A DNA stretch of 46,577 nt from a virus, in IMG/VR virus record IMGVR_UViG_3300031840_000709, positions 1 to 46,577 of that record; one strand, given 5' to 3'. Position 1 is the stretch's first letter. Each line of letters begins with the position of its first letter. The notes beneath the pieces were generated by a model. The model was not told the origin of the DNA, made no database searches, and was given only the letters and a program-made list of their open reading frames with translations. The position numbers and the translations under genes are program-made. This document shows, piece after piece, positions 1-46,577 of this stretch.

Positions 1-456
1 GTCGAGCTTGAGGTGTGCCGCGATGGCCTCGGGGCTGGCGTCAGGGCCAAGGGCCTTCTGGGCTTTCTGGAGGCTAGCCCAGAGCTTTTTAGACGTGCGC
101 GAGCCGCAGTGGAGCAGGCCAGCGTTGGCCTGGACGTGCTCCTGACACTTGGCGCGCATCCACTGCTGGGCGTAGGTGGTGAAGCTGGCACGGCTGCCAA
201 CCTCGTACTTGCCAGCAGCGTAGACGATGCCCTCGCATGCCTGCGCGAGCAGGTCATCGAAGGTCACGCCGTTGCGAACGTGCTGCTTGGCGACCTTGTG
301 GGCGAGGCGCACGTTGGCGCTCACGAGGTCATGCGTCGCCTGTGCGCGCTCGTCATCGGTGGCGGACGCGTCTTGTGCGACGGTGACGCGAGCAATCTGC
401 TCGGACTTGCTGAGGATGATGGCGGTAGAGGCGAGGGTCGTGAGAAGGGTCGTCAT
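1..456 (-). CDS. RNA polymerase sigma-70 type factor, N-terminal part (cut by window edge)
   Basis: The first 152 residues are visible and the 3' end lies beyond base 1. Translation from the ATG at 456 gives a sigma-70 region 2 signature: SANVRLAHKVAKQH, then TFDDLLAQACEGIVYAAGKY (the region 2.2 'DLxQxGxxGLxxA' pattern), then SFTTYAQQWMRAKCQEHV (the region 2.3-2.4 'FSTYAxxWIRxxI' pattern). A segment resembling the start of region 3 follows (GPDASPEAIAAHL). The ATG has a GGAG ribosome site 8 bases upstream. Sigma factors bind core RNA polymerase and select promoters, so a phage copy most likely redirects host polymerase. Region 4 cannot be seen here. The DNA is GC-rich, with C- or G-ending codons. 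Confidence 0.85.
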   Translation of the reverse strand, partial: MTTLLTTLASTAIILSKSEQIARVTVAQDASATDDERAQATHDLVSANVRLAHKVAKQHVRNGVTFDDLLAQACEGIVYAAGKYEVGSRASFTTYAQQWMRAKCQEHVQANAGLLHCGSRTSKKLWASLQKAQKALGPDASPEAIAAHLKLD

Positions 457-627
457 GTTGGAATCTCCGGGTGTTGTTGACGTTGCCCCTATATATATTG
501 CAGGATGCGTGCCAACTTTTGCGTTCTAATGATTTCGCGGGGTTAGGGGTTTTAGGTTCTGGAAATCATGCATTTTTTTCATAATCTCCGCTACTTTTTG
601 CATGGCATGCGGTACAGCGTTTAGGCT

Positions 628-819
628 CTAACCATGCAAATCTTGCGTGGTGGCCTTCCTGATGCGCTCGCGGCGTTCGCAGCCTTTGCATACGTGGAGG
701 ACCGGCACGCCCATGTGATGGTAAACGTTGACCTTTCGGCGCTGGCCGGGAGTGACGCAGTATTCTTCACTGTCACACGTCCCGATGGTGACGCGGGGGG
801 ACAGGTCATCAGGATGCAT
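628..819 (-). CDS. Small protein with two Cys pairs
   Basis: A 63-aa protein that I do not recognise. It has four cysteines (about residues 15, 21, 44 and 47), the last two as a CKGC pair followed by a basic stretch (ERRERIRKAT). This could be a small zinc-binding fold, which is inference. The ATG at 819 lies inside the last codons of the upstream gene (11-bp overlap), consistent with translational coupling. A longer reading frame extends upstream but would overlap that gene by about 100 bp. Confidence 0.6.
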   Translation of the reverse strand: MHPDDLSPRVTIGTCDSEEYCVTPGQRRKVNVYHHMGVPVLHVCKGCERRERIRKATTQDLHG

Positions 820-1099
820 TGCGGGCCTCGTGCTGGTCAATGGCGGCGTCCAAGTGGTTGATGATGCTCTGCGCGCGCTGTCGCACACGGTCCCAACGGT
901 CCAGGGCGCGAACAACCATCGCCTCGGAGGTCAGGACACCATCGCGGTGTTTCTTCTGGATGTCGCCCATCTTGCTCTCGGCGTCCATCACCACGCGGGT
1001 CAGCGCGTTGTCGATGTGGTCAATCTCTGCCAGGGTCAGGATGACGTTGACCCCTTGGGTCAGCGTGGGGTTGTCATCGTGCGAGAGGTCAAAGCTCAT
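809..1099 (-). CDS. Hypothetical protein, helical, first gene of a two-gene unit
   Basis: A 96-aa acidic and probably mostly helical protein of unknown function (LAEIDHIDNALTRVV, then RALDRWDRVRQRAQSIINHL). The ATG at 1099 was chosen because AAAGGAG lies 8-13 bases upstream and a promoter lies at 1131-1158. A longer in-frame extension would run through that promoter. It is followed with an 11-bp overlap by the small Cys-rich gene. Confidence 0.7.
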   Translation of the reverse strand: MSFDLSHDDNPTLTQGVNVILTLAEIDHIDNALTRVVMDAESKMGDIQKKHRDGVLTSEAMVVRALDRWDRVRQRAQSIINHLDAAIDQHEARNAS

Positions 1100-1130
1100 T
1101 CTGTCGGGCTCCTTTGCCGGGTACATATAT

Positions 1131-1158
1131 AAGATAGGAACGGAATGAGCGCAGACAA
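1131..1158 (-). promoter_or_regulatory. Promoter, 16-bp spacer
   Basis: Minus-strand TTGTCT-N16-TATCTT with GTTCC directly before the -10. It lies about 32 bp upstream of the ATG at 1099. The -35 is less typical than in most other copies. Confidence 0.6.
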
Positions 1159-1188
1159 GGGGGGGTAAGTGAAAAAAATAACTTTTTT

Positions 1189-1401
1189 CTAACCCCTCGA
1201 AATTACTGCCAAAGTTTTGACTGGATGCCATTGTTCCCACGATCCGATCAGACCCTCGACTTGCGCGTCGTACCACTGGACCAGACACCAGCCGGTAGGC
1301 GTGTCGACCTTGACCACCAAACCAGGATCTTCATGCGCGCCCACCTCGTCTAGACGAACGATGTCACCAGGACGAGCTAGCTGGTCTGTGGGCCTAGACA
1401 T
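1189..1401 (-). CDS. VGDLV-family small protein (PGDIVRL variant)
   Basis: A 70-aa protein with the family core near its N terminus (RPGDIVRLDEVG), then PGLVVKVD, then WCLVQWYDAQVEG. That alternation of beta strands, with a central V-x-W strand, recurs in more than 20 small proteins of this window and suggests an SH3/KOW-like barrel. Function is unknown. The ATG overlaps the end of the upstream gene by 8 bp. Confidence 0.7.
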   Translation of the reverse strand: MSRPTDQLARPGDIVRLDEVGAHEDPGLVVKVDTPTGWCLVQWYDAQVEGLIGSWEQWHPVKTLAVISRG

Positions 1402-1693
1402 TGACGCTCTTCTGACGGTCGAGCCAGGTCAGCGCTCGGCTCTTGGCGTCTCCACCCTCGAAGATGGCCGCGCCAGAGAGCGGGTTCTCATAGGCGTCGA
1501 AATGGCCACAGATGTAGCGGTCATTGGACCGGGCGATCGCAACCTGGGTGCCGTTGGGCAGCCAAGCATGGCAGAAGACTTTGTGCGGCATGTTGCTCGC
1601 GGTGACACGAATCTGGCCGATGCGCGGGCGTCCCTCGTTACGGGCAGCGCGCTTGTGAGTACCTCGAATCTTTACCTTCTGATTCTTTCGCAT
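1394..1693 (-). CDS. Hypothetical basic protein
   Basis: A 99-aa protein with a strongly basic N terminus (MRKNQKVKIRGTHKRAARNE), then predicted beta strands (GQIRVTAS, VFCHAWLPNG). It is not recognised. The basic tail could bind nucleic acid, which is inference. A GGAGAAAGG ribosome site sits just before the ATG, and a promoter lies at 1725-1752. It is first in a unit with the VGDLV-type gene that it overlaps. Confidence 0.65.
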   Translation of the reverse strand: MRKNQKVKIRGTHKRAARNEGRPRIGQIRVTASNMPHKVFCHAWLPNGTQVAIARSNDRYICGHFDAYENPLSGAAIFEGGDAKSRALTWLDRQKSVNV

Positions 1694-1724
1694 TTGTCCT
1701 TTCTCCTATTCCGTGGACATATAT

Positions 1725-1752
1725 AACATAAGCACGCTTACGTGCGAGTAAA
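1725..1752 (-). promoter_or_regulatory. Promoter, 16-bp spacer
   Basis: TTTACT-N16-TATGTT on the minus strand, with GTGCT before the -10. It drives the gene starting at 1693. Confidence 0.7.
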
Positions 1753-1772
1753 GGGGCGTGAGTAAAAAACTG

Positions 1773-1845
1773 TGAGACGGGAGGGGCTCGAACCCTCGAC
1801 CTGCGGGTTAAAAGCCCGATGCTCTACCAACTGAGCTACCGTCCC
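1773..1845 (-). tRNA. tRNA-Lys (anticodon UUU)
   Basis: Full cloverleaf on the minus strand: acceptor GGGACGG paired with CCGTCTC (one G-U), D-arm GCTC/GAGC, anticodon loop CTTTTAA (anticodon TTT), T-arm GAGGG-TTCGAGC-CCCTC. The 3' CCA is not encoded. Confidence 0.95.
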
Positions 1846-1867
1846 ACGTACGGGCGCGAGCAAAAAA

Positions 1868-2056
1868 CTATGGTCGCGACAGGACTTTGACGCGCTCTAT
1901 TGGCGCGTGATGGGTTACGTCATCGCCAACTTGAACCACGTAGGCATCAGCCATCGTTGCCCATGAGTAGATGCGGCCCACGACCACACCGATGTCATTG
2001 TTGAAGTAAGCTCCTCGGAGCTGTACAAGGTCGCCAACTAGGGGTCGTTGTTCCAT
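1868..2056 (-). CDS. VGDLV-family small protein
   Basis: A 62-aa protein starting MEQRPLVGDLVQLRGAYF, then IGVVVGRIY and AYVVQVGDD, ending IERVKVLSRP. It shows the canonical family layout: VGDLV in the first ten residues, a G-V-V strand around 20-25, a V-x-V strand around 45, and a hydrophobic C-terminal strand. The ATG at 2056 has GGAGGATAAG immediately upstream. It sits 4 bp after the end of the gene at 2061. Confidence 0.75.
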   Translation of the reverse strand: MEQRPLVGDLVQLRGAYFNNDIGVVVGRIYSWATMADAYVVQVGDDVTHHAPIERVKVLSRP

Positions 2057-2060
2057 GTTC

Positions 2061-2285
2061 TTATCCTCCACAGCTATCGGGGTGGGTCCAGTTCTCGTAC
2101 TGCCAGTCAGAGATCTCCCTGTCTTTGCAGAGGCCGTCGGTCCAGTTATTCCACGTCTCGCGTCGAGCAACCTCGTCGGGTCGACCGTCCTGCTCGTACT
2201 CTTCAACCACGATGGGCAGGATGCAGTTGTCAAAGATTTCGATGGCCTCGTCTCGGGTCATCACGGTGCGAAGGTTGCTCGCCAT
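2061..2285 (-). CDS. Hypothetical acidic protein
   Basis: A 74-aa acidic protein (TRDEAIEIFDNCILPIVVEE, a WNNWTDG segment, and a C-terminal WTHPDSCGG). Function unknown. The ATG at 2285 is preferred over a GTG nine bases earlier because GGAG then falls at the normal 8-base spacing. A promoter lies at 2316-2343. Confidence 0.65.
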   Translation of the reverse strand: MASNLRTVMTRDEAIEIFDNCILPIVVEEYEQDGRPDEVARRETWNNWTDGLCKDREISDWQYENWTHPDSCGG

Positions 2286-2315
2286 GTTGTCCACTCCTTT
2301 GCTGGGGACATATGA

Positions 2316-2343
2316 AACATAGGGACGGATCGAGGGGAGTAAA
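2316..2343 (-). promoter_or_regulatory. Promoter, 16-bp spacer
   Basis: TTTACT-N16-TATGTT with GTCCC before the -10. It is upstream of the gene starting at 2285. Confidence 0.7.
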
Positions 2344-2346
2344 CCC

Positions 2347-2529
2347 CTAGTCTGTCATTTTTTGAAGTTTCTCGTGGATTGCTTCCAAGTCCTCGTAAGG
2401 ACAGTAGTTCTCGTCACCGAGTTTGTCCATAACCTCATCAATCTCGTGACAAACCTTCGCAATCTGGACCTTCTTCGAGTTCAGTTTGGTGATTGGCGAG
2501 TCGATGGTGCTGTAAGTGGCGTTAATCAT
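2347..2529 (-). CDS. Hypothetical coiled-coil small protein
   Basis: A 60-aa protein with heptad-like hydrophobic spacing (ITKLNSKKVQIAKVCHEIDE, then LEAIHEKLQKM), so probably a short coiled coil. Function unknown. The start overlaps the previous stop as TAATG, a typical coupling arrangement. Confidence 0.65.
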   Translation of the reverse strand: MINATYSTIDSPITKLNSKKVQIAKVCHEIDEVMDKLGDENYCPYEDLEAIHEKLQKMTD

Positions 2530-2717
2530 TAGAACTGTACCTCTACCGAGTCAGGGGTTGCGTAGCTGTCACACGCGCCGACGAAGCGGCTGATGTCGAA
2601 GCGGGGGTTCTCGGCCTTCAGCTTCAGAGCGAAGTCCATCGCCACTGCGTGGCGAACCTTGGGGTCGTCGATGTTCTTGACAACGTCGGCAATCATTTGA
2701 AAGTGCTTGCGGGTCAT
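2529..2717 (-). CDS. Hypothetical small helical protein
   Basis: A 62-aa protein starting MTRKHFQMIADVVKNI. Charged helices (KVRHAVAMDFALKLKAENPR) precede a short acidic tail. No family recognised. The start was chosen from GAGGAGAAG upstream and the promoter at 2746-2773. It forms a two-gene unit with the coiled-coil protein. Confidence 0.65.
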   Translation of the reverse strand: MTRKHFQMIADVVKNIDDPKVRHAVAMDFALKLKAENPRFDISRFVGACDSYATPDSVEVQF

Positions 2718-2745
2718 GTCCTTCTCCTCTGCTGGGGACATATTG

Positions 2746-2773
2746 AATATAGGCACAGCTGAGTGAGAGTAAA
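2746..2773 (-). promoter_or_regulatory. Promoter, 16-bp spacer
   Basis: TTTACT-N16-TATATT, GTGCC before the -10. It is upstream of the gene starting at 2717. Confidence 0.7.
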
Positions 2774-2807
2774 CACTCAACCGTGAAAAAATCGTAACCC
2801 TTTGAAA

Positions 2808-2972
2808 TTAAAGGTCAATTGTGATGACGCGATTGTTCTCGGGCTCGTACACGGGACGCGCGTCGTTGGTAGCCGTGGGCCATGGGCCTCGCGTGGCGTT
2901 CGTCGGAGTCGATGAGCGCGGGTTCGGAGGGTTTGCGGCGATGGGGCGAGGTGCGTGAAGATAGAGATACAT
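2808..2972 (-). CDS. Hypothetical Pro/Asn-rich small protein
   Basis: A 54-aa reading frame starting MYLYLHAPRPIAANPPNPRS and ending NNRVITIDL. It is low-complexity in the middle (Pro, Thr, Asn, Arg) and probably disordered. CAGGAGCAATC precedes the ATG and a promoter lies at 2999-3027, which together support a real gene. Function unknown. Confidence 0.55.
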   Translation of the reverse strand: MYLYLHAPRPIAANPPNPRSSTPTNATRGPWPTATNDARPVYEPENNRVITIDL

Positions 2973-2998
2973 GATTGCTCCTGTTTGGGTTGACTTAT

Positions 2999-3027
2999 TA
3001 CATAGTAACGAGAAACCCGAAAGTAAA
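2999..3027 (-). promoter_or_regulatory. Promoter, 17-bp spacer
   Basis: TTTACT-N17-TATGTA, GTTAC before the -10. It serves the 54-aa gene that starts at 2972. Its -35 lies just downstream of the VWA gene's stop. Confidence 0.6.
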
Positions 3028-3029
3028 CA

Positions 3030-4304
3030 TTATTCGTCGATTGCGACGATTCTTTCGTTGGTCTGGAAATAAGGGCGCTTCGCGCATCGCGTTGTTGTCA
3101 TCCACATGCGCTGACACTTGCTAGCTTTGGGCTTGGGTGCTTCCATGTCTGTCAAGATGATGTGCCCGTCGAACTTGCGCGCGTTGACATAGTCAGTGGG
3201 CGCGTTGAAGCACGTGCCGCCGTACATGTAGCGCTTCTGTGGGTGCGTCTGTCCCTTCTTCCACTCGAAGACGTTGGACTCTGACACTTGAGTATCGAAC
3301 GGCACAACCGTGAACGTGGCGATGTCCGCTAGCTTGTTCAGTTCTGCGTAGAAAGCCGCGAGCATAGAATCGGACACCGAACCTGACTGGTCGATGCTGA
3401 CCGCAATATTGGCGGTGCGGTTGACCTTGCGCCCTGGGTGGACATAGGCGTAGCGACGATTGAGGCGCTTGGGGGTGCTGCGCTTGCTAGCACGCTGTGA
3501 GGTCTTGACAAAATAACGCATGACCTTGCGCCAGTCGACGGTCGAAGTGACACGCTCCATGATCTCCTTGCGACAAGAGGCCGAAACAGAACCCCAACCC
3601 TTGCTAGCAGACTCTTGCGCGGCGTCTTTCACCGCCTCCTTCAATCGCTCCTTCGCGATGTCTACCGCTTGCTGGGCTGCTTCGTTCGCTTCGCCTTGGT
3701 TCCACTCATCGTGGGAATCAAATTGACCAGCAGCGTCAGGGTCAAACGTGCCAGACCCACCAGACCCACCAGACCCACCAGAACCATCGCCGCTGTCGCC
3801 ATCTTCTCCATTAGCATTGTTCTCCTGGTCCTCCATCTTCTGGAGGAGCTTGTCATAGTACCATTCGGCGGTCATGTCACCGGGCATGTCCTCGAACATC
3901 TTGCCGCCAGGGATACAACAGTTCTCGGGCAGGTTGGCTGCGCCGATGTGGTAGTTGATTGAGAGGTCAGCGGCGATGTTCCAGATCTTGAACTTCTGCC
4001 GCTGCTCTGGGGTTGGCTGCCCGTGCATGGCACCGGCTAGCTCGTCAGGCAGACGCCCGGTCACATGCTCAAAGACGAGGTGATAGAACTCGTGTACCAG
4101 CACGCCAGTGCGCTGCTCGTCAGTGAGCCCTGCAAAAAATGCAGGGTTGTAAATCATTTCAAAGTAGCCATGCTCGTCGACGCGGACACCAGCAGTAGGC
4201 ACTGCGGTGCTGGCCTTCTTCTCGATGCGACGCGAGAGCGCGGCGAAGAAGGGCTCTGCTTGAAGCAGGCGGAACACATGGTCATTGAGATTGAAGTCGG
4301 ACAT
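3030..4304 (-). CDS. VWA-domain protein with N-terminal HExxH metallopeptidase-like domain
   Basis: A 424-aa protein of the type that pairs with MoxR AAA ATPases (DUF2201-like). Residues 1-150 carry GVLVHEFYHLVFEH, an HExxH zinc motif at 71-75. A Gly/Ser linker (about 174-185) is encoded by a 9-bp tandem repeat. The C-terminal von Willebrand A domain has the MIDAS motif DQSGS at 305-309. By analogy with MoxR-VWA pairs, the ATPase encoded upstream probably remodels a target chosen by this protein. The start at 4304 was chosen from GGAGGACGCA upstream and the promoter at 4336-4363. The frame stays open further upstream, but that region contains the promoter. The 248-bp gap before it holds nothing else that I can support. 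Confidence 0.85.
   Translation of the reverse strand: MSDFNLNDHVFRLLQAEPFFAALSRRIEKKASTAVPTAGVRVDEHGYFEMIYNPAFFAGLTDEQRTGVLVHEFYHLVFEHVTGRLPDELAGAMHGQPTPEQRQKFKIWNIAADLSINYHIGAANLPENCCIPGGKMFEDMPGDMTAEWYYDKLLQKMEDQENNANGEDGDSGDGSGGSGGSGGSGTFDPDAAGQFDSHDEWNQGEANEAAQQAVDIAKERLKEAVKDAAQESASKGWGSVSASCRKEIMERVTSTVDWRKVMRYFVKTSQRASKRSTPKRLNRRYAYVHPGRKVNRTANIAVSIDQSGSVSDSMLAAFYAELNKLADIATFTVVPFDTQVSESNVFEWKKGQTHPQKRYMYGGTCFNAPTDYVNARKFDGHIILTDMEAPKPKASKCQRMWMTTTRCAKRPYFQTNERIVAIDE
3751..3786 (-). repeat. 9-bp tandem repeat encoding a Gly-Gly-Ser linker
   Basis: Four copies of a 9-bp unit (plus-strand CCAGACCCA, the last copy with one change) inside the VWA gene. They encode GSG/GGS repeats between the two domains. 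Copy number could vary by slippage. Confidence 0.85.
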
Positions 4305-4335
4305 TGCGTCCTCCGTCGTCATCGGGTACATAAGT

Positions 4336-4363
4336 AATGTAGGAACAGAACCTACGGAGTAAA
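4336..4363 (-). promoter_or_regulatory. Promoter, 16-bp spacer
   Basis: TTTACT-N16-TACATT, GTTCC before the -10. It is upstream of the VWA gene, so the VWA gene and the ATPase gene each have their own promoter. Confidence 0.7.
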
Positions 4364-4552
4364 GACAAAGTGAGCAGCGAGGGTCGTTTTCTAGCAGAGC
4401 GACCGTGCTATCCTGTTTTTTCCCTTTTATTGTCGTGCAGTTACAGGCAAACTGAGACTTACAATGTATTGGCTCCTCGTCGCTGCTCTGAGCCCTAGTC
4501 AATCTATAATATCGAGGCATCTAATGGCCATGCCTCCCTGCGCCTTCATGGG

Positions 4553-5608
4553 CTACTTGCCCGTGAGAATAGTCACCAGCTTGTTACCAACCGTCTCGCC
4601 GTTGTCGGCCTCGGTCTTGTGGAAGCGGGTAACGTTGTCCACGTTGCCGGTACCGAGAGCCTTCCAGAGCTTCATCACAGCCTCGGAGGGCAGTGACACG
4701 AAGTAGTTGGCAAGGTTCTTGCACTGGTCATCGTTCAGTTCATTGGCGAAGACCTCGCTGGCCTCCATCTTCTCGATGAGCGCGCAGTGCTCATTGATGT
4801 TGAAGCTAGTGGTCTTGTCGACTTGACCTTCGTCAAGGATCATCTCGACCGTAACCTGACGCTCATAGTTCTTCACGAAGTCGTTGAAGGACACCGCAGC
4901 CTCGAAGCCGACGAAGCCGGTAGCGAGGTGGAAGATGGCCGGGTTGTGGTCCTCGCCGAGCATGTCAGCGGACTCCAGGCAATCGTTCAGGCGCTTCCAG
5001 CTACGGCGCGAAGGGTAAACCTTGTTAGGCTCGAAGTCCTCGCCATGCTCCAGGTGAGAACGGTTCTGATTGATGAAGTCCCAGACAACATCGGCCACAT
5101 GACCCTTGGCCCAGTCGAGCCAGTCCTCGGTTGAAGGCTCGACGTCAAAGACGGTCCAGCGGTCAAGTTCTGCCGGGTCCATCTCGCCTACCTGATACTG
5201 TGACCCGTGCTCGCCACCGTTGACGGCAGCGATAACGACGGTATCGGGGTGGAGGTGGTTGCCGAAGATCTTGCGAGAGTCGGTCAACTCGAAGATACCC
5301 TGACGGACCTCGGGAATGGCGCGATCGACCTCATCGAGAAAGAGCAGCACAGCGCGCTTACACGAGTCGTCCAGCCAGTCAGGCGGGCAGAAGCTAGTCA
5401 CGTCGCCATCGGTGCGAGGCAGACCAACGAGATCGCCCTCGGTCATTTGTGACGCGCGGCGCTCGACGACGGGGAGACCCATGTCGTTGGCAATCTGGTA
5501 GACAAGCTCGGACTTGCCGACACCGTGACGACCACGGAGCATGAGGGGCTTACGCACATTGAGAACGTGCGGGGCGATGGAAACAAAAGTCTTGAAATCG
5601 ATAGCCAT
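4553..5608 (-). CDS. MoxR-type AAA+ ATPase
   Basis: A 351-aa ATPase. Walker A is GRHGVGKS (residues 26-33) and Walker B is LLFLDEVD (88-95). A sensor-like AAVNGGEHGSQYQVGEMDPA segment and DRW follow, as in MoxR/CbbQ proteins. It lies directly upstream of the VWA gene, the conserved MoxR-VWA arrangement of chaperone-like pairs that remodel or activate other proteins. GGAGTAACTATC precedes the ATG, with a promoter at 5652-5679. The ATPase and VWA assignments are clear, but the target in this phage is unknown. Confidence 0.9.
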   Translation of the reverse strand: MAIDFKTFVSIAPHVLNVRKPLMLRGRHGVGKSELVYQIANDMGLPVVERRASQMTEGDLVGLPRTDGDVTSFCPPDWLDDSCKRAVLLFLDEVDRAIPEVRQGIFELTDSRKIFGNHLHPDTVVIAAVNGGEHGSQYQVGEMDPAELDRWTVFDVEPSTEDWLDWAKGHVADVVWDFINQNRSHLEHGEDFEPNKVYPSRRSWKRLNDCLESADMLGEDHNPAIFHLATGFVGFEAAVSFNDFVKNYERQVTVEMILDEGQVDKTTSFNINEHCALIEKMEASEVFANELNDDQCKNLANYFVSLPSEAVMKLWKALGTGNVDNVTRFHKTEADNGETVGNKLVTILTGK

Positions 5609-5651
5609 GATAGTTACTCCGTCAGTGGCATGGTGTCATCGTTACATATGA

Positions 5652-5679
5652 AACATAGGAACCAGCCTATGTTAGTAAA
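5652..5679 (-). promoter_or_regulatory. Promoter, 16-bp spacer
   Basis: TTTACT-N16-TATGTT, GTTCC before the -10. It is upstream of the AAA ATPase gene. Confidence 0.7.
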
Positions 5680-5684
5680 TAGTT

Positions 5685-6347
5685 TTATCGCTTCTTTTTA
5701 AGATAGCGTTCCTGGGTTGTGAAGGGCTCCACGCAACCCACCGGAAGTACAGTGTATTCACGTGTTCCCTTGGTCGCGCTGACGTGTTCGGTCTGGCAAT
5801 CTAGCACGATTGCATCCTGACCCCTGTAACGCCATGCGGTACCGCCTACGCTCTTGGAGTCGCGGACAGTGACCATAGAGCCAACCTCATAGAGCGCGTC
5901 GGTCGCGGCGTTAGCTCGCGCGCGCTGGACGTACTTGTTCTCAACCATCTTGCGGTAGAGCTTCTCGGTCGGTATGTAGTTGGAATCATTAAGGATCCTG
6001 TCTAGGCAGCCAGAGAAGTAAGGCGGGTTAGCCTTGTAGTACCTGGCAGCGAAGAGGAGCGCGGCGCGCTTCTCCTCATTCCAGCTACTGTTCCACGCCT
6101 CGCGCGCGGCGATGTTGGCAGGGTCCAGACGGCTCTCAATGTTCTGGTACAGCCCGTGCTGCTTTGCCGTCAGGCGTCCCCACTTCTTCGCGGACTCCAG
6201 AATCGAGCCGATGAATTTACGCTCCCAGTCGGTCATGGAGGTTGCGCCGCGAGCAGCAGTCTTCTCGATGCGAGCAACCAATTCCGGGTTGTCCTGCTTC
6301 TTTGGGCGCGCTCGATAACTTCTGTTGCCGTAGTATCGGTAGCTCAT
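5685..6347 (-). CDS. Two-domain protein with C-terminal VGDLV-like module
   Basis: A 220-aa protein. Residues 1-150 are basic and helical and not recognised (GATSMTDWERKFIGSILESA, KWGRLTAKQHGLYQNIE). This pattern suggests a phage protein that tests for processing or nucleic-acid binding, but I cannot name it. From about residue 152 it switches to YEVGSMVTVRDSKSVGG, then AIVLDCQTE and EYTVLPVGCVEPF, the strand pattern of the small VGDLV proteins. It therefore looks like a fusion of that barrel to another domain. GGAGAAGCC precedes the ATG and a promoter lies at 6377-6405. Confidence 0.7.
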   Translation of the reverse strand: MSYRYYGNRSYRARPKKQDNPELVARIEKTAARGATSMTDWERKFIGSILESAKKWGRLTAKQHGLYQNIESRLDPANIAAREAWNSSWNEEKRAALLFAARYYKANPPYFSGCLDRILNDSNYIPTEKLYRKMVENKYVQRARANAATDALYEVGSMVTVRDSKSVGGTAWRYRGQDAIVLDCQTEHVSATKGTREYTVLPVGCVEPFTTQERYLKKKR

Positions 6348-6376
6348 GGCTTCTCCGTGTCTCGGGTTACGTGTAA

Positions 6377-6405
6377 ATTATAGGAACGAAATACCCACGA
6401 GTAAA
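6377..6405 (-). promoter_or_regulatory. Promoter, 17-bp spacer
   Basis: TTTACT-N17-TATAAT, GTTCC before the -10. It overlaps the 3' end of the small membrane-protein gene and serves the gene starting at 6347. Confidence 0.7.
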
Positions 6406-6467
6406 CCCATCATCATGGTAACAAACCAAATACCTTCTAACAGTTGGATTTTATTAGACTTTTTCAT
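6378..6467 (-). CDS. Very small single-membrane-span protein
   Basis: A 29-aa reading frame, MKKSNKIQLLEG followed by a hydrophobic run (IWFVTMMMGLLVGISFL) to the stop. A basic N terminus followed by one membrane segment is the usual layout of phage micro-membrane proteins. AGGAAGAGA precedes the ATG. It overlaps the end of the SWIM gene by 14 bp. Function unknown. Confidence 0.5.
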   Translation of the reverse strand: MKKSNKIQLLEGIWFVTMMMGLLVGISFL

Positions 6468-6771
6468 TCTCTTCCTCGATCCTTTTGGAGTGCTTGCACT
6501 TCTTGCGGAAGCCGAAACCAGGACAAGAGCACTTGTACTTGCCTCCGATCTTCGTCACCGTGTAGCGGTTACCGTTGGAACCCTCGACCATCCAGCGATC
6601 CTTCTGCGAGACTTTTAGCTGTGCGCTAGGGTCATGGACCATGTACAAGTGCAGCGTCTCCATCGTCGTATCCGGGGGGACTTCAACGCACACGCCGCCG
6701 ATGGCGTAGAGCTTGTCACCGTTGCGCCACAGTCCAGGGCGCATGGGTGCTTTGACTGGCCAATCAGGCAT
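6454..6771 (-). CDS. SWIM-type zinc-finger protein
   Basis: A 105-aa protein whose C terminus has KCSCPGFGFRKKCKHSKRIE, matching the CxCx(n)CxH SWIM zinc-finger pattern (usually DNA- or protein-binding). It is preceded by a strand-rich region with GNRYTVTKIGGKY. The ATG overlaps the upstream stop as TGATG. It is the last full-size gene of the VGDLV array operon, which may mean it works with those proteins (inference). Confidence 0.75.
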   Translation of the reverse strand: MPDWPVKAPMRPGLWRNGDKLYAIGGVCVEVPPDTTMETLHLYMVHDPSAQLKVSQKDRWMVEGSNGNRYTVTKIGGKYKCSCPGFGFRKKCKHSKRIEEENEKV

Positions 6772-7007
6772 CAAACGATCTCGTAATAGTTGGAGGGTGC
6801 CCAGTGCGTATGGTTAGGCTGCTCTGTCACTTCCCAGAGCTTGAGGCAGACCTCGTGTGTGTACAGTGGATTACCTCGGTACCACTCGTAGCCGATCGGC
6901 TCTGATACGTCCATCACCATGAAGACCTCTGGGCCTGGATGGTCAACGCTATACTTCACCGAGCGAACCAGATCGCCTACTTCAACTTTGTGGATCGGCT
7001 TCTGCAC
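6771..7007 (-). CDS. VGDLV-family small protein, GTG start
   Basis: A 78-aa protein, MQKPIHKVEVGDLVRSVKYS, then VFMVMDVSEPIG, ending in NYYEIV. The GTG at 7007 follows GGAGG by 9 bases. That ribosome site lies inside the last codons of the upstream paralog (26-bp overlap). This member has a five-residue longer N terminus than its array neighbours. Confidence 0.75.
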   Translation of the reverse strand: MQKPIHKVEVGDLVRSVKYSVDHPGPEVFMVMDVSEPIGYEWYRGNPLYTHEVCLKLWEVTEQPNHTHWAPSNYYEIV

Positions 7008-7176
7008 TGCTGATTACCTCCGTGCATCGCATGAGCGTACGCTTGGTTATCCAAGTTGGGTTGTTAAAGTGAACTTCCTCATTAATGAATGTAAGAGCAG
7101 AACCGGCAGGAGTAAACCCCAAAATAACACCAGTGTATCCCGTCTCAGTAAACCTAATTAAATCACCGACTTTCAC
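6982..7176 (-). CDS. VGDLV-family small protein, array member, GTG start
   Basis: A 64-aa protein starting MKVGDLIRFTETGYTGVILG, ending in VISSAEADPQS. The GTG at 7176 lies inside the upstream gene's end with the standard 14-bp overlap, 7 bases after GGAG. Confidence 0.8.
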   Translation of the reverse strand: MKVGDLIRFTETGYTGVILGFTPAGSALTFINEEVHFNNPTWITKRTLMRCTEVISSAEADPQS

Positions 7177-7348
7177 TGACAATCTCCAACTCTTCAAGGC
7201 CAAAACAAAGCTGGCCACCCTCTGGAAAGCTGACCTCTACCACCCTGTTGCCTTGAACCAGAGTGACAAGGCCGAGCTTGCCGGAGTAGCCTCGACGCCA
7301 CATGCTAACGCGCGCTTCTTTGACCGCAACTAGATCACCTACTCGCAC
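7163..7348 (-). CDS. VGDLV-family small protein, array member, GTG start
   Basis: A 61-aa protein starting MRVGDLVAVKEARV, with KLGLVTLVQG and VVEVSFPEGG strands, ending LEELEIVSESR. The final codons supply the GGAG ribosome site and start region of the next paralog (14-bp overlap at both ends). Confidence 0.8.
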   Translation of the reverse strand: MRVGDLVAVKEARVSMWRRGYSGKLGLVTLVQGNRVVEVSFPEGGQLCFGLEELEIVSESR

Positions 7349-7505
7349 TGATTATCTCCAACTGGCTCTGATACATGTCGACCTCACCGTTTGGCCACTG
7401 GACTGTAAAACGCTTGTCCAGGCTAGTAGTCCTCAAGATTTTGGCTACGATGCCCACGCCGTCTGTTTCCCAGCCCTTTTGCACAACCAAATCACCGACT
7501 TGCAC
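7335..7505 (-). CDS. VGDLV-family small protein, array member, GTG start
   Basis: A 56-aa protein starting MQVGDLVVQKGWETDG, then VGIVAKIL and RFTVQWPNGEVD, ending QLEIISASR. It fills a 170-bp hole between two other array members and keeps the same 14-bp overlaps on both sides, which is good evidence that it is real despite its size. Confidence 0.8.
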   Translation of the reverse strand: MQVGDLVVQKGWETDGVGIVAKILRTTSLDKRFTVQWPNGEVDMYQSQLEIISASR

Positions 7506-7677
7506 TGACGACCTCCAGCATGCTGTTCGCTTCTAGCGTCGGTCCCCCGCATGTGATCGGGTAGTCGGGAGCGTAAGATGTCCACTGAACCATGCAGTGC
7601 ACGCCCAGGCTCTTTGTCACTAGGCCGATGCCCAGCGCAGGAATCTCTTTGTGTTTCACCAAGTTACCGACCTGCAC
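7492..7677 (-). CDS. VGDLV-family small protein, array member, GTG start
   Basis: A 61-aa protein starting MQVGNLVKHKEIPALGIGLV, then VHCMVQWTSY, ending MLEVVSASR. VGDLV is VGNLV here because the overlapping stop codon of the upstream gene is TAA rather than TGA, so the shared bases fix the Asp/Asn choice. Confidence 0.8.
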   Translation of the reverse strand: MQVGNLVKHKEIPALGIGLVTKSLGVHCMVQWTSYAPDYPITCGGPTLEANSMLEVVSASR

Positions 7678-7888
7678 TGACAACCTCCAAGTATTTGCGG
7701 GTGAACCACCATGGTTTGCCATGTTGCTGCTGTGAGGCAGATAGGTTGGGGCCTATGGGCTGCACAACACACTCGATGCCAAGTGTCTTAACCACCAGCG
7801 CTAGCTGGCCAGCAGCCTGGGTGTTGGGGTAGTCCTCGCTAATCCTCACGAGACTGCCAACTGTTGGTTTTTGCGGTTTCTGTTTCAT
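7664..7888 (-). CDS. VGDLV-family small protein, array member
   Basis: A 74-aa protein, MKQKPQKPTVGSLVRIS, then LALVVKTLGIECVVQ, ending YLEVVSAGR. It has an ATG start with no visible ribosome site. Instead, a promoter -10 (TACATT) ends exactly six bases before the ATG, which predicts a leaderless transcript. It starts the four-overlap run that continues to 6982. Confidence 0.8.
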   Translation of the reverse strand: MKQKPQKPTVGSLVRISEDYPNTQAAGQLALVVKTLGIECVVQPIGPNLSASQQQHGKPWWFTRKYLEVVSAGR

Positions 7889-7890
7889 GG

Positions 7891-8133
7891 TTAGAATGTA
7901 GGAACATCAGGCGAGTTGACAACCTTCAACTCATTCAAAGACATTGGGTGTAGGCCGTTTTGGACCTGGCCAGCGCTGGGCGCGTCGCGGCCCTTGCCTT
8001 CAAAGCCGGGGTAATGAACCAGCGCGGAGTCAATCCGTTCATCGATGATCCCGTAAAGCTGTGTGACGATACCAAAACGGTCGCGGTACATCGCGCACGA
8101 ACCGACATACTTGACTAGATCACCGACCTGCAC
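7891..8133 (-). CDS. VGDLV-family small protein, GTG start
   Basis: An 80-aa protein starting MQVGDLVKYVGSCAMYRD, then FGIVTQLYG and SALVHYPGFEG, ending NSPDVPTF. The C terminus differs from the usual SAGR tail, and the next gene does not overlap it but has its own promoter inside this gene's last codons. It overlaps the upstream paralog by 14 bp. Confidence 0.8.
   Translation of the reverse strand: MQVGDLVKYVGSCAMYRDRFGIVTQLYGIIDERIDSALVHYPGFEGKGRDAPSAGQVQNGLHPMSLNELKVVNSPDVPTF
7895..7922 (-). promoter_or_regulatory. Promoter, 16-bp spacer, abutting a start codon
   Basis: TTGTCA-N16-TACATT, GTTCC before the -10, then six bases and the ATG at 7888. It lies inside the 3' end of the upstream gene. 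Confidence 0.65.
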
Positions 8134-8350
8134 TGATAATCTCCAGGGTGCTGGGCTTCACGCTGAGCGTGTGCTTGTAATCGAACTGGGGGAAGTAAAC
8201 CACCGCAGACAACTGGTCATAAGTAAACGAGACAACGATGCCTGTCTCGTCTTTGATCCAGTGAGACATGGGCTTCATGCAGCCAGTCTTCGTGTTGTAT
8301 CCGCTGCTGCTTGGTTGAAAGTGGCAGCGTACCAAGTCGCCTACCTGCAT
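8120..8350 (-). CDS. VGDLV-family small protein, head of array
   Basis: A 76-aa protein starting MQVGDLVRCHFQPSSSG, then TGIVVSFTYDQLSAVVYFP, ending STLEIISAGR. It has an ATG start with GGAGGACACC upstream and a promoter at 8373-8400. It is the first gene of the array and the only array member with a normal leader. Confidence 0.85.
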   Translation of the reverse strand: MQVGDLVRCHFQPSSSGYNTKTGCMKPMSHWIKDETGIVVSFTYDQLSAVVYFPQFDYKHTLSVKPSTLEIISAGR

Positions 8351-8372
8351 GGTGTCCTCCTTCCTTGCTATA

Positions 8373-8400
8373 AATATAGTTACAGCGCTGGGATTGTAAA
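8373..8400 (-). promoter_or_regulatory. Promoter, 16-bp spacer, head of VGDLV array
   Basis: TTTACA-N16-TATATT, GTAAC before the -10. A 17-22 bp leader with a strong ribosome site follows. Confidence 0.7.
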
Positions 8401-8402
8401 TA

Positions 8403-8585
8403 CTAAAGTGAGCGATTAAAGCCGATCGGCGCTTTCTGCGCTGGCTTGGACATTAGCTGTTTCAGATCTTGATCTGACATTTTCGCGAGCGCAGCCTGTT
8501 CGGCTCGCACGCTAGCGAACGTCGCAATTGCCTGTGATGCCGCCACGCTAGCCGCGTATGACAGTTGCAGTAGCTTGTTAATCAT
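8403..8585 (-). CDS. Hypothetical Ala-rich helical protein
   Basis: A 60-aa protein starting MINKLLQLSYAASVAASQAI, Ala-rich and helical, ending in a basic Pro/Lys tail (KPAQKAPIGFNRSL). The N-terminal half could be a weak membrane helix or signal. GAGGAGC precedes the ATG at 8585. It overlaps the upstream gene by 8 bp. Function unknown. Confidence 0.6.
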   Translation of the reverse strand: MINKLLQLSYAASVAASQAIATFASVRAEQAALAKMSDQDLKQLMSKPAQKAPIGFNRSL

Positions 8586-8826
8586 CTTCGTTGCTCCTCG
8601 GGAATTCCCATCCCCATGCAGTTTGCAGGTCGCTTTGCACGGTCCAATCACCGGATTCGATAGCGACCATAACTTCCTCGGGTGCCGTTGCGAACGTACC
8701 CTCACCGAGCCAGTGAATCCTCACGCTGCCAAGCATGAAGCCTCCCCAGCGGTGAATGTCAACCGACCTGACGATGCCCGTGCATCCTTCCGTGTGGTCT
8801 GTAATGATGTCACCTAGATTCGGCAT
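8578..8826 (-). CDS. VGDLV-family small protein (LGDII variant)
   Basis: An 82-aa protein starting MPNLGDIITDHTEGCTGIV, then LGSVRIHWLGEG. The tail is longer than in array members. GGAGGCGAAA precedes the ATG at 8826, with a promoter at 8845-8873. Confidence 0.7.
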   Translation of the reverse strand: MPNLGDIITDHTEGCTGIVRSVDIHRWGGFMLGSVRIHWLGEGTFATAPEEVMVAIESGDWTVQSDLQTAWGWEFPRSNEDD

Positions 8827-8844
8827 TTTCGCCTCCATGACTAG

Positions 8845-8873
8845 AACATAGGCACGGTTAACCCATGGGTAAA
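8845..8873 (-). promoter_or_regulatory. Promoter, 17-bp spacer
   Basis: TTTACC-N17-TATGTT, GTGCC before the -10. It is upstream of the gene starting at 8826. Confidence 0.65.
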
Positions 8874-8876
8874 GGG

Positions 8877-9089
8877 CTAGCTGATAACTTGCAGATCCTC
8901 GATCTCCATCGAGTCCCAATCTGGGCGATCAGGCCACTGAACCCACATCGACGGGAGCGCGCCGCCCTTCTGGAAGCATGCTGTGGAAGGCTCCTCAACC
9001 ACGATGCCAACGGCATCAGGAGGAATCTCGCCATCCCAGACCAAGCCACTCCCGCCTTCTCGAATCTTAACCAAATCACCTACTTTCAT
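8877..9089 (-). CDS. VGDLV-family small protein
   Basis: A 70-aa protein starting MKVGDLVKIREGGSGLVW, then VGIVVEEP and MWVQWPDRPDWD, ending DLQVIS. The ATG overlaps the previous stop as ATGA. Confidence 0.8.
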   Translation of the reverse strand: MKVGDLVKIREGGSGLVWDGEIPPDAVGIVVEEPSTACFQKGGALPSMWVQWPDRPDWDSMEIEDLQVIS

Positions 9090-9337
9090 TTCAACACCTT
9101 AACTCCTCGGATTCCACTAGTGCCTTCCTTGCCATCGGGGTAGGTAAAGTACACCGTAGGCACATCAACCTTCGTGATTACTGCGGGCTGGCCAGGGTAC
9201 CAACTGTGATTGCACGTCACAAGATCGCCCACCTTTGGAATGTGCTCACCACGGTAGCGGTTGCGCTTGATGTGTGACTGAAGATGGTCCGGGTAGTTGT
9301 CGATGCTAGCCCAGAGTGCTGTCTCAAGAATGCTCAA
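9086..9337 (-). CDS. VGDLV-family protein with N-terminal helical extension
   Basis: An 83-aa protein. About 35 residues (SILETALWASIDNYPDHLQS) precede the family core KVGDLVTCNHSWYPGQPAVI, then VYFTYPDGKEG. I prefer the TTG at 9337 because GAGGAGATACCA lies in front of it. The ATG at 9361 is only four bases from the promoter -10 and has no ribosome site. Confidence 0.65.
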   Translation of the reverse strand: MSILETALWASIDNYPDHLQSHIKRNRYRGEHIPKVGDLVTCNHSWYPGQPAVITKVDVPTVYFTYPDGKEGTSGIRGVKVLK

Positions 9338-9365
9338 TGGTATCTCCTCTTTCAGTACCATGTAA

Positions 9366-9393
9366 AACATAGGCACCAAGCACGTCGAGTAAA
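9366..9393 (-). promoter_or_regulatory. Promoter, 16-bp spacer
   Basis: TTTACT-N16-TATGTT, GTGCC before the -10. It is upstream of the gene starting at 9337. Confidence 0.7.
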
Positions 9394-9395
9394 TG

Positions 9396-9429
9396 AAAAA
9401 TTTCCGCCGAATTCGGCGCTGCGCGCCGA
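9396..9429 (-). terminator. GC-rich hairpin plus T-run, possible switch between two hairpins
   Basis: Downstream of the gene ending at 9442, the minus strand can form TCGGCGC-GCA-GCGCCGA, or a competing palindrome CGCCGAATTCGGCG, followed by GGAAATTTTT. This is probably a rho-independent terminator between two units. The two hairpins share bases and exclude each other. Confidence 0.5.
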
Positions 9430-9441
9430 GTGGCGCGCGCG

Positions 9442-9837
9442 CTAGTAGTGGATGCTACGCGAAATCCCAATAGATTCAAAGCAGTAGCCCATCATGTCAA
9501 TGTCGTCGTTGTCTTCACCGATGCGAACAAACTTGTATAGCTCTGCGTATTCTTCGCCGGTATGATCATCGAGGGCCTTCACCCCAAATTCCGACAGATC
9601 GTCACAGTTTAGCGCCTCGATGAAGCTGTTTAACATGGCAATCTCTGGGAAGCTGTCGTACCACTTGATACTCTCCCATCGCATCATCCAATTGCCTTCG
9701 CCGTCGTAATCGGTGTCAAGCTCATCACAGGTCTGCGTGCAAAGTCTCTGCGTTGACTCACACTTTGCAAAAACCGTCATCAAAGCTGGCACGAGCTTTG
9801 CATCGATTGCGAACACTACGTCTGAACGGTATCCCAT
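9442..9837 (-). CDS. Hypothetical protein (MGYRSDVVFAID family)
   Basis: A 131-aa acidic protein starting MGYRSDVVFAIDAKLVPALM, with a Trp-rich middle (NWMMRWESIKWYDSFPEI) and a C-terminal GYCFESIGISRSIHY. Proteins with this MGYRSDV start occur as uncharacterised small proteins in phages and bacteria (from memory). The ATG at 9837 follows GGGAGAGAAAGTA and overlaps the upstream stop. Confidence 0.65.
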   Translation of the reverse strand: MGYRSDVVFAIDAKLVPALMTVFAKCESTQRLCTQTCDELDTDYDGEGNWMMRWESIKWYDSFPEIAMLNSFIEALNCDDLSEFGVKALDDHTGEEYAELYKFVRIGEDNDDIDMMGYCFESIGISRSIHY

Positions 9838-10121
9838 TACTTTCTCTCCCTGGGGTAATATCGATAACTTAGCCGCCAAAAGCGACCTGTCTCTAGTTTT
9901 GCTTCGTTGTCCCAGCCTATCTCAAGGCCTGCGCGTTCATGTGGCTTAAAGTCTGCGGTCGCATACTGCAAATGGAAGTCCTCACCTCGTAGTGCGAACA
10001 TCGCCTCTGCCACCTTTGAGGTAATTACCTCACCTGCGTCGAAGGTGTCGGTGATTAGACTGCCGTAACGAAGCTCAACTGTCTTCGTTTCCCCGTATCT
10101 TATCATCTTGGTCGTCGGCAT
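9837..10121 (-). CDS. Hypothetical protein
   Basis: A 94-aa protein, MPTTKMIRYGETKTVELRYG, then EAMFALRGEDFHLQYATADF and a basic C-terminal RLSYRYYPRERK. Not recognised. Translation is coupled to the next gene through a TAATG overlap. GAAGGCGCAA precedes the ATG and a promoter lies at 10148-10176. Confidence 0.65.
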   Translation of the reverse strand: MPTTKMIRYGETKTVELRYGSLITDTFDAGEVITSKVAEAMFALRGEDFHLQYATADFKPHERAGLEIGWDNEAKLETGRFWRLSYRYYPRERK

Positions 10122-10147
10122 TTGCGCCTTCTTTGTCGTTCACTGGA

Positions 10148-10176
10148 AACATAGGAACGCCACCGTGCTTGGTAAA
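10148..10176 (-). promoter_or_regulatory. Promoter, 17-bp spacer
   Basis: TTTACC-N17-TATGTT, GTTCC before the -10. It is upstream of the gene starting at 10121. Confidence 0.65.
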
Positions 10177-10219
10177 CACTTGATCTTTCTTTTCCTGCTG
10201 TATATAGAACCACTCTCGA

Positions 10220-10477
10220 TTAGACATGCTTGACCACCATTAGCTCCCAGTTCTGGAGCTTTTCAGGGTTGACTCTGCCCATGCCGCGTGGTCCGTCAAA
10301 CCAGTGTACCACAACATCATACCTCTGGTATTTCATGCCGCCTAGAATGCGTGCGTTATGCGGACCATCGACATGCTCTTTTGCCAAAACCAGGCCAGTC
10401 CTCATGGGGCCGCCGCCGCGATATGACTCTCTGACGATCGCTCCTGGCCGCAATTTCTCTGCGTCTTTGATCGTCAT
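10220..10477 (-). CDS. VGDLV-like small protein (PGAIVRE variant)
   Basis: An 85-aa protein, MTIKDAEKLRPGAIVRESYR, then RTGLVLAKEHV, YDVVVHWFDG and a C-terminal WELMVVKHV. It has the family strand order but a diverged motif and a short N-terminal helix. It overlaps the upstream gene by 4 bp (ATGA). Confidence 0.65.
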   Translation of the reverse strand: MTIKDAEKLRPGAIVRESYRGGGPMRTGLVLAKEHVDGPHNARILGGMKYQRYDVVVHWFDGPRGMGRVNPEKLQNWELMVVKHV

Positions 10478-10662
10478 GGCGCTATGAAACTTTCCTTCTT
10501 TTCAGAATGATCTTCAAAGGTTACTTTTGTTGTATTCCGACGCGGGCGTTGTCGGCTGCTTTGTGTAGTTTTCGCGTGTCCCAAGATGGCACGGACCTCA
10601 TCAAGCATTAGAGACATGCGTCGCTCCATGCTCGTGAGGATTTCAATGTAGTCATCTTCCAT
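10474..10662 (-). CDS. Hypothetical small protein with basic middle
   Basis: A 62-aa protein starting MEDDYIEILTSMERRMSLML, a short amphipathic helix, then a basic segment (SSRQRPRRNTTKV) and an acidic end. Function unknown. GAGGAGGGTC precedes the ATG at 10662 and a promoter lies at 10681-10708. Confidence 0.6.
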   Translation of the reverse strand: MEDDYIEILTSMERRMSLMLDEVRAILGHAKTTQSSRQRPRRNTTKVTFEDHSEKKESFIAP

Positions 10663-10680
10663 GTGACCCTCCTCGTATGT

Positions 10681-10708
10681 AACATAGATACATAGGCACG
10701 CGAGTAAA
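10681..10708 (-). promoter_or_regulatory. Promoter, 16-bp spacer
   Basis: TTTACT-N16-TATGTT. A second GTGCC-TATGTA sits inside the spacer, so the GTNCC box is not directly before this -10. Confidence 0.55.
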
Positions 10709-10711
10709 AAA

Positions 10712-10885
10712 CTATGCGCGTGACACGACAAAAAAATTCTTGGCTGGCTTCCAGTGATCTGGACTATCCTCCAGCACGATGTGTGTCATGTTTGACTTGT
10801 TAATCACCTGCATCACCAACTTTGCTGGCACGATGTGTGCGTAGTTCTGGTAAGCCTTGCTCACCACCAAATCTCCAACTTTCAC
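10712..10885 (-). CDS. VGDLV-family small protein, GTG start
   Basis: A 57-aa protein starting MKVGDLVVSKAYQNYAHIVP, then LVMQVINKSNMTHIVLED, ending FFVVSRA. CAGGAGAAAGACA precedes the GTG. The start overlaps the previous stop by 4 bp. Confidence 0.75.
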   Translation of the reverse strand: MKVGDLVVSKAYQNYAHIVPAKLVMQVINKSNMTHIVLEDSPDHWKPAKNFFVVSRA

Positions 10886-11100
10886 TGTCTTTCTCCTGTG
10901 AGTAAAGTAATGTAACTGTCTTCCTCGTTGGTGCTTGTCAGCACCGAGACTGCTTCAAATGTGGTTTGTTGATCATCGGGCCACCAAACTTGGACCGCTT
11001 CAGATAGATAGTCCTCATGTGGGGCTGGCTCTGAAACAATCACGCCGATGATGTTGGTTCCATCCATATCCTCGTACTTGACTAGATCTCCGTGCTTCAT
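10882..11100 (-). CDS. VGDLV-family small protein
   Basis: A 72-aa protein starting MKHGDLVKYEDMDGTNIIGV, then AVQVWWPDDQQTT. The tail is longer than usual (NEEDSYITLLTGERQ). The ATG overlaps the upstream stop by 4 bp. Confidence 0.75.
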   Translation of the reverse strand: MKHGDLVKYEDMDGTNIIGVIVSEPAPHEDYLSEAVQVWWPDDQQTTFEAVSVLTSTNEEDSYITLLTGERQ

Positions 11101-11336
11101 TCGACCGGCTCCATGAAGTCGCCCCAGTGATTGAATGTTTGGCCATTAGACGAGCAGTGTACTCGGAAGATGCCGCCCCAACCATGAAAATCATGGAACG
11201 GACCTTCGAGTATGACAGCTAGCTTACCTTCCAGACCATCGCCGGGTGGACGTGGGCCGTCTCCCTTCCAGCGTGGGGGAGCGTGCACGAAGCGCACTAG
11301 CGCGCCTGCTTCAAAACTCTTGTCCTGACTTTGCAT
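11097..11336 (-). CDS. VGDLV-like small protein (AGALVRF variant)
   Basis: A 79-aa protein, MQSQDKSFEAGALVRFVHAP, then GKLAVILEGPF and IFRVHCSSNG. GGAG lies 7 bases before the ATG and is part of the upstream gene's LEIID codons (26-bp overlap), the same trick as in the main array. Confidence 0.7.
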   Translation of the reverse strand: MQSQDKSFEAGALVRFVHAPPRWKGDGPRPPGDGLEGKLAVILEGPFHDFHGWGGIFRVHCSSNGQTFNHWGDFMEPVE

Positions 11337-11490
11337 CAATAATCTCCAAGCTGTGTGGGAATTCGTATTCCGGTTCTGACTTGCCTATCCATAATATAGC
11401 AACCACTTCTTGCAAGTAAGTGCCGGGTGGACAATATTCTATCACAAGGCCGACCAGATCACCTTTGCGGACAAGAGTGCCCGGCTCCAC
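11311..11490 (-). CDS. VGDLV-family small protein, GTG start
   Basis: A 59-aa protein starting MEPGTLVRKGDLVGLVIEYC, then EVVAILWIGKS, ending SLEIIDAKSGQEF. The GTG overlaps the upstream TAG by one base, and no strong ribosome site is visible. It has two candidate core motifs, GTLVRK and GDLVGL, in tandem. Confidence 0.6.
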   Translation of the reverse strand: MEPGTLVRKGDLVGLVIEYCPPGTYLQEVVAILWIGKSEPEYEFPHSLEIIDAKSGQEF

Positions 11491-11678
11491 TAGAGAATGG
11501 TCCTAGTAATCTCAACCTTGAGCTTTTTCTTGCCCTCGTCAAAAGCCTTCTCGACTTTCTGCGGCGTCTCCTCGACAACATCATGAGCCTGCTCTTGGTA
11601 ACCAAGATAAGAAAAGATGCCGTAAGTTGCCGGAATCAAAATGATAATTGCGATAATCGATTTGAAAATAAACTTCAT
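11490..11678 (-). CDS. Small membrane-anchored protein
   Basis: A 62-aa protein with a basic N terminus and one strong membrane segment (KSIIAIIILIPATYGIFSYL), then a charged, probably helical tail (ETPQKVEKAFDEGKKKLKVE). The topology suggests a membrane anchor with a soluble helix. Function unknown. TGAGGTAAAACA precedes the ATG and a promoter lies at 11696-11724. Confidence 0.65.
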   Translation of the reverse strand: MKFIFKSIIAIIILIPATYGIFSYLGYQEQAHDVVEETPQKVEKAFDEGKKKLKVEITRTIL

Positions 11679-11695
11679 TGTTTTACCTCATAAAT

Positions 11696-11724
11696 AGTAT
11701 AGTAACGCTATGGTCTGTTGACAA
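11696..11724 (-). promoter_or_regulatory. Promoter, 17-bp spacer
   Basis: TTGTCA-N17-TATACT, GTTAC before the -10. It partly overlaps the 3' end of the upstream VGDLV gene. Confidence 0.6.
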
Positions 11725-11923
11725 GTGTGACCCACCCTTTTTGCAGGGCGATGGCGTCCATTTCAACCGGACCATCGTGGTCATTCCATAGTACGGTCCA
11801 CGTTTGTATCTCGTTGTCAGGCCCATACCATGCTGGACCCAAGACAAGCGCAACTTGCGTGGAGCCGTCGGCCATGGTGATTAAATCACCAGCCTTCAAA
11901 GAGAGTTTCTTGCCACTCTTCAT
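11708..11923 (-). CDS. VGDLV-family small protein (AGDLITM variant)
   Basis: A 71-aa protein, MKSGKKLSLKAGDLITMADG, then VALVLGPAWYG and TWTVLWNDHDG, ending WVTLVNRP. It overlaps its upstream paralog by 38 bp, the largest overlap within the family. Confidence 0.75.
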   Translation of the reverse strand: MKSGKKLSLKAGDLITMADGSTQVALVLGPAWYGPDNEIQTWTVLWNDHDGPVEMDAIALQKGWVTLVNRP

Positions 11924-12095
11924 CGTTCATAGCCTGTAGGCATGCAGCCTGATAGCTCTGTTCCGTTCCCGAACTGGCTTCGTCGAGCCAGAGAACCTGG
12001 AACGTATTGTCTCCGAGAGAGCTGGTGACTACTCCTAGTGTAGCCTGTAGCACTTCTCCATTCAACTTCAAGTGAACCAAATCGCCTGTTGTCAT
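11886..12095 (-). CDS. VGDLV-family small protein (TGDLVHL variant)
   Basis: A 69-aa protein starting MTTGDLVHLKLNGEVLQATL, then LGVVTSSLGDNTFQVLWLDE. The C terminus is longer and acidic. The start overlaps the upstream stop as ATGA. Confidence 0.75.
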   Translation of the reverse strand: MTTGDLVHLKLNGEVLQATLGVVTSSLGDNTFQVLWLDEASSGTEQSYQAACLQAMNDEEWQETLFEGW

Positions 12096-12289
12096 TTCCC
12101 CAAATCCTTTGCCATGCTGGCGCTAGTGACGTACATGTACCCACCTTTGTTGTATGCCGGTGCGGTACACCTCGCCTTAAATAAAATCTCTCGCTCGGCT
12201 GCTTCCTGTCCGCAGTCCAAGCATGTCTTGTAGCCGAGCGCCTTGCGTCGGTCTGAATAGTCGTCATCGCACTCAATACAAATAGCCAT
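12092..12289 (-). CDS. Small zinc-ribbon-like protein
   Basis: A 65-aa protein starting MAICIECDDDYSDRRKALGY, then KTCLDCGQEAAERE. Two CxxC pairs 17 residues apart suggest one zinc ribbon. Small proteins with this CxxC...R..LGY.TCLxCG pattern are common in tailed phages but have no assigned role that I can name. GAGGATGAC precedes the ATG. Confidence 0.75.
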   Translation of the reverse strand: MAICIECDDDYSDRRKALGYKTCLDCGQEAAEREILFKARCTAPAYNKGGYMYVTSASMAKDLGK

Positions 12290-12301
12290 GTCATCCTCAT
12301 G

Positions 12302-12850
12302 CTATAGTGTAAGTTTCAGTTGCTCGCCTTGCGGCTTCTCTTCTACTATAGGAACCGACAGGGCGTAGTCAAGTAGGTCGACGCTTTTATGATACCCAAC
12401 GCCCTCACTGTTCACTTCAGACACAAAAGCGCGCCTGTCCGAACCGAAGCTGACGACCCTGCTGCTGGGGTCTGCCAACGCAATAATCACTTCACAAAGC
12501 TCTCGGTCTTCAAAGTTAAAGAGCAGGCCACCATTCTCGTGGTCCGGGTACCAAAAGTCCTTGTTGAGCAACACATACATATCGTCAGCCATTTGCTGCG
12601 CTGTAATCTCGGTGTCGAGGTAACAAGACTCAGAGAAAGAGTCAGGATCTGAGTTGTAGTCGTTCTCGATGTGAAACTCCACGTAACCCTCCGGCAGTGG
12701 CACAACCGACCCCGGTGCCGGATCCCGCCACCACAAGTAATTGCCGCAATCTGCGTAGTTTAGAAAGTCGTTACAGAAAGCCTCAATAACTTTCTTTGCC
12801 AACTCTTTTCCGTGCTTTGGCTTAAAAATATAGCTGGTTAAGCTGGCCAT
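12302..12850 (-). CDS. Hypothetical acidic protein
   Basis: A 182-aa acidic protein (PEGYVEFHIENDYNSDPDSF, LLNKDFWYPDHENGGLLFNF). Not recognised. It is the only mid-size soluble protein in this stretch of micro-genes. The ATG overlaps the upstream gene by 13 bp. Confidence 0.7.
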   Translation of the reverse strand: MASLTSYIFKPKHGKELAKKVIEAFCNDFLNYADCGNYLWWRDPAPGSVVPLPEGYVEFHIENDYNSDPDSFSESCYLDTEITAQQMADDMYVLLNKDFWYPDHENGGLLFNFEDRELCEVIIALADPSSRVVSFGSDRRAFVSEVNSEGVGYHKSVDLLDYALSVPIVEEKPQGEQLKLTL

Positions 12851-13035
12851 TCTTCAATCACCTCAAACTCTTCTTCGTGCAGCAAGATTGTTCTATCGTC
12901 ACACAGGCAGCGCCATGCCGTTACCTGCTCACCTTGCTCTGTGTACGTCACCTTCTCAATAACTATAGCAACCGGCTCATCGATTGTAAACCCATGAGGC
13001 TTCAAAATCTTGACGATTGTTCCAGTTTTGATCAT
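12838..13035 (-). CDS. VGDLV-like small protein (TGTIVKI variant)
   Basis: A 65-aa protein, MIKTGTIVKILKPHGFTIDE, then VAIVIEKVTYTEQGEQVTAW, ending EEFEVIEEWPA. The strand order matches the family, but the GDL core is replaced by GTI. It has an AAGGGTGGG ribosome site and a promoter at 13086-13114. Confidence 0.65.
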   Translation of the reverse strand: MIKTGTIVKILKPHGFTIDEPVAIVIEKVTYTEQGEQVTAWRCLCDDRTILLHEEEFEVIEEWPA

Positions 13036-13085
13036 AAAATCCCACCCTTACCCATCGCTTGTGCGCGACTCATCCTGTACGTTAC

Positions 13086-13114
13086 ACCATAGGGACGACT
13101 ATCTACGGTGTAAA
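13086..13114 (-). promoter_or_regulatory. Promoter, 17-bp spacer
   Basis: TTTACA-N17-TATGGT, GTCCC before the -10. It is upstream of the gene starting at 13035. Confidence 0.6.
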
Positions 13115-13288
13115 GCTGATACTTTGCTTCTCCAGTTGTTCTGTCACTGCCGTCAACATCGCGTATACAACCTCAAGTGTCTCAACGATGTGGTCTCGGG
13201 TCTCCGGTGTGTTCATGCACACACAGTTGGAGTCCATCAGGTCTTCAAGCACGCGCTGGTGCCCTTTAAGTTGTTGTAAAGTAAACAT
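13103..13288 (-). CDS. Hypothetical small helical protein
   Basis: A 61-aa helical protein, MFTLQQLKGHQRVLEDLMDS, with a Cys pair (NCVCMN). Not recognised. GAGGTAATT precedes the ATG, 2 bp after the upstream gene's stop. Confidence 0.6.
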   Translation of the reverse strand: MFTLQQLKGHQRVLEDLMDSNCVCMNTPETRDHIVETLEVVYAMLTAVTEQLEKQSISFTP

Positions 13289-13290
13289 AA

Positions 13291-14040
13291 TTACCTCGGG
13301 TCAATACAATCAATTGCAAATTTCTCGATCTCTTTGTAGCTAATCGCCTTGTCAAACGCATTGTCTGGCAGGTTAACAGCGGACAACAGATCGAAAGATG
13401 ATGAGGCGGATCGGTAAACCTCTTCATCCGGCACGTTGTTGATGTTGAGTACATCTTGTGGCAGCGAGCAGATACCAGAGGAGATAGTCTGTCCCCAGCT
13501 ATTCTTCTGCGGAACAATCAGATCGTATGTGACCAAACTAATTCTGTAGAAGTGGCCACTGCTGATCACATTGTTTAGACCGAGCCTATCTAGCTGAATG
13601 TCCGTGATAATCGCTGGTGCTTTATCGCGGTGAGTCTCAATCAGAGCGCCGACGAAAATGCCGTGGTCGCGCAGATTGTCAATGAGCTTCTGGCGAGCGA
13701 TCGTAAGCTCGCGTGCGTACTCCTGCACAGCAACCTTGCGCTTTGGGCAAGTCCTGCGGGTGTGACCAGATTCGTGACAGAAGCCACAACTGCGCTTCTT
13801 GCCCTTCTTCGTCATCCTCTCAAGCTCCTCTTTGGAGTTCTTGAGATAGCGCTTGGTATTTTCCTTGTACCAGTCTTCGGAAAAGTTGTCCTCTTCTAGC
13901 TCTTTTGTGTAGCGCGCAATATTGTCCATGAGGTTTTGCTTGCGCTTTGAGCAGCTGCTTCTATTGTGGCCAACTTCGTAACAGTGGCCGCATCGCACTG
14001 ATCGCTGGTAGTTTCCGTTCTCGTCTACTTTGTATGCCAT
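13291..14040 (-). CDS. Protein with two CCHC zinc knuckles
   Basis: A 249-aa protein with two CX2CX4HX4C motifs: CGHCYEVGHNRSSC near residue 17 and CGFCHESGHTRRTC near residue 80. A charged helical linker separates them, and an unrecognised C-terminal domain follows. CCHC knuckles are single-stranded nucleic acid-binding motifs best known from retroviral nucleocapsids and eukaryotic RNA-binding proteins, and are unusual in phage proteins. The start at 14040 follows GGAGGACGACCC, with a promoter at 14074-14102. A binding role on mRNA or ssDNA is inference. Confidence 0.8.
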   Translation of the reverse strand: MAYKVDENGNYQRSVRCGHCYEVGHNRSSCSKRKQNLMDNIARYTKELEEDNFSEDWYKENTKRYLKNSKEELERMTKKGKKRSCGFCHESGHTRRTCPKRKVAVQEYARELTIARQKLIDNLRDHGIFVGALIETHRDKAPAIITDIQLDRLGLNNVISSGHFYRISLVTYDLIVPQKNSWGQTISSGICSLPQDVLNINNVPDEEVYRSASSSFDLLSAVNLPDNAFDKAISYKEIEKFAIDCIDPR

Positions 14041-14073
14041 CGGGTCGTCCTCCTTGGCTTTGTTTGTGCTAAC

Positions 14074-14102
14074 AATATAAGTACCACGCATCCTCAAGTA
14101 AA
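14074..14102 (-). promoter_or_regulatory. Promoter, 17-bp spacer
   Basis: TTTACT-N17-TATATT, GTACT before the -10. It is upstream of the CCHC-knuckle gene and overlaps the 3' end of the gene above it. Confidence 0.65.
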
Positions 14103-14426
14103 GGGCGTGATATATTTAATGTGGTGTCCATAAATGTAGACACGCGATCCGTTGGGTCTAACGAAATGATGAACATTCTCGAACTTTGTGGTGTTGCCGT
14201 TCATCCCACCATAAACTCGCTTGCGCCCTAGATACACCAGTGGCTCCTGCATTTCCTCGGCCAAGCGATAATTATAGTGCTTGCGGTTTCTAATCTGGTT
14301 ATTAGTCAGTATGTAAAGAGAGAGGCGGCTAGCTTCCTCCAGCGGTGTTGCGCCCATTTTGACGCCTAGTTTGTCGATTACCTTGACACGATAGAGCGCG
14401 CCCTCTTCTAATTCATCAACTTTCAC
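14094..14426 (-). CDS. VGDLV-related larger protein, GTG start
   Basis: A 110-aa protein, MKVDELEEGALYRVKVIDKL, then EPLVYLGRKRVYGG and a C-terminal VYIYGHHIKYITPF. The N-terminal KVDELEEGALYRV resembles a stretched family core. The GTG overlaps the upstream paralog by 11 bp, much as in the main array, and GGAAG in that paralog's end provides the ribosome site. Confidence 0.65.
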   Translation of the reverse strand: MKVDELEEGALYRVKVIDKLGVKMGATPLEEASRLSLYILTNNQIRNRKHYNYRLAEEMQEPLVYLGRKRVYGGMNGNTTKFENVHHFVRPNGSRVYIYGHHIKYITPFT

Positions 14427-14598
14427 TTACAACTTCCAACCTTGCCCATGGCACGCGAAGGCGGCGGCCATCAATAGTCTGGACATAGCACCACTCTCCA
14501 AACGGATGGTCATACTCACCCAGAAAGACCGCTAGTTCTGTATTCTTCCAGCTTCTATAGTCATAGTCGCGCGGCCTTACCAGATCACCTTTCTTCAT
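14416..14598 (-). CDS. VGDLV-family small protein, predicted leaderless
   Basis: A 60-aa protein starting MKKGDLVRPRDYDYRSWKNT, then LAVFLGEYDHPFGEWCYVQT, ending RLEVVSES. There is no ribosome site, and the promoter -10 TATATT ends exactly six bases before the ATG. Confidence 0.75.
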   Translation of the reverse strand: MKKGDLVRPRDYDYRSWKNTELAVFLGEYDHPFGEWCYVQTIDGRRLRVPWARLEVVSES

Positions 14599-14604
14599 GC
14601 GTAT

Positions 14605-14632
14605 AATATAATAACGGGTGCGCGCGAGTAAA
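14605..14632 (-). promoter_or_regulatory. Promoter, 16-bp spacer, abutting a start codon
   Basis: TTTACT-N16-TATATT, then ATACGC and the ATG at 14598, which predicts a leaderless mRNA. Confidence 0.7.
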
Positions 14633-14635
14633 AAA

Positions 14636-15094
14636 CTATCGCTCGCCTTTCGCCTCTTCCATAGCTTCGAGGGTTTTCTCGATGATCTGTAACCCCAGGT
14701 TTGCTTTCGATGTCTTCTCGGCCATTTCAGCCATCGCATCCATCGCGTCGCCAAGTTGCTCAACGTCTTCTTTCATGTTAGCGATAACTTCATCGAGGAC
14801 TTTGAACTGCTCGTTGTTTGACTGCGACTTGAGAATTAAAAAGTCTTGTGTATTCATAGAGTTAGCGTCGTAAAAACCATCGATTGCCTGCTGGTTTGTC
14901 TTTACCGCTTCTTGCTCTCGATCTTGCTGTTTCTTTACTTCAGCGACAGACGTGTCTTGTTCCTGCTGTGGCTTTGCGGCGCTATCAGCCGGTTTAACAA
15001 ATCGGGATGCCGGGGTCGTATTGATCGAGTCGATGCTCATTTTCTGCTGTGATTTCTCTTTATCGTCTTTTTGACCTGTGAGTGGTAGGTACAT
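14636..15094 (-). CDS. Hypothetical coiled-coil protein
   Basis: A 152-aa hydrophilic protein rich in Gln, Glu and Lys. A disordered first half (KPQQEQDTSVAEVKKQQDRE) precedes a heptad-patterned C-terminal helix (VLDEVIANMKEDVEQLGDAM). It may be a structural or assembly factor (weak inference). The ATG at 15094 has no ribosome site but is directly preceded by ACTATTTATT, a motif also found before other genes here. An internal ATG at 15040 is the alternative. Confidence 0.6.
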   Translation of the reverse strand: MYLPLTGQKDDKEKSQQKMSIDSINTTPASRFVKPADSAAKPQQEQDTSVAEVKKQQDREQEAVKTNQQAIDGFYDANSMNTQDFLILKSQSNNEQFKVLDEVIANMKEDVEQLGDAMDAMAEMAEKTSKANLGLQIIEKTLEAMEEAKGER

Positions 15095-15115
15095 AATAAA
15101 TAGTCCAATAAAAAA

Positions 15116-15205
15116 TTAGTAACAGTTATCGTATAACATGTACACTAGCAGGAGCAAGCATACATCCGCGAGCAAAAAACGAAACGCTGGTTTGAATTCA
15201 TCCAT
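15116..15205 (-). CDS. Possible very small membrane protein
   Basis: A 29-aa frame, MDEFKPAFRFLLADVCLLLL to the stop, consisting mostly of one membrane helix. It fills the gap between two genes and starts after ACTATTTACTTT, but no ribosome site is visible. Weakly supported. Confidence 0.3.
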   Translation of the reverse strand: MDEFKPAFRFLLADVCLLLLVYMLYDNCY

Positions 15206-15228
15206 AAAGTAAATAGTGCCGTACGGTC

Positions 15229-15507
15229 CTACCCCTCTTCTTCATCTTCTTCAAGCGGCACTTCTTCGTGGATAATGCCAACTTGGTATCGTTCGCCCAG
15301 CTTCTTCAGTCTCTTTTCTAAATTCTCCAACATAAAAAATTCTACGGGATGAACACTGGTTTCCAGTTCGACAACGAACACAGTCTGAACATCACCGCTA
15401 TAATCGTGGAACTTAAACTCTGCTCCATGGAGGCCCATGACCATCGAGGCCTCTTCCTCTACGATTTGCTCGAACTGCCTGATAAGTGCTTTCTTCTTTT
15501 TAGCCAT
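15229..15507 (-). CDS. Hypothetical protein with acidic tail
   Basis: A 92-aa protein, KKKKALIRQFEQIVEEEASM, then a two-strand beta segment (VQTVFVVELETSVHPVEF) and an acidic tail (EEVPLEEDEEEG). Not recognised. Its ATG lies 49 bp inside the ThyX gene's 3' end, an unusually long overlap, with GAAGG before the ATG. Confidence 0.65.
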   Translation of the reverse strand: MAKKKKALIRQFEQIVEEEASMVMGLHGAEFKFHDYSGDVQTVFVVELETSVHPVEFFMLENLEKRLKKLGERYQVGIIHEEVPLEEDEEEG

Positions 15508-16232
15508 GCGAAACCTTCTTGAGATAAATCTTTGCTGTTAATATCAACATAAGAACCAACTGTCTCTGGGAAAAGCTCATTAGCAATTTCTAGGCATGCG
15601 CCAGCAACTCGCTGGATTTCCCATTGCGCCCCTTCGTGAGAGCGGAGACTAACAAACTTCAAGAGATTGTTCAGGTTCGTGGTGCCGTAGTACTCTGTGT
15701 AGAGGTTCTGCGGGAGTACGCCACGTGCCTGTTCGCGGCACACGCCAACATCGACTAATTTATTATACAACTTCAAAGACTTCTTGTGGTGATCGATAAC
15801 CGCATATGACGCCGATCGCTCATTCATCTTGCCCTCGTCGATTGTTGGGTTAATAAACTCATCAAAATTGCTGGCTTGTCTGTTCGATTGATGCTGTGTG
15901 CGAAACTCTCTTGGCTCATATAGCTTGAGATCAATGTCTGTATAGCGCCTGCTGATCTCGTTATAAGACCAAGTGCGATGACGGTGATGTTGCGATCTAA
16001 CAAAAAGCGGAACAGTAAATCTAAACGTGATTAGATTGTGCTCCAGCGTTGAAGTGTGTCTGTTCTTAATCAAGTAACGAATTAACTTTCTATCACGGTC
16101 GTCTAACTCTGTTTTCTCGACACCAAAACTAACGCGCGCTGAATTGACCACGGTGAGGTCTGAGCCCATGTGTGAAACATAGTCTACTCTACCAATCCCA
16201 TCGTCGTATAGTTCAATTGATTTTGTCATCAT
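15459..16232 (-). CDS. thyX: Flavin-dependent thymidylate synthase ThyX
   Basis: A 257-aa protein with the diagnostic ThyX motif RHRTWSYNEISRR (residues 84-96, pattern RHRxxSxNExSxR). Supporting segments include TSTLEHNLITFRFTVP and the C-terminal SLRSHEGAQWEIQ. ThyX makes dTMP from dUMP using FAD, NADPH and methylene-tetrahydrofolate. Length is typical for the family. It complements the dUTPase, dCMP deaminase and RNR encoded further right. Two ATGs in tandem start the frame (16232 and 16229), and the second has the slightly better spacing to GAGG. Confidence 0.95.
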   Translation of the reverse strand: MMTKSIELYDDGIGRVDYVSHMGSDLTVVNSARVSFGVEKTELDDRDRKLIRYLIKNRHTSTLEHNLITFRFTVPLFVRSQHHRHRTWSYNEISRRYTDIDLKLYEPREFRTQHQSNRQASNFDEFINPTIDEGKMNERSASYAVIDHHKKSLKLYNKLVDVGVCREQARGVLPQNLYTEYYGTTNLNNLLKFVSLRSHEGAQWEIQRVAGACLEIANELFPETVGSYVDINSKDLSQEGFAWLKRRKHLSGSSSKS

Positions 16233-16245
16233 GCCTCAATATGTT

Positions 16246-16325
16246 TGGTCGGGGAGGCGGGACTTGAACCCGCGTGTAACCAGCTACTCTTTCTACTGTT
16301 TATAAGACAGAGGAGATACACCCCG
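16246..16325 (-). tRNA. Atypical tRNA-like gene, anticodon loop fits tRNA-Ile (UAU); D-arm not recognisable
   Basis: On the minus strand the acceptor CGGGGTG pairs with CTCCCCG (one T-T mismatch). The T-arm GCGGG-TTCAAGT-CCCGC is perfect and a 3' CCA is encoded. The best anticodon arm is CTGT-CTTATAA-ACAG (anticodon TAT, reading AUA). Only seven bases separate acceptor and anticodon arm, so there is no room for a D-arm, while about 20 bases lie between anticodon and T-arms. It could be a D-arm-less tRNA, a decayed gene, or a different fold. It has its own promoter at 16334-16361. Confidence 0.5.
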
Positions 16326-16333
16326 GTACTACT

Positions 16334-16361
16334 ATTATAGAAACAAAAGTATTCGAGTAAA
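16334..16361 (-). promoter_or_regulatory. Promoter, 16-bp spacer
   Basis: TTTACT-N16-TATAAT, GTTTC before the -10. It ends 8 bp before the tRNA-like gene. Confidence 0.7.
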
Positions 16362-16363
16362 TC

Positions 16364-16747
16364 CTAAAAGAAACTATCCCAGCGTGGTTCGATCCACTTT
16401 GATTTCTCCAAAGAATACCTAACCGCGATGGGGTCAAAGCCTCTAATAAAATACCTGCCCACAATGAACATGGGTACGACGTTAAGACCACCCTCGTAGT
16501 TTAGTTTTTCCGCTATCTTTTGCAACTTTTTCATCTGCTCTGGGTCTTCCAGATCTCTTTCCACGTATTCTATTTCGTTGTCTCTCAAGAACGTTCTGGA
16601 TTCTTCGCACCACCAGCAGCCCTCTGCGGTATACAGTATGACAATCGGCACAGGATAAGGCGCCTTGTCAACGCACTGGGGTTGCGGGCCAGCACATGAG
16701 GCGGTCATGACGAACAGAGAAAACAAGAAAACTATAAACTTCTTCAC
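16364..16747 (-). CDS. Thioredoxin-fold lipoprotein with CWWC active site
   Basis: A 127-aa protein. Residues 1-18 form a lipoprotein signal peptide (MKKFIVFLFSLFVMTASC, lipobox ending TASC). A glutaredoxin/thioredoxin-like domain follows with the redox motif CWWC (YTAEGCWWCEESRTFL) and the cis-proline segment NVVPMFIVG. Exported redox lipoproteins catalyse disulfide exchange in the periplasm, so a phage copy may act on the envelope of an infected cell (inference). It uses a GTG start with no ribosome site and is preceded by ACTATTTATT. It is distinct from the cytoplasmic glutaredoxin at 25830. Confidence 0.8.
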   Translation of the reverse strand: MKKFIVFLFSLFVMTASCAGPQPQCVDKAPYPVPIVILYTAEGCWWCEESRTFLRDNEIEYVERDLEDPEQMKKLQKIAEKLNYEGGLNVVPMFIVGRYFIRGFDPIAVRYSLEKSKWIEPRWDSFF

Positions 16748-16769
16748 ACAATAAATAGTTTAATAACGG

Positions 16770-17240
16770 TTATTTAGAATGTTTATCAGCGACGCTCATA
16801 GCCGCGAAGGAGTCGGGCTTTACTTTGTATTCAAACCCAGCACCCTTGGCGTACCCAATGAGCATGTCAGCAAATCGGCTGGTGCCATTGTTCTTATTGG
16901 TGGGGCTGACATCCAAGTGAATCTCAATGTTTGAACGAGGAGCAGCATCAAGCAGCTGCGTGCCCAAATCTATTGACTTCTGTGTCTCCAAAACAATTCT
17001 TTGTAGCATCGTGGGATACAGTTTCTTGTTGCTCTTGGTGCGCTTGATAAAATACCTGCCGCCGTTTTGGCCCTCGGCACCATACAAACAAATGGCGACA
17101 GAGAAGATGCAATCATTCTTCTTCACGAAACTGTCGGTGCCAATACACACCTTGCCTTTGTTTTTATTGTGAGCAGAGATTAAGTCAATAATCATATCAA
17201 AGCTTATCCTCTTGCCGCTTCCTGTTACCCACTCGCTCAT
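16770..17240 (-). CDS. RNase H-like YkuK/DUF458 family protein
   Basis: A 156-aa protein. KVCIGTDSFVKKNDCIFSVA and the C-terminal FEYKVKPDSFAAMSVADKHS match the DUF458 (YkuK-type) RNase H-like fold, including the acidic residue in IGTDS and the second in IHLDVSPTN. Its biochemical role is unknown even in bacteria. It overlaps the upstream VGDLV gene as ATGA. Confidence 0.8.
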   Translation of the reverse strand: MSEWVTGSGKRISFDMIIDLISAHNKNKGKVCIGTDSFVKKNDCIFSVAICLYGAEGQNGGRYFIKRTKSNKKLYPTMLQRIVLETQKSIDLGTQLLDAAPRSNIEIHLDVSPTNKNNGTSRFADMLIGYAKGAGFEYKVKPDSFAAMSVADKHSK

Positions 17241-17434
17241 CTTGCGTATTTAATCTCTTTTCTGTAAAGCATCTCTGGTTGTTCGTAGCCTGTAAATAAA
17301 ACAAAGTATACTGGGCGATCTCGGAACTTGTCATATTCTATATTAATGACAACGCCAACTAATTTTTTAAATTCTCTTAGTGCTAGTATTCTATTCCCAT
17401 AGTTTGAAAGCGTGACAAGATCACCTACTTTCAC
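17237..17434 (-). CDS. VGDLV-family small protein, GTG start, predicted leaderless
   Basis: A 65-aa protein starting MKVGDLVTLSNYGNRILALR, then LVGVVINIEYD and VYFVLFTGYE. The promoter -10 TATATT is separated from the GTG by exactly AAATAA. It is translationally coupled to the YkuK-like gene. Confidence 0.8.
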   Translation of the reverse strand: MKVGDLVTLSNYGNRILALREFKKLVGVVINIEYDKFRDRPVYFVLFTGYEQPEMLYRKEIKYAR

Positions 17435-17440
17435 TTATTT

Positions 17441-17468
17441 AATATAAGCACCCGCCCCGTGTTGTAAA
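17441..17468 (-). promoter_or_regulatory. Promoter, 16-bp spacer, abutting a start codon
   Basis: TTTACA-N16-TATATT with GTGCT before the -10, six bases before the GTG at 17434. Confidence 0.7.
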
Positions 17469-17512
17469 ACATATTGTGCCGCTCCTATTCATCAGAGTAA
17501 ATAGAAGTCGGG

Positions 17513-18334
17513 TTAACCAAAAGCAACGCCGGAGGCTGATGATCCCAAAACCCACCAAGCCGAATTAGCCCAAACTAAATGAACAAAGGACGCCGCGGCA
17601 GAAAACGTTATCGTGCCAGAGGAGCCTCCCATCCAAGAAGCGCTGCTTACTGTGATCACCAGAGTATTGGAGCTGCTGTATCCGGTGCAAAGTAATTTTT
17701 TAACCTGTCCTGTGCTGGAAGCGTTTGCTAGAGTCAAAGCCAGATTGCCACCCATGTTGGTTAACAAAGTTAGTGGCTTGGTGACATCAACATTGCCGCC
17801 GTCATCAGAAGAAGTTAGAGCTTCATTCCCGAGTACGTAGCCGCCGGAGAGTGAAGTATTGCCACCTAGTGTTGCGTCACCATCACTAGATATTACCATA
17901 GGGTTGTCGCTATCAAAAGGCCCGAAGCCAGTAGCTACGTGAAAGGAATCTGCGGCAGCTTCGTTTCCTATGCTCCATTTCGTGGACCCGTTGTTCATAA
18001 AGGATATTTGGGTGTCAGCGTTGACTGTAGAGTCGACCGAGATTCTAGAATAATCTGTGTCCGCTGAACGGAAATAAGCTGTTATTTGGCTGGTCGTATC
18101 TGCTGCCGACGCGTTGACATGAAGCTTGTAACTTGGGCTGCTTGTTCCGATCCCCACTCGATTATTGGAGGAGTCAATTGCCAGCGTGGTGCCGTCTATG
18201 GTTACATCGTCGTCTCCGTCACCCAGCGTGACACTGCCCGATACGGCTAGACTGCCTGAAACGCTTGCATCATCACCAAACCTTGAACCTGCCACATCTT
18301 GTCCCCCTGCTATAAGTAGTAGAGGGAAGGCCAA
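17513..18334 (-). CDS. Tail-fibre-like virion protein
   Basis: A 273-aa protein of Ser/Gly/Ala/Asp-rich beta-repeat composition. It contains NRVGIGTSSPSYKLHV, a segment widespread in phage fibre and bacterial adhesin-like proteins, and DGTTLAIDSS-type repeats. It is probably a receptor-contacting or whisker-like fibre (inference). The frame opens with a TTG at 18334, 7 bp after tRNA-Pro and without a ribosome site. An in-frame GTG at 18295 with GGGGG seven bases upstream is the likelier start. No chaperone or peptidase domain is seen. Confidence 0.75.
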   Translation of the reverse strand: MAFPLLLIAGGQDVAGSRFGDDASVSGSLAVSGSVTLGDGDDDVTIDGTTLAIDSSNNRVGIGTSSPSYKLHVNASAADTTSQITAYFRSADTDYSRISVDSTVNADTQISFMNNGSTKWSIGNEAAADSFHVATGFGPFDSDNPMVISSDGDATLGGNTSLSGGYVLGNEALTSSDDGGNVDVTKPLTLLTNMGGNLALTLANASSTGQVKKLLCTGYSSSNTLVITVSSASWMGGSSGTITFSAAASFVHLVWANSAWWVLGSSASGVAFG

Positions 18335-18340
18335 TCGGTA

Positions 18341-18565
<225 letters not shown>

Positions 18566-18571
18566 ACACAT

Positions 18572-18599
18572 AATATAAAAACAATTCCTAAAAAGTAAA
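18572..18599 (-). promoter_or_regulatory. Promoter, 16-bp spacer, abutting a start codon
   Basis: TTTACT-N16-TATATT, six bases before the ATG at 18565. The spacer lacks the GTNCC box seen in most others. Confidence 0.65.
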
Positions 18600-18633
18600 T
18601 GGCACGCCCGACAGGATTCGAACCTGTGGGCGC
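18600..18633 (-). pseudogene. 3' half of a tRNA-Arg-like gene (T-arm, acceptor, CCA)
   Basis: T-arm ACAGG-TTCGAAT-CCTGT, acceptor 3' strand CGGGCGT, G73 and an encoded CCA. No matching D- or anticodon arm lies directly upstream. The acceptor half pairs completely with GCGCCCG found at 21546-21552 and at 19351-19357. Confidence 0.7.
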
Positions 18634-18672
18634 AAATAAATAGTCATTTTTAGGTTCGACTATCTATTTATT
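18634..18672. repeat. AT-rich inverted repeat beside the tRNA fragment
   Basis: Arms AAATAAATAGTC and GACTATCTATTTATT (one arm with a 2-base bulge) around a 12-base loop. It replaces the expected anticodon side of the tRNA 3' half and carries the CTATTTAT motif on both strands. Confidence 0.6.
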
Positions 18673-18678
18673 AGTAGA

Positions 18679-18755
18679 TGGTACGGGCAGAGGGATTCGA
18701 ACCCCCGACATCGAAATTAGAAGTTTCGCGCTCTATCCAACTGAGCTATGCCCGC
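18679..18755 (-). tRNA. tRNA-Arg (anticodon UCU)
   Basis: Acceptor GCGGGCA/TGCCCGT (first pair G-U), D-arm GCTC/GAGC, anticodon arm CGAAA-CTTCTAA-TTTCG (anticodon TCT), T-arm GGGGG-TTCGAAT-CCCTC, encoded CCA. It has its own promoter at 18766-18793. Confidence 0.95.
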
Positions 18756-18765
18756 ATATATTATT

Positions 18766-18793
18766 ACTATAGGCACTAATTTATGAAAGTAAA
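18766..18793 (-). promoter_or_regulatory. Promoter of tRNA-Arg, 16-bp spacer
   Basis: TTTACT-N16-TATAGT, GTGCC before the -10. The plus-strand HNH start codon (18783) lies inside it. Confidence 0.7.
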
Positions 18794-19346
18794 CTGTAAA
18801 AATTGCAATAAAGAATTTGAAAAAACTGCTGCCGAGATCAGAAAAACAAAAAACAATTTCTGTTCCCGCAGTTGCGCGGCGAGTCTTAATAACAAAGGAC
18901 GCCAAAGAAACAAGCCGGTTGATAGAAAATGCAAGAAATGCAATTCAGATTTCACTAGGCATGAGGGTCATCAATCTATTTCCTTTTGTCAAGAATGTTT
19001 TCCTAGGTGGGGAGATCAATCTAATTGGTACAAAAGTCTAACACTGCAAGAATATCAAAATAGAGACAGTGTGAAAGACAAGCACCCTTCTTGGAGGAAC
19101 GCAAATGTGCGTAATTTCTGTCGTAGTTGGAATAAAGATCTTCGAGAGATGCCCTGTCAGCGATGCGGCTATCCTCATCATGTTGAGTTGTGCCACATTA
19201 AAGCAATTGCTTCTTTTCCTGATAACATCACGCTGGGAGAAATCAATTCACCTGACAATATTTTAGTATTATGCAGAAACTGTCATTGGGAATTTGATAA
19301 TAACATGCTAGATATTGAATCAATCCCATCTCGAAACTCCGGCTGA
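18783..19346 (+). CDS. HNH homing-type endonuclease
   Basis: A 187-aa protein and the only convincing plus-strand gene. The N-terminal half has zinc-finger-like Cys pairs (CKNCNKEF, FCSRSC, CKKCNSDF). The C-terminal half is an HNH nuclease core: CQRCGYPHHVELCHIKAI, then NILVLCRNCHWEF (C-C, H, N, H ligands and catalytic His). Freestanding HNH genes spread by cutting DNA that lacks them. It is flanked by two copies (about 83% identical over 54 bp) of a tRNA 5' end plus promoter, and its codon use is AT-rich, consistent with invasion of a tRNA locus. Confidence 0.85.
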   Translation: MKVNCKNCNKEFEKTAAEIRKTKNNFCSRSCAASLNNKGRQRNKPVDRKCKKCNSDFTRHEGHQSISFCQECFPRWGDQSNWYKSLTLQEYQNRDSVKDKHPSWRNANVRNFCRSWNKDLREMPCQRCGYPHHVELCHIKAIASFPDNITLGEINSPDNILVLCRNCHWEFDNNMLDIESIPSRNSG

Positions 19347-19357
19347 GCTACGGGCGC
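19341..19357 (-). pseudogene. 5' tRNA remnant (acceptor and D-arm start)
   Basis: GCGCCCG-TA-GCTCAGCC on the minus strand, 10 bp downstream of an intact promoter. The rest of the cloverleaf is missing because the HNH gene's 3' end occupies it. The acceptor strand is identical to the one at 21546-21552. Confidence 0.65.
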
Positions 19358-19396
19358 TTATATTAGTATTATAGGAACTAGTTTATGATAGTAAAC
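19343..19396. repeat. 54-bp direct repeat flanking the HNH gene (second copy)
   Basis: Matches 18741-18794 at about 45 of 54 positions and in the same orientation. It covers the start of the D-arm, the acceptor, -10 and -35. The two copies bracket the HNH gene. Confidence 0.7.
19368..19395 (-). promoter_or_regulatory. Promoter facing a tRNA remnant, 16-bp spacer
   Basis: TTTACT-N16-TATAAT, GTTCC before the -10. It would transcribe only the 17-bp tRNA remnant and the antisense strand of the HNH gene. Confidence 0.65.
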
Positions 19397-19408
19397 GATT
19401 GTTTATTT

Positions 19409-19621
19409 TCATTCTTTATTCTCCAGTTTTCTCGCACACTCAACTGAACAGTTCAACATCGCCAACAAGCTATTCCCGCCTGTATGCCCATTTCCCATAT
19501 CAATTCCGAGAACCTCGCTGGCTTTGAACAAGATTGATTTTTCCAGTTCTTTACGAGTTGGAAGTTTGAATGATTTTCCACATACCTTGCATTCTTGATA
19601 TAAGATTTCTACGTTATTCAT
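19409..19621 (-). CDS. Small zinc-binding-like protein
   Basis: A 70-aa protein with CKVCGKSF near the N terminus and two more Cys near the C terminus (NCSVECARKLENK), which could form one zinc site. Not recognised. GGAGGATATAAAG precedes the ATG, which overlaps the upstream stop as ATGA. It belongs to the AT-rich three-gene run 19409-20864. Confidence 0.6.
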   Translation of the reverse strand: MNNVEILYQECKVCGKSFKLPTRKELEKSILFKASEVLGIDMGNGHTGGNSLLAMLNCSVECARKLENKE

Positions 19622-20196
19622 TCTTTATATCCTCCTTCGTGTAATCTTGAACCTCCCGGTAAAACCGCACAACGATAAGAATAAATCCTTTCGCCGTCTT
19701 CTTCTCTCATCATAATTGGATATCCAAAAATAAGATGTTTTCCTTTGTGTTTCTCGTTAAGTTCGTTTCTGAATCTTTCAGCGAGTTCTGCTGTTAGTTC
19801 AACTTCCGCATCCAGAGCATAATAACCATTGGAGCAAATTTTCTCAACTACTTCTTTATTTGGCGAGGATTCAAAATCATAAATTTGCATGGTTGCTCCT
19901 ACTGATTCTTCTTCGTCTGGCTTGAAGTAGGTAAATGCGGGAACAACACTTGTTTCGTATGTGAAGGTGAGCGGACAATCGCCCTCTTCAAAAAAACCTG
20001 ATGATTGGAATATCCTGCGAATTAAAGGAAAACAAATGTATGCTAATTGACTTTCATTTACATCTTTGTAAGTAGATAGAATATGTCTTGCTTCATTTTC
20101 TAACAATTGACTCATAGAATATTGCTCGTCTTCTGGTAGTTCTTCTAGAAGCATTGCGTTCTCCCATTTGTTTTTAATATCCTCAATATTGTTCAT
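19618..20196 (-). CDS. Hypothetical acidic protein
   Basis: A 192-aa protein (YSMSQLLENEARHILSTYKD, VPAFTYFKPDEEESVGATMQ, YSYRCAVLPGGSRLHEGGYK). Not recognised. GGAGAATAAAG precedes the ATG, with an ATGA overlap with the coiled-coil gene above. Its AT-rich codon use differs from the GC-rich genes at the left of the window. Confidence 0.65.
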   Translation of the reverse strand: MNNIEDIKNKWENAMLLEELPEDEQYSMSQLLENEARHILSTYKDVNESQLAYICFPLIRRIFQSSGFFEEGDCPLTFTYETSVVPAFTYFKPDEEESVGATMQIYDFESSPNKEVVEKICSNGYYALDAEVELTAELAERFRNELNEKHKGKHLIFGYPIMMREEDGERIYSYRCAVLPGGSRLHEGGYKE

Positions 20197-20864
20197 TCTT
20201 TATTCTCCGCAAGTTTCTGAAATGTTTTGCTATGTTGTTCCATTACTTTATGTGCTGCTTTGACAGCGGCAGATTCAACTTGATCGACCATCTTGTTTAT
20301 TTCTTTCTGTTTTGTGATTTTCTTCAACCACTCAATCTGTTCTTCAACTCTTTCTGGTGTGTTGCCGCCATCGTCAAATATTCCGCAATCACAAGCGTGC
20401 CAATCTTTGTGCCATTTACATTCTGGCGGGTGTTCTTGTTTTCGGTAAAAGTCAGGATGATCAATCTGTGCGTAACCATCTAAAGTTTTCATTTCTAAAT
20501 GCAGGTCTTCATAGTTCTCAACATAAGCGCCACTGGTTCGTCCATCCAATCGGTTTAGAAGATTGATTGATGCTTCGCCTGCCCATAGATCATCGTCTTT
20601 CCACCCGAGAAACTCTCTTACTTCTGGGAGTTCCTTGGTGATTTTAATAATGGTATCGTCTAAATCTCTAATCTCATCTGCTGCTCTGCGATTGAGTGAT
20701 TTCAAGCGAATGATTTCTTTTTTTAACTCTCGCTGATAATCAAGTCGCTCTTGTGGAACGCCAGTATCAAGAAAATTATGAACTGATAACTCTCGCTGTA
20801 GTTCTGTATTCTCTTTTTTGAGTTCTTCTACTTGCTTTTTGAGTTCTTTGATTTCGTCAGTCAT
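20193..20864 (-). CDS. Coiled-coil protein with a Cys/His cluster
   Basis: A 223-aa protein. Residues 1-85 form a long coiled coil (MTDEIKELKKQVEELKKENT). A middle Cys/His-rich segment, ECKWHKDWHACDCGIFDDGG, may bind zinc, and a second helical region closes the protein. No family recognised. The start at 20864 was chosen from GGAGAAAGAAA upstream. It overlaps the preceding VGDLV-like gene by 8 bp. Confidence 0.65.
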   Translation of the reverse strand: MTDEIKELKKQVEELKKENTELQRELSVHNFLDTGVPQERLDYQRELKKEIIRLKSLNRRAADEIRDLDDTIIKITKELPEVREFLGWKDDDLWAGEASINLLNRLDGRTSGAYVENYEDLHLEMKTLDGYAQIDHPDFYRKQEHPPECKWHKDWHACDCGIFDDGGNTPERVEEQIEWLKKITKQKEINKMVDQVESAAVKAAHKVMEQHSKTFQKLAENKE

Positions 20865-21072
20865 TTTCTTTCTCCACAAACTCCCACTCTTCTGGGGAAT
20901 AAACAATAAAATCTACTTTTCCGTTTGCTCTGGATACTTTCGTATATCCACCCGACTCTTCATAAATCACTTTTACAATTTCACCGGCACAGAACTTATG
21001 GTTGTCATAGATGACATAGGGAGCTTCTGTTCTTCGGAGTAATTGCCCCTTGTTTTGTTCACCGACTTTCAC
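20857..21072 (-). CDS. VGDLV-related protein, GTG start, 14-bp junction
   Basis: A 71-aa protein starting MKVGEQNKGQLLRRTEAPYV, then AGEIVKVIYEESGGYTKVSR and FIVYSPEEWEFVEK. It joins its upstream paralog by the same 14-bp overlap as the main array 13 kb away, although its own VGDLV motif is degenerate (VGEQN) and a second core, AGEIVKV, appears further in. Confidence 0.65.
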   Translation of the reverse strand: MKVGEQNKGQLLRRTEAPYVIYDNHKFCAGEIVKVIYEESGGYTKVSRANGKVDFIVYSPEEWEFVEKEND

Positions 21073-21229
21073 TGATCACCTCAAAATCTTTAATGGCGTG
21101 TGCACCATTTGCATGATACTCTTTTGCGTGAAGGCGGATCCACTGCCCCTGCTTCCAGGCAACCAAATAAACCTTACCAATATGCTTTGTTGTTGGACAA
21201 CGAAATTTAACCAAATCACCGACTTTCAT
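21059..21229 (-). CDS. VGDLV-family small protein, predicted leaderless
   Basis: A 56-aa protein starting MKVGDLVKFRCPTTKHIGKV, then YLVAWKQGQWIRL, ending DFEVISESR. The promoter -10 TATAAT is followed by exactly AATATT before the ATG. Confidence 0.75.
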   Translation of the reverse strand: MKVGDLVKFRCPTTKHIGKVYLVAWKQGQWIRLHAKEYHANGAHAIKDFEVISESR

Positions 21230-21235
21230 AATATT

Positions 21236-21263
21236 ATTATAAGCACACCTAAATGAGAGTAAA
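21236..21263 (-). promoter_or_regulatory. Promoter, 16-bp spacer, abutting a start codon
   Basis: TTTACT-N16-TATAAT, GTGCT before the -10, six bases before the ATG at 21229. Confidence 0.7.
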
Positions 21264-21330
21264 GCGCTCTCCTTAAAAAATGTTAGGCAACCAGACCACC
21301 TAACTGACTGTTTCCAGTCCCACCCGCAGA

Positions 21331-21474
21331 TTAGCAATCATGGAGTTTATCCCTCTCCCGCTTCATCCTTACAATCGGGGTAACTTCATTTGAAGGAGTG
21401 GCAGGATTTTCACCTGCAAGTGACCAAGTATTCCCTTTTAAGACTCTTATTCCTTGGTCCGGGTCGTATATCAT
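21331..21474 (-). CDS. Possible small hydrophilic protein
   Basis: A 47-aa frame starting MIYDPDQGIRVLKGNTWSLA and ending MKRERDKLHDC. No good ribosome site is seen. The same stretch can also form an 8-bp end-to-end pairing (AAGGAGTG with CACTCCTT), so a structured RNA is the alternative. It occupies the 300-bp gap between the tRNA 5' half and the VGDLV pair. Confidence 0.35.
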   Translation of the reverse strand: MIYDPDQGIRVLKGNTWSLAGENPATPSNEVTPIVRMKRERDKLHDC

Positions 21475-21520
21475 CTCAGTAGAACCCTGCGTAATACCGC
21501 CTCACTCCTTGTTTTCATTT

Positions 21521-21552
21521 GCCGTTGCTCTATCCAGCTGAGCTACGGGCGC
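21521..21552 (-). pseudogene. 5' half of a tRNA-Arg-like gene (acceptor, D-arm, anticodon-stem start)
   Basis: GCGCCCG-TA-GCTC-AGCTGGATA-GAGC-A-ACGGC on the minus strand, a normal tRNA 5' half that then stops. Its acceptor pairs with the 3' half at 18604-18610. The upstream zinc-ribbon gene ends inside it, using the TAG at positions 8-10. Confidence 0.75.
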
Positions 21553-21815
21553 TCATCTTTCCTAACATCATATATAATTGGTGGCTCTTTTTCATAGCTG
21601 ACGGTCTTGAACGCTGGCCATGTGTACTTTCTGTTGTAGCGCTCACGAGCGATAGTTTCAATAATATCTATTGTAATATTACCGCATGAACAGACACCCT
21701 TATATACCTTCTCTAATTCATCGTCACCGCAAATGGGGCACTTGATGACTCTACGGTAAAGGCATTCTGGCTCTTCTTGTTGCGTTTCTTCAGCGCGGTT
21801 AAATCCTATGCCCAT
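21543..21815 (-). CDS. Zinc-ribbon protein
   Basis: A 90-aa protein with KCPICGDDELEKVYKGVCSC, a two-pair Cys zinc ribbon, then a basic segment (RERYNRKYTWPAF). Ribbons of this kind usually bind nucleic acid or protein partners, and the role here is unknown. The stop codon lies in the acceptor of the tRNA 5' half. It has an ATG start after tRNA-Thr with no ribosome site seen. Confidence 0.65.
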   Translation of the reverse strand: MGIGFNRAEETQQEEPECLYRRVIKCPICGDDELEKVYKGVCSCGNITIDIIETIARERYNRKYTWPAFKTVSYEKEPPIIYDVRKDERP

Positions 21816-21846
21816 ATAATATATAGCCCCCGTTTAGTGAAAATGT

Positions 21847-21923
21847 TGGAGCCTCCTCACGGACTCGAACCGTGGACCTGCTGATTACAAATCAGCTGCT
21901 CTAGCCAACTGAGCTAAGGAGGC
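21847..21923 (-). tRNA. tRNA-Thr (anticodon UGU)
   Basis: Acceptor GCCTCCT/AGGAGGC, D-arm GCTC/GAGC, anticodon arm GCTGA-TTTGTAA-TCAGC (anticodon TGT), T-arm CACGG-TTCGAGT-CCGTG, encoded CCA. Confidence 0.95.
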
Positions 21924-21930
21924 GGGTAAT

Positions 21931-22032
21931 TTATAGTAAAAGCTTGTAACAAATGACTCCAAGCAAGCCAGCCAGGATCAGAACGTTGAAGATGCGATCT
22001 CCGGTTTCTTCTGCTGTAGTCTTCCTTTTCAT
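21931..22032 (-). CDS. Very small single-span membrane protein
   Basis: A 33-aa protein, MKRKTTAEETGDRIF then a hydrophobic helix (NVLILAGLLGVICYKLLL) to the end. GGAGGAAAC precedes the ATG, which overlaps the UV endonuclease stop as ATGA. Strong translation signals make it credible. Function unknown. Confidence 0.6.
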   Translation of the reverse strand: MKRKTTAEETGDRIFNVLILAGLLGVICYKLLL

Positions 22033-22973
22033 GTTTCCTCCATTAGTTCCCTCATCTTGAAGAGACCAACCTCTTTGTGCTTACATTCTAACATAACATC
22101 CAAATCTAGATTGTAAAGGTTAATCGGCGTCCAGTACGAATCGGAGTGTGCGTTAGCTTTGATCTTGGGGTCATTGTGCTCGATCGCGCGTGATTGCGAG
22201 TAGTGAACTACCGGGCGGACGTCGCCCCAAGTCATGCAGGCGGTAAGGAGCGCTTCCTCCTCGTCCTGTCCACCATCACAAAATTTATGATGATGATAAT
22301 CAAAAACAATCGGAATGCCAATTCTCTCATAAACTGCTTCATAAAGTTCCTTCGTGGAATACAGACTAGCTTTGTCATCGTTCTCGACGGTGAGGCGAGA
22401 ACGTACAGAGCCAGATAGTTTTTCAAAGTTGCGACAAAAGTTGTCGAGCGCCATCGGCTTGTTGTTGTAGTGCGCGCCGACATGAATGTTGATCTTGGCG
22501 TACGGAGTCTGCGGCAAACCCATCATGTCGAAGATCTTGCCATGGATCTCCAGGTCAGTAATCGTGTTCTGGATCACCTTGTCCTTTGGAGATGTCAGCT
22601 TGTTGAATGGCCCGGGATGTGTGGTAATCCGCTGGCCGTACTTGGTAGCCAGATCCCCCGAGCGCTTAAGGCTGTCCGCAATTTCCTCGTAGTCAGGCAG
22701 TTGCTCAAAGCGATACTCGCTGGCCCATGGGAACAGATTGGAAGACATGCGATAGAACTTGATTCCATTCTGTTCATTCCACTCGATAATCTTCTCAAGA
22801 TCGAGACAATTTTGCAGCGCAAGCTCGCTAGCATACCCCAGGCCCTTCTGGTTGAATGTCTTGCGAATCATTGTGCGATTGGTGGTAATTCTTGGTGTGC
22901 CCCTCGGCTTGCCTCCCCACTCCTGTGGGTATGACAAAGACATGTTGACACATGCGTATCCTAGATTGTACAT
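22029..22973 (-). CDS. uvsE: UV damage endonuclease UvsE/UvdE
   Basis: A 314-aa TIM-barrel repair nuclease. Family segments are visible in order: NLGYACVNMSL at the start, FYRMSSNLFPW, ITTHPGPFNKL, INIHVGAHYNNK, RLTVENDDK, IPIVFDYHHHKF and AHSDSY, with metal-binding His/Glu/Asp residues. UvsE nicks 5' to UV photoproducts. It may protect the genome in sunlit habitats. It sits inside a tRNA cluster and is coupled to the 33-aa membrane protein. Confidence 0.95.
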   Translation of the reverse strand: MYNLGYACVNMSLSYPQEWGGKPRGTPRITTNRTMIRKTFNQKGLGYASELALQNCLDLEKIIEWNEQNGIKFYRMSSNLFPWASEYRFEQLPDYEEIADSLKRSGDLATKYGQRITTHPGPFNKLTSPKDKVIQNTITDLEIHGKIFDMMGLPQTPYAKINIHVGAHYNNKPMALDNFCRNFEKLSGSVRSRLTVENDDKASLYSTKELYEAVYERIGIPIVFDYHHHKFCDGGQDEEEALLTACMTWGDVRPVVHYSQSRAIEHNDPKIKANAHSDSYWTPINLYNLDLDVMLECKHKEVGLFKMRELMEET

Positions 22974-22990
22974 AGTTCTCCTTGTGTATG

Positions 22991-23063
22991 CTGCACAGAC
23001 AGGGCTCGAACCTGTGACCGGACGGTTAACAGCCGTCTGCTCTACCTACTGAGCTACTGTGCA
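22991..23063 (-). tRNA. tRNA-Asn (anticodon GUU)
   Basis: Acceptor TGCACAG/CTGTGCA, D-arm GCTC/GAGC, anticodon arm GACGG-CTGTTAA-CCGTC (anticodon GTT), T-arm ACAGG-TTCGAGC-CCTGT. CCA not encoded. Confidence 0.95.
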
Positions 23064-23068
23064 TTGTA

Positions 23069-23145
23069 TGGTGGACCCTCTCGGGCTCGAACCGAGGACT
23101 ACCCCGTTATGAGCGGGGGGCTCTAACCAACTGAGCTAAAGGTCC
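23069..23145 (-). tRNA. tRNA with anticodon CAU (elongator Met, or Ile2)
   Basis: Acceptor GGACCTT/AGGGTCC, D-arm GCTC/GAGC, anticodon arm CCCCG-CTCATAA-CGGGG (anticodon CAT), T-arm CTCGG-TTCGAGC-CCGAG, encoded CCA. The G1-C72 pair argues against initiator tRNA. Met and lysidine-modified Ile2 cannot be told apart here. Confidence 0.93.
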
Positions 23146-23152
23146 ATATTTG

Positions 23153-23239
23153 TGGTAGCCAAGGTGGGACTTGAACCCACAAGCCCTTGCGGGCGACAGA
23201 TTTTAAGTCTGCTGCGTATGCCTATTCCGCCACTTGGCC
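23153..23239 (-). tRNA. tRNA-Leu (anticodon UAA)
   Basis: Class II tRNA with a long variable arm (GCCC-GCAA-GGGC). Acceptor GGCCAAG/CTTGGCT, anticodon arm GCAGA-CTTAAAA-TCTGT (anticodon TAA), T-arm GTGGG-TTCAAGT-CCCAC, encoded CCA. Confidence 0.95.
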
Positions 23240-23244
23240 GTGTT

Positions 23245-23445
23245 TTAAACCATCCCGTGCTCTGTTACATACTTGAACATGGGGTAAAGCAGGAGGTAGT
23301 TGAAGCCAACCTCTTCCTCGTGCTGCTGTGTTGCAGCGTCATTTGTGTAGTCAGTCTTCCAGCCGCCGTCACACGCCCTGCAAGAAGGGGTGAACAAGAC
23401 CACAATGATAAAGAAAACTACGAAAACATTTTTGATTTTAGTCAT
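23245..23445 (-). CDS. Small secreted or lipid-anchored protein
   Basis: A 66-aa protein, MTKIKNVFVVFFIIVVLFTP then SCRACDGGW. The signal peptide is followed by a Cys in lipobox-like position (FTPSC), then a short acidic mature region. The ATG overlaps the upstream stop as ATGA, so it is coupled to another exported protein, suggesting an envelope-directed pair. Confidence 0.6.
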   Translation of the reverse strand: MTKIKNVFVVFFIIVVLFTPSCRACDGGWKTDYTNDAATQQHEEEVGFNYLLLYPMFKYVTEHGMV

Positions 23446-23993
23446 TTTATTTGCCTCAACATTTTGTTGACATGGATTTCAATTTCGACATGCGCGTCGG
23501 CGATGTCTTTGCTTCTAAACGATGACGCTGCGACCAGCGAAGAGGACGCTGTGTCGTGCATCTTCATTGTAACAAAAATATAGTCACTAAATTTGTTCAG
23601 TCTAGTGGTCATAACAAGATCAGCTCCGACCATCGTACCAAACTCAACCTCACAGTTTGTATCAGCGCACTCCTCAAGTGTGCGGCCATGGGCTGCCAAC
23701 AATGAAAATACGTTTTCTTCCGTCACTACCTGGTAGGCCCCGTTGTTAAAAACAACTTCTCTTGCCCTGTTAGATAAAAAGCGGACCTCCGCACTTGTAA
23801 TACCTGCGTCAGGTGAGGGATCAAAATCCAGCACTGCTAGCCTGATATTCTCGTTTTTCACCGAGGGGCTATGTTCAGCCTGACTGTATTCAACTGTAGG
23901 TGCGGACAAGATAGCATTTTTTACCCGCCTGTTACAATCAAACTGGAATACCAAGATAGCACACACGATATAAAATATGACAATGTATCTCAT
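23442..23993 (-). CDS. Secreted CsgG/TolB-N-like protein
   Basis: A 183-aa protein. An N-terminal membrane or signal segment (MRYIVIFYIVCAILVFQF) precedes a domain with IRLAVLDFDPSPDAG, then RAREVVFNNGAYQVVTEENV, ECADTNCEVEFGTMVGADLV. That order (strand, helix, 'trEN', conserved Cys pair, 'GADLV') is typical of CsgG/TolB-N-type periplasmic proteins common in deltaproteobacteria. It may be an acquired host gene (inference). The start at 23993 was chosen because it overlaps the upstream stop as ATGA. Confidence 0.7.
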   Translation of the reverse strand: MRYIVIFYIVCAILVFQFDCNRRVKNAILSAPTVEYSQAEHSPSVKNENIRLAVLDFDPSPDAGITSAEVRFLSNRAREVVFNNGAYQVVTEENVFSLLAAHGRTLEECADTNCEVEFGTMVGADLVMTTRLNKFSDYIFVTMKMHDTASSSLVAASSFRSKDIADAHVEIEIHVNKMLRQIK

Positions 23994-24151
23994 AGCTTTT
24001 CTTTTAGTGAGGTATAGATGAACCACCGCGGTTCTTTTTCGCCCGCCAGTAACACATGACAATACTGTAAATAAAAATTATGCTTGGTATCAATCACCAA
24101 GCCGGTCCTCTCACTATGTAATGTAGTAACCAACTCACCGATTTTAAACAT
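23990..24151 (-). CDS. VGDLV-family small protein (IGELV variant)
   Basis: A 53-aa protein starting MFKIGELVTTLHSERTGLVI, then YCHVLLAGEKEPRWFIY. It is one of the shortest family members and is coupled to the CsgG-like gene by ATGA. No distinct ribosome site, but it directly follows the preceding gene's stop. Confidence 0.65.
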   Translation of the reverse strand: MFKIGELVTTLHSERTGLVIDTKHNFYLQYCHVLLAGEKEPRWFIYTSLKEKL

Positions 24152-24152
24152 A

Positions 24153-24317
24153 TTATTCTTCTAAAAGTGATTTAATCTGGCTACGAATTTTGTCGATCAT
24201 GTCTAATTTACTATCGGTGGTGCCCGAGCCAAAATCGATTGATTGTCTTAACAAGTACAAGTCTTTGAGCACATCATTTATGAGCCCCTCCCTCTTGTCA
24301 GGAACATAAACACGCAT
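24153..24317 (-). CDS. Hypothetical small helical protein
   Basis: A 54-aa protein starting MRVYVPDKREGLINDVLKDL and ending KIRSQIKSLLEE. Two amphipathic helices are separated by a Gly/Thr turn. AGAAGGAG lies 10 bases upstream. Function unknown. Confidence 0.55.
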   Translation of the reverse strand: MRVYVPDKREGLINDVLKDLYLLRQSIDFGSGTTDSKLDMIDKIRSQIKSLLEE

Positions 24318-24333
24318 AAAACATTTTCTCCTT

Positions 24334-24471
24334 CTAAAGGTCGATAATTACAACGCCTTCTTCGTTGTTTTCTTCTTCGCGTTCTTTTTGTTTTTTGAGC
24401 CACTCTTCATACATTCTTAACTCCTCTTCACTTTCTAGAGGAATTTGCAAAAAGGGGCGGTCGTCGTTCAC
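24334..24471 (-). CDS. Hypothetical small acidic protein, GTG start
   Basis: A 45-aa protein, MNDDRPFLQIPLESEEELRM, then a charged helix and VVIIDL. The GTG overlaps the upstream stop as GTGA, and only a weak AGGG site is seen. Unknown role. Confidence 0.5.
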   Translation of the reverse strand: MNDDRPFLQIPLESEEELRMYEEWLKKQKEREEENNEEGVVIIDL

Positions 24472-24647
24472 TTGCCCTGGCCCTTGTAAGGCTTTCTCCG
24501 CCTGTGTGCGCGGCTGGGTGGCGAACCAGCTCTAACGTTGTCGTAAAAGGTTTCTCCGCCGGAGGAAGTCTCTTTAGTATAGGTGCCATTGCCTTGGCCG
24601 GTCTTCTTTTTTGAAGTGTCAGTCAGAATATTTTTATTTCTTGCCAT
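24468..24647 (-). CDS. Hypothetical small basic protein
   Basis: A 59-aa protein starting MARNKNILTDTSKKKTGQGN and ending RAHRRRKPYKGQGK. Basic, low-complexity and probably disordered, with GQGN/GQGK repeats at both ends. It may bind nucleic acid or the virion (inference). It overlaps the deformylase gene by 14 bp, with GGAGAAAC before the ATG. Confidence 0.55.
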   Translation of the reverse strand: MARNKNILTDTSKKKTGQGNGTYTKETSSGGETFYDNVRAGSPPSRAHRRRKPYKGQGK

Positions 24648-25086
24648 TTAGTTTCTCCATGTCAACTGCTCTCTCGAACATAGTTATTCCGTTAAGATGA
24701 TCGATTTCGTGTTGCACACAAACGCACTCTAGAGCACTCTTTTCAAAAGAGAAATCAATGCCTTTGATGTGGTTGTCTGCAACCACCATTATATTTGTCC
24801 ATCTCTCGGTTAAAACATAGTCACCTGGAAATGATAGACAAGCCTCCTGAAAGAAACTTTTGCCAAACTTTGCAGTTATTCTTGGGTTAATCAACACCAC
24901 CGGGCGGACAACATTTACGACACACACAGCGGCGTCAACTCCAACTTGATTGGCTGCGAGACCAACCGCGTCATTTTCATTTATTAATATTTCAAGCAGA
25001 CGTGCGCCGAGCACCTTGCCCTGCTGAATAGTTTTGCAGGGCTTGCAGGCTTTTGAAAGCTTGTCTCTATCGCCGACGAACGTCAT
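24634..25086 (-). CDS. def: Peptide deformylase
   Basis: A 150-aa enzyme with the three deformylase motifs: GLAANQVG (motif 1, usually GxGLAAxQ), EACLSFPG (motif 2, usually EGCLS) and HEIDHLNG (motif 3, the HExxH metal site). It removes formyl groups from new proteins. Phage and cyanophage deformylases speed production of phage or photosystem proteins. The Gly-to-Ala change in motif 2 is unusual but next to, not at, the metal-binding Cys. The promoter region at about 25100 carries CTTCTATTTATC. Confidence 0.9.
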   Translation of the reverse strand: MTFVGDRDKLSKACKPCKTIQQGKVLGARLLEILINENDAVGLAANQVGVDAAVCVVNVVRPVVLINPRITAKFGKSFFQEACLSFPGDYVLTERWTNIMVVADNHIKGIDFSFEKSALECVCVQHEIDHLNGITMFERAVDMEKLNGKK

Positions 25087-25142
25087 CCTGGAGGTTCCCC
25101 CTTGTGATAAATAGAAGCAAAGTCAGCGAAACAGACTTCTAT

Positions 25143-25490
25143 CTATTTCCAAAATATCTGAACACTAATAATTGCCGCGGCCAACAACATACAAGTCATT
25201 GTTTTCGCAGTAAAAATGCTCTCCTTCATAAAAACATATGTCATTACGGCGAACACCACATTCGACACGCCAAAGCCTATCAGTTTCGATGCCCATAATT
25301 CATTTGTGGAAAGAACAATATTCTTGATCGCCAGCCAGAAACATGCGCCCATAGGTATCGCAAACAACAGGTTCGAGAGCAAGATCTTGTCTTTCCAGTA
25401 TTCCCACACAAATTGTGAATTGAACTGAAACCACGCTAGAACGTTGCCCAGTAGAAAAAACAAGATCCCCAGGAGCATGCCAGATTTCAC
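25143..25490 (-). CDS. Four-helix membrane protein (small transporter-like)
   Basis: A 115-aa protein with four membrane segments (GMLLGILFFLLGNVLAW, SNLLFAIPMGACFWLAI, LIGFGVSNVVFAVMTYVF, TMTCMLLAAAIISVQIF). Size and layout resemble SMR/EamA-type half transporters, but no substrate can be inferred. It uses a GTG start overlapping the upstream stop as GTGA. Confidence 0.7.
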   Translation of the reverse strand: MKSGMLLGILFFLLGNVLAWFQFNSQFVWEYWKDKILLSNLLFAIPMGACFWLAIKNIVLSTNELWASKLIGFGVSNVVFAVMTYVFMKESIFTAKTMTCMLLAAAIISVQIFWK

Positions 25491-25837
25491 AACAGACTCA
25501 CAGAATAACCAAAAGAGTTCAGGTCATGCATCGCAGAAGTTTTTGCTAACATGAGTGTCATTAGAGAAGTCAAAGTAGTTTCTGAAATAATCACTTCTTT
25601 TTGTTCTTTATCATAAAATTTTGGCTCGGTCAGATCGCGACGCATTATCAATAGCATGCTAGAATCTAGCCAAATTAGTTCACAAACTAAAAAAAATACG
25701 TTCTCCGGGAGATCGAATTCTTCCAGCTTGGAAAACTCTAATATATCTCTCAAACATAGCAAGTTCTCGTTGCTGGTCAGGCTCATTTCGATCAATTCCT
25801 GCGTTGGGATTGTAGTGGTCCAGTCTTTTTTAGACAC
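25487..25837 (-). CDS. Hypothetical protein
   Basis: A 116-aa, mainly helical acidic protein (TQELIEMSLTSNENLLCLRD, VFFLVCELIWLDSSMLLIMR). Not recognised. The GTG start overlaps the glutaredoxin gene by 8 bp. It lies between a redox protein and a membrane protein. Confidence 0.6.
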   Translation of the reverse strand: MSKKDWTTTIPTQELIEMSLTSNENLLCLRDILEFSKLEEFDLPENVFFLVCELIWLDSSMLLIMRRDLTEPKFYDKEQKEVIISETTLTSLMTLMLAKTSAMHDLNSFGYSVSLL

Positions 25838-26072
25838 CTAGATGTGCCTCCAGATCACTGCAGCCCCCAATGAAGTTAATTTTTGCGTATTTTGAAACTT
25901 CAAAAACCATTGGAACCGTAGGCCATTCGAAGGCCTGCTTGATTTCCTGAAGGATCTTTTCCTGCGAATCCTCAAAGTCAATCACGTGGTAATCTAAATC
26001 GCTGTCGGCTAGCACCTCTTCTGCTCTTTGACAAAAAGGGCAGGAGGATTTGGAAAAGACAACATATTTCAT
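25830..26072 (-). CDS. Glutaredoxin
   Basis: An 80-aa protein with the dithiol active site CPFC (SKSSCPFCQRAEEVL), the cis-Pro segment TVPMVF and the glutathione-binding GGCSD. Cytoplasmic, with no signal peptide. It could supply electrons to ribonucleotide reductase (established role for phage glutaredoxins; application here is inference). ATG overlaps the upstream stop. Confidence 0.9.
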   Translation of the reverse strand: MKYVVFSKSSCPFCQRAEEVLADSDLDYHVIDFEDSQEKILQEIKQAFEWPTVPMVFEVSKYAKINFIGGCSDLEAHLGV

Positions 26073-26362
26073 CTGGTTTCCTTCAGGGCCGACAAGATCT
26101 GCGCGGGGTAACCAACGATGTTGTATGTCTTTGTCCAGTTGCCACCAGAAGAAACAACAACCTTGGTAAAGCCGACGTCTTTAGACAGGCCGCCTATTAG
26201 CTTTTTATCAGAGTGCTTCCTGGCAATCTCTTCGTTCTCCCTTAACTCTACAACGAATCTTGGATTAATATAAAGACTCTTCAGACTATACGTAGAAGTA
26301 ACACTCTGCGTGTCTGGATTGTAAGAATTTGGTTCTGAAATAATTTCTGTTAACTCTATCAT
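26069..26362 (-). CDS. Hypothetical protein
   Basis: A 97-aa protein, MIELTEIISEPNSYNPDTQS, strand-rich then VVVSSGGNWTKTYNIVGYPA. Small phage proteins with a beta-rich body of this kind are widespread but unassigned. The start at 26362 follows GAGGTGCT and overlaps the upstream stop as TAATG. Confidence 0.65.
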   Translation of the reverse strand: MIELTEIISEPNSYNPDTQSVTSTYSLKSLYINPRFVVELRENEEIARKHSDKKLIGGLSKDVGFTKVVVSSGGNWTKTYNIVGYPAQILSALKETR

Positions 26363-26562
26363 TATAGCACCTCGTATGCTTTGTCTTTGTGAACCAGCCA
26401 TTTCTCTCCTTCATAAAAGACCTCGTATGCTTGGTCTCTTACCGAGGTTATGAGAAGGCTAGCGGGTTCATTGAGTTTGATATATTTTTTTACTCCGCCA
26501 TGGCCATCAGGGTAATAAAGCATTGCGCTGGACGGCACGTAAACTAAATCGCCTTTATTCAT
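26362..26562 (-). CDS. VGDLV-family small protein (KGDLVYV variant)
   Basis: A 66-aa protein starting MNKGDLVYVPSSAMLYYPDG, then ASLLITSVRDQAYEVFYEGE, ending KAYEVL. It has the two-strand spacing typical of the family. It overlaps the upstream gene by 8 bp. Confidence 0.7.
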   Translation of the reverse strand: MNKGDLVYVPSSAMLYYPDGHGGVKKYIKLNEPASLLITSVRDQAYEVFYEGEKWLVHKDKAYEVL

Positions 26563-26833
26563 CTGGCAGCGTCTCCTCGACATGCTCCATGGGCGGTGGA
26601 TTAACAACGCCATCATACCCCAGGCACAAGTTGAGGCAGTCCTCTAGCTTGCCTGCCACCGTGTCCAAACGACTTTGCACGTTCTTAACATCATCGCTGG
26701 CCTGCTCCAGGCTTCGAACGTCGAATTTAAAATTTGAAAGTTCGCGAAGAGAAGCTCTACAGTCTGCGATAAGTTCATCTATTAGCTTTGGTACCTCTTC
26801 GTGGTCGACCGTGTATGTAACTCTAACTTTCAT
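26555..26833 (-). CDS. Hypothetical helical protein
   Basis: A 92-aa protein. A short strand (KVRVTYTVDHEEVPK) leads into helical repeats (SLEQASDDVKNVQSRLDTVA) and CLNLCLGYDG. Not recognised. It sits immediately after GroEL with GTGGAGGAATAA before the ATG, so it is co-transcribed with the chaperonin. Confidence 0.65.
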   Translation of the reverse strand: MKVRVTYTVDHEEVPKLIDELIADCRASLRELSNFKFDVRSLEQASDDVKNVQSRLDTVAGKLEDCLNLCLGYDGVVNPPPMEHVEETLPDE

Positions 26834-28396
26834 TTATTCCTCCACTATAGCATTTGTACTTGTAATCAGCGTTGATGCTGCTGATACTGAATTTTGTATT
26901 GCCGTTCTTGTTACTTTGGCGGGGTCAATGATGCCTGCCTCTAGCATGTCAGTCAGATTAGAATTCTTAAAATCCCATCCTTGGCCTTCGCTGCTCAACA
27001 CCTTATCGACAATTAGATCCGGGCTGTCTCCGCAATTGATCGCCATCTGTCTGATTGGTGCCATCAAAGATCTTCTTAATACTTCAGCGCCAATCTCTTG
27101 GTCTTCATTGTTACAATCAACTTCGAAGTCCATACATCGTAAAAGTGTTGTGCCTCCGCCAGGGACAATGCCCTCCTGTTGTGCAGAGCGCACTGCTTCG
27201 AGGGCGTCTTCGATTCGGTGTTTCTTCTCTATCATTTCAACTTCAGTTGGTGCACCGACTTTAATCACTGCGACACCAGAGGCTAGGCGTGTAATTCTTC
27301 TCTGTAGTACACGGCACTCTTCCATGCCTTCAGTCTGCTTGATCTCGCTCTTCAGAGCTTCGATGCGCTTCTCGACCTCTTCGTGATCGCATGAACCACC
27401 CATGATGGTAGTGCTCGACTTGTGGACTTCGACCTTCTTGCACATTCCAAAGTCAGAGAGCTTGATCTCTTCAATTGGCTTGCCAGAGGCTCTGTTGAAA
27501 AAGGCGGCTCCCGTAGCTGTACAAAGATCTTTCATGGTGTTGATTCTCTCATTCCCATACTCGGGAGCCTTGACCGCTGCGACCTTCATTGTTCCTCGCA
27601 CCGTGTTCATGATAAGAGCAGCGAGGGCCTGGCCTTCAACTTGTTCGGCCACAATAATTAGGGGGCGGCTTTCTCTCGCTGCTAATTCAAGAACGGGCAA
27701 GATCTTCTTGACCGCATCGATCTTATGATCTGTAACAAATATAAGCGCGTCATCGTACTCAATACAATTCTTTCTTTCGTTTGTGACAAACGCTTGTGCA
27801 AAATAACCAGAATTAAATCTAAAGCCCTCGACCAAATCAAGACTGGTCTCCATTGACTTTGCTTCTTCGATAAGGATTGAGCCTTCTTGGCCTACCTTGT
27901 CCACCGCAGAAGCGATTAGCTTGCCAATTTTCTCATCATTATTGGCAGAAATTGTGGCTACACTCTCTACATCCTCAACAGACTCCACAGGCCTGGAGAT
28001 GTCTTTGATTTTATCCACAATTTGTTCTAAAGCCAGATCCATACCGCGCTTAAGTTCAACTGGCGAAGCGCCTGCGATTAGATACTTCTGGCTGTTTTCG
28101 ATTATCTCTCTCGCTAACACCGTCGACGTTGTTGTGCCGTCGCCTGCCAGCGAGTTTGTCTCTGAAGCAACCTGCTTTAGAATTCTAGCGCCGGCGTTTT
28201 CGATTGGATCTTTCAAATCAACAAAGTTTGCGACAGTCACACCATCTTTGGTGATGATTGGATTGCCTTCTTTCTTCGCTAGAATAACATTCCGCCCCTT
28301 CGGGCCGAGTGTTACCGCGACGTTATCTGCTAACTTGTTGATACCATTAAGGATTTTTTGTTGTAAGTCTAGGTTACTAGCATAGACTTTTGTCAT
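26834..28396 (-). CDS. groEL: GroEL-type chaperonin
   Basis: A 520-aa group I chaperonin. The nucleotide-binding segments TLGPKGRNV (29-37), KDGVTV and GDGTTT (85-90), and GIVPGGGT near the C-terminal third, are intact. It lacks the Gly-Gly-Met tail of many GroELs and ends in AIVEE. It folds proteins, and phage copies are usually tied to capsid protein folding. A GroES-like partner is encoded at 40748, far away. GAGAGGT precedes the ATG, with a promoter at 28415-28442. Confidence 0.95.
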   Translation of the reverse strand: MTKVYASNLDLQQKILNGINKLADNVAVTLGPKGRNVILAKKEGNPIITKDGVTVANFVDLKDPIENAGARILKQVASETNSLAGDGTTTSTVLAREIIENSQKYLIAGASPVELKRGMDLALEQIVDKIKDISRPVESVEDVESVATISANNDEKIGKLIASAVDKVGQEGSILIEEAKSMETSLDLVEGFRFNSGYFAQAFVTNERKNCIEYDDALIFVTDHKIDAVKKILPVLELAARESRPLIIVAEQVEGQALAALIMNTVRGTMKVAAVKAPEYGNERINTMKDLCTATGAAFFNRASGKPIEEIKLSDFGMCKKVEVHKSSTTIMGGSCDHEEVEKRIEALKSEIKQTEGMEECRVLQRRITRLASGVAVIKVGAPTEVEMIEKKHRIEDALEAVRSAQQEGIVPGGGTTLLRCMDFEVDCNNEDQEIGAEVLRRSLMAPIRQMAINCGDSPDLIVDKVLSSEGQGWDFKNSNLTDMLEAGIIDPAKVTRTAIQNSVSAASTLITSTNAIVEE

Positions 28397-28414
28397 ATAT
28401 ACCTCTCTGAATAT

Positions 28415-28442
28415 AGTATAAGAACATTATATAATAAATAAA
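28415..28442 (-). promoter_or_regulatory. Promoter, 16-bp spacer
   Basis: TTTATT-N16-TATACT, GTTCT before the -10. It is upstream of groEL. Confidence 0.6.
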
Positions 28443-28462
28443 CCTGTGTTTTAAATTAAATA

Positions 28463-30160
28463 TTATAAATCAACTTCTGATTCTTCTGGCCGTAACTCTG
28501 TAACTTTGCCCTCGACCTCTCTTGACGCCGCGATGGCTCTCTCTGCTTCGTTGTCGTCCTGAAGGCCGCCGGCCATGAAAGCATAGGTACCTTCTTGGAT
28601 CACCTTGACGCTCTGGAAAATAGTAAAGATACTTCGGTTTAATTCCTCGGTCATCCTGTTCAGAACTTCTTGAACATATTGGGCTCCAATCATAATTGTG
28701 CCGATGTCAACCGAGCTTTGTCCTGAAGGCAAGGCTGGGTATTCTCCAGCTAATGACTCTATGTCAAGGACTTGCTTTCTATTCAAGTCAAACTGCAACG
28801 TTGATAAATAACCTCTAGTGTTTAGGAGGGCGCGCTTTTTAAGCTCGGGGCTGAGTTGGTTGTAGAACTCCACTGATGTCTGCGCATCTGCAAAAACACC
28901 GGGGGCGCGCAGGGCATTGGCTCTTTCGTCGGCCATCCTCTTGGCAGTAAAGCTCTTCCTAACAACGTCATTCGCGTTCTTCACTCCAGCGCGGATTTTA
29001 CCCAAGTCACCAAGAGAGTAGCCCTTGCCATCAAAAGCCATTTGTACAGCTTTGACCAGCGCAGGATTTCGTGATAGGATCTCGCTTGATCCGCGAACAA
29101 CCATCATTCTCTCGCCGCGCGGGACGGGCTTAAAGAGGTCGTCATTCTTCGCCCACTTCAAAATTTTAGTTAAGTTATTTATCTCTTCCATTTCTAGTTG
29201 CATAGCGTCCTGAAGCATTGGGACCAAGCTTTCTATAAACTGCACTTCAAGTTCTTCTGGCGAGGGTAAGTTCTCCTGGCTAGGCAACGTAGCGTTAAAA
29301 TCATATTCCTCGTTGCCAGCCCTCACTTGCTCAATGAACTCCGTGGGCAACTCAATACATCTAATCGACTTACCCATAGAATTTAAGACTATGTTCGCTA
29401 CATTATCTAGCGTGAAATTAAATCGATAGAACTTTAGTTGGCCCTTGACATCTAAGCCCTGGGAGTCGCCCTCAAAAGATTTGAGAACGACGACATATTG
29501 CATGAAGTCGTGCGGGCTAAACTGGGGGTTGATCAAGTCACCAACCAAGTCAGTGAAACTACCACCAACTACGAGGCTTTTTTCACTGTAGAGTTTCAAG
29601 CTGATAGGGATGTTGTCTCCAGTCGTGAAGTCTGCAATTGTACCGGTATTAGCTGGAATTTGCTGTCCCTCAAGCAAAACTGCGAGGAACGCTTCAAAGT
29701 TAAAACCGGCTGATGCGGCGTTGAAGTTTGAAATCACTTTTGTTAGTGTTTTATAGAACACGAGGTAAGACAACGCGCTAGCAATTCTTTGGCCTGGAGT
29801 GGCACCCTCTAGGTTAATAGAGTCTGGATCATTATAGAAATTAGCTACGTTTACTATTTTCTCTTGCAGACCAGCGCCTTGAATGTTTTTGGTAAACTGA
29901 AGTAGCTGATTACGCGCAGGGCCAGAAACTTCTTGATCGCCTACTGTTCTCACGTCAGTCCATCCAAGCTCTGTAACAGAGATCTCTGGAATTGCCTCTA
30001 GCGTGAGCGCCATTGACTGCATTCTCTCGTTAATCAACTGTCGGTCTGAAGCGGTGGTTTCGATCTCCAGTGCTTCATCGATCATCTCAAATATATAATC
30101 TAATCCGATTTGATTCTGAAAATAGTTTTCTTTGATATAGCTTAATTCTTTTTTGTTCAT
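28463..30160 (-). CDS. Large virion-type protein with nuclease-like core
   Basis: A 565-aa protein. The N-terminal helical part (MIDEALEI) and a central segment FNFEAFLAVLLEGQQIPANT, then TIADF and PISLKLYSEK, match a pattern I associate with uncharacterised large proteins of marine phages. The E...D...S-L-K spacing resembles a PD-(D/E)XK nuclease fold, but this is weak. The C-terminal half is long and helical (ELNRSIFTIFQSVKVIQEGT). A structural or DNA-processing role is open. It has an ATG start, 18 bp downstream of the ClpP gene. Confidence 0.6.
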   Translation of the reverse strand: MNKKELSYIKENYFQNQIGLDYIFEMIDEALEIETTASDRQLINERMQSMALTLEAIPEISVTELGWTDVRTVGDQEVSGPARNQLLQFTKNIQGAGLQEKIVNVANFYNDPDSINLEGATPGQRIASALSYLVFYKTLTKVISNFNAASAGFNFEAFLAVLLEGQQIPANTGTIADFTTGDNIPISLKLYSEKSLVVGGSFTDLVGDLINPQFSPHDFMQYVVVLKSFEGDSQGLDVKGQLKFYRFNFTLDNVANIVLNSMGKSIRCIELPTEFIEQVRAGNEEYDFNATLPSQENLPSPEELEVQFIESLVPMLQDAMQLEMEEINNLTKILKWAKNDDLFKPVPRGERMMVVRGSSEILSRNPALVKAVQMAFDGKGYSLGDLGKIRAGVKNANDVVRKSFTAKRMADERANALRAPGVFADAQTSVEFYNQLSPELKKRALLNTRGYLSTLQFDLNRKQVLDIESLAGEYPALPSGQSSVDIGTIMIGAQYVQEVLNRMTEELNRSIFTIFQSVKVIQEGTYAFMAGGLQDDNEAERAIAASREVEGKVTELRPEESEVDL

Positions 30161-30178
30161 GCTAACACCTCTATATAA

Positions 30179-30853
30179 TTAGAAAATAATATCCGCAATT
30201 CCCAATTTTACTGCCTCTTCTGCGTCGAGGTAAACATTGGTCTTTCTATTCATCAGTTTTTTCACATAAGCCTCGGACATGCTGGTCTCTTCGGCTAAAG
30301 CCTTGATGTACATTCTTTGGATTGCCCGTGTCTCTTTAAACTCGTTCTCGACATCAGCCAGGTACCCGTGTTGTCCTGCCTGCACGCCGTGAATCATGAC
30401 GCGGCAATACTTTCCAATCCTTCTTTCACCTTTTGTGCCAGAAGCGAGCAGCAGTACGCCGGCTGACATGACCTTGCCCAAGCCCTTTGTGTGAATTGGT
30501 GACATATCCCTTATGCTTCTTATTGTGTCATAGACTGAAAACATGTCAGCAGCCAAGCCACCGTGCGACGACACAATAAACTCTATAGGCTGATATGTGT
30601 CGACAAGATCTGACTCTGGATCTTCTGGGTCCTCTAGGGCTTTCCCGGTCCCCGACAGGTGTAGGGCCATTAGGCCATAGATTGCCTCGGAACACCTTTC
30701 TTCGTTGACGTCACCGTATATGCCTGTCATACGAAGCTCGGGTCGGGCGCTTTCAGACATGAGCGCGTTAATTAAGTCTGCCTCGTTTGCTTGTGGATCG
30801 ACTTGCTCCTGTGGCTCGGTCTGCTCTTGGTTTTCTTCTTCACTAAATCTCAT
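30179..30853 (-). CDS. ClpP-like serine protease
   Basis: A 224-aa protein. A Gln/Glu-rich disordered N terminus (about 30 residues) precedes a ClpP-fold core: EFIVSSHGGLAADMFSVYDT, catalytic Ser in KVMSAGVLLL (S130) and His in RVMIHGVQAG (H155). The usual third residue, Asp, is not obvious in NRKTNVYLDAEEA. Phage ClpP-like enzymes often mature prohead proteins, and this one lies next to a large virion-type protein. Whether it is a prohead or a general protease is unclear. Confidence 0.85.
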   Translation of the reverse strand: MRFSEEENQEQTEPQEQVDPQANEADLINALMSESARPELRMTGIYGDVNEERCSEAIYGLMALHLSGTGKALEDPEDPESDLVDTYQPIEFIVSSHGGLAADMFSVYDTIRSIRDMSPIHTKGLGKVMSAGVLLLASGTKGERRIGKYCRVMIHGVQAGQHGYLADVENEFKETRAIQRMYIKALAEETSMSEAYVKKLMNRKTNVYLDAEEAVKLGIADIIF

Positions 30854-31199
30854 CTTTTTGACTCCTATCGTCTTTTACACTCGATATTGCTCTCATAGCT
30901 TTGTCCCAGTTATGAATACAATTAGATCTCCACGCTACGTCTGACAACACGGTGTTCAATGAATTTAAAGCAACATGGCGCCATAATGTAAAGGCAGCGT
31001 CTATGTCTTCTTCGCTCTCTGCTCCAGATGCCCTGACCACGTCTTTTGCGAATCCTTCAGACATCTTTAGTATTGCCAAACTGCTAATATAGGTTGTTTT
31101 ATACACAGCTTTCTTGCTCCATAAGCCAAAAAGTCTTATTCCAGCAGCGTGAGCAAAGACGCCACAAAAGAATATTACAAACATTTCATTAAATTCCAA
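30843..31199 (-). CDS. Membrane-anchored helical protein
   Basis: A 118-aa protein with one N-terminal hydrophobic helix (MFVIFFCGVFAHAAGIRLFG), then a helical cytoplasmic or periplasmic domain (WRHVALNSLNTVLSDVAWRS). The start is TTG at 31199, six bases after GGAG. Not recognised. It overlaps the ClpP-like gene by 11 bp. Confidence 0.65.
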   Translation of the reverse strand: MEFNEMFVIFFCGVFAHAAGIRLFGLWSKKAVYKTTYISSLAILKMSEGFAKDVVRASGAESEEDIDAAFTLWRHVALNSLNTVLSDVAWRSNCIHNWDKAMRAISSVKDDRSQKDEI

Positions 31200-31212
31200 T
31201 TTTTTCTCCTAT

Positions 31213-31244
31213 CAAAAAAAAAGACAGGCACGTGGCCTGTCTTT
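31213..31244 (-). terminator. Rho-independent terminator
   Basis: Minus strand: AAAGACAGGC, 5-base loop, GCCTGTCTTT, then a run of T. It lies downstream of the acidic protein gene. Confidence 0.9.
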
Positions 31245-31268
31245 CTAAATTAAAAACAACTTTTCTTT

Positions 31269-31835
31269 TTACTCTGAGCTTCGTAGTCTGCGAGCAACGC
31301 GTGCGATAACCTCGTTGACGAGTTCCTCATCTAGGTCCTCTTCCATTGGCATCTCCTCGTCCTCGTCTTCTGCTCCTAGGCCCAGATCGTCTTCTGCTCC
31401 TAGGTCCATGTCGCCCACTGGCTCTTCGTCACCTTGAGCAGCTGCGAGGCGATTGCCGAGGTCAATAAGAACTTGTGCCTCCTCATCAGAAAGCGTCATC
31501 TCGCCTTCGGCTCCGCCGGCGGCCGGCTCGTCCATTGACATGTCGTCGTCGTCCATTGGTGGCATCTCGTCTACTGGCTCGTCGTCATCCTTGCCATAAG
31601 CGCCCATGCCCTCTTCTTGGACGCCTTCCTTATCATCCTTCTTAGGATGTTCCATTTCTTCAAGGGTGTCGTCTTCTTCAAGAGACTCACCTTCTTCGAG
31701 AGCATCATCCTCTTCGAGGGCTGTTGTCTCAGAGGCTTCGTTTAGTCTTTCGACAAAGCCATCTGTGAGAGGGGCGATATTCGCAAATTTCATCATTCTG
31801 CGGATGTCTGATTCGTTTAAAAGCTGCTTTTTCAT
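31269..31835 (-). CDS. Highly acidic scaffold-like protein
   Basis: A 188-aa protein, extremely Glu/Asp-rich. It starts with a basic helical segment (MKKQLLNESDIRRMMKFANI) and ends in a helix (ELVNEVIARVARRLRSS), with a low-complexity middle (ALEEDDALEEGESLEEDDTL and an imperfect GAEDDLGLGAED repeat). The charged middle between two helices resembles internal scaffolding or core proteins of phage proheads, which is inference. It is the one gene in this region with its own strong terminator, hinting at high expression. Confidence 0.6.
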   Translation of the reverse strand: MKKQLLNESDIRRMMKFANIAPLTDGFVERLNEASETTALEEDDALEEGESLEEDDTLEEMEHPKKDDKEGVQEEGMGAYGKDDDEPVDEMPPMDDDDMSMDEPAAGGAEGEMTLSDEEAQVLIDLGNRLAAAQGDEEPVGDMDLGAEDDLGLGAEDEDEEMPMEEDLDEELVNEVIARVARRLRSSE

Positions 31836-31881
31836 GTTTTTCTCCTAAAATGCACAAATGGCATACACATTAAATAGACTA

Positions 31882-32109
31882 TTATTTTAATAAATGACTA
31901 ATTTTTTTGAGTGTTTTGTCTTGTATTTGTTTAACTCTCACATAACTGACGCCTAGGCGGTCGGCAACTTCTCTTAAAGTCATACCTCCGTTCTCTCGCA
32001 CACTCTCAAAAGTGCAGTTCTTTTCTGCCTCATAATCAATCCAGTATCTACACTCTTTAATGGGGCAAGTGACGTTTAATTTGTGGCACGTCTCAAGGCA
32101 TTTCTTCAT
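31882..32109 (-). CDS. Sigma-region-4-like HTH protein with Cys cluster
   Basis: A 75-aa protein. Residues 1-35 carry Cys residues (CLETCHKLNVTCPIKECRYW), and residues 43-72 form MTLREVADRLGVSYVRVKQI plus QDKTLKKI, matching the helix-turn-helix of sigma-70 region 4 (compare the E. coli pattern TLxEVGxxFxVTRERIRQIE). It could recruit polymerase to certain promoters or act as an antagonist. Together with the factor at the left edge, the window has two sigma-like genes. ATG coupled to the upstream stop. Confidence 0.75.
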   Translation of the reverse strand: MKKCLETCHKLNVTCPIKECRYWIDYEAEKNCTFESVRENGGMTLREVADRLGVSYVRVKQIQDKTLKKISHLLK

Positions 32110-32444
32110 ATGTTGGTCTCCGATTCTATCATATCAAATATGTTTTCTATCTCATCGTTTTTAAGCGCAAACTTTTTTTCAACTTCTTGTCTCTTTTTTG
32201 AAATAGAATTAATTTTGTTTCTTTTTTGCTGGCCCTGAATGCTGTACTTTTCTTTACAGCTTTCAATGTAACGCAGAATGTTCTCGTCATTATTAACATA
32301 GCCCTCCAGCATGACCCTGAAGAATTGTGATTGAGAGAACCCATCAAATTGACATCTAATTTTTAATTTAATTAAGTTTTCTTCAGTGTCATAAAACATA
32401 AGCTTCTTTCTTGTTTCTGACGGTGGTATTGTAGGATCTTTCAT
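32106..32444 (-). CDS. Hypothetical basic protein, helix-rich
   Basis: A 112-aa protein, MKDPTIPPSETRKKLMFYDT, then FDGFSQSQFFRVMLEGYVNN and a basic helix (QQKRNKINSISKKRQEVEKK). The middle resembles ribbon-helix-helix spacing (FSQSQFFRVML) but is not certain. Co-transcribed with the sigma-like gene (4-bp overlap), so a transcription role is possible. Confidence 0.6.
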   Translation of the reverse strand: MKDPTIPPSETRKKLMFYDTEENLIKLKIRCQFDGFSQSQFFRVMLEGYVNNDENILRYIESCKEKYSIQGQQKRNKINSISKKRQEVEKKFALKNDEIENIFDMIESETNI

Positions 32445-32445
32445 T

Positions 32446-33450
32446 TTACCTCAAGATATGCGTAAAGCTTTCGTTTTGTCCAGCAAGCGTTTGTTTGATA
32501 AACTGGCACTTCTCTCTAAGCTCGTCGATGTTTCTAGCGCCGCTGTAAGAGCAGCCCGATTGTATTCCTCCACGCAGATCTGCTAAAATATTTTCTGTGC
32601 TGCCTTTGTAAGGCACGGTCGTTGAAATACCTTCTGGGGAAGAAGACTTGCCTCGCCAATCTTTTTGGGCGGCAGATGAAGCCATGCCCCTGTAGACTTT
32701 GTATCTCTTACCATCGTTGCTCTTGAAGACCTCTCCTGGTGTTGCCGAGGTGCCTGCCAGCAGGGAACCAACCATAACAAAATCGGCACCTGCAGCCAAA
32801 GCTTTCACCATGTCACCAGACGTCTTGATGCCTCCGTCAGCAATAATTGGTATATCCCTGTCGCTTCGCGCGCAGTCCAGTACGCTTTGCAAAGTTGGTA
32901 CGCCATGGCCTGATACTAATCTTGTGCTGCATATGCTGCCGCCACCAATGCCAACTCTAATACTGTCAGCACCCCAATCTGCCAAGTCGTTATATGCTTC
33001 CAGGGTCGCGACGTTTCCGGCGATGATATGGAGGGTATCTCCGAAAGTGCTCTTGAGATCTTCTAGGCACAGCTTCATCATGGCGTGATGGCCATGGGCG
33101 ACGTCAACACATAGGATTCTTGCCCCTGCTTCAAAGAGGGCCATGGCCCTTTCTTTATAATCTCCAGTCATGCCAATCGCTGCCGCCTTCGTGCCATGGA
33201 CCATGTTTATGGTGTCACATTGCTGTTCAATCGTGTTATAACGATGAATAATTCCAAAACCACCAGCGTCTGACATGCACGTCGCCATCTTGTTCTCGGT
33301 CACCGTGTCCATCGGGCTAGAGATAATCGGCAAGTCGAAGCTTGTCTTTTCGTCTAGCCTTCGTGACGTACTTACTTGAGTTCTGCTGGTAATATCACTG
33401 TACTGGGGCACCATCAATATGTCATTGAAAGTTAGTGTTTCTTTTGACAC
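32446..33450 (-). CDS. IMP dehydrogenase / GMP reductase family enzyme (no CBS domain)
   Basis: A 334-aa TIM-barrel enzyme. The N-terminal LTFNDILMVPQYSD and IISSPMDTVTE are of IMPDH type. The catalytic loop GIGGGSICSTR carries the reactive Cys, and IADGGIKTSGDMVKALAAGA is the phosphate site. The C-terminal VPYKGSTENILADLRGGIQS and SGCSYSGA look more like GMP reductase. It has no CBS pair and GMPR-like length. It would convert IMP to XMP or GMP to IMP in the purine pathway. The GTG at 33450 is preferred for GGAGGA at 7 bases. The ATG at 33489 is the alternative. Confidence 0.85.
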   Translation of the reverse strand: MSKETLTFNDILMVPQYSDITSRTQVSTSRRLDEKTSFDLPIISSPMDTVTENKMATCMSDAGGFGIIHRYNTIEQQCDTINMVHGTKAAAIGMTGDYKERAMALFEAGARILCVDVAHGHHAMMKLCLEDLKSTFGDTLHIIAGNVATLEAYNDLADWGADSIRVGIGGGSICSTRLVSGHGVPTLQSVLDCARSDRDIPIIADGGIKTSGDMVKALAAGADFVMVGSLLAGTSATPGEVFKSNDGKRYKVYRGMASSAAQKDWRGKSSSPEGISTTVPYKGSTENILADLRGGIQSGCSYSGARNIDELREKCQFIKQTLAGQNESFTHILR

Positions 33451-33478
33451 TTCGTCTCCTCCGATATAAACGTGACTG

Positions 33479-34015
33479 TTAAAAACCATTTGGTGTCCAC
33501 CCTTCTGAAACTAATTTGCCAAGCTTATCTCGCATATCAAGCTGAGCTGTTGAAGTAGTCTTGGCATCCGTGGATCCGAGCGCTCCGTCTCCTCGGCCCG
33601 ACATGCTAATCGATTCATCGTACAGTCCGCCTTCGACTTCAGTGGTTCTGAAATGAACAACAGGTACCAGAATTAGTTGGGCGATCTTCTCGCCGGCTCC
33701 GATGTACTGTGGTTCTGTTCCGATGTTGTGGAGGTCAATGAACACCTCGCCATCGTAGCCGCTGTCAATAATGTGCGCGCCGACCACCAAAGATCGCTTT
33801 GCGCCCATGCTTGAGCGGTTGCAGACTTGCAGCATATAACCATGTGGCACACCAAATTTTAAACCTGTGGCCAGCATTTGGCTACCGCCAGGCACAATAG
33901 ACACAGCGCTTACTGTTGGGTCTTTCGGGCAGTAGAACACGTCTAGGCCAGCGTCACTCGGATTCGCTCTGTTCGGGGCCTTCGCTCCCTTTCTCACTTC
34001 TATTTCTAAGATCAT
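33479..34015 (-). CDS. dut: dUTP pyrophosphatase
   Basis: A 178-aa trimeric dUTPase with all five motifs: SDAGLDVF, NRSSMG, HIIDSGYDGEV, GEKIAQLIL and the C-terminal GRGDGALGST (usually RGxGGFGST). A short extension of about 30 residues follows motif 5. It keeps uracil out of DNA and supplies dUMP for ThyX. It overlaps the next gene by a few codons, depending on the start used there. Confidence 0.95.
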   Translation of the reverse strand: MILEIEVRKGAKAPNRANPSDAGLDVFYCPKDPTVSAVSIVPGGSQMLATGLKFGVPHGYMLQVCNRSSMGAKRSLVVGAHIIDSGYDGEVFIDLHNIGTEPQYIGAGEKIAQLILVPVVHFRTTEVEGGLYDESISMSGRGDGALGSTDAKTTSTAQLDMRDKLGKLVSEGWTPNGF

Positions 34016-34271
34016 TTTGAATTTCCTCTATCAAATTGTTTGCTTTGTCCCAGCAGCTAGGGCAATAAAGCCTAACCACCTTCTCTTTTTCTCTCACGAC
34101 AACCTTCCAAGTCATCGCGTGTTCTTTAGATTTCTTGTCAAAAGGCTCGTCACAAGCGGCGCATTCATCACCGAGCATGTCGAACATCATGAGCTGTTTG
34201 GCCATTTTCTTTTCAGCCTTCTCAACTTTCTTCTTGTTTTTTCTTTCTAGTTTTCTTTTTAAGCTTCCCAT
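33954..34271 (-). CDS. Zinc-finger-like protein with basic N terminus
   Basis: A 105-aa protein. A very basic helix (LKRKLERKNKKKVEKAEKKM) precedes a four-Cys site (CAACDEPFD and LYCPSCWD) and an acidic tail. It could bind RNA or DNA (inference). It overlaps the dUTPase gene by 62 bp, one of the longest overlaps here, and the GIY-YIG gene by 13 bp. Confidence 0.65.
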   Translation of the reverse strand: MGSLKRKLERKNKKKVEKAEKKMAKQLMMFDMLGDECAACDEPFDKKSKEHAMTWKVVVREKEKVVRLYCPSCWDKANNLIEEIQNDLRNRSEKGSEGPEQSESE

Positions 34272-34807
34272 TGTTCTATCCTATGGCCCGGACTGCCAAT
34301 GTTATACAAATCCTGGCCGGCCAATGTCCTTCTCTGAATCTCTTCTTGCTCTGCACGCTGTAAGGTCATGCGATCTGTATTACATGCATATTGTTCCAGA
34401 ATGGTAAATTCAAAAACCTCGACACCATATTTATTAAAATCTTCTTGCAGGCTCTTGTTCCTGTGGATGTTTCTTTTAAGGTGAGACTTATGGTTGCTCC
34501 ACCGTTGACGGATCATGCTCGTAACACCGATGTAAATTTTTCCATTTTTTAAATTCAAAATCTCATACTTTCCGGCTGGCTGGTTCGCGCGCCACTCCCT
34601 CATATATTCCGTGTGTGAGGCGCGATCAGCGGTCGGAGCTTTTTTGCGTAAGTCTGATGCGTTCCGACCTCGATGGTGTGGGCGACTTTTTCTTTTACAG
34701 TCCTTGCACCAATTGTTTAATTTGTCTTTTCTTTTATTATCTTTATAGAAAAATTCTCTCGTTGCGGGCTTTCCCACTCCGCATTTTGTACAAACTTTTG
34801 TTTCCAT
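34259..34807 (-). CDS. GIY-YIG homing-type endonuclease with zinc ribbon
   Basis: A 182-aa protein. The N terminus has CTKCGVGKPATREFF and WCKDC (zinc ribbon). The nuclease core has KYEILNLKNGKIYIGVTSMI and RWSNHKSHLK, the GIY-YIG motif and following catalytic Arg region. It lies immediately downstream of the DNA polymerase gene with a TAATG start overlap. Freestanding GIY-YIG genes often sit beside conserved replication genes. Confidence 0.85.
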   Translation of the reverse strand: METKVCTKCGVGKPATREFFYKDNKRKDKLNNWCKDCKRKSRPHHRGRNASDLRKKAPTADRASHTEYMREWRANQPAGKYEILNLKNGKIYIGVTSMIRQRWSNHKSHLKRNIHRNKSLQEDFNKYGVEVFEFTILEQYACNTDRMTLQRAEQEEIQRRTLAGQDLYNIGSPGHRIEQWEA

Positions 34808-37800
34808 TATCCTAGTAGCCTGAATGTGTGTCTGATCGATCGGGTGGAGAAGCCCCACTCTTCACTGTAATCTAGCTTGGCTGCGTATGGCCTGTTAAGG
34901 TGGATCCTATCATCTCCTTTGATGCCCCAACACTTGATGTTGGTCACAGTTGATGTATCGTCGATAACTTTCAGAATCCAATACAGTTTGCCAAGCTTTG
35001 TTCTCTTTGCGATGATCTCTCTTGGAATAAACCAAGCGACGCCTAGGTCGTTATCCCAATCGCCGACAGACGGTACTGCATGTCTCCTAATAGATTCCTT
35101 GATGTGCTTTGTCATCACCAAATCGAACGGGAACATGCCTGTGATATTAGAAACGTTCTCGATCTTGTCCTCAACAGTAAAGTCAATCTCATCAGAGTAC
35201 TCTTTGATGTTTTCCTCCAGCTTCTTCGCGTTCTTTGGTCTGTCGTTAATGCACGCCATCCAAAAATGCTTGCAGCCGTTGAACCTTTCATCGGAAAGAG
35301 AATCTAATGCGCCTGATAGTCCTAACACGTTTAATGCCTTCTTGTTCAGTTTAGAATATACGATCCCTTCATTGAAAAGTAAATCCTCAATTTTGTCAAA
35401 CGGACGATTATTCATAATCTGCTCAACGGCCTTGTCACCTAGGCCCTTGATAGAGCTGAACGGCTGGAGCAGGGTCTTACCATCCTGCGAGATCTCCCAC
35501 TGCGGCGTGGACTTGTTGATGTCGATGGTCTCGATCGTAAAGCCATACTTTTGCGCTAGGGCAATCGCGCCCTCCTTTCTAGACTCTGGTTCCTTATCCA
35601 AGAAAGCCGCAGTCCAGCACTCTGGATAATAGTTTAGAAGCCAGGCACACTGGTAAGAAAGGATACTATAAGCAACAGCATGAGACTTATTAAACCCATA
35701 CCCAGAAAAATATTCAAAATTTCTCCAGAGTGCTTCGGCTGCTTCTGTATCGATTGACTTATCAGCACAGCCTTCAATAAATCTCTTTCTGATATCTTCT
35801 TTCTCTTCAGCACCTTTTCCTGTTCCTTTCTTCGTTAGAAGTTTGCGTAGCTTGTTGCCTTCTTCCAGGCTGATGTCTTTGCCCAGCTTGTGAGCCAGCA
35901 GAGCGATCTGCTCCTGGAAAATCAAGAAGCCCGCTGTCTCTTTGGTTACTTCCTCAACAATGCTGTTGAGATATTCGACACCCTCCAAGTCCTTCTTGGC
36001 CTTAACATACGACTTGTCAACGTTAGCACTTAGCGGGCCAGGACGATAGATCGAGGTGATGGCAGAGATATCAATAATGTCATTTGGTTTTGCGCGTTTC
36101 GCTAGGTTCTGTGCACCAGTGTTTGTGAACTGAAACACCCCAACAAACTTGCCCTTGTGAAAGATGTTCTTGTACACCTTCTCATCGTTCAAATCCAGAA
36201 CATCAGGGTGTAGCGTTGTGTCATAGTATTTTTTGACATCTTCAAAGGTTGGATTCTCTATATTGTGATATCGCTTGAGTACATGACTAATCGCTGATTC
36301 AATCATCGCCAGTGTAGACAGACCCAACAAATCAAACTTGATGAACCCAAGAGGCTCAAGGTGTCTAACGTTCATTCCTTCTGACCATGGAGTCTGGACA
36401 ACGCCACCAGAGCAAATCAGTGGCATGTGTTTGTCGAGATCTTCTCCAATCACCACGCCACCTGCATGTCGGCTAGTCGAGCGGACCTGCCCCACCATGG
36501 CCTCAACGTGAGACTTGATATGTGGATACTTGTGCAGGAACTTGCCAAGAGTTTCTGAAAACTCCATGACCTCCTCGAAGGTTGGCACATACACGCCGGC
36601 CTTGACGCCATGCTTTGCTTTTGCTTTTGGAGTTGCCTCTCGAACCATCACGCTTGTGACCGCGTTGACTTCTTGATAGGGCACGTCGTAAAGCTTACCA
36701 AGATCCTTGATAACAGAGCGTAGCTGCAGCGTGTTAAAGTTTGAGATTGGCACAACTGTGGTGTCTCCCCACCTCTCTGCTAGAATTTCTTTCAGACCAA
36801 AAGCATCGCTAACGTCATAGTCAATGTCTGGATAGTCAGTCGCGTCTGATCTCAAGAAACGGCTAAACAGTAGGCCGTATTTGATCGGATCGACTTGCGT
36901 GATGCCCAGCACATATGCAACAAGCGAGCCAGCGGCAGAGCCTCGGCCCGGGCCTGACAACATGTGTTCGTTGGCAGCGTCAGCGATCGCTTTCATTGTC
37001 AAGAAGTATTTGCCAAAGCCTCTCTCATTGATGACTTTTAACTCATGCTTCAGCCTATCGACATATTCAGTGTCGCCTTCTAGACTTAGCTTGCGAAGGC
37101 CTGCGATTGATTCCTTGATCAAAGCTTGCTCTGCTGTCGTGCCGTCTGGTACGACAAAGCCAGGTAGACGAACCGTATCGTCTGGCATGAAATCTTCTAC
37201 CAGTTGATGTGCGATCCAGTGAGTTTTCACTAATGAATTGTAAACCAAATCATCATCATACTCCACCCCACATTCTGCGGAGTACTTTTTGTAGGACTCC
37301 CACATTTGATCGCCGTTCTTTGGATATAGCTCATAACCAATCTCTTCGACGCCTCCAGGCAATTCAGATTTAAGCCAGTCGGGTGTCTTGCTTTTGCCAA
37401 GCCAACCTAGCCGTTTGTAAAGCTCTCTGTCTTTCCATGCCTCGGGGCTGGGATAATGGCTATCAGCGGTGGAGATCAGTTCAATCCCGAACTCCTCATG
37501 CATCTTGATAACGTATTGGTTTAGTCTGTGTTGCTCTGGGACATTGTTCCACTGTAGCTCACCAAACCAGCGATCGCCCAGAGCGTCCATCATCTTGGTG
37601 GTTGTCTCTCGCATGGCGTTCATGATCGCTTCTTCGTTTTCGCCTACCTTTCTAGATTTTGTGTCGCCGCTCTCGCTGACATATTCCTCGTAAACACAGT
37701 TATCCCAATAGTCGCCAGCATATACGCCACCGAGACATGCAGAGGCAGCAATGATGCCCTCTCCATACTTCTTCAGCATATCATAGTCTAGTCTAGGGTA

Positions 37801-38289
37801 ACGATAGAAATTGTCACCTTGGTGTGAATCTGATACAATCTTGAAGATATTGTTCAAGCCAGTCTGATTAATCGCAACAATCACAATGTGGCGACGTGAA
37901 TTAATCTTGTTTTTAGATTTACGCTTGGAGGCACCTTCGTCCTCGGCTGACACCTTGTCTGTGTCTGTGATCACCTTGCGTGCCTTCTTCTTGTCTTCTT
38001 TTACGGCCTCGTATTCTTCCTTCCACTCTTTGATGGAGGGCACGAAGTAAGCCTCGACACCAAAGATGGGCTTGAATTCTTTTCCGGCGGCTTTCATCTT
38101 CTTCGCATGAAGCACCTGGTATGACATGCCATTCATGTTTCCATGGTCTGTGAGCGCCAAGGCGTTCATGCCATTTTGATATGCGTAATCCATGTGGTCC
38201 TGCGGATAGCCAAAGCCGTCAAACACAGATCCAGCGACGCTGTGTGCATGCAAGCCCACAAACGGGATACTAGTCTCTACTCTTTCCAT
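34807..38289 (-). CDS. dnaE: DNA polymerase III alpha subunit (family C)
   Basis: A 1160-aa replicative polymerase of bacterial DnaE type. The N-terminal PHP domain has HAHS (14-17) and ALALTDHGNMNG. The palm has GPGRGSAAGSLVAYVLGI and YPDIDYDVSD with the catalytic Asp pair. The fingers have IYRPGPLSANVDKSY, and GYGFNKSHAVAYS precedes the helix-hairpin-helix and OB regions. Most phages with a helicase-exonuclease set encode family A or B polymerases, so a full-length family C enzyme is notable. Promoter at 38310-38337. Confidence 0.97.
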   Translation of the reverse strand: MERVETSIPFVGLHAHSVAGSVFDGFGYPQDHMDYAYQNGMNALALTDHGNMNGMSYQVLHAKKMKAAGKEFKPIFGVEAYFVPSIKEWKEEYEAVKEDKKKARKVITDTDKVSAEDEGASKRKSKNKINSRRHIVIVAINQTGLNNIFKIVSDSHQGDNFYRYPRLDYDMLKKYGEGIIAASACLGGVYAGDYWDNCVYEEYVSESGDTKSRKVGENEEAIMNAMRETTTKMMDALGDRWFGELQWNNVPEQHRLNQYVIKMHEEFGIELISTADSHYPSPEAWKDRELYKRLGWLGKSKTPDWLKSELPGGVEEIGYELYPKNGDQMWESYKKYSAECGVEYDDDLVYNSLVKTHWIAHQLVEDFMPDDTVRLPGFVVPDGTTAEQALIKESIAGLRKLSLEGDTEYVDRLKHELKVINERGFGKYFLTMKAIADAANEHMLSGPGRGSAAGSLVAYVLGITQVDPIKYGLLFSRFLRSDATDYPDIDYDVSDAFGLKEILAERWGDTTVVPISNFNTLQLRSVIKDLGKLYDVPYQEVNAVTSVMVREATPKAKAKHGVKAGVYVPTFEEVMEFSETLGKFLHKYPHIKSHVEAMVGQVRSTSRHAGGVVIGEDLDKHMPLICSGGVVQTPWSEGMNVRHLEPLGFIKFDLLGLSTLAMIESAISHVLKRYHNIENPTFEDVKKYYDTTLHPDVLDLNDEKVYKNIFHKGKFVGVFQFTNTGAQNLAKRAKPNDIIDISAITSIYRPGPLSANVDKSYVKAKKDLEGVEYLNSIVEEVTKETAGFLIFQEQIALLAHKLGKDISLEEGNKLRKLLTKKGTGKGAEEKEDIRKRFIEGCADKSIDTEAAEALWRNFEYFSGYGFNKSHAVAYSILSYQCAWLLNYYPECWTAAFLDKEPESRKEGAIALAQKYGFTIETIDINKSTPQWEISQDGKTLLQPFSSIKGLGDKAVEQIMNNRPFDKIEDLLFNEGIVYSKLNKKALNVLGLSGALDSLSDERFNGCKHFWMACINDRPKNAKKLEENIKEYSDEIDFTVEDKIENVSNITGMFPFDLVMTKHIKESIRRHAVPSVGDWDNDLGVAWFIPREIIAKRTKLGKLYWILKVIDDTSTVTNIKCWGIKGDDRIHLNRPYAAKLDYSEEWGFSTRSIRHTFRLLG

Positions 38290-38309
38290 TTAAAACCTCT
38301 CTCGGTATT

Positions 38310-38337
38310 AATATAAGAATTAACTGCGGATTGTAAA
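38310..38337 (-). promoter_or_regulatory. Promoter, 16-bp spacer
   Basis: TTTACA-N16-TATATT, ATTCT before the -10. It is upstream of dnaE. Confidence 0.65.
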
Positions 38338-38550
38338 CTAAAGGGTGCCGTGATTTTTAACAATTAGATATTGCGTGGTTTTTTCCAAACTTAAGCTATT
38401 TGGCATTGGCACGAACGGCAACAGTGCGTGAAGCGTAAAGAAGCCCGAAGTTACCAGAAGGCGGCACCCTATCGTCAGGGCGAACCACATGTGCGAGAAG
38501 TATCCGCTGTGGCCGTTTTCTTTTGCGTGTTTTGTAAATAAGTTATTCAT
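38338..38550 (-). CDS. Small membrane protein (DUF6356-like)
   Basis: A 70-aa protein with a membrane segment and a recognisable block, MWFALTIGCRLLVTSGFFTL, then HALLPFVPMP and LSLEKTTQYL, matching small uncharacterised DUF6356-type proteins of bacteria and phages. The ATG at 38550 was chosen for GGAG six bases upstream. It overlaps the upstream gene by 8 bp. Confidence 0.7.
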   Translation of the reverse strand: MNNLFTKHAKENGHSGYFSHMWFALTIGCRLLVTSGFFTLHALLPFVPMPNSLSLEKTTQYLIVKNHGTL

Positions 38551-39394
38551 CATCAACTCCTATCTGATTCCATTCAGAATATTTAAGTATTTTCGGTTTT
38601 GTTACCTTCACATCACTAGCAAGAAAAGCGCGGTAGTCTTCCCAGCCAGACAGTGAATGATAATTCTCAACATCAATTTTTATATAATCTCCGAAATCTA
38701 AACCCTCAAATACTTTTTTAAGATCAAATCCCCTATAACTATAGCGCTCGTCCCTGGAAAGCCTTTTCTCTCTGTCCGGTGCCCATAGGCCAGAAGACGT
38801 TGTTACGGACTCTTCTACCAGCTTTTTTACTTGTAACTCTGTGAGTGTAAAGGATAAATACAGATTGTCTTTAACAGTCTCATCATTGTAGGCCAGCGCC
38901 ACATCAGACTCTATAATTTTTTTCCTGTGTTCTCTGGCTAGTCTTGGATTAATATATCCATACGGCCAACAAACATAAAATCTGTGAGGCCTCAAGTGTT
39001 GGCTCAAAGATCCAAGTATCTTACTGGCTGACTGCGCGCCGAATACCGCTGACCACGCCAGGTTGTCTCTTTTGTTTATATCTTTGATCGCTAGGGGCAC
39101 ATAATATATACGGATTGGCTTCTTGACTGCTGCCTTGTCGAACTCAAAATGTCGGTAGTCATAGACAGGATCTTGCACCTTCTCTCCGACTTGGTACCTA
39201 ATCAGCGGCGTGACTTCATCGTTACACACGATCCAGATGCTGTCGCAGCCGGCGTGTGCGCATTCCGCAACTGCCCTCTCTACTGCCAAGTAGTTTGGTG
39301 CTATGGGCATCAAGCTAGCATGCCATGGCATATCAAAGTCTGTCGACAGGCCAGAGACCGGTATGATCCCGGCTATGTGTTTTTTTGAAGACAT
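38543..39394 (-). CDS. Nucleotidyltransferase-like protein
   Basis: A 283-aa protein starting HIAGIIPVSG with MPWHASLMPIAPNYLAVERA, then CAHAGCDSIWIV. This resembles the N-terminal Rossmann-like fold of GT-A nucleotidyltransferases (G-x-G-start, then a MPxxxLMPI segment), but the usual catalytic signature (GxGTRM) is not present, so the enzyme activity is uncertain. It is paired with the next gene, overlapping it by 22 bp. Confidence 0.55.
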   Translation of the reverse strand: MSSKKHIAGIIPVSGLSTDFDMPWHASLMPIAPNYLAVERAVAECAHAGCDSIWIVCNDEVTPLIRYQVGEKVQDPVYDYRHFEFDKAAVKKPIRIYYVPLAIKDINKRDNLAWSAVFGAQSASKILGSLSQHLRPHRFYVCWPYGYINPRLAREHRKKIIESDVALAYNDETVKDNLYLSFTLTELQVKKLVEESVTTSSGLWAPDREKRLSRDERYSYRGFDLKKVFEGLDFGDYIKIDVENYHSLSGWEDYRAFLASDVKVTKPKILKYSEWNQIGVDDE

Positions 39395-40074
39395 TTATAA
39401 ACTGGGTATATATCTCTTTTCCAGAGGCTCATAGCGATTTCTTTGTTAAGATGTTTCTTGAGCATATCTCTAACTTTGAACCTAACCATTGTATCACTAT
39501 ACTCAAAGCTTTTTAATTGACTGTCGGTTAAAAAAGACTCGCACAGCAAATCTAGGTACCTTTGGTTACCATCGATTCGCCTGCTTTTAAAAAACGTCAC
39601 TTTATTAACAAAATCGTCATCTGATATTATCTGCTTGCAGGAAAGATCGTATAGACCTTTGCAGTCAAACCAATCGACAACTCGATAATGCACAAGCTCT
39701 TTGTTGTTTTCAACACCGCCAACATTTTCTGAATCAAAGACATGTAAGTTGTCATAACGGATCTCGAAGGTGTTGTGTCCGGTGATCACCTTGATCGTCT
39801 TGTCATTTTGGTCAACCCTTATCTTCGAGATCTTATCAACGAAAGGGCACATGCCCCTTGCATAAAGATCGTAGCACATGGAAGCCCATGGCTCCTCTAT
39901 GCCCTCGTAAGAATGGTGATAGGGCACTCTATTTTTCAACAAATGGAAGTTGTTTTTATGGGCAAACTCAACGGCGTCTATGTCAGCGCCTATGACAACG
40001 TCTGGCCAATAAAAATCAGCATCCACATTCCTCGTGCTCGTCGCATCTTTGTTGAAGTTTTCTGTCTTTTTCAA
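39373..40074 (-). CDS. Hypothetical protein, Rossmann-like N terminus
   Basis: A 233-aa protein; WPDVVIGADIDAVEFAHKNN may be a Rossmann-type strand-loop-helix, followed by DLYARGMCPFVD. No family recognised. The neighbouring nucleotidyltransferase-like protein suggests a shared sugar- or nucleotide-modifying task (inference). The frame opens with TTG at 40074. A GTG at 40026 just after the upstream gene's end is an alternative. Confidence 0.55.
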   Translation of the reverse strand: MKKTENFNKDATSTRNVDADFYWPDVVIGADIDAVEFAHKNNFHLLKNRVPYHHSYEGIEEPWASMCYDLYARGMCPFVDKISKIRVDQNDKTIKVITGHNTFEIRYDNLHVFDSENVGGVENNKELVHYRVVDWFDCKGLYDLSCKQIISDDDFVNKVTFFKSRRIDGNQRYLDLLCESFLTDSQLKSFEYSDTMVRFKVRDMLKKHLNKEIAMSLWKRDIYPVYKCLQKNT

Positions 40075-40723
40075 TTTGTCTCTGCCATTTTCTTAATAAA
40101 CGATAGTGCTTTGGCCGCTCTTTGCATCGGCCTTCGGCCTTTTTGTAGCGTATTCCGGTGACCCACGATGCCAGCCAGATGCGGTGCTCTGTCTTATAGC
40201 GGCACTGCTTTTTAACTTTTGGAATTTGCTTAACAATGTGCTGCATCCAGGTTGTGGCGGCAGAGTGCGGATTAGTGCGAACTGTGCCGTAAGCTTTTTC
40301 ATAGAAAGGCCATTGCTGTAAGATACCAATTGCCATAGGAGTTCTCTTGTTCTTGCTGAACCTTCGATCGCCTTTCGCATCGGTTCGGAAGCCAGACTCC
40401 ATGCACGCGGCTGCCAACAACATACCTCGCATGGAAGGTGGCGGTGCGTACGTCTTTTCAATATCAATTAGCGCGTCGACCAGCTCTTCAGACGGGTCTG
40501 GATTAAACCTACAATCTCTCATCGCGTAATGCTTGATCTCTTCATACGTTACAGGGCCGTTGTAGACTTGTATGTAGTCGTTCTTATTGGTCGGCTTGGC
40601 ATAGTTGATCGTCTGGACGTATTCAGGCTGATCGGCCGCGGCTGTGTTGATCGGCTTGTCAAAGCTGTAAAGTGGCGCAGATATTAAAGAAACTGCAAAA
40701 AGTATGGGGCTAAGATTTTTCAT
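40016..40723 (-). CDS. Secreted lytic transglycosylase
   Basis: A 235-aa protein with a signal peptide (MKNLSPILFAVSLISAPLYS) and a lysozyme-like fold. The catalytic Glu is in MLLAAACMESGFRTDA and the second family motif in PMAIGILQQWPF, as in SLT-type transglycosylases that cleave peptidoglycan. A basic C terminus with several Cys follows. It could open the cell wall for DNA entry or lysis; the signal peptide favours export through the host Sec pathway. AAGAGGATAAAAA precedes the ATG. Confidence 0.85.
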   Translation of the reverse strand: MKNLSPILFAVSLISAPLYSFDKPINTAAADQPEYVQTINYAKPTNKNDYIQVYNGPVTYEEIKHYAMRDCRFNPDPSEELVDALIDIEKTYAPPPSMRGMLLAAACMESGFRTDAKGDRRFSKNKRTPMAIGILQQWPFYEKAYGTVRTNPHSAATTWMQHIVKQIPKVKKQCRYKTEHRIWLASWVTGIRYKKAEGRCKERPKHYRLLRKWQRQIEKDRKLQQRCDEHEECGC

Positions 40724-40747
40724 TTTTTATCCTCTTAATGGGATTAA

Positions 40748-41011
40748 TTAGTCCTCAAAAAACCCTATTACATGATTTTCTAACACCACGTGATGTTTTT
40801 CTCCGAAAAGATCGATTTGCTCGACAACATGACGTGGCACAACCAGCCTCAAGCCTTCGCGCAAGCCGGAATTATCGCTTGATTTCAATAACTTAACCAT
40901 AGCATGCGCAGAAAGCTCCTCTTTGTAATCATCTGGCACTAGAATACCTGACTCTTTCTTTTCTTCCAAGATCGGCTCGACAAGCAGATATCTATTCATA
41001 GGAAACAACAT
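40748..41011 (-). CDS. GroES-like co-chaperonin
   Basis: An 87-aa protein, MLFPMNRYLLVEPILEEKKE, with SGILVPDDYK (mobile-loop region), then GLRLVVPRHVVEQI and ENHVIGFFED. It matches phage GroES/gp31-type co-chaperonins that cap the GroEL cavity. The partner GroEL is 12.4 kb away. The ATG at 41011 follows GGGGGTATAG. Confidence 0.8.
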   Translation of the reverse strand: MLFPMNRYLLVEPILEEKKESGILVPDDYKEELSAHAMVKLLKSSDNSGLREGLRLVVPRHVVEQIDLFGEKHHVVLENHVIGFFED

Positions 41012-41260
41012 CTATACCCCCGAAACAGTCTTTCGAATCTTTTCAAAGTAATCAGTAAACTGGTCGATGTCGTCGTCCTTCTTTAACATTCTGTACGCAC
41101 GAACTGCTTGACGAAGCTCATCGCCCGTCAGCCAGCCATTCTGCACATAGTTCTTGCGGAGATCTCTCTTGTGCTCCTTGAAAGGCTCCATTTCGTCTTC
41201 GATCGCCTTAAAGGCTTTGATAAAGTCAACAACATAATCTTCTTTAGTCTGGTCGCTCAT
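41012..41260 (-). CDS. Hypothetical helical protein
   Basis: An 82-aa helical protein, DYVVDFIKAFKAIEDEMEPF, then KRDLRKNYVQNGWLTGDELR and AVRAYRMLKK. The spacing of the second segment is faintly like GapR/DUF2312 DNA-binding proteins, which I consider unproven. GGAGGAAAG precedes the ATG and a promoter lies at 41285-41312. It is coupled to the GroES-like gene. Confidence 0.6.
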   Translation of the reverse strand: MSDQTKEDYVVDFIKAFKAIEDEMEPFKEHKRDLRKNYVQNGWLTGDELRQAVRAYRMLKKDDDIDQFTDYFEKIRKTVSGV

Positions 41261-41284
41261 TCTTTCCTCCTGTGAGCATACTAT

Positions 41285-41312
41285 AAGATAATAACCATTT
41301 TTTGTGCGTCAA
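41285..41312 (-). promoter_or_regulatory. Promoter, 16-bp spacer
   Basis: TTGACG-N16-TATCTT, GTTAT before the -10. It is upstream of the gene starting at 41260. Confidence 0.6.
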
Positions 41313-41316
41313 GTGC

Positions 41317-43173
41317 TTAAATGATTTCACATGCGCCGCCTGCACAAGCTAGCTCGCCACTTAAGTTTGTGTCATCTTCGAGTTCAACAACCTTTCTTAA
41401 GTCGATGTCCTCTAGCGCCTGCATCAACACTTGATATTTTTCTGGTGAACAGTCTTCAAACGGAGCTTGTTTGTACGTACCCCCATCGGCTGGCAGCACA
41501 CTTAAGCCGTTGTAGCAGGAGCGGTTGTCCCACATCCATTCACCAACATCAGTCCATTCGCTGTCTCTGATTGAAACGGTGGCTGAAACGTTATGAGTGT
41601 TCTGGCCGCTACGGTGGCCATTTCTCACCCACTCGTCTGTAACTTTGTTGATTCTCCTCAAAAGCTGCAAGGCAGACTCTTGTCGAGTAATCGCACCCTC
41701 TGGGGATCTTTGGGGCACGGAAATTACCGCAGTGTCATGTGGCCTGAAGTACTCGTCCTCGATAAGCTCTGGGTGGTTAATATAGAGATACAGATAGATG
41801 GACTCGTTCTTGCCAACGCGGAGGCGCCTAATATAATGGTCGTTGTGCCATGCGTGGATGCCTGAACTGGTGCCAAGCGTAAGTGATGTGGTGCCAGCTG
41901 GCTTCACACAAGTTGTGCGAGATGCCTGCTTAATACCAATCATACTAGCTACACGCCTGTTCTCTTCTTTGACAGCTTTTGCAGCTGCTTTCATATCTAG
42001 ATTTAGAACCTTGCCTGATGCGATGCCAGTCATGGACACTCCAATAAGTGCGTCTTTTTCAGTTGTTCGCCTCCACACATCTCTTAAGTAGTGAAAGTCA
42101 GTATAACCGGCCTGCAGGGTCGCAATAAATGAAGCAGCCTTGGCTCGCTCTTCGTACTCCTCTTGTGTCGCGACATCCGATACGTTTACCTCGGCCAGAT
42201 TGCAAAACTGGTAAGGCCGGAGTGCGATCTCGCAGCACGGGTTGGTTCCCCAGTCTTTGTCGTTTGTGAAGTAAAAGCCAGGCTCGCCTGACCCGCTCTC
42301 TTTTACACGATCCCAAATTTGCTGGAAGAACTCCTTTGTAATTCTGTGGCGCATTAAGACAACTGAGTTATTTGCTCTTCCTCGTTGAGGGTTGCTCTCC
42401 CACCAATTTCCTGACTTTGCAGCGAGCATCTCTTTATCATCGGCTGAAAAAAGCGATATAAGAGCAGCGCGACGAATGCCCCCGGCAAGAACAGCGTCAG
42501 CAATATAACAAATAATGTCGTGTACTTCGATAGGCTCAAGCTTATCACCATCCTCTTTTTCGTAAAGAACGCCCTCAACCTTCAAAAGGCACTCTTTCAA
42601 AGGCTGCGGTCCGGGAGCTTTGCCCCCGCTAGTAACTAGTCGGCTTCCTTTCGGACGGATATCAGAAAAATCAAATTTTATTCTTGTGCCGCCTTTAAAA
42701 TAAGATTGCATTAAAATCTTAACGGCATCGGACCATCCTTCAATAGAATCTCCAACAAGATATCGCCTGGCGCGCTTGGAGTTTGGTTTTCTAATTTCTG
42801 GTAATTTGTCTACGTGGTGCCTTTGCACAGAAAAGCCCACGCCCGTTCCGCCAAGTAAAAGAAACATGCACTCACTGAAAGCGTCAGTATGGTCAATAGG
42901 CATATAGGCACAATTATAAATCCTGTTAGGTGCCACTTCAACCGGCTTCCCGCCGAATTGCATGGATCGCATTGAAGGTAATACTTTTTTTTCATAAACA
43001 TATCTGTAAGCCTCGTCGATCTCCCCCTTAAGATCTGGATACTTCTTCATGTGCATCTTTTTGTTTCGTGTAACTAGTTCCTCCCAGGTCTCTCTTCTGT
43101 TTTTTTCGGGCAGATACCTAGCGTACTTCATATGAACCGTGATGTCTGATAAAATCTTATTTGCTATATCCAT
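41317..43173 (-). CDS. Ribonucleotide reductase, class II (adenosylcobalamin-dependent)
   Basis: A 618-aa monomeric-type RNR. The finger-loop signature NPCCEIALRPYQFCNLAEVN holds the active-site Asn, Cys and Glu. IYNCAY near residue 87 carries the substrate-site Cys. KPAGTTSLTLG is the phosphate-binding segment, and the C-terminal tail CAGGAC is the redox pair. No radical-generating small subunit gene (NrdB) or NrdG is present nearby, as expected for class II. It makes dNTPs, so the phage depends on host cobalamin. AAGGAATAAG precedes the ATG. Confidence 0.93.
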   Translation of the reverse strand: MDIANKILSDITVHMKYARYLPEKNRRETWEELVTRNKKMHMKKYPDLKGEIDEAYRYVYEKKVLPSMRSMQFGGKPVEVAPNRIYNCAYMPIDHTDAFSECMFLLLGGTGVGFSVQRHHVDKLPEIRKPNSKRARRYLVGDSIEGWSDAVKILMQSYFKGGTRIKFDFSDIRPKGSRLVTSGGKAPGPQPLKECLLKVEGVLYEKEDGDKLEPIEVHDIICYIADAVLAGGIRRAALISLFSADDKEMLAAKSGNWWESNPQRGRANNSVVLMRHRITKEFFQQIWDRVKESGSGEPGFYFTNDKDWGTNPCCEIALRPYQFCNLAEVNVSDVATQEEYEERAKAASFIATLQAGYTDFHYLRDVWRRTTEKDALIGVSMTGIASGKVLNLDMKAAAKAVKEENRRVASMIGIKQASRTTCVKPAGTTSLTLGTSSGIHAWHNDHYIRRLRVGKNESIYLYLYINHPELIEDEYFRPHDTAVISVPQRSPEGAITRQESALQLLRRINKVTDEWVRNGHRSGQNTHNVSATVSIRDSEWTDVGEWMWDNRSCYNGLSVLPADGGTYKQAPFEDCSPEKYQVLMQALEDIDLRKVVELEDDTNLSGELACAGGACEII

Positions 43174-43178
43174 GTGTC

Positions 43179-44540
43179 TTATTCCTTATTATTTATTCTG
43201 TGTTGTTTGTACTTCTCCCTCAATGCACTGGCAAGATCTCCTGGTGACATTTGAGGAGTAATTTTAGGCGCTTCCGCCTCTTTTAATACCTTTAATTGTA
43301 CCATGCTAGTGTCGATATACATTGGAAACACTAGACCGTCTGGACCGTTTCTATTCTTCGCGATGAACAGTCTCGCGGTGTTTGCGTTTTTGTCTTTAAT
43401 CGTTCTTGAGATAGAGCAAATAAAGTCTGCGACAAAACACTTATTAAATGCTTCCGAGATTGACTCCATCGTAACCACCTCGGCGTTTAAGCCTGTTCTG
43501 TTGGTTTGGGATGCTGTCCAAATCGGACACTTGTATTCTTGAGCGATCGCGCGTAGATCTTCATAGATCGAACCTAGCTCATCTCGTTTCTCTCTGAAGT
43601 TTGTCGATGGCCTTAATAGATCTGCGTAGTCGACGATAATCATGTCAACACGTTGATTTCTTTTCTTTAGCTTTTCTAGGTGTGTTCTCAAAGTATTGCA
43701 GCTAGCTGTCTTGGTCGGGTATTCTTTAATTATAAGGCCGCCGGGAATATCACTAATACTTTCGAGCACCTCGTCTTTTCTGGCGAAAAGGGTGGACAGC
43801 GGCACTGAACTCAAGCAACTGTCATAGCGCTGGCCAGTCACAGCTTCTGAAAGCTCTAGCGTGTAGTGTATCACATTTTTGCCAGCCTTCAGTGCATTTG
43901 CGCCTAGATGTGCCAAGGCCATCGACTTGCCTGCGCCTGTCGGAGCGATAACAACACCTAGTTCGCCTGTGCCTAGGCCCTTCTTCATAATTTGATCGAC
44001 CTTGTCCCAGCCGGTGGTGATAGGATTGCGGGCCTTAATTTCATAGCGTGCCTCGAAGTCTCTCAGGAAGTCGTGACCAAAATCATTATCTGTGCCTAAA
44101 TTTAGTGCCTGATCAATGACAGTGCGAACTTCGTCGTATGACGCATTCTCGATAAGATCGACAGACTGCATGAGCGCTTCTTTTAGTTTTTGCTTTTTAC
44201 AAAAGTCCAGCGCGGTTTCTTTGATATACTTTTCGTCTTGGATGTCGCTGATACAAATTCTAGCGAAGTAATCTCTCACCTGCTTCTGCAAGACGTCATT
44301 GTGACTTTCTAGCTCCGTACGAAGCACTGCTGCCAAGATCTTATCCGTCGGGTGCACGTTATATTTCTTGCGATAATTGAAAAGTTTCGTCACAAACACT
44401 CGCAGGTACTTTAGCTCAAAGAATGATGCGTCAAGCACCTCTTCGATCTGATCTGCGAATGGACGGTCCTCCATTATCATCTGGGCCAGCGATTCTTGGA
44501 ACTGCTTGCCATATTTTGAAAAATTAATATTAGTTTGCAT
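43179..44540 (-). CDS. Replicative DNA helicase, DnaB/gp41-like
   Basis: A 453-aa RecA-fold helicase. The N-terminal helical domain (1-170) precedes Walker A APTGAGKS (199-206), the Walker B region IIVDYADLLRP, and a downstream NRNGPDGLVFP finger-type segment. DnaB-type helicases unwind DNA at the fork for the polymerase. AGGTAAAG precedes the ATG. Confidence 0.95.
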   Translation of the reverse strand: MQTNINFSKYGKQFQESLAQMIMEDRPFADQIEEVLDASFFELKYLRVFVTKLFNYRKKYNVHPTDKILAAVLRTELESHNDVLQKQVRDYFARICISDIQDEKYIKETALDFCKKQKLKEALMQSVDLIENASYDEVRTVIDQALNLGTDNDFGHDFLRDFEARYEIKARNPITTGWDKVDQIMKKGLGTGELGVVIAPTGAGKSMALAHLGANALKAGKNVIHYTLELSEAVTGQRYDSCLSSVPLSTLFARKDEVLESISDIPGGLIIKEYPTKTASCNTLRTHLEKLKKRNQRVDMIIVDYADLLRPSTNFREKRDELGSIYEDLRAIAQEYKCPIWTASQTNRTGLNAEVVTMESISEAFNKCFVADFICSISRTIKDKNANTARLFIAKNRNGPDGLVFPMYIDTSMVQLKVLKEAEAPKITPQMSPGDLASALREKYKQHRINNKE

Positions 44541-44572
44541 TCTTTACCTTCTACATTTAAGTTAAGAATATT

Positions 44573-45547
44573 TTAACGATTGTCTAGAGAAATCTTGTTC
44601 ATGTGACCAAATAAATCAGTGAAGTTAATCTCTCCAAATCCATCCTTTATCATCATCTTAATTAGCTCTGTTTTATTGAAAGACATGTCTGGATCTTGGA
44701 GCGTGTCACCGATTAGTCTCTTCGCATCGATAGTTAGCATGGGTGCGTAGAGTTGCATAATCTGGTAGTTTTCTCGAAGTAAGTCCTCGTTTTCTAAAAT
44801 GTTTCTGTAGGCCTTGACTTCTTTGTCTTCAAGCCCTTTTTTACAGTGATCAATGATGTCAGAAAAAGTTTTATTTTTTTCCTCTTTGAGAAAAGGAAAG
44901 CGCTTGGAGACCGTCTTGAGACCAACGCCAGGGATGCCATCGATATTGTCTGATTTGTCTCCCACCATGGCTCGTGCCATAGCAAAATTTGTCGGGTGAA
45001 TGTCGAACTTCTCAAGAATGCTGTTCTTATTCAATACCTCTTTTTGTATTGGGCGATAAAGAACAGTCTTGTTGTCAAGAAGCTGGAAGAAGTCCTTGTC
45101 ACTTGACAAGATGATCTTGTCATGATCTTGCAGGAGCTTATGCTTTGCGACATACGCAATGATATCATCGGCTTCGATGCCCTTGAACATGAATTGGATC
45201 ACAGGAATATGATTGTAGTATTCGATTAGGCGCGTCTGCTGCCAAACCTTATTCTCCATCTCCTCTTGCGGAGTCATGTTCCTGATTGCCCTGTTGAGGC
45301 GGATCGGCTTTCTACCTGATTTATAGTCTTTTTTCATAGACTTTCTCTTGGCAGAGCCGCCCTCGCCATCCCAACAAATGACAATCATGTCAGGCTTTGA
45401 CTCGCGAACCAGCTTTTGCATGCTTTGCATACATCCACGTAGGCCGCCTATCGGAGCGCCGTCGATTGATACACTAGGATTAACGATATAATTACGGAAA
45501 AAGAGATTTAGCTGATCGATAATCAGCACTCTTTTGTTGGAACTCAA
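44573..45547 (-). CDS. 5'-3' exonuclease / flap endonuclease
   Basis: A 324-aa FEN-family nuclease: NKRVLIIDQLNLFFRNYI, CWDGEGGSAKRKSMKKDYKS, FKGIEADDIIAYVAKH, LSSDKDFFQLL, and the helix-hairpin-helix MVGDKSDNIDGIPGVGLKT. Acidic metal ligands are intact. It removes RNA primers or 5' flaps, as T4 RNase H does. The TTG start follows GAGAGGCAAAA. Confidence 0.9.
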   Translation of the reverse strand: MSSNKRVLIIDQLNLFFRNYIVNPSVSIDGAPIGGLRGCMQSMQKLVRESKPDMIVICWDGEGGSAKRKSMKKDYKSGRKPIRLNRAIRNMTPQEEMENKVWQQTRLIEYYNHIPVIQFMFKGIEADDIIAYVAKHKLLQDHDKIILSSDKDFFQLLDNKTVLYRPIQKEVLNKNSILEKFDIHPTNFAMARAMVGDKSDNIDGIPGVGLKTVSKRFPFLKEEKNKTFSDIIDHCKKGLEDKEVKAYRNILENEDLLRENYQIMQLYAPMLTIDAKRLIGDTLQDPDMSFNKTELIKMMIKDGFGEINFTDLFGHMNKISLDNR

Positions 45548-45559
45548 TTTTGCCTCTCT

Positions 45560-45898
45560 TTAGTCGCCTCTGTAAATTCTGCTGACGACTTTTGCTACTT
45601 TGTATGGAATAAACGAAAACACGCCATCAATTTTTCTAGCATCGATGGCCATTTTTTCAATGTGGCTTTCCAAAGTTGATTCTAACACAAAAAACTTAAC
45701 TTTTAGGTACGTCTTTTCTACCGTATCCGATATTGGCTTTGCTGGGCCCACAACCGTGCAGACTGTGATCCCGCAAACTCCTCGTAAGTTATCAGTTACA
45801 ACTGTTAGTTTTTTGTCACGAGATGACCTCATGACCACATCTGCTTCGTAAAGCGTATCGTTGAAATATTCACGAACAAGAGTTTTGAGAGAGTCCAT
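45560..45898 (-). CDS. Hypothetical protein
   Basis: A 112-aa alpha/beta protein (LTVVTDNLRGVCGITVCTVV, YLKVKFFVLESTLESHIEKM). Not recognised. GCGGAGGAAATTTA precedes the ATG. CTATTTA lies just upstream. It sits between the exonuclease and the dCMP deaminase. Confidence 0.6.
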   Translation of the reverse strand: MDSLKTLVREYFNDTLYEADVVMRSSRDKKLTVVTDNLRGVCGITVCTVVGPAKPISDTVEKTYLKVKFFVLESTLESHIEKMAIDARKIDGVFSFIPYKVAKVVSRIYRGD

Positions 45899-45925
45899 TA
45901 AATTTCCTCCGCTAAACTAAATAGT

Positions 45926-46363
45926 TCAAAGTTTGTACATTTCAACGGTATTATCGCCGGCTGTGTAATAAACACGCTTGACACCGACATGTTTTAGCGC
46001 CGCATGGCACATAGAACAGGGTTTGCTGTTGCGGAACTCACCCACGCGATTAATCCTGCAGACATATACATCTGCGCCTGTTGTTACGCTACGCGGCAAG
46101 CCGAGCACCACGCCCAGCTCTGCATGGACAGTCGCATGGCCTCTTGCTGGGTTCCTAAACCTCTTGCCAAAAGAGCTATAGTTCTCCTTGTTGCAAGAGG
46201 AATTGATGACGGATCCGCCTTTTACTAATAGCGCCCCGTGTCTAATCTTGCCATAGGGACTATCATGCGCAATGCTCTTGGCCGCTCCGAAAAGTCTCTG
46301 CATTTTTTTTGAGACCCTGATCGGGCGGCCAACAACATCTGTTCTTAATTTAATATCATTCAT
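45926..46363 (-). CDS. dCMP/cytidine deaminase family protein
   Basis: A 145-aa zinc deaminase with the active-site His-Ala-Glu in TVHAELGVV and the PCxxC motif in KPCSMCHAALKHV. It probably deaminates dCMP to dUMP for ThyX; cytidine as substrate is possible. The start at 46363 was chosen for AGGAAAA upstream and the promoter at 46376-46403. Confidence 0.85.
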   Translation of the reverse strand: MNDIKLRTDVVGRPIRVSKKMQRLFGAAKSIAHDSPYGKIRHGALLVKGGSVINSSCNKENYSSFGKRFRNPARGHATVHAELGVVLGLPRSVTTGADVYVCRINRVGEFRNSKPCSMCHAALKHVGVKRVYYTAGDNTVEMYKL

Positions 46364-46375
46364 TTTTCCTATATT

Positions 46376-46403
46376 AATATAGGCACGAATGTTGTTTGGT
46401 AAA
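46376..46403 (-). promoter_or_regulatory. Promoter, 16-bp spacer
   Basis: TTTACC-N16-TATATT, GTGCC before the -10. It drives the dCMP deaminase gene. Confidence 0.7.
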
Positions 46404-46577
46404 TTACTCTTCTTCAGTCTCGGAGTCAATGTCGTAGAAGTCGTTTGCATTTCCTTGCTTGGACTCAAATCTCATGATAATCTCCTCGTCCATAAGTTGC
46501 ATTACGCGATTCCTAAACTTCTCTTCCTTGAGCTTGTCTAGCCATTTTGAGGCCTGGAACTTATCAAATGTTCCGTC
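46404..46577 (-). CDS. C-terminal end of an unknown protein (5' end outside window)
   Basis: The last 57 residues, ending with an acidic tail. A charged helical segment (FQASKWLDKLKEEKF) leads to VMQLMDEEIIMRFESKQGNA and DFYDIDSETEEE. Too little is visible to name it. Confidence 0.55.
   Translation of the reverse strand, partial: DGTFDKFQASKWLDKLKEEKFRNRVMQLMDEEIIMRFESKQGNANDFYDIDSETEEE

Follow-up and report, generated by a model that had tools for sequence, protein, structure and literature searches.

The viral DNA studied here (IMG/VR record IMGVR_UViG_3300031840_000709, positions 1 to 46,577), a stretch of 46,577 nucleotides that we refer to as the window, carries on its minus strand a series of small genes in which one gene repeatedly ends inside the start of the next by exactly 14 bp. 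This arrangement raises the question of whether the boundary between these genes is itself a unit of genome rearrangement. A reading of the sequence alone had proposed that it is a reusable, recombining boundary. Our analysis leads us to conclude, with considerable confidence, that the genes form a cassette array built on a common joint and shuffled by short-homology recombination in uncultured marine T4-type phages. All of the data come from metagenomic assemblies, and no isolate is among them.

A repeated dual-coding joint in the window

An exact 14-bp overlap can be read from the sequence at all six junctions for which it had been claimed. Five of these, A/B (8120..8133), C/D (7664..7677), D/E (7492..7505), E/F (7335..7348) and F/G (7163..7176), lie in the main array, and the sixth, X/Y (21059..21072), is at a second site 13 kb away; all are on the minus strand, so that the higher coordinate is the start of the downstream gene and the lower the stop of the upstream one. 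The overlap consists of GTGCAGGTCGGTGA or a close variant of it, read as (S)-A-G-R-stop in one frame and as M-Q-V-G-D in the other. The upstream tails, in the order listed, are SAGR, SAGR, SASR, SASR, SESR and SESR, and thus of the S-A-G-R-stop type originally described. The downstream genes start with GTG followed by xVGD or xVGN, except at 21072, where xVGE departs from the proposed pattern. The upstream stop is created by the Gly-Asp (or Asn, Glu) codons of the next gene and, as predicted, falls within them in every case; it is TGA in five of the six junctions and TAA in the other (at 7664). A GGAG motif contributed by the upstream Leu-Glu codons lies just 5' of the start codon in five junctions, and the claim that it is general fails only at 21059, which has GAG alone.

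Six copies of the core TCAGTGNNRGTNGGTRA are present in the window, whereas 60 simulated windows with matching trinucleotide composition contained none; its recurrence is not due to chance. The window copies of the 32-bp core (TGGAGNTNRTCAGTGnRRGTCGGTGATYTRGT) have a mean identity of 77%, and the gene bodies between the junctions are 46.6% identical in DNA, as compared with 45.9% for shuffled bodies. Because the joints are alike and the bodies are unrelated in DNA, short-homology recombination would be possible between any two joints.

The junction-linked genes do not constitute the single tandem array first described. They instead form two linked runs, A-B and C-D-E-F-G, since the end of B at 7891 does not reach into C, which begins at 7888. 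Cassette A (8120..8350, minus strand, as are all genes given here with coordinates in this form; 76 aa, MQVGDLV...LEIISAGR) has relatives at 40-48% in other phages, and cassette B (7891..8133; 80 aa) has lost the 3' junction that is kept in its homologue in locus L080 (VVNAAR). The second run is headed by cassette C (7664..7888; 74 aa), which has a non-junction start, and continues through D (7492..7677; 61 aa), E (7335..7505; 56 aa), F (7163..7348; 61 aa), for whose body no relative was detectable in the fetched loci, and G (6982..7176; 64 aa), the tail of which is no longer of the junction type. G shares a degenerate junction with a 26-bp overlap (7007/6982) with gene H (6771..7007; 78 aa), in which VGDLV is shifted seven residues from the start. 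A further VGDLV gene, Z (8877..9089; 70 aa), lies outside the run. At the second site, gene X (21059..21337) ends in ISESR and its likely start is internal, at MKVGDLVKFRC..., while gene Y (20857..21072; 71 aa) starts VKVGE and has weak SH3 matches in Pfam. A weaker seventh copy of the junction is found at 11899/11886, where a gene with a TTG start and AGD (11708..11899; MKAGDL) overlaps by 14 bp the gene ending at 11886, and there is a VGDLV start without overlap at 17434.

An AAA+ ATPase gene (4553..5608; phrog_1297, CobS-like by a phrog_249 match) provides an anchor for related loci. It forms a conserved pair with the gene at 3030-4520, the product of which is called an HNH endonuclease by PHROG (phrog_1314) and is perhaps a CobT/vWA partner, and the pair has arrays on its flanks in many relatives. 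The window also encodes a GroEL-like chaperonin (26834-28396; phrog_5725, E 6e-139).

The joint is widespread in T4-type phage records

A pattern scan of IMG/VR returned at least 119 stretches, which pooled with the window give 120 loci containing at least 726 junctions, with chains of up to 12 junctions among the matches listed. Across these junctions the conserved core is tgGAGgT.aTcAgTGaAAGTCGGTGATtTgGT, extending from -12 to +19 of the start codon. For a sample that does not depend on the junction, we fetched 80 loci by the neighboring ATPase and analyzed them together with the window. VGD genes, 526 in all, lie near the ATPase in 65 of these 81 loci, and the 14-bp overlap is present at 63% of their starts as against 4.5% of other starts. 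Among whole records the joint is found in 36 of 49, in up to 22 copies and always on one (coding) strand per record, the reversed control pattern giving 2 matches in total.

All 12 large array-bearing records (165-203 kb) contain a T4-type gp23 capsid protein (PF07068) above the cut-off. We infer from this that the window probably derives from a large T4-type phage genome of this kind; the gp23 result is that of the large records, not of the window itself. Searches of 50,697 GenBank phages with a consensus protein and the consensus core found no array, and cassette E and one other cassette had no credible phage match. In Salmonella phages such as Det7 there is a 19-bp match, but it was discarded as chance, being on the strand opposite its gene. 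The nearest GenBank relatives by gp23 are Mel-JY01, RM378, immuto and one uncultured record, and all four lack the junction even when one mismatch is allowed. In GTDB genomes, junctions occur in 7 stretches (L254-L260) from 4 marine MAGs, assigned to Halobacteriovorax, Flavobacteriales, Acidiferrobacteraceae and Peribacter. We infer that these stretches are probably phage contigs binned into the MAGs, in which case they might hint at hosts.

The DNA sequence of the joint is more uniform than the encoded proteins require. GTCGGTGAT is present at 61% of junctions and at 20-27% of VGD starts without overlap, as compared with 4% expected from codon usage. The Val codon at junctions is GTC rather than GTA in a ratio of 72:12, despite both being synonymous in both frames, and CGG, which results from the choice of GTC, is the least used of all Arg codons in these genomes (8%). 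These codon patterns fit homogenization by recombination. A Shine-Dalgarno motif is found at 79% of junctions versus 52% of other genes. We considered whether the SESR tail is functional and rejected the idea: an [EA][SG]R tail ends 76% of the cassettes that precede a junction and 7% of those that precede a non-VGD gene, which makes the tail a side effect of the joint.

Cassettes are exchanged at the joint

The order of genes in the window, Z A B C D E F G H, is permuted in relatives, being C B G E D Z in L080 and L124, C E Z D G B in L119 and L123, and B Z E D Z H in L068. Cassette D therefore precedes E in the window and follows it in L080/L124, and in L080, L123 and L068 gene Z has a place within the array or at its end. 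The E block of L080 is 88% identical in DNA to that of the window, and this identity stops at both junctions. Across the arrays, 67% of 1,080 homology ends fall within -15..+25 of a junction (18% under the null) and 56% are at the same offset in both sequences (11% under the null). Exactly one cassette is spanned by 164 homology matches, at up to 96% identity. Cassettes that are at least 80% identical keep their neighbor in 55% of cases, as compared with 81% for other small genes.

Such a pattern might be left by survivor bias only, with illegitimate recombination occurring anywhere, gene-boundary products surviving, and the junctions resembling each other because the protein start (VGDLV) and end are conserved. 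This is how phage mosaicism has classically been viewed (for discussion see PMC3029335 and PMC2327257), and the frequent breaks at VGD starts that lack the overlap are in keeping with it. The other boundaries in the same region nevertheless behave differently. Among homology matches of at least 80% identity, the break rate per passage is 77% at junctions, 22% at 4-bp overlaps, 25% at 14-bp overlaps without the VGD core and 26% at other small-gene boundaries. Restricting the comparison to within 1 kb of a junction gives 0.77 versus 0.33 (95% CI of the difference 0.34-0.52, bootstrap over contigs), and other small-gene boundaries of the same region, including 4-bp ATGA overlaps, range from 0.18 to 0.39. 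Overlaps of 14 bp that lack the VGD core break at 0.245-0.29, like any other boundary.

Insertions and deletions between close relatives also tell against survivor bias. Clean indels in the arrays comprise one to several whole units and share 12-37 bp at their edges, whereas the five clean indels outside junctions have at most 8 bp in common. In 15 distinct indels the short allele is a chimera, corresponding to the first junction of the long allele upstream and to the second downstream, and in 12 of these the crossover interval is wholly within -12..+21; the other three give ambiguous or off-core estimates. L007, which is 99.5% identical to L005, lacks exactly one 176-bp unit. Several of these events trace to one group of related contigs, and whether they are gains or losses is not known. 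Observed genomes alone do not allow a recombination hotspot to be told apart completely from a survivor filter, although the same-region boundaries serve as a control; on this evidence we regard survivor bias alone as an improbable explanation.

Units are gained, lost, replaced and reordered in these arrays, with the switches in the joint. The sequence-only reading had looked for variation in array length with breakpoints in the junctions and would have been refuted by relatives carrying the genes only as fixed single copies; both order and length vary, and a reusable, recombining boundary is strongly supported. Its emphasis on the dual-coding junction has to be corrected in one respect, in that the overlap is not strictly needed. 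One partner junction in the L005/L007 event, in L005, has no dual-coding overlap, and VGD starts with a 4-bp in place of a 14-bp overlap break at a rate of 0.61 (few cases), from which it follows that the start segment (ATGAAAGTCGGTGATTTGGT) alone can suffice for exchange; this segment, more than the dual coding, may be the element that recombines.

Alternatively, the arrays could have grown by tandem duplication and divergence, the overlap being copied along with the gene, and could differ mainly by lineage-specific duplication and loss. All bodies do have a VGD start and an SH3-like fold in common, and in L157 genes 30 and 32 are cassettes 98% identical with one gene between them, the sole clear recent duplication within an array. 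Members of a tandemly duplicated array should, however, be each other's closest relatives, and this is not observed: only 8 within-locus paralogous pairs are present among 603 cassettes, body relatives are found in other phages, and the same cassette sits between different neighbors, in permuted order, in different phages. The initial suggestion that the junction amplifies the array accordingly receives little support; local amplification is rare, and the arrays change mainly by horizontal shuffling within a large pool of cassettes.

A further point against tandem duplication, which we consider very unlikely, is that unrelated genes carry the joint too. A small GIY-YIG-like gene ends in the joint (INESR type) in five phages (L124:2306-2567, L125:4735-4996, L126:4713-4974, L132:5903-6161 and L156:7459-7720), and 14-bp overlaps with a VGD gene are present at a ClpP-like gene (L153:5140-5761) and at MazG-like genes (L156:14141-14447 and L129:4415-4742). 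These genes were named by reading their sequences, not by family search. The start of the GIY-YIG-like gene also looks joint-derived in some phages (VKVDLWW, VKTSSWH). Going by its sequence, this gene may be a mobile passenger or a nuclease of the array.

Recombination machinery

The exchange of cassette-like units with a common boundary sequence is also what would be expected if a site-specific recombinase worked on the core, as an integron integrase does on attC. Neither tyrosine integrase (PF00589) nor serine resolvase (PF00239) was found in any of 13 records, with the controls matched in both searches. The crossover intervals moreover have no one position in common (for example, -5..+3 in one event and +5..+17 in another), and the core is largely explained by coding and ribosome-site functions. 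A recombinase of this kind is therefore highly implausible. All 12 large records have a RecA/UvsX-type recombinase, although none is encoded in the 46-kb window fragment itself, and a RecT-type annealing protein was detected in none of 13 records. Given variable crossovers, the lack of an integrase or resolvase and the presence of RecA/UvsX in all 12 large records, short-homology recombination fits best. In experiments with T4, microhomology of 6-10 bp is enough for amplification (PMC9391042), and the 12-37 bp shared at the indel edges are thus ample. We infer that exchange is driven by RecA/UvsX or an annealing pathway during recombination-dependent T4-type replication.

Misjoining of contigs at the ~30-bp repeats, conceivable because every record is metagenomic, can scarcely be credited, since the patterns repeat over many independent assemblies and pairs, the cassettes are intact ORFs under purifying selection, and repeats of 12-37 bp are, we infer, short relative to the reads.

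Cassette products are predicted to be small SH3-like barrels

Clustering at 50% identity sorts the 1,183 distinct genes that start at a junction into 739 groups. The pooled dN/dS of close pairs is 0.19, versus 1.24 for a frame-shifted control, and pN is below pS in 184 of 186 close pairs, a substitution pattern indicative of purifying selection on the cassette genes. An AlphaFold2 model of cassette E, built from an alignment of 103 members, is a five-stranded SH3-like barrel (pLDDT 91.9). Its closest fold is the KOW/SH3 domain of ribosomal protein eS4 (TM 0.75, best E 0.01). Profile matches in Pfam, PHROG and PDB are all weak and of the KOW, L24, NusG and PWWP types; no window cassette has a Pfam match above the cut-off, and the 103 members give weak matches only. 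On the strength of the predicted fold, with no binding data, the cassette products are SH3/KOW-like barrels of ~50-80 residues. The best structural matches of cassette E in BFVD (A0A516MB52, A0A516LC30, A0A516M778 and others) are small proteins of 20-34% identity with neighboring accessions, possibly representing arrays in one deposited set of viral genomes. The DNA-binding early protein MotB of T4 has a predicted N-terminal KOW domain (PMC7827196), and its likeness to the cassettes is a lead only.

Discussion

Successive small accessory genes are linked by a universal joint of ~32 bp (-12 to +19 of the start codon), which combines the ribosome-binding site, the xVGDLV start of one gene and, read in another frame, the stop of the gene before it. 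In the mechanism that we propose, any two joints, within one phage or between co-infecting phages, would recombine by short homology, with the result that whole genes could be deleted, inserted, replaced or reordered while both neighbors stayed in frame and kept a ribosome site. We infer in addition that there is translational coupling across the joint and that a variable repertoire aids host takeover or counter-defence. We lean slightly towards the broader interpretation that this is an integron-like system without a recombinase, common to a whole lineage of marine T4-type phages, in which continual recombination keeps the joint alike in DNA, exchange of single genes is always in frame and translated, and unrelated genes (GIY-YIG-like, MazG-like and ClpP-like) can be recruited.

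The closest precedent in kind is provided by the boundary (linker) sequences of lambdoid phages (HK620; Clark et al. 2001, cited in PMC2327257). As described there, recombination-proficient phages exchange modules by homologous recombination at short sequences at gene boundaries, and the corresponding features, a conserved short boundary sequence, a concentration of breakpoints and RecA/UvsX machinery, are all present here. In contrast to those linkers, a single joint here recurs at the majority of boundaries in extended series of very small genes and is itself dual-coding, with a fixed 14-bp overlap. What is exchanged is one gene at a time, out of a pool numbering several hundred at least, and the phages are marine and of the T4 type. 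The arrays resemble those of integrons in outcome, with ordered single-gene units, a common joint, gain, loss and reordering, and a large shared pool; they differ in that no integrase was found, there is no fixed crossover point and the joint is coding. T4-type replication and recombination also join short repeats in the segmental amplification and deletion of T4 (tifA, PMC9391042; Wu, Wu and Black 1991, cited there), but the repeats in that case are incidental ones of 6-10 bp, whereas here the joint is multiply repeated and preserves function. The cassette products share the five-stranded SH3-like barrel of the small KOW/SH3 domains of eS4, L24 and NusG and the predicted KOW domain of T4 MotB, but are stand-alone proteins of 50-80 aa with no significant sequence family and no nucleic-acid binding data. 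The principle of exchange at boundary sequences is known (lambdoid phages; the idea is discussed in PMC3029335). We did not find these arrays described in the open-access literature, and the universal dual-coding joint, the single-gene units and the scale appear undescribed in the literature searched.

These arrays bear on a dispute over the origin of phage mosaicism. Homologous exchange at short boundaries has been proposed, but the sequences were not found at most mosaic boundaries, and illegitimate recombination is hence usually assumed (PMC3029335). In the widespread phage lineage analyzed here the joint is plain, present in up to 22 copies per record and chimeric at 15 indels, and the boundary model becomes directly testable. 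The arrays indicate that a gene overlap can act as a modular connector that preserves both reading frames and ribosome sites, and they bring to light hundreds of small SH3-like phage proteins without known function.
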